IMG/VR virus record: IMGVR_UViG_3300030389_002065
Location: 1,017-36,444 of that record
DNA length: 35,428 bases
Reading direction: 5' to 3' (one strand)
Origin: a virus
This document shows positions 1 through 35,428 of this stretch, piece by piece. Under the pieces are notes generated by a model. The model had not been told where the DNA came from. It searched no databases and saw only the letters and a program-made list of their open reading frames with translations. Position 1 is the first letter of the stretch. Each line of letters begins with the position of its first letter. Made by a program: the position numbers and the translations under genes.

Positions 1-768
1 GGTCATTACTAAGTTGCCATTTTCGTCAACAATAAATTGGCCCTCTTGATTAACAAGCGCGCCAGATGCGCCACCTACCGTTCCAGCATCACCCAAAAGA
101 ACATCACCAGTTGTGTCATCAGCAGTTGTATCTGTAAGAACATCAACTGCAGTAGCAACTGTATTTTCTATAACATCTAATACCTCGTTGATTTGTGCTG
201 ATCTATCTTCGCCAGTAACATTTTCAACAGATTGCTGTCTTTCAATTTCTTTATCATTTACAGCAGTAGCAATGTCTGCTTGTTGCCCTGTTACCTCTCC
301 AACAAAGTTTCCATCTTCGTCAATTTCATCTGCATGTTCTTCAAGCCATTTTTTGCCTTTTTCATTTACACCCTCAAAGTCAGCATTAGCTTGTTGCGTT
401 GCCTTATCAACAGCGGCTTGTCCCGTATAACAAATGCCTCCAGCAAAATAATTACCAGCCCCATTGCAAGCTTGTCTTAATCCTCTAATTTCTGCTCTAG
501 CAATAGCATTTGATGTAGAAGGACTAGGGCCAATACTTCCAGCAGGAGCGCCAGTTATTGGATTAATAGGCCCAGAAACACCAATTCCACCTTGATACCT
601 ACTGGTAACACTATCTGATTGTTGTTGGGCATAAGTGCTTTGCCCAGCCATTTCTGAACCTGATGTATTAATAATATCCTGAGTACTCATCTGACCAGGA
701 TCAACATAAGCTGGCTGATTCAGATTAGAAAACATACCCATTCCAACTGCACCACTACCTTTAGGCAT
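1..768 (-). CDS. Acidic structural-type protein, copy A (partial, runs off the left end)
   Basis: The reading frame is open from an ATG at 768 to base 1 (256 codons, no stop), so the C-terminus is missing. It begins MPKGSGAVGMGM. Residues roughly 95-155 closely match the 619-residue protein at 32532-34391: both have a GG-x-C-x-TGQAAVD segment, then a KWLEEHADEIDEDGNFVGEV-type segment. The remainder is acidic and low in complexity, with a last visible stretch IVDENGNLVMT. The start overlaps the stop of the upstream gene (TAATG), indicating translational coupling. No enzymatic motif is visible. It is probably a virion or cell-envelope-acting protein, inferred from its place in the late operon; function is unknown. 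Confidence 0.75.
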   Translation of the reverse strand, partial: MPKGSGAVGMGMFSNLNQPAYVDPGQMSTQDIINTSGSEMAGQSTYAQQQSDSVTSRYQGGIGVSGPINPITGAPAGSIGPSPSTSNAIARAEIRGLRQACNGAGNYFAGGICYTGQAAVDKATQQANADFEGVNEKGKKWLEEHADEIDEDGNFVGEVTGQQADIATAVNDKEIERQQSVENVTGEDRSAQINEVLDVIENTVATAVDVLTDTTADDTTGDVLLGDAGTVGGASGALVNQEGQFIVDENGNLVMT

Positions 769-1142
769 TACTTAGCCCTCAACTTCATCAGTTTATCCGC
801 ACCCCTTATGCCGAATGAACTTGTGACGGCGATAAAAAGGAGGTACTGGTACCATTCTGGAAGATTGCCGAGAGCTTCAAAAGCATCATGCACCCGCCCC
901 ATGACAGCAGGATCATTAAAGCCAACGCCATACAAAACAGCGACGATAGGAGCAGACAACAGAATTGCAAACCACTCGTCTTTCCAGCTATTAGCCGAAG
1001 CGTCTGCCATCTTTTCTTCCCAGGTGGCAGTGTTACTAATGACTTGCATTTTTGCCTGATGTTTAGCTTGAGACTGCTCATGGCGATTGTTCATCCATGT
1101 TTTTGCCAATCCTGCTACTGGACCTAATAGTGCTTGTAACAT
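768..1142 (-). CDS. Holin-like membrane protein, copy A
   Basis: This 124-residue protein has a soluble, charged N-terminal half (HEQSQAKHQAKMQVISNTATWEEKM) followed by two or three hydrophobic segments (about residues 57-75 and 95-112) and a short basic tail ending KLMKLRAK. The layout resembles the 3-TM holin family described from gene transfer agents, but that assignment is from memory of the family pattern. A paralogue sits at 34391-34765 with nearly identical ends and a different membrane core. It lies directly after the 156-residue membrane protein and overlaps the next gene by TAATG. The role may be lysis, or membrane passage of DNA or virion proteins. Confidence 0.7.
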   Translation of the reverse strand: MLQALLGPVAGLAKTWMNNRHEQSQAKHQAKMQVISNTATWEEKMADASANSWKDEWFAILLSAPIVAVLYGVGFNDPAVMGRVHDAFEALGNLPEWYQYLLFIAVTSSFGIRGADKLMKLRAK

Positions 1143-1145
1143 TTA

Positions 1146-1616
1146 TTATCCCATTACTGACTTGACAATGAATGCAATTAGAAAGCCAGCTATACCCACA
1201 AGAACTGCAATCCAAAAAGATTTGACTATTGCATCCTTTGCTTCTTGTTGTGCATAAACTTCTCTCTGCCTTTGTGCCTGAACTTCCTTCATGCAGTTAC
1301 GATATTCTTCTAAGCCTTCATTACCATATGCATACTGCAATAAAGTTATTAGTTCTTTTCTCTGTGTCTCTATCCTTTTCTTTGCGGCAAACATTTGTGC
1401 CGCTTCTGCTTCTACTGAGTTTGAAAACACCACATCTTTAAGTGGGTTTCGTTTTTTCTGTTGCCTTTTATTTGCATACAAAACATCTGATGCATGGCCT
1501 TGCCATCTGGCTACTGCTGAAAACGTATCCTCAATGGACTTGCCTGCTTCAATAAATGCTTTGACCCCTGCGTATGCTTTCGTAGCTGCCGCCGCAGCTG
1601 TAATTGGGTCAATCAT
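1146..1616 (-). CDS. Conserved small protein with one C-terminal membrane helix, copy A
   Basis: A 156-residue protein starting MIDPITAAAAATKAY, with an alanine-rich N-terminus, a long charged helical middle (RIETQRKELITLL, then RNCMKEVQAQRQREVYAQQEAKDA) and a single hydrophobic helix near the end (SFWIAVLVGIAGFLIAFIV). The start has a good ribosome binding site (GAGGTGA). A very similar paralogue occupies 34974-35428. Coiled coil plus terminal membrane anchor could suit a spanin-like or holin-partner role, but no family is recognised with confidence. The next gene starts four bases after its stop. Confidence 0.75.
   Translation of the reverse strand: MIDPITAAAAATKAYAGVKAFIEAGKSIEDTFSAVARWQGHASDVLYANKRQQKKRNPLKDVVFSNSVEAEAAQMFAAKKRIETQRKELITLLQYAYGNEGLEEYRNCMKEVQAQRQREVYAQQEAKDAIVKSFWIAVLVGIAGFLIAFIVKSVMG
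1521..1597. repeat. 77-bp exact direct repeat (partner 35352-35428)
   Basis: These 77 bases are identical to the final 77 bases of the window. Just outside, the two copies differ (base 1520 is a, base 35351 is g). The repeat lies in the 5' part of the duplicated 156-residue gene. The surrounding 1146-1616 and 34974-35428 are also very similar but with scattered differences. Its end coincides exactly with the end of the sequence. Confidence 0.9.
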
Positions 1617-1809
1617 TTGTCACCTCATATATAACGTAAGGATCGCAATATGAATTAGGCCAAGGTAAATACCAGGTGTACGTTTGATCTGATTCGCTAT
1701 CTAGCTCCTTGTATTTGCAAATTCTGTAATGCTCTAACCTTGTCCTACTACCAATAGCCCATGTGTAGGTGTAGGTATCAAGCACAAGATAAAGAATAAG
1801 AACTTCCAC
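1609..1809 (-). CDS. Small hypothetical protein, possibly frameshifted
   Basis: A 66-residue frame that starts with GTG and overlaps the next gene start by eight bases. The C-terminal part (RLEHYRICKYKELDSES, then YTWYLPWPNSYCDPYVIYE) has the look of a small secreted phage protein with paired cysteines. Its own N-terminus is a poor signal peptide, whereas an overlapping frame beginning with ATG at 1811 encodes MWKFLFFILCLIPTPTHG, a convincing signal sequence that stops after 25 residues. The authentic product may join both frames, or the two may be separate small products. Ribosome binding site is weak. Confidence 0.45.
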   Translation of the reverse strand: MEVLILYLVLDTYTYTWAIGSRTRLEHYRICKYKELDSESDQTYTWYLPWPNSYCDPYVIYEVTND

Positions 1810-1817
1810 ATAGGATC

Positions 1818-2078
1818 TTACTCAGGATCATCTTCCCAATCAGCGCGTTGTCTTACATTAAAACCTCTACTAACCTCAACAGAGATAGTTGCGCCTTCTG
1901 CGGCTTCTGGGTCAGGGTCAGGCTCTGTAACTGTCTCCACTATTTCTAAATACTCATAAGCCGCTAGTGACTTTTCGGGACGCCAGCTATAAGCAAACCA
2001 CTCATCCGAAGGAGGCTCTGGACCTTCTGCCCATCCGGTAACCGCTGTACCAGTTACATTAATCCATGTCTTGTTCAT
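1818..2078 (-). CDS. Small acidic hypothetical protein
   Basis: 86 residues, beginning MNKTWINVTGTAVTGWAEGPEP and ending in an acidic tail (DWEDDPE). The segment PDPDPEAAEGATISVEV is proline- and acid-rich. The start overlaps the stop of the 190-residue upstream gene (TAATG), so it belongs to the same late transcript as the fibre genes. It could be a small accessory protein of the fibre set; no family is recognised. Confidence 0.6.
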   Translation of the reverse strand: MNKTWINVTGTAVTGWAEGPEPPSDEWFAYSWRPEKSLAAYEYLEIVETVTEPDPDPEAAEGATISVEVSRGFNVRQRADWEDDPE

Positions 2079-2650
2079 TAGTTATATACCCATGCTTCAA
2101 AGTTAGCGAAAATGCTTTGTTGTATGCTGTTATGACCTGTTGTTGCAACAAACTTTTCACCTGGATTTAATATCCATCTGTCTTGATGAATAATGAAAAA
2201 GCTACGATAGTTACCAAATTGAGAATTAACTACAACATCAAATGGATTAGTGATAGACACATTGCTGTCATCATATTGACCGTTATTCTGAAAATGATTG
2301 AAATTTAAATCATAACTAGTGTTTGCGTGATAGCTTCTAATAAGGTTATCGGTTGTGCTGTTTGTGTCATTCACAATAGCAAGACCCATCCAATAATTAC
2401 TGCTGCTTCCACTTTCAATCTTAAATGAGTCAGTTGATACATTAGACGCAGCGGCTCTCATTTTGTAAGGAATTACAATACGAGCAAACGTGCAGTTAGA
2501 AGGGGCCGTATACAACACCTGTGGAGCAGATGTAGTCCAACCACTTACAGCATTTGGATTGTTATAGTAACTTACCGTAGTAATACTATTAGGAGCGGTT
2601 TTAGGGCTTGAGCTGCCAGTTGCCGCTGTTGCTGTCTTAGTTAATGCCAT
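2078..2650 (-). CDS. Putative minor virion or receptor-binding protein
   Basis: 190 residues rich in N, S, T and Y, with a beta-rich look: PQVLYTAPSNCTFARIVIPYK near residue 45-65 and a C-terminal HQDRWILNPGEKFVATTGHN segment. The pattern of alternating polar and hydrophobic residues, lack of enzymatic motifs, and position directly after two fibre-type genes suggest a jelly-roll-like capsid decoration, tail or host-recognition protein. That function is inferred from context only. It follows the 482-residue gene by ten bases, and its stop overlaps the next start. Confidence 0.65.
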   Translation of the reverse strand: MALTKTATAATGSSSPKTAPNSITTVSYYNNPNAVSGWTTSAPQVLYTAPSNCTFARIVIPYKMRAAASNVSTDSFKIESGSSSNYWMGLAIVNDTNSTTDNLIRSYHANTSYDLNFNHFQNNGQYDDSNVSITNPFDVVVNSQFGNYRSFFIIHQDRWILNPGEKFVATTGHNSIQQSIFANFEAWVYN

Positions 2651-2660
2651 TGTTTTTTCC

Positions 2661-4109
2661 TCAAGTAATCTCTACACCCTGAATGTTTACACGAGCCGCA
2701 ATATCGTAATCAGCGGCAGTAAATGCAGTACTGCTTTCAGTAATATCTCCAGTACGAGATGACTCATATTTTGGAACTATAAGTCTGTGGTAACTTGTAG
2801 ATCCTGTTGATGTAAGACCTGTTAGTTTAAATTTAAAAGTAAGACTGTTGTTTTCACACTTATAAATGTAAGCAGATGTTTGACCAGCAGGGAACGCAAC
2901 AAAGCCCCCTCCTAAATGCTCCATTGACCAGACAGACTCACCTGTATTCATTGTGGCTTTATGGTCAGCAGTAAACAAAGAATAAAGAGAATTAGCCTCT
3001 GTGCTTCCTTGCTTAACTATTGTTTTAGTTGGATTACCTTGGTTGTCACTTGCCGCGTTATACGCACTTAAAGTAACAGTAAGCATGCAGTTGCCCCACT
3101 GAGACCAGTATCCGTATCCGTGTAAAAAATAAAACTTTTGTTCAGAATCATTGTAAGCAACTACAAGCCTTCTTTCGTTGCCATTAGACGCACTAAAACT
3201 TGAAATTGATTTTTGAACAGAGTCAGTATTAGGATTACTACTTTCAGTTAGGTTTCCATGATCTGTAATGTTTCTTGCATAGCAATTACTACTAATTAAA
3301 TAAAAGTAATATAGGTCTCCAGTATGGTCATAACAAACAGCACCAGTGCCATAAGTAGAATTACCGCCATAAAAATTACTACATACGTGGTTGTTGTTTG
3401 ATGTAGAAAGTACATGATCAAACATACGGATTTGAGCACCTTGCTTCCAAAACAGTCGACCATTTACATAATCACACGCAGGACCACTGTAGCTAGTCTG
3501 GTTTATATAGCTGTTGTTGTAAATAATAGAAGATTGTGAATTGCCATCTACTCTAAAATTAACAGTAGTACTGGCATCAACTTTAAAGCCACCATATCTT
3601 TGGCTAGTACTCATCTGCTGATTTACAGCGGATGTGTAGTTTTGATTGTTTCCAAAAAATGAGCCAGATGTTTTAGTTTGGCCTTCTGTTCCTGCTGAGG
3701 ACTTTAACGAAAAATTAGAGTCAGTTCCTGAAAACGTAACAATTGATGAAATAGTGTCGTAATTGTCGCCACTACTACCAGAACCTCTTTGGTTCCAATC
3801 TCTAAGATCTAGCGCTGTAGTATTCTTAGAACCGGGAACAAGATCAGTATTTAACTTCATAGTCATGTTCTGACTAGGAGCAACAACCATTGTTCCTGCT
3901 GCATTTTCAAATGTGCTAAGAACTTCAATGTTATTGTTATCAATAAACAACTTAGCTTTGTCTGCGGCAATATCATCGCCAGTAACAAACACCTCTCTTA
4001 CAACAGCGGTCGTGCTAGAGTTATTGTTAATCAGAGTAAACTGATTGTTGTTTGTCATGTCAGCCCCAGTAAAGTTTTGGTTGACTAACTGTTTAATTTC
4101 TTCTGCCAT
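2661..4109 (-). CDS. Putative tail fibre / receptor-binding structural protein
   Basis: 482 residues, extremely rich in N, S, T, Y and G (for example LINNNSSTTAVVREVFVTGDDI near the N-terminus), with few lysines and no catalytic motif. Repeated short motifs of aromatic plus glycine residues (YHRLIVPKYESS, GGGFVAFPAGQTSAYIY) are typical of beta-rich phage surface proteins. The start overlaps the stop of the repeat-containing fibre gene upstream (ATG and stop share bases at 4109), so the two are coupled. Likely a distal fibre or receptor-binding subunit; the exact family is not recognised. Confidence 0.65.
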   Translation of the reverse strand: MAEEIKQLVNQNFTGADMTNNNQFTLINNNSSTTAVVREVFVTGDDIAADKAKLFIDNNNIEVLSTFENAAGTMVVAPSQNMTMKLNTDLVPGSKNTTALDLRDWNQRGSGSSGDNYDTISSIVTFSGTDSNFSLKSSAGTEGQTKTSGSFFGNNQNYTSAVNQQMSTSQRYGGFKVDASTTVNFRVDGNSQSSIIYNNSYINQTSYSGPACDYVNGRLFWKQGAQIRMFDHVLSTSNNNHVCSNFYGGNSTYGTGAVCYDHTGDLYYFYLISSNCYARNITDHGNLTESSNPNTDSVQKSISSFSASNGNERRLVVAYNDSEQKFYFLHGYGYWSQWGNCMLTVTLSAYNAASDNQGNPTKTIVKQGSTEANSLYSLFTADHKATMNTGESVWSMEHLGGGFVAFPAGQTSAYIYKCENNSLTFKFKLTGLTSTGSTSYHRLIVPKYESSRTGDITESSTAFTAADYDIAARVNIQGVEIT

Positions 4110-5305
4110 TACAATGCTCCTCTAGCGTACAAGCCTGCAAATGAAACTCCTGCCGCTGGAGCAGAAAAGCTTAATTTGCCATTGCCGTCTGTTGTCAATA
4201 TCTGATTAGCCGCGCCATCTGCATTGGGTAGCTCCAGTGTGTATGTAGCATTTGCAGAGTGCGGTGGACCTTTTATTGTTACACCGTGACTATTTGATTC
4301 GCAGTTAAACCTAATAGCACCAGCATTATTATTTCCAAATAGCTCTGTAAAGTTAGAGCCACTAGGCGCAAGTCTTACATTCCCTGGGACGGTAATATTT
4401 CCTGTAAGCTGTGTAGCAGCAATAGCCAATGCGGCTTGGTGCTGTGTTACAGATGACTCTGTGACTGCAAGAGTAGGAACAGTACTCGCTACATAATCAA
4501 TAACAGCCTTATTCGTTGGTATTTGGCTGTCGCTACTTGCAAATGTTTCACTAGAGGTTGTTACCAAACCAGCATTCAAATTAGCAAAAACTACTGTGGT
4601 TAAATAACCTTGGCCTGAATGATCTCCCCATCCATAAGCTGTATTCCAATTAGATATTGCTAAGTTAGCACCCGTTACATTTCCAGAGAATGTTCCAGTA
4701 GTTCCTGCAATAGCAGCGGCAGAAGTTCCCCCAATTGGAGTTCCATCAATAGCGCCGCCATTAATATCTACATTTCCAGATGTGAATGATGTATTTGCTG
4801 TTAAAGCTGTAAACGTGCCTGCTGCTGGAGTAGACCCACCAATAACAACATCGTCGGCAGTTCCACCATTAATATCTGCGGTAGCAGCTACAACACTGGT
4901 AAATGTTGCGGCAGCTGGGCCAGTTCCTCCAATAACAATATTATCTAATGTACCGCCATCTAAGTTAGCAGCGCTAATTGTTCCAAGATTTGTTACTGTT
5001 GCGCCAGCAAAGTTTACTGTTCCATTTGCAGTCAGGTTTGTAAAATTACCAGCGGCAGCTGTACTAGCGCCAATAACTACGTTGTCTAATGCACCGCCAT
5101 TTAGGTCAATAGTAGTTGCATTAAGCGTTGCAAACGTAGCTGTGCCGGTAAAAGTAGGGCTTGCTGTATCGGCTTTTGTGGCAATTGCAACCGATATAGC
5201 ATCAAATTCTGTTTCAAACTCTGAGCCTCGAACTACCTTGTTGGTATCACCACCAGGAAGCGTATCTTTAGCTGCAAAGTCTGTTGTCTTTGAGTAGTTA
5301 GCCAT
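4109..5305 (-). CDS. Tail fibre with repeated NGGxxDxxxIG units
   Basis: 398 residues. The N-terminus (YSKTTDFAAKDTLPGGDTNK, then EFETEFDAI) is the type found at the virion-attachment end of many aquatic podovirus fibres. At about residues 67, 115, 144 and 180 there are four repeats of the form D-x-N/D-GG-x-x-D-x-x-x-IG-x-x-x-x-AA-x-x-FT, expected to form a beta-helical or trimeric shaft. The C-terminal 100 residues (ANATYTLELPNADGAANQIL, then TTDGNGKLSF) resemble a common fibre end domain. It lies just after the capsid terminator and heads the fibre operon. Confidence 0.8.
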   Translation of the reverse strand: MANYSKTTDFAAKDTLPGGDTNKVVRGSEFETEFDAISVAIATKADTASPTFTGTATFATLNATTIDLNGGALDNVVIGASTAAAGNFTNLTANGTVNFAGATVTNLGTISAANLDGGTLDNIVIGGTGPAAATFTSVVAATADINGGTADDVVIGGSTPAAGTFTALTANTSFTSGNVDINGGAIDGTPIGGTSAAAIAGTTGTFSGNVTGANLAISNWNTAYGWGDHSGQGYLTTVVFANLNAGLVTTSSETFASSDSQIPTNKAVIDYVASTVPTLAVTESSVTQHQAALAIAATQLTGNITVPGNVRLAPSGSNFTELFGNNNAGAIRFNCESNSHGVTIKGPPHSANATYTLELPNADGAANQILTTDGNGKLSFSAPAAGVSFAGLYARGAL

Positions 5306-5333
5306 TAGATATTCTCAGCCTAAAAAGAGGAAA

Positions 5334-5349
5334 GGGGGCCGAAGCCCCC
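5334..5349 (-). terminator. UUCG-loop hairpin after the capsid gene
   Basis: On the minus strand GGGGGC-TTCG-GCCCCC forms a six-base-pair stem with a UUCG tetraloop, followed by TTT and, eight bases later, TTTTT. It lies between the capsid stop (5357) and the fibre start (5305), so it probably limits readthrough from the highly expressed capsid gene into the fibre genes. Confidence 0.85.
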
Positions 5350-5356
5350 GTTTAGA

Positions 5357-6334
5357 TTAAGCAGATGGTACTGCCATTACGAATCCAGCTTCAGGACGAT
5401 ACACCTGAACACCGTAAAGGGTATCTGCAGTGTACAGAGTAGATAAATACTCTTGCTTGTACTGAGTCTGAGAACGAACAGCAAGTTGCTCTGCCATAAC
5501 AATCGCATCAGTATGGAAAAACAATGCTGCACGAGTATCAGCACTGCCAGCAGTATTGTCAGCAGCCGCCTCAATCGTTCGGCAATTTGCAGAAACGTAA
5601 ACATCTACGCCATACAAATTACCAATCAGGCCATTGTTAACTGTGCCACCTGATACAAAATCAGATGAAACATACCGATCAATACCCATAATCGCATTGC
5701 GCGTTGCAGGGGGAATAATCAGATTACGGCCTTCCATTGGTACGTTGTTATCATCCATCTTCTGAATCATGTCGCGGAAAAAAGCATCCGTGAAATCATC
5801 AGTAGCTACCAAAGTGTCATCAGTGTACTGAGTTGTAGTGCCGTTATCGTTAAAGAAACAGCCAGTGTGCTGATAATCGGTAGCAGCAGGGCTGAATACA
5901 ACAGCGCCGCCATCACCAAAACCAGTACCAGCCGCATGCAAATCATTATCAATCTGCACAGCTAACGAATAACCCGCATCTTCAGTATAAAACTGACGCA
6001 AAGATGACAGTGCTTGCACCTCAACAATGTCCTCAATCAACTTTGAGTATTCAAAGTGGCGATTAATTGTAATCTGCAGCTCTGACTCTGTGTTTGCGAT
6101 AATCGTTACAGCAGTATCAGCTGCTTTAGCGTTTGCACTACCACGAGTAGGCTTAGGGATATGAATAACGTCACCCTTCTTGCCATTCATAGCAATACGC
6201 TTGACAAGGGGAGCCATCTTCAAGTTCTTTTGATAAGAAGCAATAATCTCATCCGACCAAATTTCGGGGATAAAAGTTGCTGCTTCTGTTAAAGCGGTAT
6301 TACCAGCCGCGCCTGGATATGTTGCCGTAGCCAT
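5357..6334 (-). CDS. Major capsid protein
   Basis: 325 residues, a normal size for an HK97-fold podovirus coat protein. The N-terminal pattern ATFIPEIWSDEIIASYQKNL, followed by GDVIHIPKP and QITINRHFEYSKLIEDIVE, then a C-terminal VQVYRPEAGFVMAVPSA, matches the coat proteins of marine podovirus-like phages. It has a strong ribosome binding site (GGAGGTAGCTC before ATG), directly follows the scaffold gene by 17 bases and is followed by a strong terminator, all typical of the most abundant virion protein. Polypeptides self-assemble with portal and scaffold into the procapsid. Confidence 0.9.
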   Translation of the reverse strand: MATATYPGAAGNTALTEAATFIPEIWSDEIIASYQKNLKMAPLVKRIAMNGKKGDVIHIPKPTRGSANAKAADTAVTIIANTESELQITINRHFEYSKLIEDIVEVQALSSLRQFYTEDAGYSLAVQIDNDLHAAGTGFGDGGAVVFSPAATDYQHTGCFFNDNGTTTQYTDDTLVATDDFTDAFFRDMIQKMDDNNVPMEGRNLIIPPATRNAIMGIDRYVSSDFVSGGTVNNGLIGNLYGVDVYVSANCRTIEAAADNTAGSADTRAALFFHTDAIVMAEQLAVRSQTQYKQEYLSTLYTADTLYGVQVYRPEAGFVMAVPSA

Positions 6335-6351
6335 GAGCTACCTCCGTTACA

Positions 6352-7152
6352 TTAACGGACTCTCCCTTCTTGATACGCCAACATAATTTCCGGTTGTAAA
6401 CTCGCGTACCTTTCAGGATCATCCTTTATAAGTTTAATAATGTCAGCACGCCGATAAATTTTCTTTCTTCCCTTGCTTGCAGTACCTCTAGCATTGCCTG
6501 TTGTTGCAGACTTCACTGCATTTTTACGAATAGCTCTTTCTGCATTCGCTGTTTCTTGAACAATACCTTGCCGTTCTTTCCACAATGAAAACAGTTCATC
6601 GGCTGAATCGTAGTCATACAACTGATCTGCCTCAACAAACAACTTAGTTCTAACCTTTGACCCCTTAATCCATTCAGCAAACTTAGGGTCTTGCAATATT
6701 CCGTCCATATCTGGGTGATTTGAACGCAATTGAGCAAGAGTGGCCTGTTGTTTAGCTTGTTGTGTATAGGCTTGTGCCTCTTTGATTTTAGGGTGGTTAT
6801 CTATAGCCTTATTGACTGCGTTTTCAGGATCAACAAAAAAGTTAATATCTTCTTTGTTACTATCGACTTGCTGTGTTTCAGGTGCTTGCTTGTTGTCGAG
6901 TTCTGTTTGAATGTAGTTATCAACTAATTTACGCAGTTCACCGACTTCCGTACTCTGCTTGCCTGAAAACTTCTCAAGCTCTTGGTTCATCTGTACAAGT
7001 TCTTCTACAGACTTACCTCTGTACTTTTCTGGAATATCAAATTCTTGAGGCTGCTCCTCTTCAGGAACCTCACTAATCTGGTCGATTATTTCCTGCGTGT
7101 TATTAGAATCCACTTCATCCACACGCTCATCAATAATTGTCGCTCTTGACAT
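6352..7152 (-). CDS. Capsid scaffolding protein
   Basis: 266 residues, strongly acidic in the N-terminal third (VDEVDSNNTQEIIDQISEVPEEEQ), predicted largely helical, with a basic C-terminus (KSATTGNARGTASKGRKKIYRR). Acidic N-terminus, helical middle and basic coat-binding tail are the usual design of podovirus scaffolds, and the gene immediately precedes the capsid gene. The segment FDIPEKYRGKSVEELVQMNQEL near residue 38 is common to this family. It should direct procapsid assembly and leave before or during packaging. The sequence upstream of the start shares an element with the start region of the adaptor gene at 32532. Confidence 0.85.
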   Translation of the reverse strand: MSRATIIDERVDEVDSNNTQEIIDQISEVPEEEQPQEFDIPEKYRGKSVEELVQMNQELEKFSGKQSTEVGELRKLVDNYIQTELDNKQAPETQQVDSNKEDINFFVDPENAVNKAIDNHPKIKEAQAYTQQAKQQATLAQLRSNHPDMDGILQDPKFAEWIKGSKVRTKLFVEADQLYDYDSADELFSLWKERQGIVQETANAERAIRKNAVKSATTGNARGTASKGRKKIYRRADIIKLIKDDPERYASLQPEIMLAYQEGRVR

Positions 7153-7190
7153 TATGTAAACTTATCCCGCCTAAAAGGTTATGGAGATAT

Positions 7191-7433
7191 TCACAGCTGA
7201 CCCGCCTCACGGCGAGCCTCTCTTCCTTTTCGTCCCGCTTCCTCATGTTCGCGCACCCACTTCATGTGCTGTCCAGGGAAATCCCCAGTAGATCCATCTA
7301 ACGCAAACGAAGTCGCCGAAACGACTTTTGTAGCCATAGCGCCACAACCGCACCTATGGGTTGTAGTTGTGCTATCTACAAATTCTTCAAACAAATGACC
7401 GTTTTTACACCTAAAATCAAAAACTTTGATCAT
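7191..7433 (-). CDS. Small zinc-ribbon protein, FmdB-like
   Basis: 80 residues. The N-terminal 40 residues (MIKVFDFRCKNGHLFEEFV, then HRCGCGAMATKVVSA) have the cysteine/histidine spacing of an FmdB-type zinc ribbon: C-x2-N-GH, then C-x-C. The C-terminal half is charged and helical (KWVREHEEAGRKGREARREA). Such proteins occur often in phage structural operons, where their role is not known. The start overlaps the end of the preceding gene. Confidence 0.75.
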   Translation of the reverse strand: MIKVFDFRCKNGHLFEEFVDSTTTTHRCGCGAMATKVVSATSFALDGSTGDFPGQHMKWVREHEEAGRKGREARREAGQL

Positions 7434-7671
7434 CTGTTTCTACCAAATCTTCATAGTTGTTGTTTATTGAATCCTCAAATTTCAACAACCACGTTAATAT
7501 ATCTAGCTGCCCTTGTCGAAAAAACAAATCTTGGGCATCTTTTATGATTGCGACATTATTAGTATGCGCCGCATGTTCTGTCAACTCCTCTATCAGCTGT
7601 TTCCAGCCATCACTTCTAAATAACTCAAAATAAATGTTGTAATACTTCTCAACTTCTTTTTCCATTTCCAT
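7417..7671 (-). CDS. Small acidic hypothetical protein
   Basis: 84 residues, beginning MEMEKEVEKYYNIYFELF and ending in an acidic stretch (YEDLVETDDQSF). It is predicted helical with no known motif. The start overlaps the stop of the upstream basic protein gene (TAATG), and its own end overlaps the zinc-ribbon start, so it is a translationally coupled member of the late operon. Its acidity contrasts with the row of basic proteins just upstream, so it might pair with one of them; that is a guess. Confidence 0.65.
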   Translation of the reverse strand: MEMEKEVEKYYNIYFELFRSDGWKQLIEELTEHAAHTNNVAIIKDAQDLFFRQGQLDILTWLLKFEDSINNNYEDLVETDDQSF

Positions 7672-7919
7672 TAAGCTTTCTTCTTTCTTCTTCTGCCAGA
7701 TGCGGTAACCGCATACTTAATAGCTTTTGGCCCTTTCTTCTTCCGCTTTGCGGCTTCTTTCTCTGCCTTGGTCATTTTGGCAGCTACAGCCTTGGGCCTA
7801 CAAGCTGGGTACGGACGCTTAGATCCTTTAGCTTTCTTACGACCACACTTCTTGCCGGTCTTAATATCTACCCAATCTTCTTTAAACCACTTAGTTAAAC
7901 CACCTTTTGGCTTAGCCAT
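7671..7919 (-). CDS. Lysine-rich protein with GLTKWFKEDWVDI motif
   Basis: 82 residues from the ATG at 7919 (MAKPKGGLTKWFKEDWVDIK). An upstream ATG at 7988 would lie inside the preceding gene and is less likely. The protein is highly basic, with CGRKKAKGSKRPYPACRPK in the middle and YAVTASGRRRKKKA at the end. Small proteins with this W-F-K-E-x-W-V-D-I then CGR...PYPACRP layout recur in aquatic phages and some large DNA viruses, but no function is established to my knowledge. Nucleic acid binding is plausible from charge. It overlaps the previous gene by eight bases. Confidence 0.75.
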   Translation of the reverse strand: MAKPKGGLTKWFKEDWVDIKTGKKCGRKKAKGSKRPYPACRPKAVAAKMTKAEKEAAKRKKKGPKAIKYAVTASGRRRKKKA

Positions 7920-8100
7920 AAGTACCGCCACGCTTTTTGTATTCTCGCACCAGCCAGGCATTAGCATAGGCGCTAGGATATACATCAAATTTACGTTTGG
8001 CTGCAGCCTTAACCCTAGAGTAAAGAGCTTTGTTCTTTACATTATCAGGTATAGAACCCTTCTTTTTCTTGGATTTAGCCTTAGCTTTTTTTCTTGCCAC
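7912..8100 (-). CDS. Lysine-rich protein with YPSAYANAW motif
   Basis: 62 residues starting with GTG at 8100. A polybasic N-terminus (ARKKAKAKSKKKK) is followed by a conserved-looking block: NKALYSRVKAAAKRKFDVYP, then SAYANAWLVREYKKRGGTYG. This second block is a widespread phage microprotein motif of unknown function. The gene starts inside the preceding 39-residue gene and overlaps the following start, so it is tightly coupled. Likely nucleic-acid or capsid associated on charge grounds only. Confidence 0.75.
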   Translation of the reverse strand: MARKKAKAKSKKKKGSIPDNVKNKALYSRVKAAAKRKFDVYPSAYANAWLVREYKKRGGTYG

Positions 8101-8200
8101 GTTTTCTAAGCCTCTTCAAATCAGCACCAGTAATCTTGTCCCTAGGAGGAGCAACCCTAGCCAGCTTTTTTTGCTTGGCAGAATATTTCTTTCTAGGCAT
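8081..8200 (-). CDS. 39-residue lysine/arginine-rich microprotein
   Basis: Reads MPRKKYSAKQKKLARVAPPR, then DKITGADLKRLRKRGKKKS, 39 residues with a TAA at 8083-8081. The start overlaps the stop of the 24-residue gene upstream (TAATG). The KKLARVAxPRDKITGADxK pattern is one I recognise from other aquatic phage genomes, always tiny and of unknown function, so this is very probably a real gene despite its length. Confidence 0.7.
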   Translation of the reverse strand: MPRKKYSAKQKKLARVAPPRDKITGADLKRLRKRGKKKS

Positions 8201-8274
8201 TACTTCTTAGCCTTTTTTTTAGCTTTTTTCTTTTTCTTTTTTTTGGGTTTCATTCCACCATAGTAACCAGGCAT
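8200..8274 (-). CDS. 24-residue polylysine microprotein
   Basis: Starts MPGYYGGMKPKKKK and continues as an almost pure lysine/alanine tail; 24 residues, 15 of them lysine. It has a strong ribosome binding site (AAGGAGACGGTT before ATG) and couples to the next gene. An MPGYYGGM-type head with a polylysine tail recurs in phage late operons. With the neighbouring genes it makes a set of very basic small proteins that could bind DNA or the capsid interior. Confidence 0.7.
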   Translation of the reverse strand: MPGYYGGMKPKKKKKKKAKKKAKK

Positions 8275-8284
8275 AACCGTCTCC

Positions 8285-8434
8285 TTACTTTGACTTATGA
8301 ACTTTCTGAACTTTGAAGTTTGCTGATTGAGATGCGCCTTTGTGTGGCTTGTATCCCCCAGGTGGATTCTTCATCAGCTTATATTCCTTACCGTCCTTCA
8401 TCCAATGATAACCTTTTGGGGCCTTAACCTTCAT
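8285..8434 (-). CDS. 49-residue basic microprotein
   Basis: Begins MKVKAPKGYHWMKDGKEYKL and ends FKVQKVHKSK, 49 residues and basic. It overlaps the 3' end of the QueC-like gene by eleven bases. The ribosome binding site is GGAGAGATCTG upstream of ATG. The KAPKGYHWMKxGxEYKLMK pattern is typical of another recurrent phage microprotein without known function. Confidence 0.7.
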   Translation of the reverse strand: MKVKAPKGYHWMKDGKEYKLMKNPPGGYKPHKGASQSANFKVQKVHKSK

Positions 8435-9128
8435 CAGATCTCTCCTTTATAGCTTTTTTCATAGCATGCTGACGCTCACAAGCATGACACACCCCACAGG
8501 CTAAATATCCTTCTGGAGTTTCTTTTGGCTTTCTACACGACCAATATAATTTTCGCAACTGTTCTGGCATCGCAAAGTAAACCCCAAGACTTCTCTCTAG
8601 CGGAACTCGATTCATATAATCGAATGGAGCAGCCCAAACAGGCTTGGTCCTTTTGTTCATAAACAAAGCACTAAAAATGCTATACGCTTCAGCACTTTCT
8701 TCTTTGCTCATGTTGTAGTCACCACTAAAAACAGCAGTAGGCATTCTGGACATTGTTGCCGCTACTCTACCCGCCTGAAACATTGCTAATGCCATATCTC
8801 TCCCGCCAGGATATTTGTTCTTAAAAGAATAAAGACATGAAGAAAACTCAAACTCTCGCTGATTATCTTTAAGCCAATTAATGCTTTGATATATAGCTTG
8901 AGCTTCTGCCTTAAATCTCCCTTCAATATTGTCTAAATGTATTGAGTGGATATGAACATTGTGATTTGTATGTTCTAGCAAGCTCCATGCTAATGACACA
9001 CTATCCATGCCACCTGAATACATTAAAATAAAATCTTGGTTTTTCTGATGCAAAAGACCATGATACTTAAGTGCTATATCAATAGATTCTTTTGTCTTAA
9101 GTTTGTAGGACTCCTCTAGAGTTTCCAA
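8424..9128 (-). CDS. QueC-like PP-loop enzyme (7-cyano-7-deazaguanine synthase family)
   Basis: 234 residues, close to the usual QueC length. The PP-loop ATP-binding motif SGGMDS is at residues 38-43, and four cysteines near the C-terminus (198, 211, 214, 217, the last three as CGVCHAC) match the zinc site of QueC. QueC converts carboxy-deazaguanine and ammonia to preQ0 with ATP. In some phages preQ0 derivatives are placed into DNA to resist restriction. No FolE, QueD, QueE or DpdA-like transferase is visible here, so this would depend on host precursors or have a different substrate. It could also be a divergent PP-loop ATPase of another specificity. Confidence 0.75.
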   Translation of the reverse strand: METLEESYKLKTKESIDIALKYHGLLHQKNQDFILMYSGGMDSVSLAWSLLEHTNHNVHIHSIHLDNIEGRFKAEAQAIYQSINWLKDNQREFEFSSCLYSFKNKYPGGRDMALAMFQAGRVAATMSRMPTAVFSGDYNMSKEESAEAYSIFSALFMNKRTKPVWAAPFDYMNRVPLERSLGVYFAMPEQLRKLYWSCRKPKETPEGYLACGVCHACERQHAMKKAIKERSDEG

Positions 9129-9152
9129 ACATTACTCCTTTTAGATTGATAA

Positions 9153-9419
9153 TTACCACTTTTTACAGGACCAATATCTTGCTGTCAGTTTGCTGGGTGG
9201 GTCTGTATCACACTTATGTCTTGCCCTAAATGACTTGCGCCTAGCAGGTTGATTTTTTTTGATCTTCATTTTGGCATCACCAAACCTAATGGTCTTGGTC
9301 TTGTCCCCCACCTTCGCTACCACCACGAACTTCTTGGTCGGATGGTTCGGAGTTCGTTTCGGCTTGTTGTATCCGCTTACGCCCGCGCGAGCCAGCTTTG
9401 GATCTTTTTTCGTAGCCAT
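9153..9419 (-). CDS. Basic small protein (SGYNKPKRTP type)
   Basis: 88 residues from the ATG at 9419, which overlaps the portal stop (TGATG). The sequence contains GVSGYNKPKRTPNHPTKKFV, then VVAKVGDKTKTIRFGD, and a C-terminal RRKSFRARHKCD segment. This is a recurrent small phage protein found near portal, terminase and capsid genes, with no proven function known to me. It is highly basic, in line with the cluster of lysine-rich proteins further along. Confidence 0.75.
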   Translation of the reverse strand: MATKKDPKLARAGVSGYNKPKRTPNHPTKKFVVVAKVGDKTKTIRFGDAKMKIKKNQPARRKSFRARHKCDTDPPSKLTARYWSCKKW

Positions 9420-9540
9420 CAAGCCTGGCCTCCAATTCGTCTAATTTCGCCCTCAACTCCTTCAGGCGCTCCCCCTGGTCCCTGAATGCCTCGTTGACCT
9501 GACTGAACAGGTTGTTCATTTCCGTTTGCGTCATTAGCAT
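9286..9540 (-). CDS. Overlapping coiled-coil ORF at the portal 3' end
   Basis: 84 residues, in a frame different from both the portal C-terminus (shared 9419-9540) and the next gene (shared 9286-9419). The first 50 residues look like a coiled coil: MTQTEMNNLFSQVNEAFRDQ, then GERLKELRAKLDELEARLDG. Small coiled-coil proteins with a TQTExNxLxxQVNxxF head follow the portal gene in other phages as I recall. The ribosome binding site is poor. If real, it is double-coded over its whole length. Moderate confidence only. Confidence 0.45.
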   Translation of the reverse strand: MLMTQTEMNNLFSQVNEAFRDQGERLKELRAKLDELEARLDGYEKRSKAGSRGRKRIQQAETNSEPSDQEVRGGSEGGGQDQDH

Positions 9541-11446
9541 TGGTTCGTTTTACCTCAACTTCACGTTCTTTTAAAAGTCTGTCTGCTATTTTCAATCTAC
9601 GATCAAAGTCCTTATCATCAGCATCACCTTCTTTAAGGTTTCTTGTGGCTGCGTTTATCAAATCAATCTGAAGCTCCTGTGGCGCAAGCTCTGCTTCTAC
9701 CTGAAGCTTACCCGCTCTTGCCTGAGATTCTGCTGCCTGACCATTAAGAGCATTAGTTTGGCTATCTTGAAGAGCAATCTGTGCTTGTTGTGCCGCCATA
9801 GCCATTTGCTGAGCTTGAGGATTGGGCTTACTTGCTTGCTGCATAGTCGCAATCAACTCCTCTCGATTCGACAGATTCATATTGTCGATAATGCTCTGAA
9901 TCAAAACTGGATACATAGGACTATCTTGTTGCATTGTCTGAAGCAACTGTACTAGCTGAGTCACCTCATACTCTCTAGCAATAATGCCCAAAGTACTGGT
10001 AGCAACAAACTTATAATCCGCTACAGGGTAGTTCTCAGGATCAAACTGCATGTAACGATGTGCAGCCTTGGTTACAAAGGGCAGGAGAAAAGACTGCTGG
10101 AAGTTAATAAGAGTACGCTTATGGCGCTTGATAATAGCGCCGAGAGACATACTGATGCCAGCGGCCGTTGCTTCACCATTAACCTGGCCTGCGATTCCAG
10201 CAGAATCCACCGCCCCTGTAGCCTGTTGTACCATCTGTTGTAGCGCAGCGGCTTGACCAAACGTAATCTGGTTGACTTGCCCAAAGTTGAACGGCTGTAA
10301 TACCTCACGCGGATCTCCATTGGTTAGGATCATTTTGCCAGGACGCACTTCTGGTTTAGCCCCTCTAGGAAGCCGTGTAGAGTCCACAGCTAGCATTGGG
10401 TGAATCGTAAGGCTCAAAGCATCAATTCGAGCCCTAAGCTCTGTATCGAGCGCTTTTTGGCTGTTATAGCCTTTTTCACAAACACCACGACCCCAGAATC
10501 TACCAGGCACTACATCCCAAGGAAACGCAACCACAGGGCGATCTCTCATCATGTAAGGATTGCCAGTTGCCTTTAACAACATGCCGCCATTAGCAATAAC
10601 AACAACAGCCTCTATATACTTGGAATCGCCATCTATATCAGAATCCACCTCTTCTTCTAGTAATTCTCTAGGAACAAGGCCATAGTATTTAGTAAGGCGT
10701 ACTTTATCGTCGTTATAAAGGGTAAGGTCTTGATCTGGCTCAAGATCAGTGTCAGCAGCAGCTGATTCTATGTAGCCTTCTCGATAAGCCCCAGATTCTT
10801 GCAGCAACTCAACAGTATGCTTGCTTACAAATTCATCAATTGCCACGCCATAAGCATCCTCAACTGAGGTTGCTACTGGGTCTATTAGAAAGTTTTGAGG
10901 AAGTACAGGCTTGAGCTTAACAACCATTCGCTCAGTTATGTTCACGCCTACCGCCTGGAGGTCACCTCCCATCATTGGCTGAGTAGCAGGAGCCATCTCG
11001 TTTATTTCTTCAAGAACGATCTCTCCTATGCCTGTACCAAACACAGCTGAGTTAATTAGACATTCTGCTACGGCTTTGCGAACCTTGCAGGACTCAAAAT
11101 CTTCCGTTAGTTTTTTTCGTAAAAATAATGCTTCAGATTTATCGCCATCAACAAAATCATCAGCAATATCAAAAAACCTACCACGACCAAATGTGGCCTC
11201 TTCTAACTCCGCAACATTAGATTCGACAGCTTGTTGCAGTGCAGGAGATATAATTCGCGAGCGTTCTGACGCACGTTGAGAATCTGACGGGTCCCACTGA
11301 CCACGCCAAAGCCTATAATACTCCTCAAACCGATCTTCATAGTTTGATTCGTAATAATCACGCCAATCATCACACTTGTTAATCACCCAACCAGCAAGAG
11401 ACTCTTCAACTTGTATGGGATCTGGACTATAAATTTCGTCTGCCAT
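9419..11446 (-). CDS. Portal protein
   Basis: 675 residues, the size expected for podovirus portals with a long C-terminal barrel. The N-terminal segment DRFEEYYRLWRGQWDPSDSQ, then RASERSRIISPALQQAVES, and the acidic KLKPVLPQNFLIDPVA segment are typical of the clip and stem region of this family. The region after residue 540 is rich in Q and A (PNPQAQQMAMAAQQAQIALQ) and helical, like the P22-type barrel. It starts one base after the large terminase stop. The dodecamer forms the DNA channel and docks terminase and adaptor. Confidence 0.9.
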   Translation of the reverse strand: MADEIYSPDPIQVEESLAGWVINKCDDWRDYYESNYEDRFEEYYRLWRGQWDPSDSQRASERSRIISPALQQAVESNVAELEEATFGRGRFFDIADDFVDGDKSEALFLRKKLTEDFESCKVRKAVAECLINSAVFGTGIGEIVLEEINEMAPATQPMMGGDLQAVGVNITERMVVKLKPVLPQNFLIDPVATSVEDAYGVAIDEFVSKHTVELLQESGAYREGYIESAAADTDLEPDQDLTLYNDDKVRLTKYYGLVPRELLEEEVDSDIDGDSKYIEAVVVIANGGMLLKATGNPYMMRDRPVVAFPWDVVPGRFWGRGVCEKGYNSQKALDTELRARIDALSLTIHPMLAVDSTRLPRGAKPEVRPGKMILTNGDPREVLQPFNFGQVNQITFGQAAALQQMVQQATGAVDSAGIAGQVNGEATAAGISMSLGAIIKRHKRTLINFQQSFLLPFVTKAAHRYMQFDPENYPVADYKFVATSTLGIIAREYEVTQLVQLLQTMQQDSPMYPVLIQSIIDNMNLSNREELIATMQQASKPNPQAQQMAMAAQQAQIALQDSQTNALNGQAAESQARAGKLQVEAELAPQELQIDLINAATRNLKEGDADDKDFDRRLKIADRLLKEREVEVKRTNANDANGNEQPVQSGQRGIQGPGGAPEGVEGEIRRIGGQA

Positions 11447-11447
11447 C

Positions 11448-12698
11448 TTAATATCCTGCTACCACATCTAATATCTCGTGGTCCTCAATTTCATATTCAT
11501 AGTCATAGGCTACTTCAGCCAGCTGATCTATATACGCTAACGCATCAATCAAGTCATCATGCGTCAATACATCTGGAAACTGAAATAATTGGTCAAGAAA
11601 CTTCATATTCCACTCGCCTTTGTTAAGAGTGATATATCCGTTTTCAAACCGCCCCTGTAAGGCCCACATTACTCTGTCAGTCTTTTTCTTGTTTCCGTGT
11701 GTTAATTCTTCAATCCTAAAAAACGTGCCATACCGCTTCATCAAGTCCGAAAGCGGCGACATTACTGCTTGTTTGGCGATTCCTTTTTCGATTCCGACAC
11801 TGATTGGTCGGTAGTCACGGACGGCCTGAAAAATCTTTGTAGCCGTCTCATCAAGGCCCCAGCGACCGTAGATAATGTTTTCCACAAACCAGCCATTTTC
11901 ATTCACCTTTGCAACCGCAATTGCTGTGTCATCTAATCTGGTATTTTTGGTGCGTTTTTTGTTTACATCCTCGAAGCCAGCCAGGTCAACAGCGATGTAA
12001 TAATCCCCATCTTCTGGGCTTTCTCCAAACTTAACCCACTCCTCTTTAAACATTTCAGAGCCTCTAGCCTCAAATGAAGCCATAAACTCCTGCCTAAAGG
12101 CATAACTAGACATGGATTTCTTAGCAATGTCAATTTCCTCAGAATCCAACATCGAATTATCGTAACTCGTAAAGTGCCAAGACCTATAGGTTTCGTCATC
12201 ACCCAGTTCGGCATACTTGTAGAGTTCATAAAAATGGTTACGGCCCATCGGCGTTCCGATAAACAACGCCTCACCCTTTTGGTCAGCCAGTGCGGGTCTA
12301 AGAATCTGCTCCCAGACATCGGGCTTCATGTCGGCATATTCATCCATGACAAGAAAACCCAATGACACACCACGCATAGTTTCCGGTCGATCAGCACCCT
12401 TAAGGCTAATCATCGTGCCATTGACCAGCTTGATCTGAAGGTTGTTGATATGCGAGCCAGCAATAACCGGATGGCCCAATTCCATAAGAGTCTGCCACAT
12501 AATGTCACGGGCTTGACCCTGAGTTGGTGCAACGTAGAAAACTTGCCCCTTTTCGGTCTGTAGGGCGTTAATAATTAACAGCCATGCAGCCAATCGAGAC
12601 TTTCCGGTGCGCCTACCAGCAGCAACTACCTTAAAACGGGTAGTATCGTGAAACACCTCTTCCTGCCACGGAAGTAAACTGACATTTAACTCAGCCAT
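11448..12698 (-). CDS. Terminase large subunit
   Basis: 416 residues. Walker A is GRRTGKS at residues 28-34, Walker B is FLVMDEY around residues 115-121, and the RNase H-fold nuclease begins with YYIAVDLAG (Asp 238) and ends with LTHDDLIDALAY near residue 385-396, supplying the remaining acidic metal ligands. It is the ATP-driven packaging motor and headful/cos nuclease, acting with the small subunit and the portal encoded just downstream. The start overlaps the stop of the SNase-like gene by eight bases. Confidence 0.95.
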   Translation of the reverse strand: MAELNVSLLPWQEEVFHDTTRFKVVAAGRRTGKSRLAAWLLIINALQTEKGQVFYVAPTQGQARDIMWQTLMELGHPVIAGSHINNLQIKLVNGTMISLKGADRPETMRGVSLGFLVMDEYADMKPDVWEQILRPALADQKGEALFIGTPMGRNHFYELYKYAELGDDETYRSWHFTSYDNSMLDSEEIDIAKKSMSSYAFRQEFMASFEARGSEMFKEEWVKFGESPEDGDYYIAVDLAGFEDVNKKRTKNTRLDDTAIAVAKVNENGWFVENIIYGRWGLDETATKIFQAVRDYRPISVGIEKGIAKQAVMSPLSDLMKRYGTFFRIEELTHGNKKKTDRVMWALQGRFENGYITLNKGEWNMKFLDQLFQFPDVLTHDDLIDALAYIDQLAEVAYDYEYEIEDHEILDVVAGY

Positions 12699-13140
12699 CA
12701 GTAAAAATATCTGATACGTTAGGATTAATTAAATTCCCTTTATCACGATGGTAAAGGTAATTTTTTCTATGGGCTTCGCGTATTTCTTTTTTTGATCTAC
12801 CAAAATACCTAACGCCCCAACGTTCATCAATAATCCGGTTTGTAAGCGCATCTCCGCTAGGCATAATGACTTCTGCCAGGATTCTGCCAAATTTGTCATT
12901 CTTATCAAGATGTGTAGAAAGAATAACCTCAAACCCTCTAGGAAGTTGCCGCCTAACAAACTCCTTAGCCAGCTTACCAAATTGTTTTTCAGCAAGGTTT
13001 TTAGAACGAATCTCACAAGTATCTATGCCAAACAATCTGACATTTCGCTCTTTAAGTATTATCCCAAAACCTAAATCAATATCACAAACTATTGAGTCAC
13101 CATCAATAACTCTGCGAACCTTTGCTCTATATTGATACAA
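12691..13140 (-). CDS. SNase-like (thermonuclease family) endonuclease
   Basis: 149 residues starting from TTG at 13140 with a GGAG ribosome binding site five bases ahead. The motifs VRRVIDGDSI (residues 8-17), VRLFGIDTCEIRS (near 33-46) and DKFGRILAEV are those of the staphylococcal nuclease fold, including the metal-binding Asp and the catalytic Arg/Glu pair. It has no signal peptide, so it should work in the cell. It may degrade host DNA or process packaging intermediates. It sits between the lysis genes and the large terminase. Confidence 0.85.
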   Translation of the reverse strand: MYQYRAKVRRVIDGDSIVCDIDLGFGIILKERNVRLFGIDTCEIRSKNLAEKQFGKLAKEFVRRQLPRGFEVILSTHLDKNDKFGRILAEVIMPSGDALTNRIIDERWGVRYFGRSKKEIREAHRKNYLYHRDKGNLINPNVSDIFTDG

Positions 13141-13142
13141 AA

Positions 13143-13349
13143 TTACTCCTTCTTGCCTAAAAATAAACCAAATGCACCAGTTAAGGCCCCGGTCATTACG
13201 CTGACCAAGGCCGCTTGTTCAGGATTCGGGTCAGGCAACGACATAAACCACTCCACAGTGCGATAGGTCATGGCAATCATTGCAAACATTAGCAATCTTG
13301 GGATTATTCGCCATGCATTTAGCTGTTCTGGAGTCATTAGTAAAGCCAC
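13143..13349 (-). CDS. Small two-helix membrane protein, holin-like
   Basis: 68 residues with two predicted membrane helices: LLMFAMIAMTYRTVEWFM (near residues 19-36) and ALVSVMTGALTGAFGLFL (near 47-64), then a basic end GKKE. The start overlaps the end of the M15 peptidase gene. A two-TM protein directly next to a cell-wall peptidase fits a holin. Related proteins in marine phages have been labelled as holins or structural membrane proteins; the role is inferred. Confidence 0.65.
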   Translation of the reverse strand: MALLMTPEQLNAWRIIPRLLMFAMIAMTYRTVEWFMSLPDPNPEQAALVSVMTGALTGAFGLFLGKKE

Positions 13350-13678
13350 ACTACTGGGTTTGAATCTCGTATATCAACGTGGATAAAGCCCTTGTCTACA
13401 CCAATACCCGTAAAACCCATCTTAAAAGCGTTAGTTAATAGGGTGTGGCGATCAACAGCCGAGGTAACCTGTATGTCAGCTGCAATGCCTTGAGCATGAG
13501 TGCCAGGTTCTTTTTTGCGCGCTTCTATGGAATGGGTAGGGTCACGATACCCCGAAGTAATTGTAAATGGAAAGCCACAAACTTCACGAAGTTCGTCAAT
13601 CTTTTCCAAAAAATCTGGTTTCATCTGATTATTGCCAGTTTCCTGACAGTCAAATTCTTCAATGCGAAAGAACTTCAC
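13337..13678 (-). CDS. M15-family peptidase, probable endolysin
   Basis: 113 residues, GTG start at 13678. The zinc motifs of D-Ala-D-Ala carboxypeptidase/endopeptidase type M15A are visible: GTHAQGIAAD with His 61 and Asp 68, and FIHVDI with His 100 and Asp 102. The core TSGYRDPTHS also fits the family. It would cleave peptidoglycan stem peptides during lysis. No signal peptide is present, so export would need a holin, in keeping with the adjacent two-helix membrane protein. Confidence 0.88.
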   Translation of the reverse strand: MKFFRIEEFDCQETGNNQMKPDFLEKIDELREVCGFPFTITSGYRDPTHSIEARKKEPGTHAQGIAADIQVTSAVDRHTLLTNAFKMGFTGIGVDKGFIHVDIRDSNPVVWLY

Positions 13679-14048
13679 CAGATTGCCCGTCTATTGTGGT
13701 TTGATTGATTGATGTTGGCTCTGATGGGGTAATTTCTGTAGTGCCAACCCCAGTAATATTAATCTGAATAGCAGATTTGCCTATGTTCTGGGCTACATCC
13801 TTTTCAAATGCGGCTACTGGCAGGATTCTATCCATTACCAGCTTCCACGCAGCGGCCTGGTTTTTGTGGTCATCGTCCATTGCGGCCTCAAATATTGTAT
13901 CAAGCACCTTCCTGGACTTGGGTGACGCCAACATACGAGCCTTATACTCATTGATAATGGCAGCATCACCCTTTGGGCGACCCACTTTACCGCGACCGCC
14001 AGCAGATTTACTGGCAATTTCCTGCTTTGTAGGTTTGTGATTCTTCAT
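13659..14048 (-). CDS. Putative small terminase subunit
   Basis: 129 residues, with a basic head KSAGGRGKVGRPKGDAAIIN followed by a helical part (KVLDTIFEAAMDDDHKNQAA, then AWKLVMDRILP). This GRPKG head then helical, oligomerising middle is common in DNA-binding terminase small subunits. Position directly before the lysis and large terminase genes agrees. The C-terminus is polar and may be disordered. It starts at 14048 and overlaps its upstream neighbour. Confidence 0.65.
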   Translation of the reverse strand: MKNHKPTKQEIASKSAGGRGKVGRPKGDAAIINEYKARMLASPKSRKVLDTIFEAAMDDDHKNQAAAWKLVMDRILPVAAFEKDVAQNIGKSAIQINITGVGTTEITPSEPTSINQTTIDGQSGEVLSH

Positions 14049-14227
14049 CTGCCCATCATTATTACAGAATAGCCACCCATTTTAGGGGTTTCAGTTTCTT
14101 CAGGGGTAGATTTTGCATCATGGGGCGTAGAAAACCCAGCATCCTGCATAGCCTTAACTTGCTTCTTAGACTTTTCGCACATTGAGTAGTAATCAATAGA
14201 ACGAAACTCAACTGTATGATCTTCCAT
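14045..14227 (-). CDS. Small hypothetical protein
   Basis: 60 residues, beginning MEDHTVEFRSIDYYSMCEKS and ending MGGYSVIMMGR. It overlaps the end of the methyltransferase gene (14208-14227) and the start of the small terminase candidate, so it is part of the same tightly packed operon. No motif recognised. Confidence 0.6.
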   Translation of the reverse strand: MEDHTVEFRSIDYYSMCEKSKKQVKAMQDAGFSTPHDAKSTPEETETPKMGGYSVIMMGR

Positions 14228-15095
14228 CTTCAGCCTCTTTTATCAAAGTATTACCAATTATCTCAGGTATTTGCGGAACTACAGCATTTCCTAAGCATTT
14301 AAGTCTGTGTGACCGCTTGGGAATCCCATTAGCCACTCTACCCACGTTGGGTTCAATCTCCCAGATTCCCCCTTGAACTCCACCGAGTCCGGTAATGAGT
14401 TGGTTTCTGGGTTTCTGCCGGTCTTTGCCATTGTTTCCGGCCTTCTTGCCCCCTTGTAATCCCTTGCTGCTGGGGTCGGAAATATTCGTGGAGTATGCCT
14501 CACCTCGTCTACCAATGTAATTGTCGATTGCCCCGTTTTCCTGCAATGCTCGTAAAACTCTTTGCTTTTCGGCCCCTGACTGCCATTCGCACTCGCTGGG
14601 GTACGCCACAATCCAGACCCTATCTCTGTGGTGGTAGGCGCCAACTGCGGAAGCTGGTATACAGTGCCACTCCGCATCATACCCGATCTGGGAAATGTCC
14701 CACAAAACTCGCTTAAACCAATTTCCCCCGTCTCCATTAAGCAAGTTTGTGACGTTTTCAAAGATGGCATATCGGGGTCGAAGCTCCCCAAGTAGACGGG
14801 CGCACTCTGACCAGAGGCCACTGCGTTCTGCATCAATTCCTTTTTGGTTTCCTGCAACGGAAATATCTTGGCAGGGGAATCCCCCTGTGATGACATCAAC
14901 TCCAATTCCGTCTGAAATAAGTCTATCTGCTGTAATGCATCTAACATCGTCATATACAGGAATACCAGGCCAATTCTTTTTTAAAACAGACTGAGCATAC
15001 GGGTCAATCTCACAAAAGGCTACTGTTTCAAAGCCAGCTTTCTCCAAACCCAGAGAAAAACCACCTATTCCAGCAAACAGATCTAGTACCCGCAT
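14208..15095 (-). CDS. C5 cytosine DNA methyltransferase (Dcm type)
   Basis: 295 residues with the ordered C5 methyltransferase motifs: I, DLFAGIGGFSLGLE (residues 5-18); IV, GGFPCQDIS with the catalytic Cys 75; VI, ENV (113-115); VIII, HRDRVWIV (156-163); and IX/X, RLKCLGNAVVPQ (264-275). It should methylate cytosine in a short DNA site, probably protecting the phage genome from restriction; the target-recognition part lies around residues 170-250. It is the first gene of the minus-strand block. A second long frame runs inside it on the same strand (14291-14953). No good ribosome binding site is seen before 15095. Confidence 0.92.
   Translation of the reverse strand: MRVLDLFAGIGGFSLGLEKAGFETVAFCEIDPYAQSVLKKNWPGIPVYDDVRCITADRLISDGIGVDVITGGFPCQDISVAGNQKGIDAERSGLWSECARLLGELRPRYAIFENVTNLLNGDGGNWFKRVLWDISQIGYDAEWHCIPASAVGAYHHRDRVWIVAYPSECEWQSGAEKQRVLRALQENGAIDNYIGRRGEAYSTNISDPSSKGLQGGKKAGNNGKDRQKPRNQLITGLGGVQGGIWEIEPNVGRVANGIPKRSHRLKCLGNAVVPQIPEIIGNTLIKEAEDGRSYS
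14291..14896 (-). CDS. Overprinted ORF inside the methyltransferase gene (WVEWLMGFP family)
   Basis: A frame of about 200 residues in a shifted frame on the same strand as the methyltransferase; I choose the ATG at 14896 (MSSQGDSPAKIFPLQETK), though the frame is open to an ATG at 14953. It has its own recurring family signatures: CGTFPRSGMMRSGTVYQLP, WRTP then FPTPAARDYKGARRPE, and a C-terminal LNPTWVEWLMGFPSG. I recall phage proteins with these signatures being annotated separately. Its FPTPxARDxKG block falls in the variable target region of the methyltransferase, so it is not just an echo of methylase motifs. Function unknown. Confidence 0.5.
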   Translation of the reverse strand: MSSQGDSPAKIFPLQETKKELMQNAVASGQSAPVYLGSFDPDMPSLKTSQTCLMETGEIGLSEFCGTFPRSGMMRSGTVYQLPQLAPTTTEIGSGLWRTPASANGSQGPKSKEFYEHCRKTGQSTITLVDEVRHTPRIFPTPAARDYKGARRPETMAKTGRNPETNSLPDSVEFKGESGRLNPTWVEWLMGFPSGHTDLNA

Positions 15096-15131
15096 AAAAA
15101 ACAGTACTCATTAAGCCCTCCGACCCCCCCT

Positions 15132-15159
15132 ATCCTATATTAATCCTAGACGAGTACAA
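15132..15159 (-). promoter_or_regulatory. Candidate late promoter for the methyltransferase operon
   Basis: On the minus strand TTGTAC (15159-15154) and TAGGAT (15137-15132) are separated by 16 bases, giving a sigma70-like promoter about 35-40 bases before the methyltransferase start. The match is moderate and untested. Confidence 0.35.
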
Positions 15160-15249
15160 CCCCTTTCTCTCGTGTAACTAATTCTAATATGGAATATCGG
15201 GGCAATACGTTGGGGTTAAACGGTTCTAAGGGTTCAAATTTACCCTTTT

Positions 15250-15745
15250 TTGTGTCTGGGTGGCAACTACTTACCTGCGCGGCGCGCAGACCCCCTCCCG
15301 GGGGTCTCGAAGCGCCGTGAGAGCGCGGCTTGCCGCTGCTTTTGTGGTCTTAGCGGGATTAGAGAGGCGTGGGACGCGCCGAGCTAAACATCCCGCAGAG
15401 CGACTTGTCGCGGCATAGACCCGGATCTCTCCGCTAGGGCTGGATCTGTACGACAGAGTGCGAGTGTCCCGACAGCACCCCCAACGAAATCATTTCACCA
15501 AGCCGGTCGTTGCAGCGAGTCCACGACCTCCTTCAAGAAGTGCCATACACCGTGTCTCCATTTAGAGATAGATGGGTACACGTCGTAGCCTGACATCCGT
15601 AACGAATCCACAGTCTGCGCCTGCTCGCAAGGGCGCGAGAATAACGGTTTCCACGCGATAACCCCCTCGCGCGGACCCTCCGCGATTCACGCTCAACTTC
15701 CCCCTTGCAATCAGTCCCAGCCAGTGGAGTTCTACTCCTGTCGGC
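15250..15745. other. GC-rich, hairpin-dense non-coding region (possible structured RNA)
   Basis: No convincing gene is seen from 15096 to 15779. The 15270-15720 part is clearly more GC-rich than the rest of the window. Perfect stems include AGACCCCC/GGGGGTCT (15288-15295 with 15300-15307, loop TCCC), GCGGGAT/ATCCCGC (15353-15359 with 15390-15396, with an inner GGCG/CGCC stem), GCGAC/GTCGC (15400-15404 with 15407-15411), GGTCGT/ACGACC around 15504-15527, CTCGC/GCGAG (15624-15628 with 15635-15639) and GGAGT/ACTCC (15726-15738). It lies between divergent transcription units. It may be a structured RNA, a long leader, or a regulatory or origin region. Confidence 0.5.
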
Positions 15746-15779
15746 AACGACACCCATCAATCACTAAACGGAGGCCACC

Positions 15780-16067
15780 ATGGCACTCAAACTTGAAGAA
15801 GGACGCGGAATCGCTTTCGCAAAAACCAGCAAGGCAGGCAACGAGTATTTCGAGGGCGAGGTACTCATCGACGGCAACCGCCACAAGATCATCTTCGGTG
15901 TTTCAGTACACAAAGAAGGTCCAAATGTTGGCGAGCCTAAGCTCACCAAAAATGGTAAGCGCCAGGCTTGGGTCAGCTGTGAAGAGGCTAAGGCCGCAGA
16001 GCTGGCAAGGCTGCAGGCTCGCATCGAGCATCTGCAAAACATACCTGAAGCTGAGCGTTCTCAGTAA
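15780..16067 (+). CDS. Small early protein, unknown function
   Basis: 95 residues, first gene of the plus-strand early block, with a strong ribosome binding site (ACGGAGGCCACC before ATG). The N-terminal 60 residues look beta-rich (GRGIAFAKTSKAGNEYFEGE, then VLIDGNRHKIIFGVSVHKE), the rest helical (EEAKAAELARLQARIEHLQN). Followed by a strong terminator, so it may be an abundantly expressed single-gene transcript. The N-terminal fold could be a small nucleic-acid-binding barrel, but no family is recognised. Confidence 0.8.
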   Translation: MALKLEEGRGIAFAKTSKAGNEYFEGEVLIDGNRHKIIFGVSVHKEGPNVGEPKLTKNGKRQAWVSCEEAKAAELARLQARIEHLQNIPEAERSQ

Positions 16068-16074
16068 CCATCGC

Positions 16075-16098
16075 GGGAGCTTCGGCTCCCATTTTTTT
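16075..16098 (+). terminator. UUCG-loop intrinsic terminator
   Basis: GGGAGC-TTCG-GCTCCC (16075-16090) followed by A and seven T residues: a textbook rho-independent terminator just after the stop of the 95-residue early gene. Confidence 0.93.
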
Positions 16099-16116
16099 GT
16101 CTACGGAGTGAGAGTT

Positions 16117-16311
16117 ATGAACTTTGGCGTTTTATCGTTGATTTATTGGTTCGCAGGCTTTGGCCTGGTTATGCACGGGATTGTGGAGTTGGACCCTGAC
16201 AGTACGTTGGCGGGTGTCGGATTGTTTGTAGTGGCGATGATTATGCTGGCTGCCGTGATTTTCGATGTGCCGATGAACAATAAGAAAAACCAGCTAGATA
16301 GGGGGGAGTGA
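16117..16311 (+). CDS. Small two-helix membrane protein
   Basis: 64 residues from ATG at 16117 (ribosome binding site ACGGAGTGAGAGTT). Two hydrophobic segments: FGVLSLIYWFAGFGLVMHGIV (residues 3-23, partly quoted) and LAGVGLFVVAMIMLAAVIF (near 31-50), then a polar end KKNQLDRGE. Likely an inner-membrane early protein; related functions in other phages include superinfection exclusion or host modulation, but nothing here decides that. Its stop overlaps the next start (TGATG). Confidence 0.6.
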   Translation: MNFGVLSLIYWFAGFGLVMHGIVELDPDSTLAGVGLFVVAMIMLAAVIFDVPMNNKKNQLDRGE

Positions 16312-16460
16312 TGGAGACCGTATTGATATTTGTGATGAACGCCGACGATGGTGTTCACGCGTCCAATGATGTGGTGACCACTAACAACGACCGAGTGACT
16401 GATGATGATAGCGATGGGCTGCCCGAGTTGTCGGAACTAGGAAAACTCATTGCCGATTAG
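16311..16460 (+). CDS. 49-residue acidic microprotein
   Basis: Begins METVLIFVMNADDGVHASND and ends PELSELGKLIAD, 49 residues, very acidic (DRVTDDDSDG). The ribosome binding site GGGGGGAG lies directly upstream and the start is coupled to the membrane protein stop. Followed by a hairpin. No family is recognised; a small acidic early protein could act as a DNA mimic or a protein-binding inhibitor, which is speculation. Confidence 0.55.
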   Translation: METVLIFVMNADDGVHASNDVVTTNNDRVTDDDSDGLPELSELGKLIAD

Positions 16461-16470
16461 GTCGTGCTTC

Positions 16471-16519
16471 ATGCCCCCCCCTGCCAAGCGAGGGGGCATT
16501 CACCACTCTAAATTTTTTT
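16471..16519 (+). terminator. Probable terminator hairpin
   Basis: ATGCCCCC (16471-16478) pairs with GGGGGCAT (16492-16499), loop 13 bases, with a T-rich run at 16513-16519. The T run is 13 bases away, so efficiency is uncertain. It separates the membrane/acidic gene pair from the next promoter. Confidence 0.6.
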
Positions 16520-16529
16520 AATAAAAACC

Positions 16530-16558
16530 TTGCAAAGGTTGGCAAAGGTTGATATTCT
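16530..16558 (+). promoter_or_regulatory. Sigma70-type early promoter with tandem operator-like repeat
   Basis: TTGCAA (16530-16535), a 17-base spacer and TATTCT (16553-16558) form a good promoter. Two exact back-to-back copies of GCAAAGGTTG (16532-16541 and 16542-16551) fill the spacer and touch the -35 box. A ten-base period puts both copies on the same DNA face, as expected for a regulator binding site. The first gene start is at 16590. Confidence 0.65.
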
Positions 16559-16589
16559 TGGCAACAGGTTAACAAGTAAGGCTCAACAA

Positions 16590-16757
16590 ATGAGTGCAAT
16601 CTTTATCGAAGTAGATGGTGCAACCTTGGAGCTGCGGGAAGATGGTCGAGTGGGTGTTTATTCTCCTGCTGGCTTCCAGGTTGTGAACGTAGAGGATTTG
16701 CCCGAAAACATGGCAACACTAGTAAAGGAGCGAAAAGAAATTGAAAGCATTGGATGA
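16590..16757 (+). CDS. Small hypothetical protein
   Basis: 55 residues from ATG at 16590 (MSAIFIEVDGATLELREDGR), chosen because the TAAGG ribosome binding site lies eight bases ahead and because further-upstream starts overlap the promoter. Likely a small beta-rich domain (VGVYSPAGFQVVNVEDLPEN) with a charged helix at the end. It is the first product of the early transcript. Unknown function. Confidence 0.65.
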   Translation: MSAIFIEVDGATLELREDGRVGVYSPAGFQVVNVEDLPENMATLVKERKEIESIG

Positions 16758-16764
16758 TGTTTTA

Positions 16765-16839
16765 ATGAACTGGAACAACGGAGTGTTCTGCCTGGTTGTC
16801 TACGCAATTGTGGACACCTACATTTTTCCACTTATCTAG
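16765..16839 (+). CDS. 24-residue membrane micro-ORF
   Basis: A complete ATG-to-TAG frame starting seven bases after the previous stop. It encodes MNWNNGVFCLVVYAIVDTYI and four more residues, almost entirely one hydrophobic helix. The ribosome binding site is poor, and translation by reinitiation after the upstream gene is possible. Similar tiny membrane frames occur at 23325-23417 and 24218-24388. Confidence 0.35.
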   Translation: MNWNNGVFCLVVYAIVDTYIFPLI

Positions 16840-16855
16840 GGGCTGCGAAGCCCCT
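16838..16855 (+). terminator. Hairpin with GNRA-type loop
   Basis: AGGGGCT (16838-16844) and AGCCCCT (16849-16855) pair around the loop GCGA. There is no T run after it, so it may act as an RNA-processing or attenuation hairpin and not as a full terminator. Confidence 0.5.
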
Positions 16856-16875
16856 TCAATCAAACGGAGTGAAAT

Positions 16876-17289
16876 ATGGCTAAAGGAATTTTCCTCGATT
16901 TTTTCGTAAGCCCATTAGGGCTGAATTGTCTACAGGTTGCGGTTGACCATCTTATCGAGATGGAAACTGACATTCTGAAATCCAACGACCTACCCGATTA
17001 CCGAACAAAAGAAGGTACATCGGAGCGTCTACAAACTTGCGAACACCTGAAAGAAGCACTGGCCCTAACGGCTGCCGAGATGGAATCAAAACAAATTGAT
17101 CTCATGGCAAGCCTGGGTGATGTGTACGGTGATTTTTTACGCAAGCATTTTAGAGGTTTAGGCGATATGTGGGATGCTGATGAATTGTTGGTTGAGTACG
17201 GAAGCGACATGCGACCTGACCAGTACAAAGCACTCTCAGCATTTATTGAGTTTTGGAATCGATTAGAGCAATTGGAGGTGACCAAGTGA
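16876..17289 (+). CDS. Hypothetical early protein
   Basis: 137 residues, ribosome binding site ACGGAGTGAAAT before ATG. The start MAKGIFLDFFVSPLGLNCLQ is hydrophobic but not a clear signal peptide. The remainder is helical and acidic (EHLKEALALTAAEMESKQID). No family is recognised. Its stop overlaps the next gene start (GTGA), so the two are co-translated. Confidence 0.65.
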   Translation: MAKGIFLDFFVSPLGLNCLQVAVDHLIEMETDILKSNDLPDYRTKEGTSERLQTCEHLKEALALTAAEMESKQIDLMASLGDVYGDFLRKHFRGLGDMWDADELLVEYGSDMRPDQYKALSAFIEFWNRLEQLEVTK

Positions 17290-17621
17290 ACATTCAGAAA
17301 ACATTGTCCTTGAAAGAAACTAAAGCGCTGGCTGATTGTATTGAAAAGCACAATCACGACAGTTTTTATTTAGCTAAAGATCACGGAGCGTATATCGGAG
17401 CAGGCAACAATTCCGATGGCACGGGCGTTTTGTTTTTCTTTCGCGGTTGCGATCCAGAAAAAGATTTAGATTATTACGATGAATGTCATTACAAGTTTGG
17501 CGGCGATGATTTCGGTGTCCAATTCGATGATATTGATTTCGTAATTGCGGCGCGCAATAACCGAATGAAACTTAAGTTCTCAGTGTCTCCTACTTCAGTC
17601 AAGCTGAGCATGGTGGGCTGA
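17286..17621 (+). CDS. DUF3085-like protein
   Basis: 111 residues from a GTG at 17286, favoured over an upstream ATG at 17253 because of the strong GGAGGTGA ribosome binding site and the overlap with the previous stop. The block YLAKDHGAYIGAG, then FFFRGCDPEKDLDYYD and KFGGDDFG matches the layout of DUF3085 proteins (DxGxY, GCDPxxDxxxxD, GGDDF), found on plasmids and phages beside ArdC-like genes. Function is not established. It directly precedes the ArdC-like gene here. Confidence 0.7.
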   Translation: MNIQKTLSLKETKALADCIEKHNHDSFYLAKDHGAYIGAGNNSDGTGVLFFFRGCDPEKDLDYYDECHYKFGGDDFGVQFDDIDFVIAARNNRMKLKFSVSPTSVKLSMVG

Positions 17622-17622
17622 T

Positions 17623-18459
17623 ATGAGCAAGCGATTCGACAAAATCATCAACCTAATGGATAGCGCCATGGAGTCGGAAGATTCCTGGCGCAAAACATGG
17701 AAGGCAAATCCAAGGCTGCACTGTAATCTTGTGACAAAGCACGTTTACACGGGGACAAACCAGCTGACCACCATGATTTCTGCATGGCAAAATGGTTACA
17801 AAAGTTCGTACTGGCTAACTGCAAAGCAGATCATCAACCTTGGTGGTAGTTTTAAAGGACAAACTGCGACCCCTGCTATTTATTACGGCAGTGGTAAAGA
17901 CAGAGATGATCCCGAAAAACAATACAAGTTTATGAGGGTCTACAATCTTTTTAACTTGGAGCAAACAGGAATCACAATTCCGGAGCCAGAGCTGCGAACC
18001 AGCAAGTTAGAAAATCCTTATGAGATGGGTGAGGCTTTACAGCTGACTACTTCAGAATCTCCAGACCATAATCCTTCTTATTCACCGCTGACAGATACCA
18101 TCAAAATCTGTCCGCCTGGGCAATTTGATTCTGATGACGAGCATCAATCGGCTTATTACCATGAGTGCGGCCATGCGACAGGTCATAACAAACGACTAGA
18201 TCGCGACCTCACTGGCAAGTTTGGTGACGAGGACTATGCGAAAGAGGAGTTTGTTGCGGAACTTTGCGCGGTGTTTTTGTGCGCGGAGCTTGGCGTAACT
18301 TATGACCTAAAGAATCATGCGAGTTATCTGAGGTCCTGGCAGAAGGCAATCAAGTCTGACCCCAAGTATCTATTCACTGCTGCGACTGATGCGAAAAATG
18401 CTTTTGAGTATTGCATGTCGCAGTTCCAACTCATGCGTAAGTATGATAAGGTTGCATAA
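17623..18459 (+). CDS. ArdC-like antirestriction protein with zinc peptidase domain
   Basis: 278 residues. The N-terminal half (about 1-120) corresponds to the ArdC ssDNA-binding domain, with MISAWQNGYKSSYWLTAKQI and GGSFKGQTATP. The C-terminal half has a zincin motif HECGH (His 180, Glu 181, His 184) followed by YAKEEFVAELCAVFL, where a Glu supplies the third ligand as in the family. ArdC proteins protect incoming DNA against restriction and come from conjugative plasmids and phages. It begins two bases after the DUF3085-like gene. Whether the peptidase is needed for protection is not settled to my knowledge. Confidence 0.88.
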   Translation: MSKRFDKIINLMDSAMESEDSWRKTWKANPRLHCNLVTKHVYTGTNQLTTMISAWQNGYKSSYWLTAKQIINLGGSFKGQTATPAIYYGSGKDRDDPEKQYKFMRVYNLFNLEQTGITIPEPELRTSKLENPYEMGEALQLTTSESPDHNPSYSPLTDTIKICPPGQFDSDDEHQSAYYHECGHATGHNKRLDRDLTGKFGDEDYAKEEFVAELCAVFLCAELGVTYDLKNHASYLRSWQKAIKSDPKYLFTAATDAKNAFEYCMSQFQLMRKYDKVA

Positions 18460-18460
18460 C

Positions 18461-18661
18461 ATGGATAAGGTATACATTGTTTCGTGGAATGACGAAGAAG
18501 GTTATCAGCAGTTTATTCTGTTTGACAATAAACTGGCCGCTAACCAGTGCTTTGAAAGGCTCGTAAAGTTGCGAGATGAATACGATCAGGACGAAGAGTA
18601 TCAAAGGCTTGAGGTAACCTGGCAGGGCGTTATGAGCGAGGACAGTGAAAACTTAGTTTAA
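18461..18661 (+). CDS. Small acidic hypothetical protein
   Basis: 66 residues starting MDKVYIVSWNDEEGYQQFIL at 18461, right after the ArdC-like stop; an upstream start inside the previous gene is unlikely. The beginning looks like a short beta strand set, then a helix (NQCFERLVKLRDEYDQDEEY). Unknown function; last gene before the structured 18.66-18.93 kb region. Confidence 0.65.
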   Translation: MDKVYIVSWNDEEGYQQFILFDNKLAANQCFERLVKLRDEYDQDEEYQRLEVTWQGVMSEDSENLV

Positions 18662-18663
18662 TC

Positions 18664-18711
18664 GGCAGGGACCGGCCCCCATCCAGTGGGTGGGGGGACC
18701 GGATCCCCGCC
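18664..18711 (+). other. Long 20-bp RNA hairpin
   Basis: Bases 18664-18711 fold onto themselves: GGC with GCC, GGGA with TCCC, CCGG with CCGG, CCCCC with GGGGG, and ATCC with GGGT, around an AGT loop, giving about 20 pairs with small bulges. It begins two bases after a stop codon and has no T run, so it is more likely a structured RNA or processing element than a terminator. Confidence 0.65.
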
Positions 18712-18764
18712 TCACAGTTTCTGCTGTCCGTAGCGGAACTCACCGATTGCACAAAGGAGTAGTA

Positions 18765-18839
18765 GTGAGATGGCTTGTAACCGCAAAGTCTGAGTTTAGT
18801 GCGATATGGACCACGAATATGCTCATTCAAATAGGCTAA
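18765..18839 (+). CDS. 24-residue micro-ORF with strong ribosome binding site
   Basis: A GTG start at 18765 is preceded by AAAGGAG with five bases spacing, an excellent signal. The frame encodes MRWLVTAKSEFSAIWTTNML and four more residues. It lies within the structured interval. It may be a real microprotein or a leader peptide; only start-site quality supports it. Confidence 0.35.
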   Translation: MRWLVTAKSEFSAIWTTNMLIQIG

Positions 18840-18841
18840 GG

Positions 18842-18884
18842 CTAGGCGAGGGTGGCGAAAACAACGGGCCTAGGTAATCGTTGT
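18842..18884 (+). ncRNA. Predicted H-type RNA pseudoknot
   Basis: CTAGGC (18842-18847) pairs with GCCTAG (18868-18873), and ACAACG (18861-18866), inside the first loop, pairs with CGTTGT (18879-18884) beyond it. Both are perfect six-base stems in interleaved order, the definition of an H-type pseudoknot. It sits 48 bases ahead of the next gene start (18932), so it could regulate translation or be part of a small RNA. Not matched to any known class. Confidence 0.4.
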
Positions 18885-18931
18885 GAGTAGGGTATGTGCA
18901 ATCACTTTTTTTCAATCAAATGGAGAGTGTT

Positions 18932-19279
18932 ATGAACGATTTTAGTTTGCAGTATGTTACGCGAGTTTGCCCAGAATTGTGCAAGGCAGAGGCCCAGGCA
19001 GTTCGGGACCACGTTCTCGATACATGGCCTGCGGATGCAGTATATCCCGATGTTGTAAAGCAGGCTGCGCGTAGTCTTTTCCCCTATTCAGCTAGCCCAG
19101 CTATGCCAAGCGGCAGTGACCTGACGCACAGTGACAAGTTGGAGCGAGCACGGAAAGCATTAGTAGATGCTCACACCTGGCTGTCACGGACTGCTCTGAG
19201 TGATCAGATGGCTATGACTCAGCGTGACCTGTCATTTCTTATAAGCAATATTGAAGTGGAGCTTTCAGTCGATGGTTGA
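18932..19279 (+). CDS. Hypothetical early protein
   Basis: 115 residues from ATG at 18932 (MNDFSLQYVTRVCPELCKAE), chosen for the GGAGAGTGTT ribosome binding site; ATG at 18920 is an alternative. The protein is helical with a hinge (FPYSASPAMPSGSD) between two halves. No recognised family. The next gene starts within its 3' end. Confidence 0.65.
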   Translation: MNDFSLQYVTRVCPELCKAEAQAVRDHVLDTWPADAVYPDVVKQAARSLFPYSASPAMPSGSDLTHSDKLERARKALVDAHTWLSRTALSDQMAMTQRDLSFLISNIEVELSVDG

Positions 19280-19472
19280 TGATTCAGAGGTGTATTACCC
19301 AAGGACATTGTGCCGTGCATATTTCAATTGGTGTACGGCAAATGACATGAGGCCCTCGTTTCAAGGGATGCATGATTTTGTTGCAGAGGTACAAGGTTTG
19401 CAGAGCATTGGTAACTACGGACCTATTTTCAAATCAATCAAAGAGTTTTTGAAGCAGGAGAGTAAACAGTGA
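19272..19472 (+). CDS. Small hypothetical protein
   Basis: 66 residues from ATG at 19272 (MVDDSEVYYPRTLCRAYFNW), with a GGAG ribosome binding site ten bases ahead. It overlaps the previous gene by eight bases and the next by four. Aromatic- and charge-rich, likely a small helical domain (HDFVAEVQGLQSIG, then IFKSIKEFLKQ). Unknown function. Confidence 0.6.
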   Translation: MVDDSEVYYPRTLCRAYFNWCTANDMRPSFQGMHDFVAEVQGLQSIGNYGPIFKSIKEFLKQESKQ

Positions 19473-19681
19473 GTGATAACATCGAAGCTATTTACGAGCA
19501 TATTGATTGGGTTATAGAGCGTCTATCGGATAGGCATCAAGAAGCGCTGCTGTCATGGGCAGCCAGTGCTGATGATCTAGCGGAGCGGGATAGGCAATTA
19601 GGTTTCATGCGCGGTATTGATTGGGGCCTTGTCCACTTGGAAGGTCTTAAGATGTTGGTAAGAAATGAGAGGGGTGCATGA
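19469..19681 (+). CDS. Small hypothetical protein
   Basis: 70 residues from GTG at 19469 (GTGA overlap with the previous stop; ribosome binding site GGAG eight bases before). Begins MSDNIEAIYEHIDWVIERLS and ends in a helix (LEGLKMLVRNERGA). Wholly helical by appearance. Unknown function. Confidence 0.6.
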   Translation: MSDNIEAIYEHIDWVIERLSDRHQEALLSWAASADDLAERDRQLGFMRGIDWGLVHLEGLKMLVRNERGA

Positions 19682-19896
19682 TGCATACGAGAAAACTGCA
19701 TTGGGATTTGGCAGAGTGCTGCGTAACTGTTGAGGTGTATATCGAGGCAGGCACGAAGGATGAGCCACCACTGATGGAGATAGAGCGGATTGTGCAGGAT
19801 GGCGCATTTCCAGCTAAGGACATCAAACACCTATTCAACCTGGAGGCCATCGAAGATTTGTTCTGGGAACGGCGTCCTGATCTGGGGGATTACTAA
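19678..19896 (+). CDS. Small hypothetical protein
   Basis: 72 residues, start ATG at 19678 (ATGA overlap) or the adjacent ATG at 19681. Contains LAECCVTVEVYIEAGTKDEP and a C-terminal FNLEAIEDLFWERRPDLGDY. It looks like a compact beta-alpha domain. Unknown function; coupled to genes on both sides. Confidence 0.6.
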   Translation: MMHTRKLHWDLAECCVTVEVYIEAGTKDEPPLMEIERIVQDGAFPAKDIKHLFNLEAIEDLFWERRPDLGDY

Positions 19897-20063
19897 TGAC
19901 AATATGTGATTCATGCAACGAAGCACCCGAAGATTGTAAAGTGCTGAATGTTGCAAACGTAGTAGAAGATGGGCCTAATGCATACTGGTGTGAGTACTGC
20001 ATTGAAAACTGGCTCGACCATCAATCAACAAAACATTATGACGGAGGGCAATACGATGCCTAA
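19896..20063 (+). CDS. 55-residue CxxC zinc-binding microprotein
   Basis: The start ATG overlaps the previous stop (TAATG). It encodes MTICDSCNEAPEDC at the head and AYWCEYCIENWLDH in the middle; the pairs CDSC and CEYC are 28 residues apart and can bind one zinc. It overlaps the following Api92-like gene by eight bases. Small zinc-finger proteins of this kind are common early phage products; no specific family is recognised. Confidence 0.65.
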   Translation: MTICDSCNEAPEDCKVLNVANVVEDGPNAYWCEYCIENWLDHQSTKHYDGGQYDA

Positions 20064-20493
20064 TCATTGCGATCAAACCGTAACAATCAGTGGGCCACCA
20101 AAACTAATCCTTGTATTGGAGCGTGCAGTTGAGCAAGGCAATCTTTTACAAACTGTAATCCCCATGCCATTTGAAAAGCACGATGATTGGTATGAGTGGT
20201 GCTGCGATCACTGGGGTACAAAATGGGATATATGTAGTCCCATAATCCTTGATAGAAGCTGGGATGAGGAAGACAAACTTTGGTGGGCTACAACAAAACA
20301 GGACAAACATGCATCTTTTGTTTTTGAATGCTGGACTGCCTGGGCTCCACCCGTTCCAGTGTGGGAGAAGTTAGTGGATATGGGGCTGAGCGTAAAAGCC
20401 AGTTACGTAGATGAAGGTGGTTTCTTCCAAGGAACTTATAAAGATGGTGTAATAGACGAGGTAAGCGAAGAGTTTTTAACAGAAGCGGGTTAG
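20056..20493 (+). CDS. YubB/Api92-like ferredoxin-fold protein
   Basis: 145 residues from ATG at 20056 (MPNHCDQTVTISGPPKLILV). The block WYEWCCDHWGTKWDIC, then FECWTAWAPPVPVWEKL, is the signature of the YubB/Api92-like family with a ferredoxin-type fold, found on plasmids and phages. Its function is not established. It is the last plus-strand gene before the minus-strand island; the stop is TAG, and the frame stays open for 59 more codons after it (see 20494-20673). Confidence 0.8.
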   Translation: MPNHCDQTVTISGPPKLILVLERAVEQGNLLQTVIPMPFEKHDDWYEWCCDHWGTKWDICSPIILDRSWDEEDKLWWATTKQDKHASFVFECWTAWAPPVPVWEKLVDMGLSVKASYVDEGGFFQGTYKDGVIDEVSEEFLTEAG

Positions 20494-20673
20494 TCCAGGG
20501 CTCTCACTCCGAGCCTGATTGAGTCGGTTGGCAGCGTCCCGATGGACGGAATCGCTGCACTCCCCGTTGGCACGAAGGCCGCAGATTTTGGCACGGTGCT
20601 GATGCTATACCAGCCCCACCCTATTGACCGAGCGGTGTTTCGGTTGGCACTGGCTCCTCCGGAGCACGCCTAA
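20494..20673 (+). other. In-frame open extension beyond an amber stop
   Basis: After the TAG at 20491-20493 the same frame continues 59 codons to TAA at 20671-20673, encoding SRALTPSLIESVGSVP, then MDGIAALPVGTKAADFGTVL and an alanine-rich end. An internal ATG at 20542 would give a 43-residue protein. It overlaps the end of the opposite-strand gene by 53 bases. It may be a readthrough extension, a decayed domain or a separate microprotein; no ribosome binding site is obvious. Confidence 0.3.
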
Positions 20674-20920
20674 GTTCGGTCGGTGTGACAGTATCATCTG
20701 GCGTTGGCTGCCCATACTTAGACCCGTACACATCATCACGGTGGGCAAAAGGCTTACCCTTTCCATCCACCATATACCTGATGTTGTTAGCCTCCAGCAC
20801 ACGCTTAAGTTTAGGTGTTGTATACACCTTAAAAATGTCAAACAAGGTGCGGTAATACAAACACTCTTTACCACTAACCTGAGGTTCAACTGGGTATAAC
20901 CTATCTTCGTCGTTAATCAT
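20621..20920 (-). CDS. DUF4224-like small protein
   Basis: 99 residues, ATG at 20920 with GGAGAAGTA ribosome binding site. The middle, PKLKRVLEANNIRYMVDGKG followed by KPFAHRDDV, resembles the DUF4224 pattern seen near phage recombination genes (a helix, then INNIxxxxxxxGxPxV). The C-terminus is proline-rich and acidic. It follows a terminator, so it probably has its own promoter or depends on readthrough. Function unknown. Confidence 0.6.
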   Translation of the reverse strand: MINDEDRLYPVEPQVSGKECLYYRTLFDIFKVYTTPKLKRVLEANNIRYMVDGKGKPFAHRDDVYGSKYGQPTPDDTVTPTELRRAPEEPVPTETPLGQ

Positions 20921-20931
20921 TACTTCTCCTT

Positions 20932-20955
20932 AAAAAAAGCCCCGGCAAGCGGGGC
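20932..20955 (-). terminator. Intrinsic terminator behind the annealase operon
   Basis: On the minus strand GCCCCG-CTTGC-CGGGGC is followed by seven T residues, a strong rho-independent terminator. It lies 29 bases past the stop of the 105-residue gene and just before the DUF4224-like start. Confidence 0.93.
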
Positions 20956-20983
20956 AAAAATGCCATGAGAGTCAAGCATGGCG

Positions 20984-21301
20984 TTACTTCATCCAATCTG
21001 GCATAGAATCCTGGGACGATGCGGCATTCTGCTCAGCAAGCTCAGCTGCTGACTTCAAGGTTCCGTGACCATCTTTTTCGGGTCGCCAGGTATTTAGCTC
21101 ACCGTACCATTTGCCAGTTCTGCCTGATTCCTTGACCTCGATGTTCAGCCAATCATCTTCTGGATCTTTGACAGTTTTAACCCACTCCCAAAAGTCTTTG
21201 CACATAATCGAGATGTGCATTTTGACAAATGACGGATCATTTTCCTTCGGTTTTTTGACAATCAAACCTTCGGTAAATTCTTTCTTCTTTTCTTCTGTCA
21301 T
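20984..21301 (-). CDS. Putative single-strand DNA-binding-like protein
   Basis: 105 residues. Middle part HISIMCKDFWEWVKTVKDPE then DWLNIEVKESGRTGKWYGEL is beta-rich with aromatics, as in small OB folds; the tail is flexible and ends DSMPDWMK, acidic-hydrophobic like an SSB tip. It is translationally coupled to the annealing protein gene (ATGA overlap), a common pairing for SSB and annealase. The identification is inference from composition and context; no family match is claimed. Confidence 0.5.
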   Translation of the reverse strand: MTEEKKKEFTEGLIVKKPKENDPSFVKMHISIMCKDFWEWVKTVKDPEDDWLNIEVKESGRTGKWYGELNTWRPEKDGHGTLKSAAELAEQNAASSQDSMPDWMK

Positions 21302-21909
21302 GCTACTTCTTTCCTCGCTTTGAAAAATTCATCAGACTTTAATACCTGACGCTCTTCTGTGGTAAAAATGCCACCCTTCGTGGGTGCTAACCACAATGCT
21401 TCTTTGGTGTTGTTATCTAACTCATTCCACCCTTCTGCTACCCCGAGCATATCCTCTCTCGCAATACACTCTTTGATGTAGTAAACGCTTGATAAGTTAG
21501 CAGCCAAGGCTTTGTTGTGATTAAGAATAGGGTCAACTGAATCTTTAGCAGATCCGTGGACGATGGCGTTTGACACCTCATCCGCACTGGCGATCTCACT
21601 GCCACCCAAACCCAGGAACGCTAACGCTCTGCCGACTGCTGATGTTTCGGCATTTTCAAGAGCAGATGTTTTATTGATCTTGCCAAAGGCTCGATCTTCT
21701 TCTGCCATTCCGGTGGCAATAACTCTATTAGTTTCGTCTTTAATTACCGCTCTGACCTCAACTAACGAGCCAGTGGTAACTTTTCTTTTGGTGGTAATTG
21801 ACCAACCCTCGTAACGCTCCGAATCACGGAAATCTTTTATGCGCCTGGCTACAGTTAAGTAAACCTTACCATGAATCTCAACTTCACCTTTGTCTTTGTT
21901 TGCCTTCAT
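21298..21909 (-). CDS. Putative ERF-like single-strand annealing protein
   Basis: 203 residues with a strong ribosome binding site (GGAGGGCCAA). The N-terminal part GKVYLTVARRIKDFRDSE, then SLVEVRAVIKDETNRVIATG, and the motif KTSALENAETSAVGRALAFL at residues 80-99 followed by GLGGSEIASADEV, fit the core of ERF/Rad52-type annealases in phages. It would pair complementary ssDNA during recombination or genome circularisation. It heads a minus-strand operon opposed to the surrounding early genes, ended by the terminator at 20932. Could also be an uncharacterised relative with the same core. Confidence 0.7.
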   Translation of the reverse strand: MKANKDKGEVEIHGKVYLTVARRIKDFRDSERYEGWSITTKRKVTTGSLVEVRAVIKDETNRVIATGMAEEDRAFGKINKTSALENAETSAVGRALAFLGLGGSEIASADEVSNAIVHGSAKDSVDPILNHNKALAANLSSVYYIKECIAREDMLGVAEGWNELDNNTKEALWLAPTKGGIFTTEERQVLKSDEFFKARKEVA

Positions 21910-22061
21910 TTGGCCCTCCTATGCTTGACCTGTATAAGATTAAACCACATTCAAATACATTCAACAACCTTAAATTATTATGCATAGGCAGCGGAATTGA
22001 TTGACAGTTAACTCGTAGCAGTGCAAAGTTAAAGGTTCACGTCGAGCAAAAGGGGAGTCAA
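21910..22061. promoter_or_regulatory. Divergent promoter region between annealase and helicase genes
   Basis: A 152-base AT-rich gap with divergent starts. On the minus strand TTGAAT then TAATCT with 16 bases spacing is a fair promoter for the annealase gene. On the plus strand TTGACA (22001-22006) is a perfect -35 box but no good -10 follows at 16-18 bases, so it may need an activator. No protein-coding signal is seen. Confidence 0.45.
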
Positions 22062-23201
22062 ATGCAAGACGATTGGGCAGCGTATTGCGCTGAAGAGTCA
22101 CGATCAAAACCAAATACCATCAATCAAATAAACGGAGCGACACATACCCCTACAGCATCAGCACTACAAAGATTAAAGAACGCAGCAACTAACCACAGAA
22201 TCACGGAACTTGAATCACGGCTCGCAAAAGAACGTGAGGTTATTCCGCGCATGATAAACACTGGGACGGTTAGCCTGGTTTATGCGCCAAGTGGTGCAGG
22301 CAAAACAGTCTGGATACTTGGCAATCTTTTTCAATCTATCCGCAACAATCTTATAAAAGGCTCTGATGTTATCTATTTTAACGAGGACGATGGCGCGCGT
22401 GGCGTTCTGCAAAAAGCCAAGCTAGGTGACAAGCACGGGATGACGATGGTGACACTGGCTAACTCACCTGACCCATCACTACGCACCACAGAAGATGCAC
22501 TACGACTGCTGAGCTACATCAGAATGGAGGGCGAAGCAGATGGCAAGATTGTAATTTGTGACACTCTCAAAAAGTTTGCACCCGTTCTTAGCAAAGAAAC
22601 GATGCGCCAAACAATGCATGTGTTTAGAGAGTTTGCAGCGGAAGGTGGCACAGTAATACTACTTGGCCACTGCAATAAGCACCGCAGTATGGACGGCAGG
22701 CTAATCTATGAGGGCGTTGGCGATCTCAAAGCAGACGTAGACAATATGTTTGGCCTCGACCCGCTAAATGATAAGTTTGCTCCATGGCAAGAGCTTTTGG
22801 TAATCAATGAAAAAGATAGGAGCCAGGTCAGCTTTGAAGGTGGCTTTAAGTATAAGCAAACAGGGGCCTTGATTAACTATGAAGAGTCCGTAGATTCTGT
22901 AGAGTTTATTAGTCCTGATGACATTGAGGATCTTGAAAAACGCCAGAAAGCTCAGATCAACCACAAAAAAGCACGAGCCAAGTATGAAGATGAATACATC
23001 ATGCTAGAAAGCGTAATGAAAGGTGGCGGCTTTCACTCTCAAAACGACTTGTTTTCCCTCATAAACGATGAAGAAATAAATCCAAACGGGTGCAGTCGTA
23101 AAACGTTGCGCACCTGTATAGACTTGCTCAAAGGTAACAGTTTAGAGCTACAGCGCAGGGGTAACCACGGCAAAAAGTTTTATCAGTGGGTTACATTCTA
23201 A
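22062..23201 (+). CDS. RepA-type hexameric helicase / RecA-fold ATPase
   Basis: 379 residues, GGGGAG ribosome binding site. The Walker A motif APSGAGKT lies at residues 75-82, Walker B is KIVICDTLKKF with Asp 167, and ILLGHCNKHRSMDG near 200-213 matches the sensor region of RepA-like (AAA_25) helicases of plasmids and phages. The C-terminal ~100 residues include a winged-helix-like part (SQNDLFSLINDEEINPNGCS, then RKTLRTCIDLLKGN). It would unwind DNA or help load host replication proteins. No primase domain is evident. A palindromic repeat array follows at once. Confidence 0.8.
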   Translation: MQDDWAAYCAEESRSKPNTINQINGATHTPTASALQRLKNAATNHRITELESRLAKEREVIPRMINTGTVSLVYAPSGAGKTVWILGNLFQSIRNNLIKGSDVIYFNEDDGARGVLQKAKLGDKHGMTMVTLANSPDPSLRTTEDALRLLSYIRMEGEADGKIVICDTLKKFAPVLSKETMRQTMHVFREFAAEGGTVILLGHCNKHRSMDGRLIYEGVGDLKADVDNMFGLDPLNDKFAPWQELLVINEKDRSQVSFEGGFKYKQTGALINYEESVDSVEFISPDDIEDLEKRQKAQINHKKARAKYEDEYIMLESVMKGGGFHSQNDLFSLINDEEINPNGCSRKTLRTCIDLLKGNSLELQRRGNHGKKFYQWVTF

Positions 23202-23318
23202 TGCCCAGGATGCCCAGGATGCCCAGATTGCCGGTAATGCCCGTGTTTTTGGGGGCGGTTTCCCCCTTTGCGCCCCCTAAATCATGGGCATGCAGGGCAA
23301 AGTGGGCATTCTGGGCAT
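23201..23318. other. Candidate origin: inverted arrays of 9-bp repeats around a hairpin
   Basis: Left array, exact 9-base phase: ATGCCCAGG (23201), ATGCCCAGG (23210), ATGCCCAGA (23219), TTGCCGGTA (23228), ATGCCCGTG (23237). Right array, same phase on the opposite strand: ATGCCCAGA (23318-23310), ATGCCCACT (23309-23301), TTGCCCTGC (23300-23292), ATGCCCATG (23291-23283). Between them GGGGGCG (23251-23257) pairs with CGCCCCC (23271-23277). Iterons facing each other directly behind a helicase gene suggest a replication origin or initiator binding site. A 40-codon frame also spans it but is repeat-derived. Confidence 0.6.
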
Positions 23319-23324
23319 TCTAAT

Positions 23325-23417
23325 ATGGATGATTTAGGCGAACATATCGTTGCTTTAATCGGTGTCACAGCACTGACTGTGGCGCTTCAAGTTCTTGAAT
23401 GGTGGAGTGCAATGTGA
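23325..23417 (+). CDS. 30-residue membrane micro-ORF
   Basis: ATG to TGA, encoding MDDLGEHIVALIGVTALTVA and ten more residues, with one hydrophobic helix. Its TGA overlaps the GTG start proposed for the NinB-like gene. The ribosome binding site is weak. It may be a real small membrane protein or a translational coupler. Confidence 0.4.
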   Translation: MDDLGEHIVALIGVTALTVALQVLEWWSAM

Positions 23418-23845
23418 CAGACGGACATCAATGGTTAGTTGACCATAAAGAAAAGCTAGAGTTTTTTGTGGCTTTTGCCACACTTGCCCTAGAACAAGGC
23501 GAGCATCACATCTATTCAATCAAGGCTGCAGGACGCACAGAAAAACAAAACAATGCAATGCACCTATGGTTTAGACAGATGGCAGAAGAGCTTAACAATG
23601 CTGGCTACTCTGCAACCCACCCTTTCAAAGAAGAAATAGAAGTTCCATTTACCGAGGTGCTTGTAAAAGAAATGCTGTACAAGCCCATCATTAAAGCCAT
23701 GTACGATAAAAAATCCACGACAGGGCTATCAGGTAGGCAGCTAAGTGAAGCAGCTGAGGTGCTTGTCAGGTGGCTTGTAGAGCACAAAGAAATACTTGTG
23801 CCATTCCCTCAGTCAGTAAAAAATGGAGATGAATATGGGAGTTAA
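23414..23845 (+). CDS. ninB: NinB-like recombination protein
   Basis: 143 residues from GTG at 23414, preceded by GGAG at six bases and overlapping the previous stop; an ATG at 23399 is the alternative. Length and pattern match lambda NinB (Orf, 146 residues): SIKAAGRTEKQNNAMHLWFR, then NAGYSATHPFKEEIEVPFTE and LSGRQLSEAAEVLVRWLVEH. NinB binds single-stranded DNA and SSB and helps load recombinase in place of RecFOR. It pairs with the HNH protein next door, as NinB does with NinG in lambdoid phages. Confidence 0.8.
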   Translation: MTDGHQWLVDHKEKLEFFVAFATLALEQGEHHIYSIKAAGRTEKQNNAMHLWFRQMAEELNNAGYSATHPFKEEIEVPFTEVLVKEMLYKPIIKAMYDKKSTTGLSGRQLSEAAEVLVRWLVEHKEILVPFPQSVKNGDEYGS

Positions 23846-24218
23846 AAGAGAAGCGTGTGATGATTGGTTTAGCAAGTGCGTAAGGCATCGAGACCAAAAC
23901 CGCTGCATGTTTTGTTTTGCAGAAGGAACAGACTGTGCGCACATCTATGGCAGGGCTAGAAAGTCTGTGCGCTGGTCAATGGACAACGCCATAACCCTGT
24001 GTCGCTATCACCACCGTTACTTTACAGCCAACCCCATTGAGTTCCATGACTTCCTACTCAAAACCTATGGAGAAGGACACATGGATATATTGCGTGAAAA
24101 AGCAAACGCTATTCTAAAAACCAATAAACTTTTACGAAAAGAAATAAGTAATCATTATCGAGCAGAGTTTAGAAAAGCTCTAGTCGATCCTGTTTACGAA
24201 ATAGTAAGCTGGAACTAA
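23835..24218 (+). CDS. HNH-type nuclease, NinG/Rap-like
   Basis: 127 residues from ATG at 23835, six bases after GGAG. Two cysteine pairs and histidines form an HNH-type site: C-x2-C at 24 and 27, CAH with His 36, then DNAITLCRYHH with Asn 50, Cys 55 and His 58. The C-terminal part is helical (LRKEISNHYRAEFRKALV). Context beside ninB suggests a NinG-like role in cutting recombination intermediates. It could equally be an ordinary HNH protein. It overlaps the ninB-like end by eleven bases. Confidence 0.75.
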   Translation: MGVKREACDDWFSKCVRHRDQNRCMFCFAEGTDCAHIYGRARKSVRWSMDNAITLCRYHHRYFTANPIEFHDFLLKTYGEGHMDILREKANAILKTNKLLRKEISNHYRAEFRKALVDPVYEIVSWN

Positions 24219-24388
24219 TGGAAGAGTGTGCGGCTAATCAGGTGGAAAGCGCCCTAGATGGCGTGTGGGAGATACTTGCTCTACACCCATGGGATCTTAT
24301 TTACTTAAGCATACCCATGTCTATCCTGGCTTTCTATGGACTATCCATATACGCCATTTTTAAACACATACAAAAGAAATATAAGTAA
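24218..24388 (+). CDS. 56-residue single-helix membrane protein
   Basis: The start overlaps the HNH stop (TAATG). It has a polar head MEECAANQVESALDGVWEIL, a hydrophobic helix (LIYLSIPMSILAFYGLSIYA) and a lysine-rich end (KHIQKKYK). A typical small inner-membrane protein with positive-inside tail. The last plus-strand gene before the convergent late genes. Unknown function. Confidence 0.55.
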   Translation: MEECAANQVESALDGVWEILALHPWDLIYLSIPMSILAFYGLSIYAIFKHIQKKYK

Positions 24389-24489
24389 GGTCCCCCCTAC
24401 CTATGCACCCAAGGATTGGAAAGCTCACAGGCAAGGGGGGTAGCAGCACTCCTTGAGTAATCAAGAAGAACTGAAAAAATAATACCTAT
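24389..24489. terminator. Convergent intergenic region with possible terminator
   Basis: About 100 bases between facing gene ends. CCCCCC near 24393-24398 can pair with GGGGGG near 24434-24439 across a long loop, and CTTGA-GTAA-TCAAG near 24452 forms a weaker stem followed by AAAAAATAA. One or both may end the facing transcripts, but neither is textbook. Confidence 0.4.
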
Positions 24490-27400
24490 TTAGTCAGTAT
24501 CTGGCAAGCGTTTTTGAGTCATCATCCCGCCAAATTCTGACAGCGGATCAATGTCTAATTGCTCTCCAATATTCCGGCTAACGCGTCCCACATCTCTGAA
24601 TAACGGAAGTTCTGAAGCCAATCGAGCAACAGGGTATTCTCTGTCTGCCACCCCAATAGCAGTGCCAGCAATATCAAATGGTCTTGTCAGTGCAATAGGT
24701 AACATACCCATTGCAAAGGTGGGCAATATGCCATTTTCTTTTATCTGACCAAATTGATAGTCATTCAAGCCAAGAGTATTTGCAGTTAACAAAGATGCCC
24801 AGGCATCACCATAACCCCTAGCTAACCCGCCAGCAGACACCTCTCCATCTCCAAATATAAACTGCCGTCCCTCATTAATAATTGCATAACCACCGGCACC
24901 ATACGCAGCATAGCGCCCTAAAAACTGTGCTGCTTTTTCAGGTTTGCCAGCCTTGATATTGTCAACAACCTCCCGCAAAGCTAGTGCCTGCTGTTTAACT
25001 ACAAAGCCACGCAACGCCCACAGCGGTCTAAGATTAGGATGCCTAGCCCATGCCGCTGGTCTGCCTGCTGCACTAATCAGCTGCTGCTGACCAAGACCAG
25101 CAAACATCAACTCCTCAACTAACTCAGACCCTTTACCTGTATACTTACGCCAATCAGTACCGTGTTTTTTCAGCTGGCCCTGCAAAATCTCAAGTTCTTT
25201 GTCGTTAAAATAAAACTTCCAATTTTCAACTAGCTTGCCTGTTTTAGCATCATCAGCTGCACTCTTAAGAATACCGCGCATAACACCCTGCTTGCCGATC
25301 CTGTCAAAGGCAGCAAACCCAGATTTACGCATAAGAAAGTCAGCAGTATTTCGCATCTTTTCTGCTGTTGAAGTCATCCAGGTACTAGTGTCACCTAGCT
25401 GATCATTGATAATATTTACAAACTCACCAAATGTTTGATTGTTTAGGCCCATAGCATCCAGGTCTGCGTTAGGAACGCTTTTAAATTTACCTGGGATAGT
25501 AGCTTTCATGCCTTCTTTAACGGCGCTACCACCATACTTGGCACCTAACAGCGGGATGTCAGCAAGGTTAAGAACTGCGGATAAGGGACCAGCAAGCGTA
25601 AGTGAATAAGCAAGTGAGTTAGCAGATTGAATAAGGGGGTGTGGTGCACTGTTCTGGCCTATAAGAGCCTGGGAGATTTGTTGTCTAGCAAAATCAGCAC
25701 CTTCTTGACTTATGCCTTTTTGAGCCAGCGTATAAGAAAACGCATCCATAAACTCAGTTGGTGTCAAAGTAACAAACTCCTTCATAGCTATTTCTCTAGC
25801 CTCTCTAGCAGAAATTGCTACACCACCAGCCTCAAATTCTTCTCGAATAATAGATTGAACGCGCTGACCTCTTAGAATATTTCTATAATCCTCAGTTTTT
25901 ACTCCAAACTTTTGTTGGATTTGATTAAGGCGCTCCATCTTAAATATACGGCGCATATCAGAAACAATGGGATTATCGTATTCAGAAGGGCTAGGTCGCT
26001 TCTTTACTATAGACTCGCCATCTGGACCTATAGTTTTTTGCAAAGGTCTTGTATCTAAGTATCGCCCACGAGTTCTTTCTAAATATGCGCGATCCTCAAA
26101 TAATGCTTCAATTTCCTCATCGGTTCTGCCCTCCTCTTTCATCCTCTGGCGAGCAGCAGTGTTTCGAGTATGTAGATATGTAATATCGTCAAACTCTGCA
26201 CCAAAAACATCTTTATTTAACTTGGCATTCTTTCCTTTGGAGTACACCAAGTATCTTCTCAAAGACTCAAAGTTTTCAGCATTTAAATCTTTACGAAGCT
26301 CAAACTGTAATCTAGCTACAGATTCATCAAATGTCTTGCCCAGGTTGCCAGCTGCAAAATCCAACATAACGCCCTTTGCTCGATCACTTTCGTTGATTAT
26401 TTTAATTACAGGTATAAGGGTTTCAGATAGATCCCCCAGATCTTTTTGTATAACACGTAGCGCACTTTCATCGGCGCGTTGGTATCTAGCACCAACATCC
26501 ATGCTGACACGCCGCATAAGCCTGTCAGAGACTCCAGTTAGCTTGTCATCATAAAAGTTTTTAAATGCGCCAGTTAACCCTGTCCACAACTCGCCAGCTG
26601 TCTGAGCTTCAGCTAGAGGCTTCCTCGTGTATTGAGGCTTGTCTACTTCTTTGTAAACAGCTGCATCTTCAGCTTCTTGTATAGCTCTTAGCTGGCCCTG
26701 TTCATCAATAGCTTCTGCTTCATCAGCTAAGTCATCAGCTTTGGTTTTAAGACCACCAGCGGACGATGGCGTAGTTGCGAAGTCGACAATCTTGCCAACT
26801 GTAAATCCCGCTAATCCACCAATTGATGCACTTGTCGCACGTTCCTCAAATGTATCGCCTTGTGCAGCGCCATAAATTGCACCTTCTGCTGCGCCAGCTT
26901 TAGCAAATCCTACACCTAACTTTGCAGCACCTTTTGCAAATACACCACCAGTAGGAACTGCACCCAACATTTCAAGAGGTAAAGCAAGCTGAGCTAACTC
27001 TGGGTTTTGCTGTTTAAAAAGCTCTCTTGCCGTATCGTATTCAGCTTTAGCTTGATTGTATTCAATACCTTCTTTGGCAGCGCGAGCATTAGCAACAAGC
27101 TCCCCCAAAAAACCAAAAGTAATTCCTTCTCCAACTTCTGTTAATAATGCTTTAGTAGTATCTTTTCTTTTTTCAAAGCTGTCCCTGGCATTTCTAGCAA
27201 TTATGTCCATTGTTGCATCGGACAGTCCGACATCATCTGTTAGTTGCAACTGAGGATCAAAGTAATAATCCAATGCTGGCTGACCGCCTTCCATTTGAAC
27301 TATTGCTCTTACAAGACTAGGAACTTTCTCTTTTGGAACTCGCTCATTTGCACTTACACCAATCTGACTTTCAAGAAATGCCAAATAAGCAGCAGTGTTA

Positions 27401-27723
27401 TTTTCTGTTGATGGAGCATAGCCATGAATAAACTCAGATAATGTCTCTTTACGAGTCTGAGTATCCAAAACAACCTGTGCAGTTAAAGCATCTAAACCAT
27501 CTTTCGCACTATCAAATTGTGCAAAGTTTTCACCATCTTTACCGACTGCTTTAGTTTGATCTGCAAAACGCAAATTACCTGGGTTGTTATTCCTAATAGA
27601 TAGTGGTGCATTCTCTATATCTTCTGGTGCAACATTTGTTTGAACATAATCAGGATTTCCCCGCAAAAATATATTACGGAGATCTCCCATTAAGTCTGGG
27701 CTTAAATCAAGCTTAGCAGCCAT
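24490..27723 (-). CDS. Large internal virion protein with muralytic N-terminal domain
   Basis: 1077 residues. Residues 40-150 look like a peptidoglycan-cutting domain: SIRNNNPGNLRFADQT at 42-57, FAQFDSAKDGLDALTAQV at 67-84 and IVQMEGGQP at 141-149 are typical of phage transglycosylase/P5-like lysozyme domains. The rest is helical with hydrophobic stretches (AKLGVGFAKAGAAEGAIYGA near 260-280, LAYSLTLAGPLSAVLNLADI near 690-710, and GRYAAYGAGGYAIINE). Length and position last in the internal-protein series parallel T7 gp16, which is ejected to form a trans-envelope channel. The first in the final trio of virion genes read 30321 to 24490. Confidence 0.8.
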   Translation of the reverse strand: MAAKLDLSPDLMGDLRNIFLRGNPDYVQTNVAPEDIENAPLSIRNNNPGNLRFADQTKAVGKDGENFAQFDSAKDGLDALTAQVVLDTQTRKETLSEFIHGYAPSTENNTAAYLAFLESQIGVSANERVPKEKVPSLVRAIVQMEGGQPALDYYFDPQLQLTDDVGLSDATMDIIARNARDSFEKRKDTTKALLTEVGEGITFGFLGELVANARAAKEGIEYNQAKAEYDTARELFKQQNPELAQLALPLEMLGAVPTGGVFAKGAAKLGVGFAKAGAAEGAIYGAAQGDTFEERATSASIGGLAGFTVGKIVDFATTPSSAGGLKTKADDLADEAEAIDEQGQLRAIQEAEDAAVYKEVDKPQYTRKPLAEAQTAGELWTGLTGAFKNFYDDKLTGVSDRLMRRVSMDVGARYQRADESALRVIQKDLGDLSETLIPVIKIINESDRAKGVMLDFAAGNLGKTFDESVARLQFELRKDLNAENFESLRRYLVYSKGKNAKLNKDVFGAEFDDITYLHTRNTAARQRMKEEGRTDEEIEALFEDRAYLERTRGRYLDTRPLQKTIGPDGESIVKKRPSPSEYDNPIVSDMRRIFKMERLNQIQQKFGVKTEDYRNILRGQRVQSIIREEFEAGGVAISAREAREIAMKEFVTLTPTEFMDAFSYTLAQKGISQEGADFARQQISQALIGQNSAPHPLIQSANSLAYSLTLAGPLSAVLNLADIPLLGAKYGGSAVKEGMKATIPGKFKSVPNADLDAMGLNNQTFGEFVNIINDQLGDTSTWMTSTAEKMRNTADFLMRKSGFAAFDRIGKQGVMRGILKSAADDAKTGKLVENWKFYFNDKELEILQGQLKKHGTDWRKYTGKGSELVEELMFAGLGQQQLISAAGRPAAWARHPNLRPLWALRGFVVKQQALALREVVDNIKAGKPEKAAQFLGRYAAYGAGGYAIINEGRQFIFGDGEVSAGGLARGYGDAWASLLTANTLGLNDYQFGQIKENGILPTFAMGMLPIALTRPFDIAGTAIGVADREYPVARLASELPLFRDVGRVSRNIGEQLDIDPLSEFGGMMTQKRLPDTD

Positions 27724-27728
27724 ATTAT

Positions 27729-29213
27729 CTACCTAGTACGACGATTCATTTGCCCGCCCACACCTGTTTTTCTTTCACCAAATATGCGTTCCTCGAAAGA
27801 CAATTCACTAGGCCCTCGCGTTCTTCCGCCTCTAGGTCTATCAGTGCTAGTTTCTGGCGGACCTCTGCGATTTCTTCTACCTCTAACACCAGGCTCAGCA
27901 GGAGGACCAGTTCTTAACTCTCTCTCAATAGCTTTCTGAGCAGCCCTAGCATCTCTAGTTGCTCTTTCTATTTCTGCTGGTGACGCAGTTTCACGAGTAA
28001 GATTTCTATCAGCTAAAACAGAATCAATTGCTTCATTCAACTTTCTAATTTCTTCTTGATTAGCTTGAAATTGATCTTCAGATTTTTTGAATGCATCTGG
28101 ATATTCATTTTGCAGCCACCCAGAAACAGCACCAGGTATTTCATCTTCACTCAGGCCTTGAACCAAACCCTCAATTTCTTTTATCTGTTCATCGCTTAAG
28201 TCATCAATTTTGGTTGCAATATCATCATAAAGAATATCAACAAAATCACCTCTATCCCTAATAGTTTCTAAAGCACTCATAGCCAAAGCTTTCCCACGAG
28301 GCTCAGAAGGAGTGCTGATATTACGCATTTCAATTGCAGCTTCTTTTTGTGCTCTTGTCTCAAAAGCAGTGTTATAAATTTGTCTCAATGTTGCGTCATC
28401 TGCACCATCTGGGAAGGTAAGGCCCATAGATGCAGCATCTTCTAACTCCTGTTGACTCAAAGGACCAACTTTAGATCTTTGTTCTTTTACTGTTAATCTA
28501 AGATTTTCTGCTTCTCTTCTCTTTTTAACATCATTGTTTACACCTCTACCAAGTCCAGCTTCTTTTGCTTCTTTTACAACAGCTTCATAATCTTCTGATC
28601 CTGGCTCAAGTGAAGCCAATGTATTTTCAACCTCTGCAACTGCAGCATCTCTCAGTGTTGCTCTTCGTGTATTTTCGGTTACCTTGCTGTTAAATCTAAT
28701 AGTGTCAGCTTCTACAACAACCTTTGCATTTCCCCTCAAATTTTTAGCACGATTCTGCAAACTCTGATAAACCTGTTCCTGTGTATCATCTCTAGGTCCC
28801 ATCTGAGTATCCATAGCCGCTAATTCTTCCTCAACTCTTATCAATGCAGTAGCTTGATTTGTTTGTTGTTGAGTCTGAGTAGCAGTACGTCGACTATTTA
28901 CTACACCCATAGCATCGCTAATAGTGTCTCGTATTTCTTCATCTTTAACTGTAGGCAATAACTCACCAAGGCGATTTGAAACACCAGTTAACATTCCTGT
29001 GTCACCCTGCTCTTGAGCTATCTGAGCCTGGCGCAAAAGATCTAGCGTTTCTTCTTCTGCCGCACGACCAATGCGCTCATCTTCGCGGCGTTCTGGGGCT
29101 AACATGCTAGCGCCAATAGCTGCACCAGCAGCACTAGCAAAGCCTGGATTAGCAAGCTGGCCTAAAGTAGCCGAGCTAAGTCTTAAATTTGGGCGTGGTG
29201 TTCCAGCAGCCAT
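27729..29213 (-). CDS. Internal virion / core protein (helical)
   Basis: 494 residues, very rich in E, R, A, D and Q, predicted long helices and coiled coil (EEELAAMDTQMGPRDDTQEQ, then VYQSLQNRAKNLRGNAKVVV). The C-terminus is arginine- and proline-rich (GVRGRRNRRGPPE, then RPRGGRTRGPSELS). It lies between the alanine/glutamine-rich protein and the 1077-residue protein, in the position of T7-type core proteins gp15/gp14. An internal head core role is inferred from order and composition. Confidence 0.65.
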   Translation of the reverse strand: MAAGTPRPNLRLSSATLGQLANPGFASAAGAAIGASMLAPERREDERIGRAAEEETLDLLRQAQIAQEQGDTGMLTGVSNRLGELLPTVKDEEIRDTISDAMGVVNSRRTATQTQQQTNQATALIRVEEELAAMDTQMGPRDDTQEQVYQSLQNRAKNLRGNAKVVVEADTIRFNSKVTENTRRATLRDAAVAEVENTLASLEPGSEDYEAVVKEAKEAGLGRGVNNDVKKRREAENLRLTVKEQRSKVGPLSQQELEDAASMGLTFPDGADDATLRQIYNTAFETRAQKEAAIEMRNISTPSEPRGKALAMSALETIRDRGDFVDILYDDIATKIDDLSDEQIKEIEGLVQGLSEDEIPGAVSGWLQNEYPDAFKKSEDQFQANQEEIRKLNEAIDSVLADRNLTRETASPAEIERATRDARAAQKAIERELRTGPPAEPGVRGRRNRRGPPETSTDRPRGGRTRGPSELSFEERIFGERKTGVGGQMNRRTR

Positions 29214-29229
29214 AATTTATCTCCAAATA

Positions 29230-30321
29230 TCAAAATAGGTTGGATAGAAAATCAAATAATCCGCCGCCACTGCTTTGTGCACTAGCAGCCAAAGCACCTG
29301 AACCAACATTACCCATAAGGTTAGCTTGACCAAGAGCGGCAGCAAGCTGTGCATCTACACCTGTCATCTTGGCCTCACCAAACATACCAGTACCAAACTG
29401 CTGCGCTCTTTGAGCCAGCTGAGAAGCTGTAAGACCTTGCTGCAACGTATTCAGGGCCAAAGATTCAGGCAACAATGCGCCGCGCAAAGCGTTCACTGCC
29501 ATTTGTGTTTGAGCTTGACGTAACCCCTGTCGACCAGCAAACATGCCAAGACCCAGCTGTGCAGCTTGAAGCCCCTGGGCCTGCCTAGCAGCCTCTAAAG
29601 CCTGTCTTTGAGTAGCAAGGCCAGAACCTAGTCCAGTAAATTGTGACCCAAGTGCGGCTTGTTGTGCTTGCTCAGCCATAGATTGTTGCATAGCCTGCAA
29701 TGCAGCTGTATTTCGGGCTTCTTCTTGCGCCTTAGCAAGTGCTAACTGCTCACCTGTGCCACCAAACATTTCTGTTTGCACACCAAGTCTGCCTTGATTA
29801 TATAAACGCTCCTCTAAAGCAAGTCGTTGGCGCTCTTCTTCTGGCAGCTGTCTAGCTCTGATCCGGTTAAATATTTCTTGCTCACGTTCTTCAGTGCTTT
29901 GACCCACTTGAGACATAAGCTGACTGCCAAGCCCAAACGCTTGAGAGCTTGCCATAGCCTGTTCTTCCAAGCCCATTGGCGCAGAACCCAAAGTTCCTCT
30001 TGCGCTACGAAATAACTCCTGACCAAAATCACCAGTAGTTGTTGTGCCAAGAGGAGCGCCAGTAGCTCGCCTAGCATCTTGAAACAATGCTGCCTGAACA
30101 CCAGCAGCAGGACCAGTAATAGCTAAATTAAGATCACCAGCTTGACCAACTGTACCCCTGGTAGTTCCTGTAGTTATACCAAAGGGTTGAAACTGTGATT
30201 TTTGAAAAACATCTTCAGCAATCGTATTAGCATCTGCTTGAGTAGTATCACCAGCTTCGCCAAGAACATCATAGGCTTTATAAACCGCTGCTAAACCCGC
30301 CAAATCACCTAAAAGAGACAT
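29230..30321 (-). CDS. Internal virion protein, Ala/Gln-rich
   Basis: 363 residues with a hydrophobic-helical N-terminus (MSLLGDLAGLAAVYKAYDVL) and long A/Q/G/L-rich amphipathic middle (GLGSGLATQRQALEAARQAQ, then GLQAAQLGLGMFAGRQ). Such composition is usual for the smallest podovirus internal or ejection protein that interacts with membrane. It directly precedes the 494-residue core protein in the operon. There is an AT-rich gap (30322-30358) ahead with TATATA that may help initiate transcription or translation. Confidence 0.65.
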   Translation of the reverse strand: MSLLGDLAGLAAVYKAYDVLGEAGDTTQADANTIAEDVFQKSQFQPFGITTGTTRGTVGQAGDLNLAITGPAAGVQAALFQDARRATGAPLGTTTTGDFGQELFRSARGTLGSAPMGLEEQAMASSQAFGLGSQLMSQVGQSTEEREQEIFNRIRARQLPEEERQRLALEERLYNQGRLGVQTEMFGGTGEQLALAKAQEEARNTAALQAMQQSMAEQAQQAALGSQFTGLGSGLATQRQALEAARQAQGLQAAQLGLGMFAGRQGLRQAQTQMAVNALRGALLPESLALNTLQQGLTASQLAQRAQQFGTGMFGEAKMTGVDAQLAAALGQANLMGNVGSGALAASAQSSGGGLFDFLSNLF

Positions 30322-30358
30322 TCAACTATCCCTCCAAAAACTTTATTTATATATACAA

Positions 30359-31876
30359 TCACAATGTTTTGCCTACTAAAGCCAGTACGTTCATATTCTG
30401 TAGCGATATAGATGCACCGTTTACTTCCGCCTGCAAACCTACGGAAATAACAGTGCCATTCCCCGTGCAGTTTAAAGATTTGCGACTTATTAAATCGCCC
30501 AAGGAAAACTCAACTTGTGTAAATTCTGACACACCATAAAATCCTGGTGAAACTGTGCCTATCTTAAATGTCGATGTATTTGCCTCAACTGAAAAATCAT
30601 ATGTCCAACTAAGAACTATGTCTGAGTTACTACCACCAATAATCGTGGGTCGTATCTTTTTCAATATCTTAATTTTTGATGCATCGCCAAAGGTCAAACC
30701 AGGGCTTGAATATCGGAAAATATAAGATGAGTTGTTGTCATCAAAACCATCGTATTTACCAATGCCATCTGTAGTGCCTATATAAACTGTTCCGTCTCTA
30801 TCCCTACCAAAAGACTTAAAATTTACACTAGGCCATTTTGTTACACGAAACGCACCATTTTCTAGTCGACCTCTAAGGTCAAAACAGTAAACAAGGTTGC
30901 TATCAGGTAAAGCTAGTAAATAAAAATAGTTTTCAGGGCTATATACTGTGCTGGCAGGGCTGGTTTTGGATGCAATCTTGCTAATTAAATCTTGTTTTAC
31001 ATTGCGACTTAACTCAGATATAGGCAAAGACTTTTCTTGTATTGTCCTGCCAAGGCTTCTTAAACCATCATCACTCAAAAACAATAGATCAGTACCAATA
31101 TTGACTACTGTTTTTCGATCTATGCAGCCAACACCAGAAATTGTATCGCTAATCGCCATGTTTGCAGGGCTATCAGCGCCGCCATAAACAATAATGCTGT
31201 GCTCACCAAGAACAACAAGAAAGTCATTGTGCGCTGCTAAAGCAACAATCTTATCAGCACCATTAGGCCAAGCCTTAGATACATCAATGTTCCCACTTGA
31301 GCCGCCTGTAAAAGCATTACCATTCAACAAATCAGACCAATAAATAATCGTGTCATTAGTAGCATTGCCAGCAATAAATAACCTTCCAAATGCAGCAACT
31401 ACCTCATTAGCCTTAAAAGTAGCATTAGTGGCACTGCCATTAGCCACCGTAAAAGTTCTCAGCCCATTGCTATTATCGTGAACTAGTGGATCAAAACCTC
31501 TTTGGAAAAAGTAAGCCTTGTCGTTGAAGTTTACGATCTTCCAATCATTTGCTGTAATTGTGTATGAGCCAGGAGTTACATCTGTCAGTGTGGTTGTGCC
31601 GCTCATGATCTTATTATTACCAGTGCTAAATATCGTTTCGTTGCCAGCACTGTCGTAGAACTCATGGATATTATGGATATGATCTGAGCCCAACGCTGTT
31701 TTGTTGGTGGTCAAAACATTATTACCTTGGCGAGATGCTAATCGGCCCTGTCGATCAATAATTGCATTATCTGCGATTTCTGCGAATGACGTATCTTGGG
31801 CAATAGGAGAATCTTCCAAGTTAACGCCCTTAAAGGCAGGAGCGACAAGATCAATGCTGCGTAACGGCTGTGCCAT
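30359..31876 (-). CDS. Tail accessory / stabilisation protein (P22 gp10-like)
   Basis: 505 residues. The N-terminus LRSIDLVAPAFKGVNLEDSP followed by AEIADNAIIDRQGRLASRQG is typical of the P22 gp10-type stabilisation or tubular B-type proteins that build the tail nozzle. Central segments show a beta-propeller-like repeat (DKIVALAAHNDFLVVLGEHS, then LLFLSDDGLRSLG). It follows the adaptor gene by eight bases, the usual adaptor-nozzle pair. It should form a ring closing the packaged head. Confidence 0.8.
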   Translation of the reverse strand: MAQPLRSIDLVAPAFKGVNLEDSPIAQDTSFAEIADNAIIDRQGRLASRQGNNVLTTNKTALGSDHIHNIHEFYDSAGNETIFSTGNNKIMSGTTTLTDVTPGSYTITANDWKIVNFNDKAYFFQRGFDPLVHDNSNGLRTFTVANGSATNATFKANEVVAAFGRLFIAGNATNDTIIYWSDLLNGNAFTGGSSGNIDVSKAWPNGADKIVALAAHNDFLVVLGEHSIIVYGGADSPANMAISDTISGVGCIDRKTVVNIGTDLLFLSDDGLRSLGRTIQEKSLPISELSRNVKQDLISKIASKTSPASTVYSPENYFYLLALPDSNLVYCFDLRGRLENGAFRVTKWPSVNFKSFGRDRDGTVYIGTTDGIGKYDGFDDNNSSYIFRYSSPGLTFGDASKIKILKKIRPTIIGGSNSDIVLSWTYDFSVEANTSTFKIGTVSPGFYGVSEFTQVEFSLGDLISRKSLNCTGNGTVISVGLQAEVNGASISLQNMNVLALVGKTL

Positions 31877-31884
31877 AACCTATC

Positions 31885-32532
31885 CTACGGTGTGTAGAAA
31901 ATTGTTTCTTCTGGGTGCTTTTGTGCATCCAGAGCAATCGCATCAGACAAATGCCTGTCAGCAATTGCAAAGTATTCAGCAGTAGACGTACCGCCTGTTT
32001 CACCTCTTTCTCTAGACAGCAAGGCTATTGCCATGTGCAAAACAGGAGCGCTAGGTATAGCCAGAGTGTCACTATTTGCTGATAGTGCTACATTTCTTAA
32101 AACTAAACGAACCTTTAGCGTATATGCCTGGTCAGGTGTCGGATATAACTTGACCTGAGTATCACTGTTACCATCCACCCCAGCATAGGTAAAGTATTTG
32201 GGTGAACCCGTAAGACTTTCTTGGATAAACTCCTTATCATCAAACCAGTTCTGAGTCTGATACTCGACTAGGCAGTTAGAAGTATCATTGATAAAGTTGA
32301 GAACCTTACCTTCGCTTTGACTCCCAGTTAGTGAGTACAGATTGTCACCATTCGAGGTAGTGATTGTTAAAGTATTGCGTAATGGCGACCAATCCCATGC
32401 AGTTTCCACAAGATCTTTGGCGTCATTTACATAATCACCCACCATTTTGCTGTAAGTGTTTTCCGATACATTGCTAACTTCATCTTCTCTAAGACGCCGC
32501 AACACTCCATTCACTAAATTCAAGTATGTCAT
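31885..32532 (-). CDS. Head-tail adaptor (P22 gp4 / T7 gp11-like)
   Basis: 215 residues. The helical start MTYLNLVNGVLRRLREDEVS, then YVNDAKDLVETAWDWSPLRN, and beta-rich middle (NTLTITTSNGDNLYSL) plus a conserved AIPSAPVLHMAIALLSRERG segment match podovirus adaptor/tubular A proteins. It binds the portal and starts the tail. The start overlaps the stop of the repeat-rich acidic protein. Its start region carries GTTTACATAATG, shared with the scaffold gene start at 7152. Confidence 0.85.
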   Translation of the reverse strand: MTYLNLVNGVLRRLREDEVSNVSENTYSKMVGDYVNDAKDLVETAWDWSPLRNTLTITTSNGDNLYSLTGSQSEGKVLNFINDTSNCLVEYQTQNWFDDKEFIQESLTGSPKYFTYAGVDGNSDTQVKLYPTPDQAYTLKVRLVLRNVALSANSDTLAIPSAPVLHMAIALLSRERGETGGTSTAEYFAIADRHLSDAIALDAQKHPEETIFYTP

Positions 32533-34391
32533 TATGTAAACATCCCGCGATTTCTTTGAATAATCCCGTCTAGTGCATTGCTGGGACTATTTTCAATGCT
32601 TCTTTCTAGCTGCTGAACATAATCTGCTTGCCCTATAGAGACATTCGTTAATGCTGGAGTATCAAAACTCAGTCGATACATAAAATCCGTGGCTTTTGGA
32701 GCAGCCGCAGCAATACCCACCCCACCGCCAAAATCTTTGAATAGCTCAAATAAGGAATTTTCACCATCTTTGTCGCCTTCAGAACCACCACTATCTTTTG
32801 TTCCAGCAAGATCGGATACCATTTCGGCATCCTTATTAAATACTTGATCTTGGCTTAACTCGCCATCCTTGTTTAAGTCACTGGTTTCAGTGCCATCTTT
32901 ATTTCCAGCACCAGAGTTTTGATCTTCTCCACTAGGGTCACCATCTTTATTCTTCGTATCAGCTGATTGCTCTTCTCCACCAGAACCACCATCTTTATTT
33001 TGCGCATTAGTAGATGAATCCTCTGTGTCTTTGTTTTGAGTATCTGCAGATGAGTCCTCAGTATCTTTATTCTGCGTATCAGCAGTAGAATCTTCAGTAT
33101 CTTTATTCTGAGTATCCGCGTTTGAATCTTCAGTATCTTTGTTTTCAATATTAGAATTTGAGTCTTCAGTATCTTTATTCTGTGTATCTGTATTGGAATC
33201 TTCAGTGTCTTTATTCTGAGCGTCTACAGTTGAATCCTCTGTATCCTTATTTTGAGTATCAACACTAGAGTCCTCAGTATCTTTGTTTTGCACATCCAAT
33301 GATGAATCTTCGGTATCTTTATTAGAAACCAAATCAGTTACTTGCTCAGTATCTTTATTTTGAATTTCTACAATTTCATCTTCAGTGTCTTTATTTTGAG
33401 TAGTGTCACCAAAAGCATCCTCCGTGGTGTCTTTGTTGCCAACAGACTCATTTATAGATTCAGTTAGATCTTTTTCTTTCTGCTCTGCCTCAGAAGTATC
33501 ATCTGGCGTAGTATCTTTTAAAGCCTGCTCAGCAGCATCTTTTGCCGCTTCCTCTGCATCCTTTTCTTTTTCTTCTGTTTCTTCAGGATCTTTAAGCTCA
33601 GACTCTGGATCTTCAATGACGTTTTTTTCTTTTTGCTCTGTCTCTGTAGCTTCTTTTTCAGCTTGCTCAGCCCTATTATCTTTATCTTTTGTTTCCTCTT
33701 CGGCTATTTGTCCATCCTTTTCTAGCTGCTCTGCTGTATCACCCTGAGTGTCTTTATCTTTTTGTTCTGGCTCAGGATTTGTGGGAGTCGGATCACCACC
33801 ACCACCTACAATAATACTGCCAAGAATATCTTTGTTAAAAAATAAAGAACCTTCTCCACCTATGCTTACATCAGAATCTTTAAAAAAACCCCCAAGTGTT
33901 GTTTCAGTTTCAGTATCTTGTTCTTCTGCTCCGTCAGAATCTTTTGTATCTGTATCAACATTCTGTTCTTCTGCAGTGTTTGTTACTTCATCAGCAGCAG
34001 TCTCCTGCTCTTCTGTTACCTCACCTACAAAATTACCGTTTTCATCGATTTCATCTGCATGTTCTCCAAGCCAATTATTAGCTTTGTCAGTTATTGCTGA
34101 TGAGGCAGTGTCACTTTCAGCTTGTCTTGTCGCTACATCAACAGCAGCCTGGCCTGTGTGACAAACGCCAGCGGCAAAATAACCTCCGCTAGCAGCGCAC
34201 TGCTGCATTATCGCTTGTCTTTGTTTTTCTCTTTCTTCAGCAGATTCTGGAGAAAGTGAGTTTATTAATACTCTTGTGCCACCAGTAGCAAATGTCTGGT
34301 TAAGCATACCTTCAACAGTTCCACCGCTAGAATTGCCACCACCTCCTGGATTATCAAAACCAGACTGATCTATTAATCTGCCTTCTGGCAT
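32532..34391 (-). CDS. Acidic NKDTED-repeat structural protein, copy B
   Basis: 619 residues. Residues 1-140 match the partial gene at 1-768 (CHTGQAAVDVATRQAE, then LGEHADEIDENGNFVGEV). Residues 205-320 are an acidic/lysine run (KEKDAEEAAKDAAEQALKD). Residues 333-476 are twelve exact 12-residue units of the form NKDTEDSxxDxQ. Residues 465-525 have looser NKDG units such as DLNKDGELSQDQ, close to an EF-hand loop. The C-terminus (570-619) is folded-looking (MYRLSFDTPALTNVSIGQAD, then YVQQLERSIENSPSNALDGI). It lies in the tail operon; an extended, possibly calcium-binding virion component is inferred. Confidence 0.75.
   Translation of the reverse strand: MPEGRLIDQSGFDNPGGGGNSSGGTVEGMLNQTFATGGTRVLINSLSPESAEEREKQRQAIMQQCAASGGYFAAGVCHTGQAAVDVATRQAESDTASSAITDKANNWLGEHADEIDENGNFVGEVTEEQETAADEVTNTAEEQNVDTDTKDSDGAEEQDTETETTLGGFFKDSDVSIGGEGSLFFNKDILGSIIVGGGGDPTPTNPEPEQKDKDTQGDTAEQLEKDGQIAEEETKDKDNRAEQAEKEATETEQKEKNVIEDPESELKDPEETEEKEKDAEEAAKDAAEQALKDTTPDDTSEAEQKEKDLTESINESVGNKDTTEDAFGDTTQNKDTEDEIVEIQNKDTEQVTDLVSNKDTEDSSLDVQNKDTEDSSVDTQNKDTEDSTVDAQNKDTEDSNTDTQNKDTEDSNSNIENKDTEDSNADTQNKDTEDSTADTQNKDTEDSSADTQNKDTEDSSTNAQNKDGGSGGEEQSADTKNKDGDPSGEDQNSGAGNKDGTETSDLNKDGELSQDQVFNKDAEMVSDLAGTKDSGGSEGDKDGENSLFELFKDFGGGVGIAAAAPKATDFMYRLSFDTPALTNVSIGQADYVQQLERSIENSPSNALDGIIQRNRGMFT
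32964..33395 (-). repeat. 36-bp coding tandem repeat, twelve units
   Basis: Twelve consecutive units of 36 bases, each encoding one 12-residue NKDTEDSxxDxQ unit (unit starts at residues 333, 345, 357 and so on to 465). The units vary at synonymous and at a few coding positions, so they are not a fresh duplication. The period stays exact in spite of the variation, suggesting selection on the 12-residue length. Confidence 0.92.
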
Positions 34392-34765
34392 TACTTAGCC
34401 CTCAGCTTCATCAGCTTATCAGCACCACGTATTCCAAATGACGCAGATACCGCAAGAAATAATAGATACTGATACCAATCTGGAAGATTATCCAAAGCAG
34501 AAAAACTGTTAGAAACGCGCTGAAGAATAGCGGGGTCATCAACAATAACGCTGTAACCCAAACAAAAGAGCGGAACTGCCAATACAAGCGTCCAAAACTC
34601 GTCTTTCCAGCTACTAGCACTGGCCTCAGCCATCTTTTCTTCCCAGGTGGCAGTGTTACTGATGACTTGCATCTTTGCTTGGTGCTTAGCCTGAGACTGC
34701 TCATGGCGATTGGTCATCCATGTCTTTGCTAACCCTGCTATCGGCCCTAACAGTGCTTGCAACAT
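34391..34765 (-). CDS. Holin-like membrane protein, copy B
   Basis: 124 residues, paralogue of 768-1142. The first 55 residues differ at only a handful of positions and the last 20 are nearly the same (ASFGIRGADKLMKLRAK), but the middle, containing the membrane segment LVLAVPLFCLGYSVIVDDPA, is clearly different. The gene lies between a small membrane protein and the repeat protein, overlapping both by TAATG. Role as for copy A: membrane protein of holin type, function not proven. Confidence 0.7.
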   Translation of the reverse strand: MLQALLGPIAGLAKTWMTNRHEQSQAKHQAKMQVISNTATWEEKMAEASASSWKDEFWTLVLAVPLFCLGYSVIVDDPAILQRVSNSFSALDNLPDWYQYLLFLAVSASFGIRGADKLMKLRAK

Positions 34766-34977
34766 TAGTCATCATCCTTGACGAATCGGCCTTTTTCATC
34801 GCGCCTACGCTTCCGACCTGTTAACTCTTGGACTGTATCGGTTTCCCAAATACGGATACCTACCCAAATAATTGTAAATAGAGCAGAAAGTGGTGGAAGA
34901 ATGGCAGAGATAGTGCCTAAAACAGTGCCAAAGCTGATTACATCTATTACTTGTTTTGTTGACTCTTCCATCTTCAT
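34765..34977 (-). CDS. Small holin-like protein present only in cassette B
   Basis: About 68-70 residues. The start is ATG at 34977 (overlapping the previous stop as ATGA) or, better spaced from AGGA, ATG at 34971; a longer frame upstream is inside the previous gene. Hydrophobic block VIDVISFGTVLGTISAILPP, then LSALFTIIWVGIRIWETDTV, then a basic tail GRKRRRDEKGRF. One or two membrane helices with a charged tail suit a holin. It has no counterpart in cassette A, where the flanking genes are four bases apart. Confidence 0.65.
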   Translation of the reverse strand: MKMEESTKQVIDVISFGTVLGTISAILPPLSALFTIIWVGIRIWETDTVQELTGRKRRRDEKGRFVKDDD

Positions 34978-35428
34978 TTTCCTGAAACTGCTGTAACAAT
35001 AAACGTAATCAATAAACCAGCTATACCCACAAGAACTGCAATCCAAAATGATTTAATTAACGCATCCTTTGCTTCTTGCTGTGCATAAACTTCCCTCTGC
35101 CTTTGCGCCTGAACTTCTTTCATGCAGTTACGGTACTCCTCTAAGCCTTCGTTACCGTATGCATACTGCAGCAATGTTATTACCTCTTTTCTCTGTGTCT
35201 CTATCCTTTTCTTTGCGGCAAACATTTGTGCCGCTTCTGCTTCTACTGAGTTTGCAAACACCACATCTTTGAGCGGATTGCGTTTTTTCTGTTGCCTTTG
35301 ATTTGCATACAAAACATCTGATGCATGGCCCTGCCATCTGGCTACTACTTGAAACGTATCCTCAATGGACTTGCCTGCTTCAATAAATGCTTTGACCCCT
35401 GCGTATGCTTTCGTAGCTGCCGCCGCAG
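34974..35428 (-). CDS. Conserved small membrane-anchored protein, copy B (partial)
   Basis: The frame runs in from the right end (about 151 codons; the first few residues of the N-terminus are missing). It is nearly identical to the 156-residue copy A: KAYAGVKAFIEAGKSIEDTF, then ANQRQQKKRNPLKDVVFANS, and a membrane helix SFWIAVLVGIAGLLITFIV. The C-terminal end differs (TAVSGK versus KSVMG). The final 77 bases are exactly those at 1521-1597. Confidence 0.75.
   Translation of the reverse strand, partial: AAAATKAYAGVKAFIEAGKSIEDTFQVVARWQGHASDVLYANQRQQKKRNPLKDVVFANSVEAEAAQMFAAKKRIETQRKEVITLLQYAYGNEGLEEYRNCMKEVQAQRQREVYAQQEAKDALIKSFWIAVLVGIAGLLITFIVTAVSGK

Follow-up and report, generated by a model that had tools for sequence, protein, structure and literature searches.

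A phage cytosine-5 DNA methyltransferase gene carries a second selected gene in its +1 frame, very probably encoding the other half of the enzyme

A single stretch of phage DNA read in two frames very probably encodes the two polypeptides of one cytosine-5 DNA methyltransferase. The window, by which we mean the whole stretch of 35,428 nucleotides analysed, covers nearly all of a virus record of 36,444 bases that includes genes for portal, terminase and tail proteins, and the two genes, alpha and beta, are nested within it (Table 1). The second frame is a real gene, and both frames are under selection. In the mechanism that we propose, alpha would fold into a catalytic domain (motifs I-VIII) followed by a disordered stretch and motif X, beta would be made from an internal +1-frame ATG and provide the variable target-recognition domain (TRD) and motif IX, and the two chains would come together as a single functional enzyme for the methylation of phage DNA, most likely as a protection against host restriction. 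We infer the translation of beta, the assembly, the activity, the specificity and the anti-restriction role.

Table 1. Positions of the nested methyltransferase genes and their parts in the window
Feature	Position	Strand	Remarks
alpha, cytosine-5 DNA methyltransferase catalytic subunit, 295 aa	14208..15095	-	motifs I-VIII and X, without IX
alpha motif I, FAGIGG	15060..15077	-	alpha only, upstream of the overlap; from sequence; 4-fold synonymous difference 0.62-0.67
alpha motif IV, GGFPCQ	14868..14885	-	+1 frame reads ..GDSPAK..; from sequence
alpha motif X, GNAVVP	14274..14291	-	resumes exactly at the beta stop; hhalign match, synonymous differences back to 0.57-0.67
beta, overprinted +1-frame gene, 220 aa	14291..14953	-	ATG start, TAG stop; putative TRD and motif IX subunit
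candidate beta start ATG	14951..14953	-	over alpha Tyr48; first start following the upstream +1 stop; probable; predicted beta N-terminus MTMLDALQ
beta N-terminal part over alpha motifs III-VIII	14618..14953	-	reduced synonymous differences; substitutions moved to alpha codon position 1
beta variable region, [FW]xTPxAxDxK modules	14363..14608	-	putative TRD; alpha frame here an unconstrained tether
beta motif IX, LNPTWVEWLMGFPSGHTD	14303..14356	-	WLMGFP invariant in 68 sequences

Alpha matched phrog_363 at 3.6e-79 and PF00145 at 1.2e-52, the latter over only positions 1-196 of the 324 of the profile. When the alpha profile was aligned by hhalign to a canonical reference of 20 single-chain enzymes drawn from bacterial genomes, columns 1-169 (motifs I-VIII) were matched at 1.2e-42 and columns 296-327 (motif X) at 1.1e-3, and the columns of the TRD and motif IX were skipped. 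No motif IX was found in alpha with either PF00145 or the canonical alignment. The preliminary description had credited this methyltransferase with all expected motifs, which has to be corrected: alpha lacks motif IX, beta contains it, and alpha falls outside the one-chain (monomeric) C5-methyltransferases, in which motifs I-X occur together. The structure model of alpha matched M.HhaI (Foldseek, 2.5e-16), with a mean pLDDT above 80 and mostly above 90 at residues 1-165, about 90 around motif X, and dropping to below 50 at residues 189-221 and 229-259. The fold of the catalytic domain is the same in the monomeric enzymes M.HhaI and M.HaeIII, which differ in carrying the TRD and motif IX within the same chain.

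The second frame had been described as open for about 220 codons, which agrees with the length of beta from ATG to TAG. The shared coding was checked in both frames and is as described: GGATTCCCCTGCCAA is translated to GFPCQ in one frame and to (G)DSPAK in the other, and VGRVANGIPKR shares its DNA with WVEWLMGFPSG. For comparison, 51 viral loci with mutual identity below 85% were gathered by the alpha protein alone, the second frame playing no part in the choice, and codons were shuffled synonymously within each gene, which leaves protein and codon usage unchanged. The +1 frame of alpha in the window was open in none of 2000 shuffles, which contained 6.6 stops on average. It was open in 51/51 non-redundant homologues versus 0.09 expected from the shuffles, well outside what chance would give. 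This count is to be read in the light of the common ancestry of these loci, which are not 51 independent trials, but at the distances sampled neutral synonymous sites are near saturation. Stops scattered across the second frame, named in advance as evidence against a real gene, were not seen in any of the 51 homologues. The +2 frame of the same homologues contained 8-17 stops, close to the shuffle prediction.

Purifying selection in both frames, tested on these homologues, was visible as a suppression of synonymous change inside beta. Compared with the near-saturated neutral level (4-fold difference of about 0.65), the 4-fold synonymous difference of alpha was 0.62-0.68 up to residue 50. It was 0.04-0.52 across residues 51-170, reached 0.00-0.01 over the WVEWLMGFP stretch (alpha residues 251-260) and returned to neutral values past the beta stop, a TAG that sits just before alpha GNAVVP. 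The positions of the substitutions followed the same boundaries: alpha codon position 3 took 75-84% of substitutions in the alpha-only parts, 56% over motifs III-VIII and 20% in the motif IX stretch, where 52% were at position 1, the wobble position of beta. The open frame, the suppression bounded by the beta ORF and the displacement of substitutions to the beta wobble bear out the earlier suggestion of a real overprinted partner.

A shadow ORF, in which the second frame is open and conserved merely through the amino acids and codon usage of alpha, has next to no probability on these data. Over motifs IV-VIII, shuffled nested genes still scored a median of 40.6 bits with the beta HMM (83.3 bits for the real ones), so the view that methylase codons explain all second-frame conservation holds partly for these motifs and fails elsewhere. 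Shuffles almost never reproduced openness over the whole overlap, canonical enzymes lack such a signal, and in the TRD it is beta that is constrained and alpha that is not. The shadow-ORF reading was rejected on the basis of the shuffles, the canonical controls and the position-specific substitution tests.

The probable start of beta is preserved by codon choice. Tyr48 of alpha is spelled TAT, as the beta ATG requires, in 50/51 homologues, compared to 18/56 Tyr codons in alpha-only parts (Fisher p 5e-14), and in the clade of the window synonymous suppression starts at alpha residue 51. Among relatives at a greater distance, the constraint sets in further downstream and the start site of beta is variable. 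No clear Shine-Dalgarno sequence was seen at the beta ATG. These observations bear on the alternative that beta has no start of its own and that a programmed +1 frameshift in alpha yields an alpha-beta fusion with motifs I-VIII, the TRD and IX. The constancy of the +1 relation and the single-chain fused relatives in actinophages would suit such a frameshift; however, the internal ATG is kept by codon choice, the suppression begins there, well upstream of the TRD, the frame of alpha itself stays open to motif X, and M.EcoHK31I consists of two polypeptides (PMC3404938). We regard the frameshift as very unlikely and an independent start of beta as the preferred reading.

The variable region of beta was examined by local DNA alignment of its modules. 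Every local module match keeps the codon phase of the beta frame, and 64% of the substitutions are at the third position of beta. For the viral modules, the ratio of observed to expected amino-acid change was 0.44 when the DNA is read as beta and 1.07 when it is read as alpha; for the bacterial set it was 0.54 and 1.03, respectively. A test on the alpha-based alignment had given 0.85 versus 0.99; misaligned modules had blurred this result, and the DNA-local alignment replaces it. The alpha frame over the TRD was nevertheless free of stops in 44/44 loci, versus 0.8 expected from beta-synonymous shuffles. The variable region is therefore conserved in the beta frame only and merely kept open in the alpha frame. 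Since alpha is open but unconserved there, translation has to cross this part to reach motif X, and the low pLDDT of the alpha model at residues 189-221 and 229-259 agrees with this. It is most likely that beta carries the TRD together with motif IX and that the read-through of alpha serves as a tether to motif X. The constrained frame can be read region by region, with alpha constrained over I-VIII and X, and beta over the TRD and IX. Among the beta relatives, modules such as SASDNRDRGNLSNPSLQRR recur in different contexts in otherwise divergent loci, which suggests module swapping. Because the variable modules differ widely among relatives, the enzyme of the window likely methylates a site other than YGGCCR.

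Beta matched phrog_1008 ('DNA methyltransferase') at 6.6e-26, as did 68/68 of its relatives (set A1), and is a member of that family by profile; the name of the family hides the overprinted second frame. None of the Pfam and NCBIfam models matched beta, and a beta profile search of the PDB returned nothing. The AlphaFold model of beta was poor (mean pLDDT 55.8) and had no Foldseek match, so its recognition-domain fold is putative. The best canonical match of beta was to columns 276-302, i.e. motif IX, but only at E 0.067 (hhalign), and in a six-frame scan a motif IX model built from the 20 canonical enzymes failed to single out beta ORFs. Because this direct alignment is weak, the identity of motif IX rests on a bridge through single-chain relatives. 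In Mycobacterium phage Catdawg (gp6/gp5), Streptomyces phage Euratis (gp33/gp34) and Gordonia phage Float294 (gp62/gp61), the second gene begins inside the first in the +1 frame, and Catdawg gp5, Euratis gp34 and Float294 gp61 each carry PTPxAxD (or PTPxxxD), a motif of the [NS]PxxxEWMMG type and GNGVxP on one chain. About 50 further viral loci have this C-terminal part fused in-frame to the catalytic part. Beta matched the fused enzymes at 2.5e-17, at their motif IX, and the fused enzymes matched the canonical ones at 5e-37 over motifs I-VIII and at 0.0029 over IX-X. The WVEWLMGFP signature of beta, LNPTWVEWLMGFP, is therefore best read as motif IX.

We also observed that fused actinophage loci (L283, L302, L314, L315, L327, L328, L355 and others) retain a +1 signature, WPxSGxxRNG..LLPTP, opposite motifs VI-VIII, at which synonymous change is lower (0.29 vs 0.47). 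This signature may be left over from a split ancestor or may belong to a second product.

Split enzymes of this kind are already known. Lee, Kam and Shaw reportedly found in 1995 that the gene of the small polypeptide of M.EcoHK31I lies inside that of the large one in another frame; if so, it resembles the window, where 14291-14953 lies inside 14208-15095 in the +1 frame and both are selected. M.EcoHK31I is a two-polypeptide C5-methyltransferase of E. coli for the site YGGCCR, with motifs I-VIII, X and a predicted TRD in the larger polypeptide and only motif IX in the smaller (PMC3404938). The large subunit of the window likewise has I-VIII and X without IX, and motif IX is on the small polypeptide. 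By this motif layout and the published description, the pair is an M.EcoHK31I-type split C5-methyltransferase and a further member of the known kind. It differs in that it belongs to a phage, with no restriction enzyme noticed beside alpha, and in that selection places the TRD in beta, whereas a predicted TRD is listed in the large subunit of M.EcoHK31I (PMC3404938). In M.AquI (CYCGRG), another naturally split C5-methyltransferase, IX-X are in the smaller subunit (PMC3404938); catalytic and recognition parts are on two chains as in the window, but there alpha holds motif X, beta ends after IX and one gene is nested in the other. In their placement of IX and X, the actinophage pairs Catdawg gp6/gp5, Euratis gp33/gp34 and Float294 gp62/gp61 are M.AquI-like.

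These comparisons also bear on whether beta is a structural half of the enzyme or a separate accessory or inhibitory protein, for example a limiter of the methylase. The N-terminal half of beta, over motifs III-VIII, has no single-chain counterpart and could have another role. Against a separate protein, alpha lacks motif IX and a constrained recognition region and would be incomplete alone, the C-terminus of beta has its homologue in the TRD-IX part of single-chain relatives, and beta without alpha was not found among the 80 best genome loci. We consider a separate protein unlikely. The earlier guess of a partner 'limiting or assisting' the methylase survives in its second half, as assistance fits a TRD and motif IX subunit, which beta looks to be.

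Proteins of the second family had been suggested to stand alone in other phages, and this suggestion found no support. No stand-alone beta occurred among 160 beta-selected loci (the best 80 per scan of genomes and of viruses), all of which carry an overlapping methylase. At 79/80 of the best genome loci, on bacterial and MAG contigs of many phyla, beta overlaps alpha in the +1 frame, and the remaining one resembles a frameshifted copy. A beta match was present in 14 of 299 sampled genomes of one phylum, and nested relatives are present in E. coli prophages. What had been known from a single enzyme of E. coli (M.EcoHK31I) occurs here in viruses and in bacteria of many phyla. Existing annotations contain traces of it, with two overlapping 'DNA cytosine methyltransferase' genes in Paenibacillus phage Bloom and a 'g49 internal gene' in phage Diva. 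A Paenibacillus locus (L212) considered as a natural alpha-beta fusion looks instead like a single frameshift within a nested pair.

In a tree of the catalytic domain, the canonical enzymes form a well-supported separate group (100/99), the nested loci are basal, and the split and fused actinophage forms fall together inside the nested loci; the root of this tree rests on 18 long-branched sequences and its bootstrap had not settled. This topology points to an old nested state, from which the split and re-fused forms arose later. The layout would be explained if a canonical gene had undergone two frameshifts compensating each other, the first ahead of the TRD and the second between motifs IX and X. 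On balance we favour an old and widespread nested design, in which the whole TRD lies in the overprinted frame, the alpha tether is kept open only for motif X, specificity changes by swaps of beta modules, and actinophages later re-joined the halves while retaining a selected +1 ORF.

Several individual loci deserve mention. Five matches with the same coordinates and scores lie at five places on one chromosome of an uncultured Roseovarius (OX638333.1, L220-L224), possibly a multiplied prophage or mobile element. One prophage region of E. coli strain PT62 (L276) holds two distinct nested methylase pairs, of which the first belongs to a more distant subgroup with motif IX spelled LNPAHSRWLMGLP. 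In E. coli strain PCP07014 (L275), the alpha of a prophage nested pair has an internal stop and is annotated as a pseudogene, and the beta frame is likewise broken in two.

To our knowledge, it is rare for the two frames of a long overlap to code for conserved parts that interlock in one enzyme. A literature search that covered few subscription papers gave no paper on how widespread the arrangement is or on selection in both frames of such methylases. The breadth, the two-frame selection evidence, the placement of the TRD in beta and the re-fused actinophage relatives look new. In many phage methylases one of the two subunits has probably escaped annotation, and as a result the annotated gene, cloned or expressed alone, would yield an inactive enzyme.

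Between alpha and the rightward genes of the window lie about 680 bases (15100-15780) with no clear gene, which by eye look largely G+C-rich with short inverted repeats; no Rfam match was found there. Further along, the ORF at 17623-18459 on the plus strand matched an anti-restriction protein family (phrog_7245, 6.4e-50) and is a possible second counter-restriction gene of the same phage.
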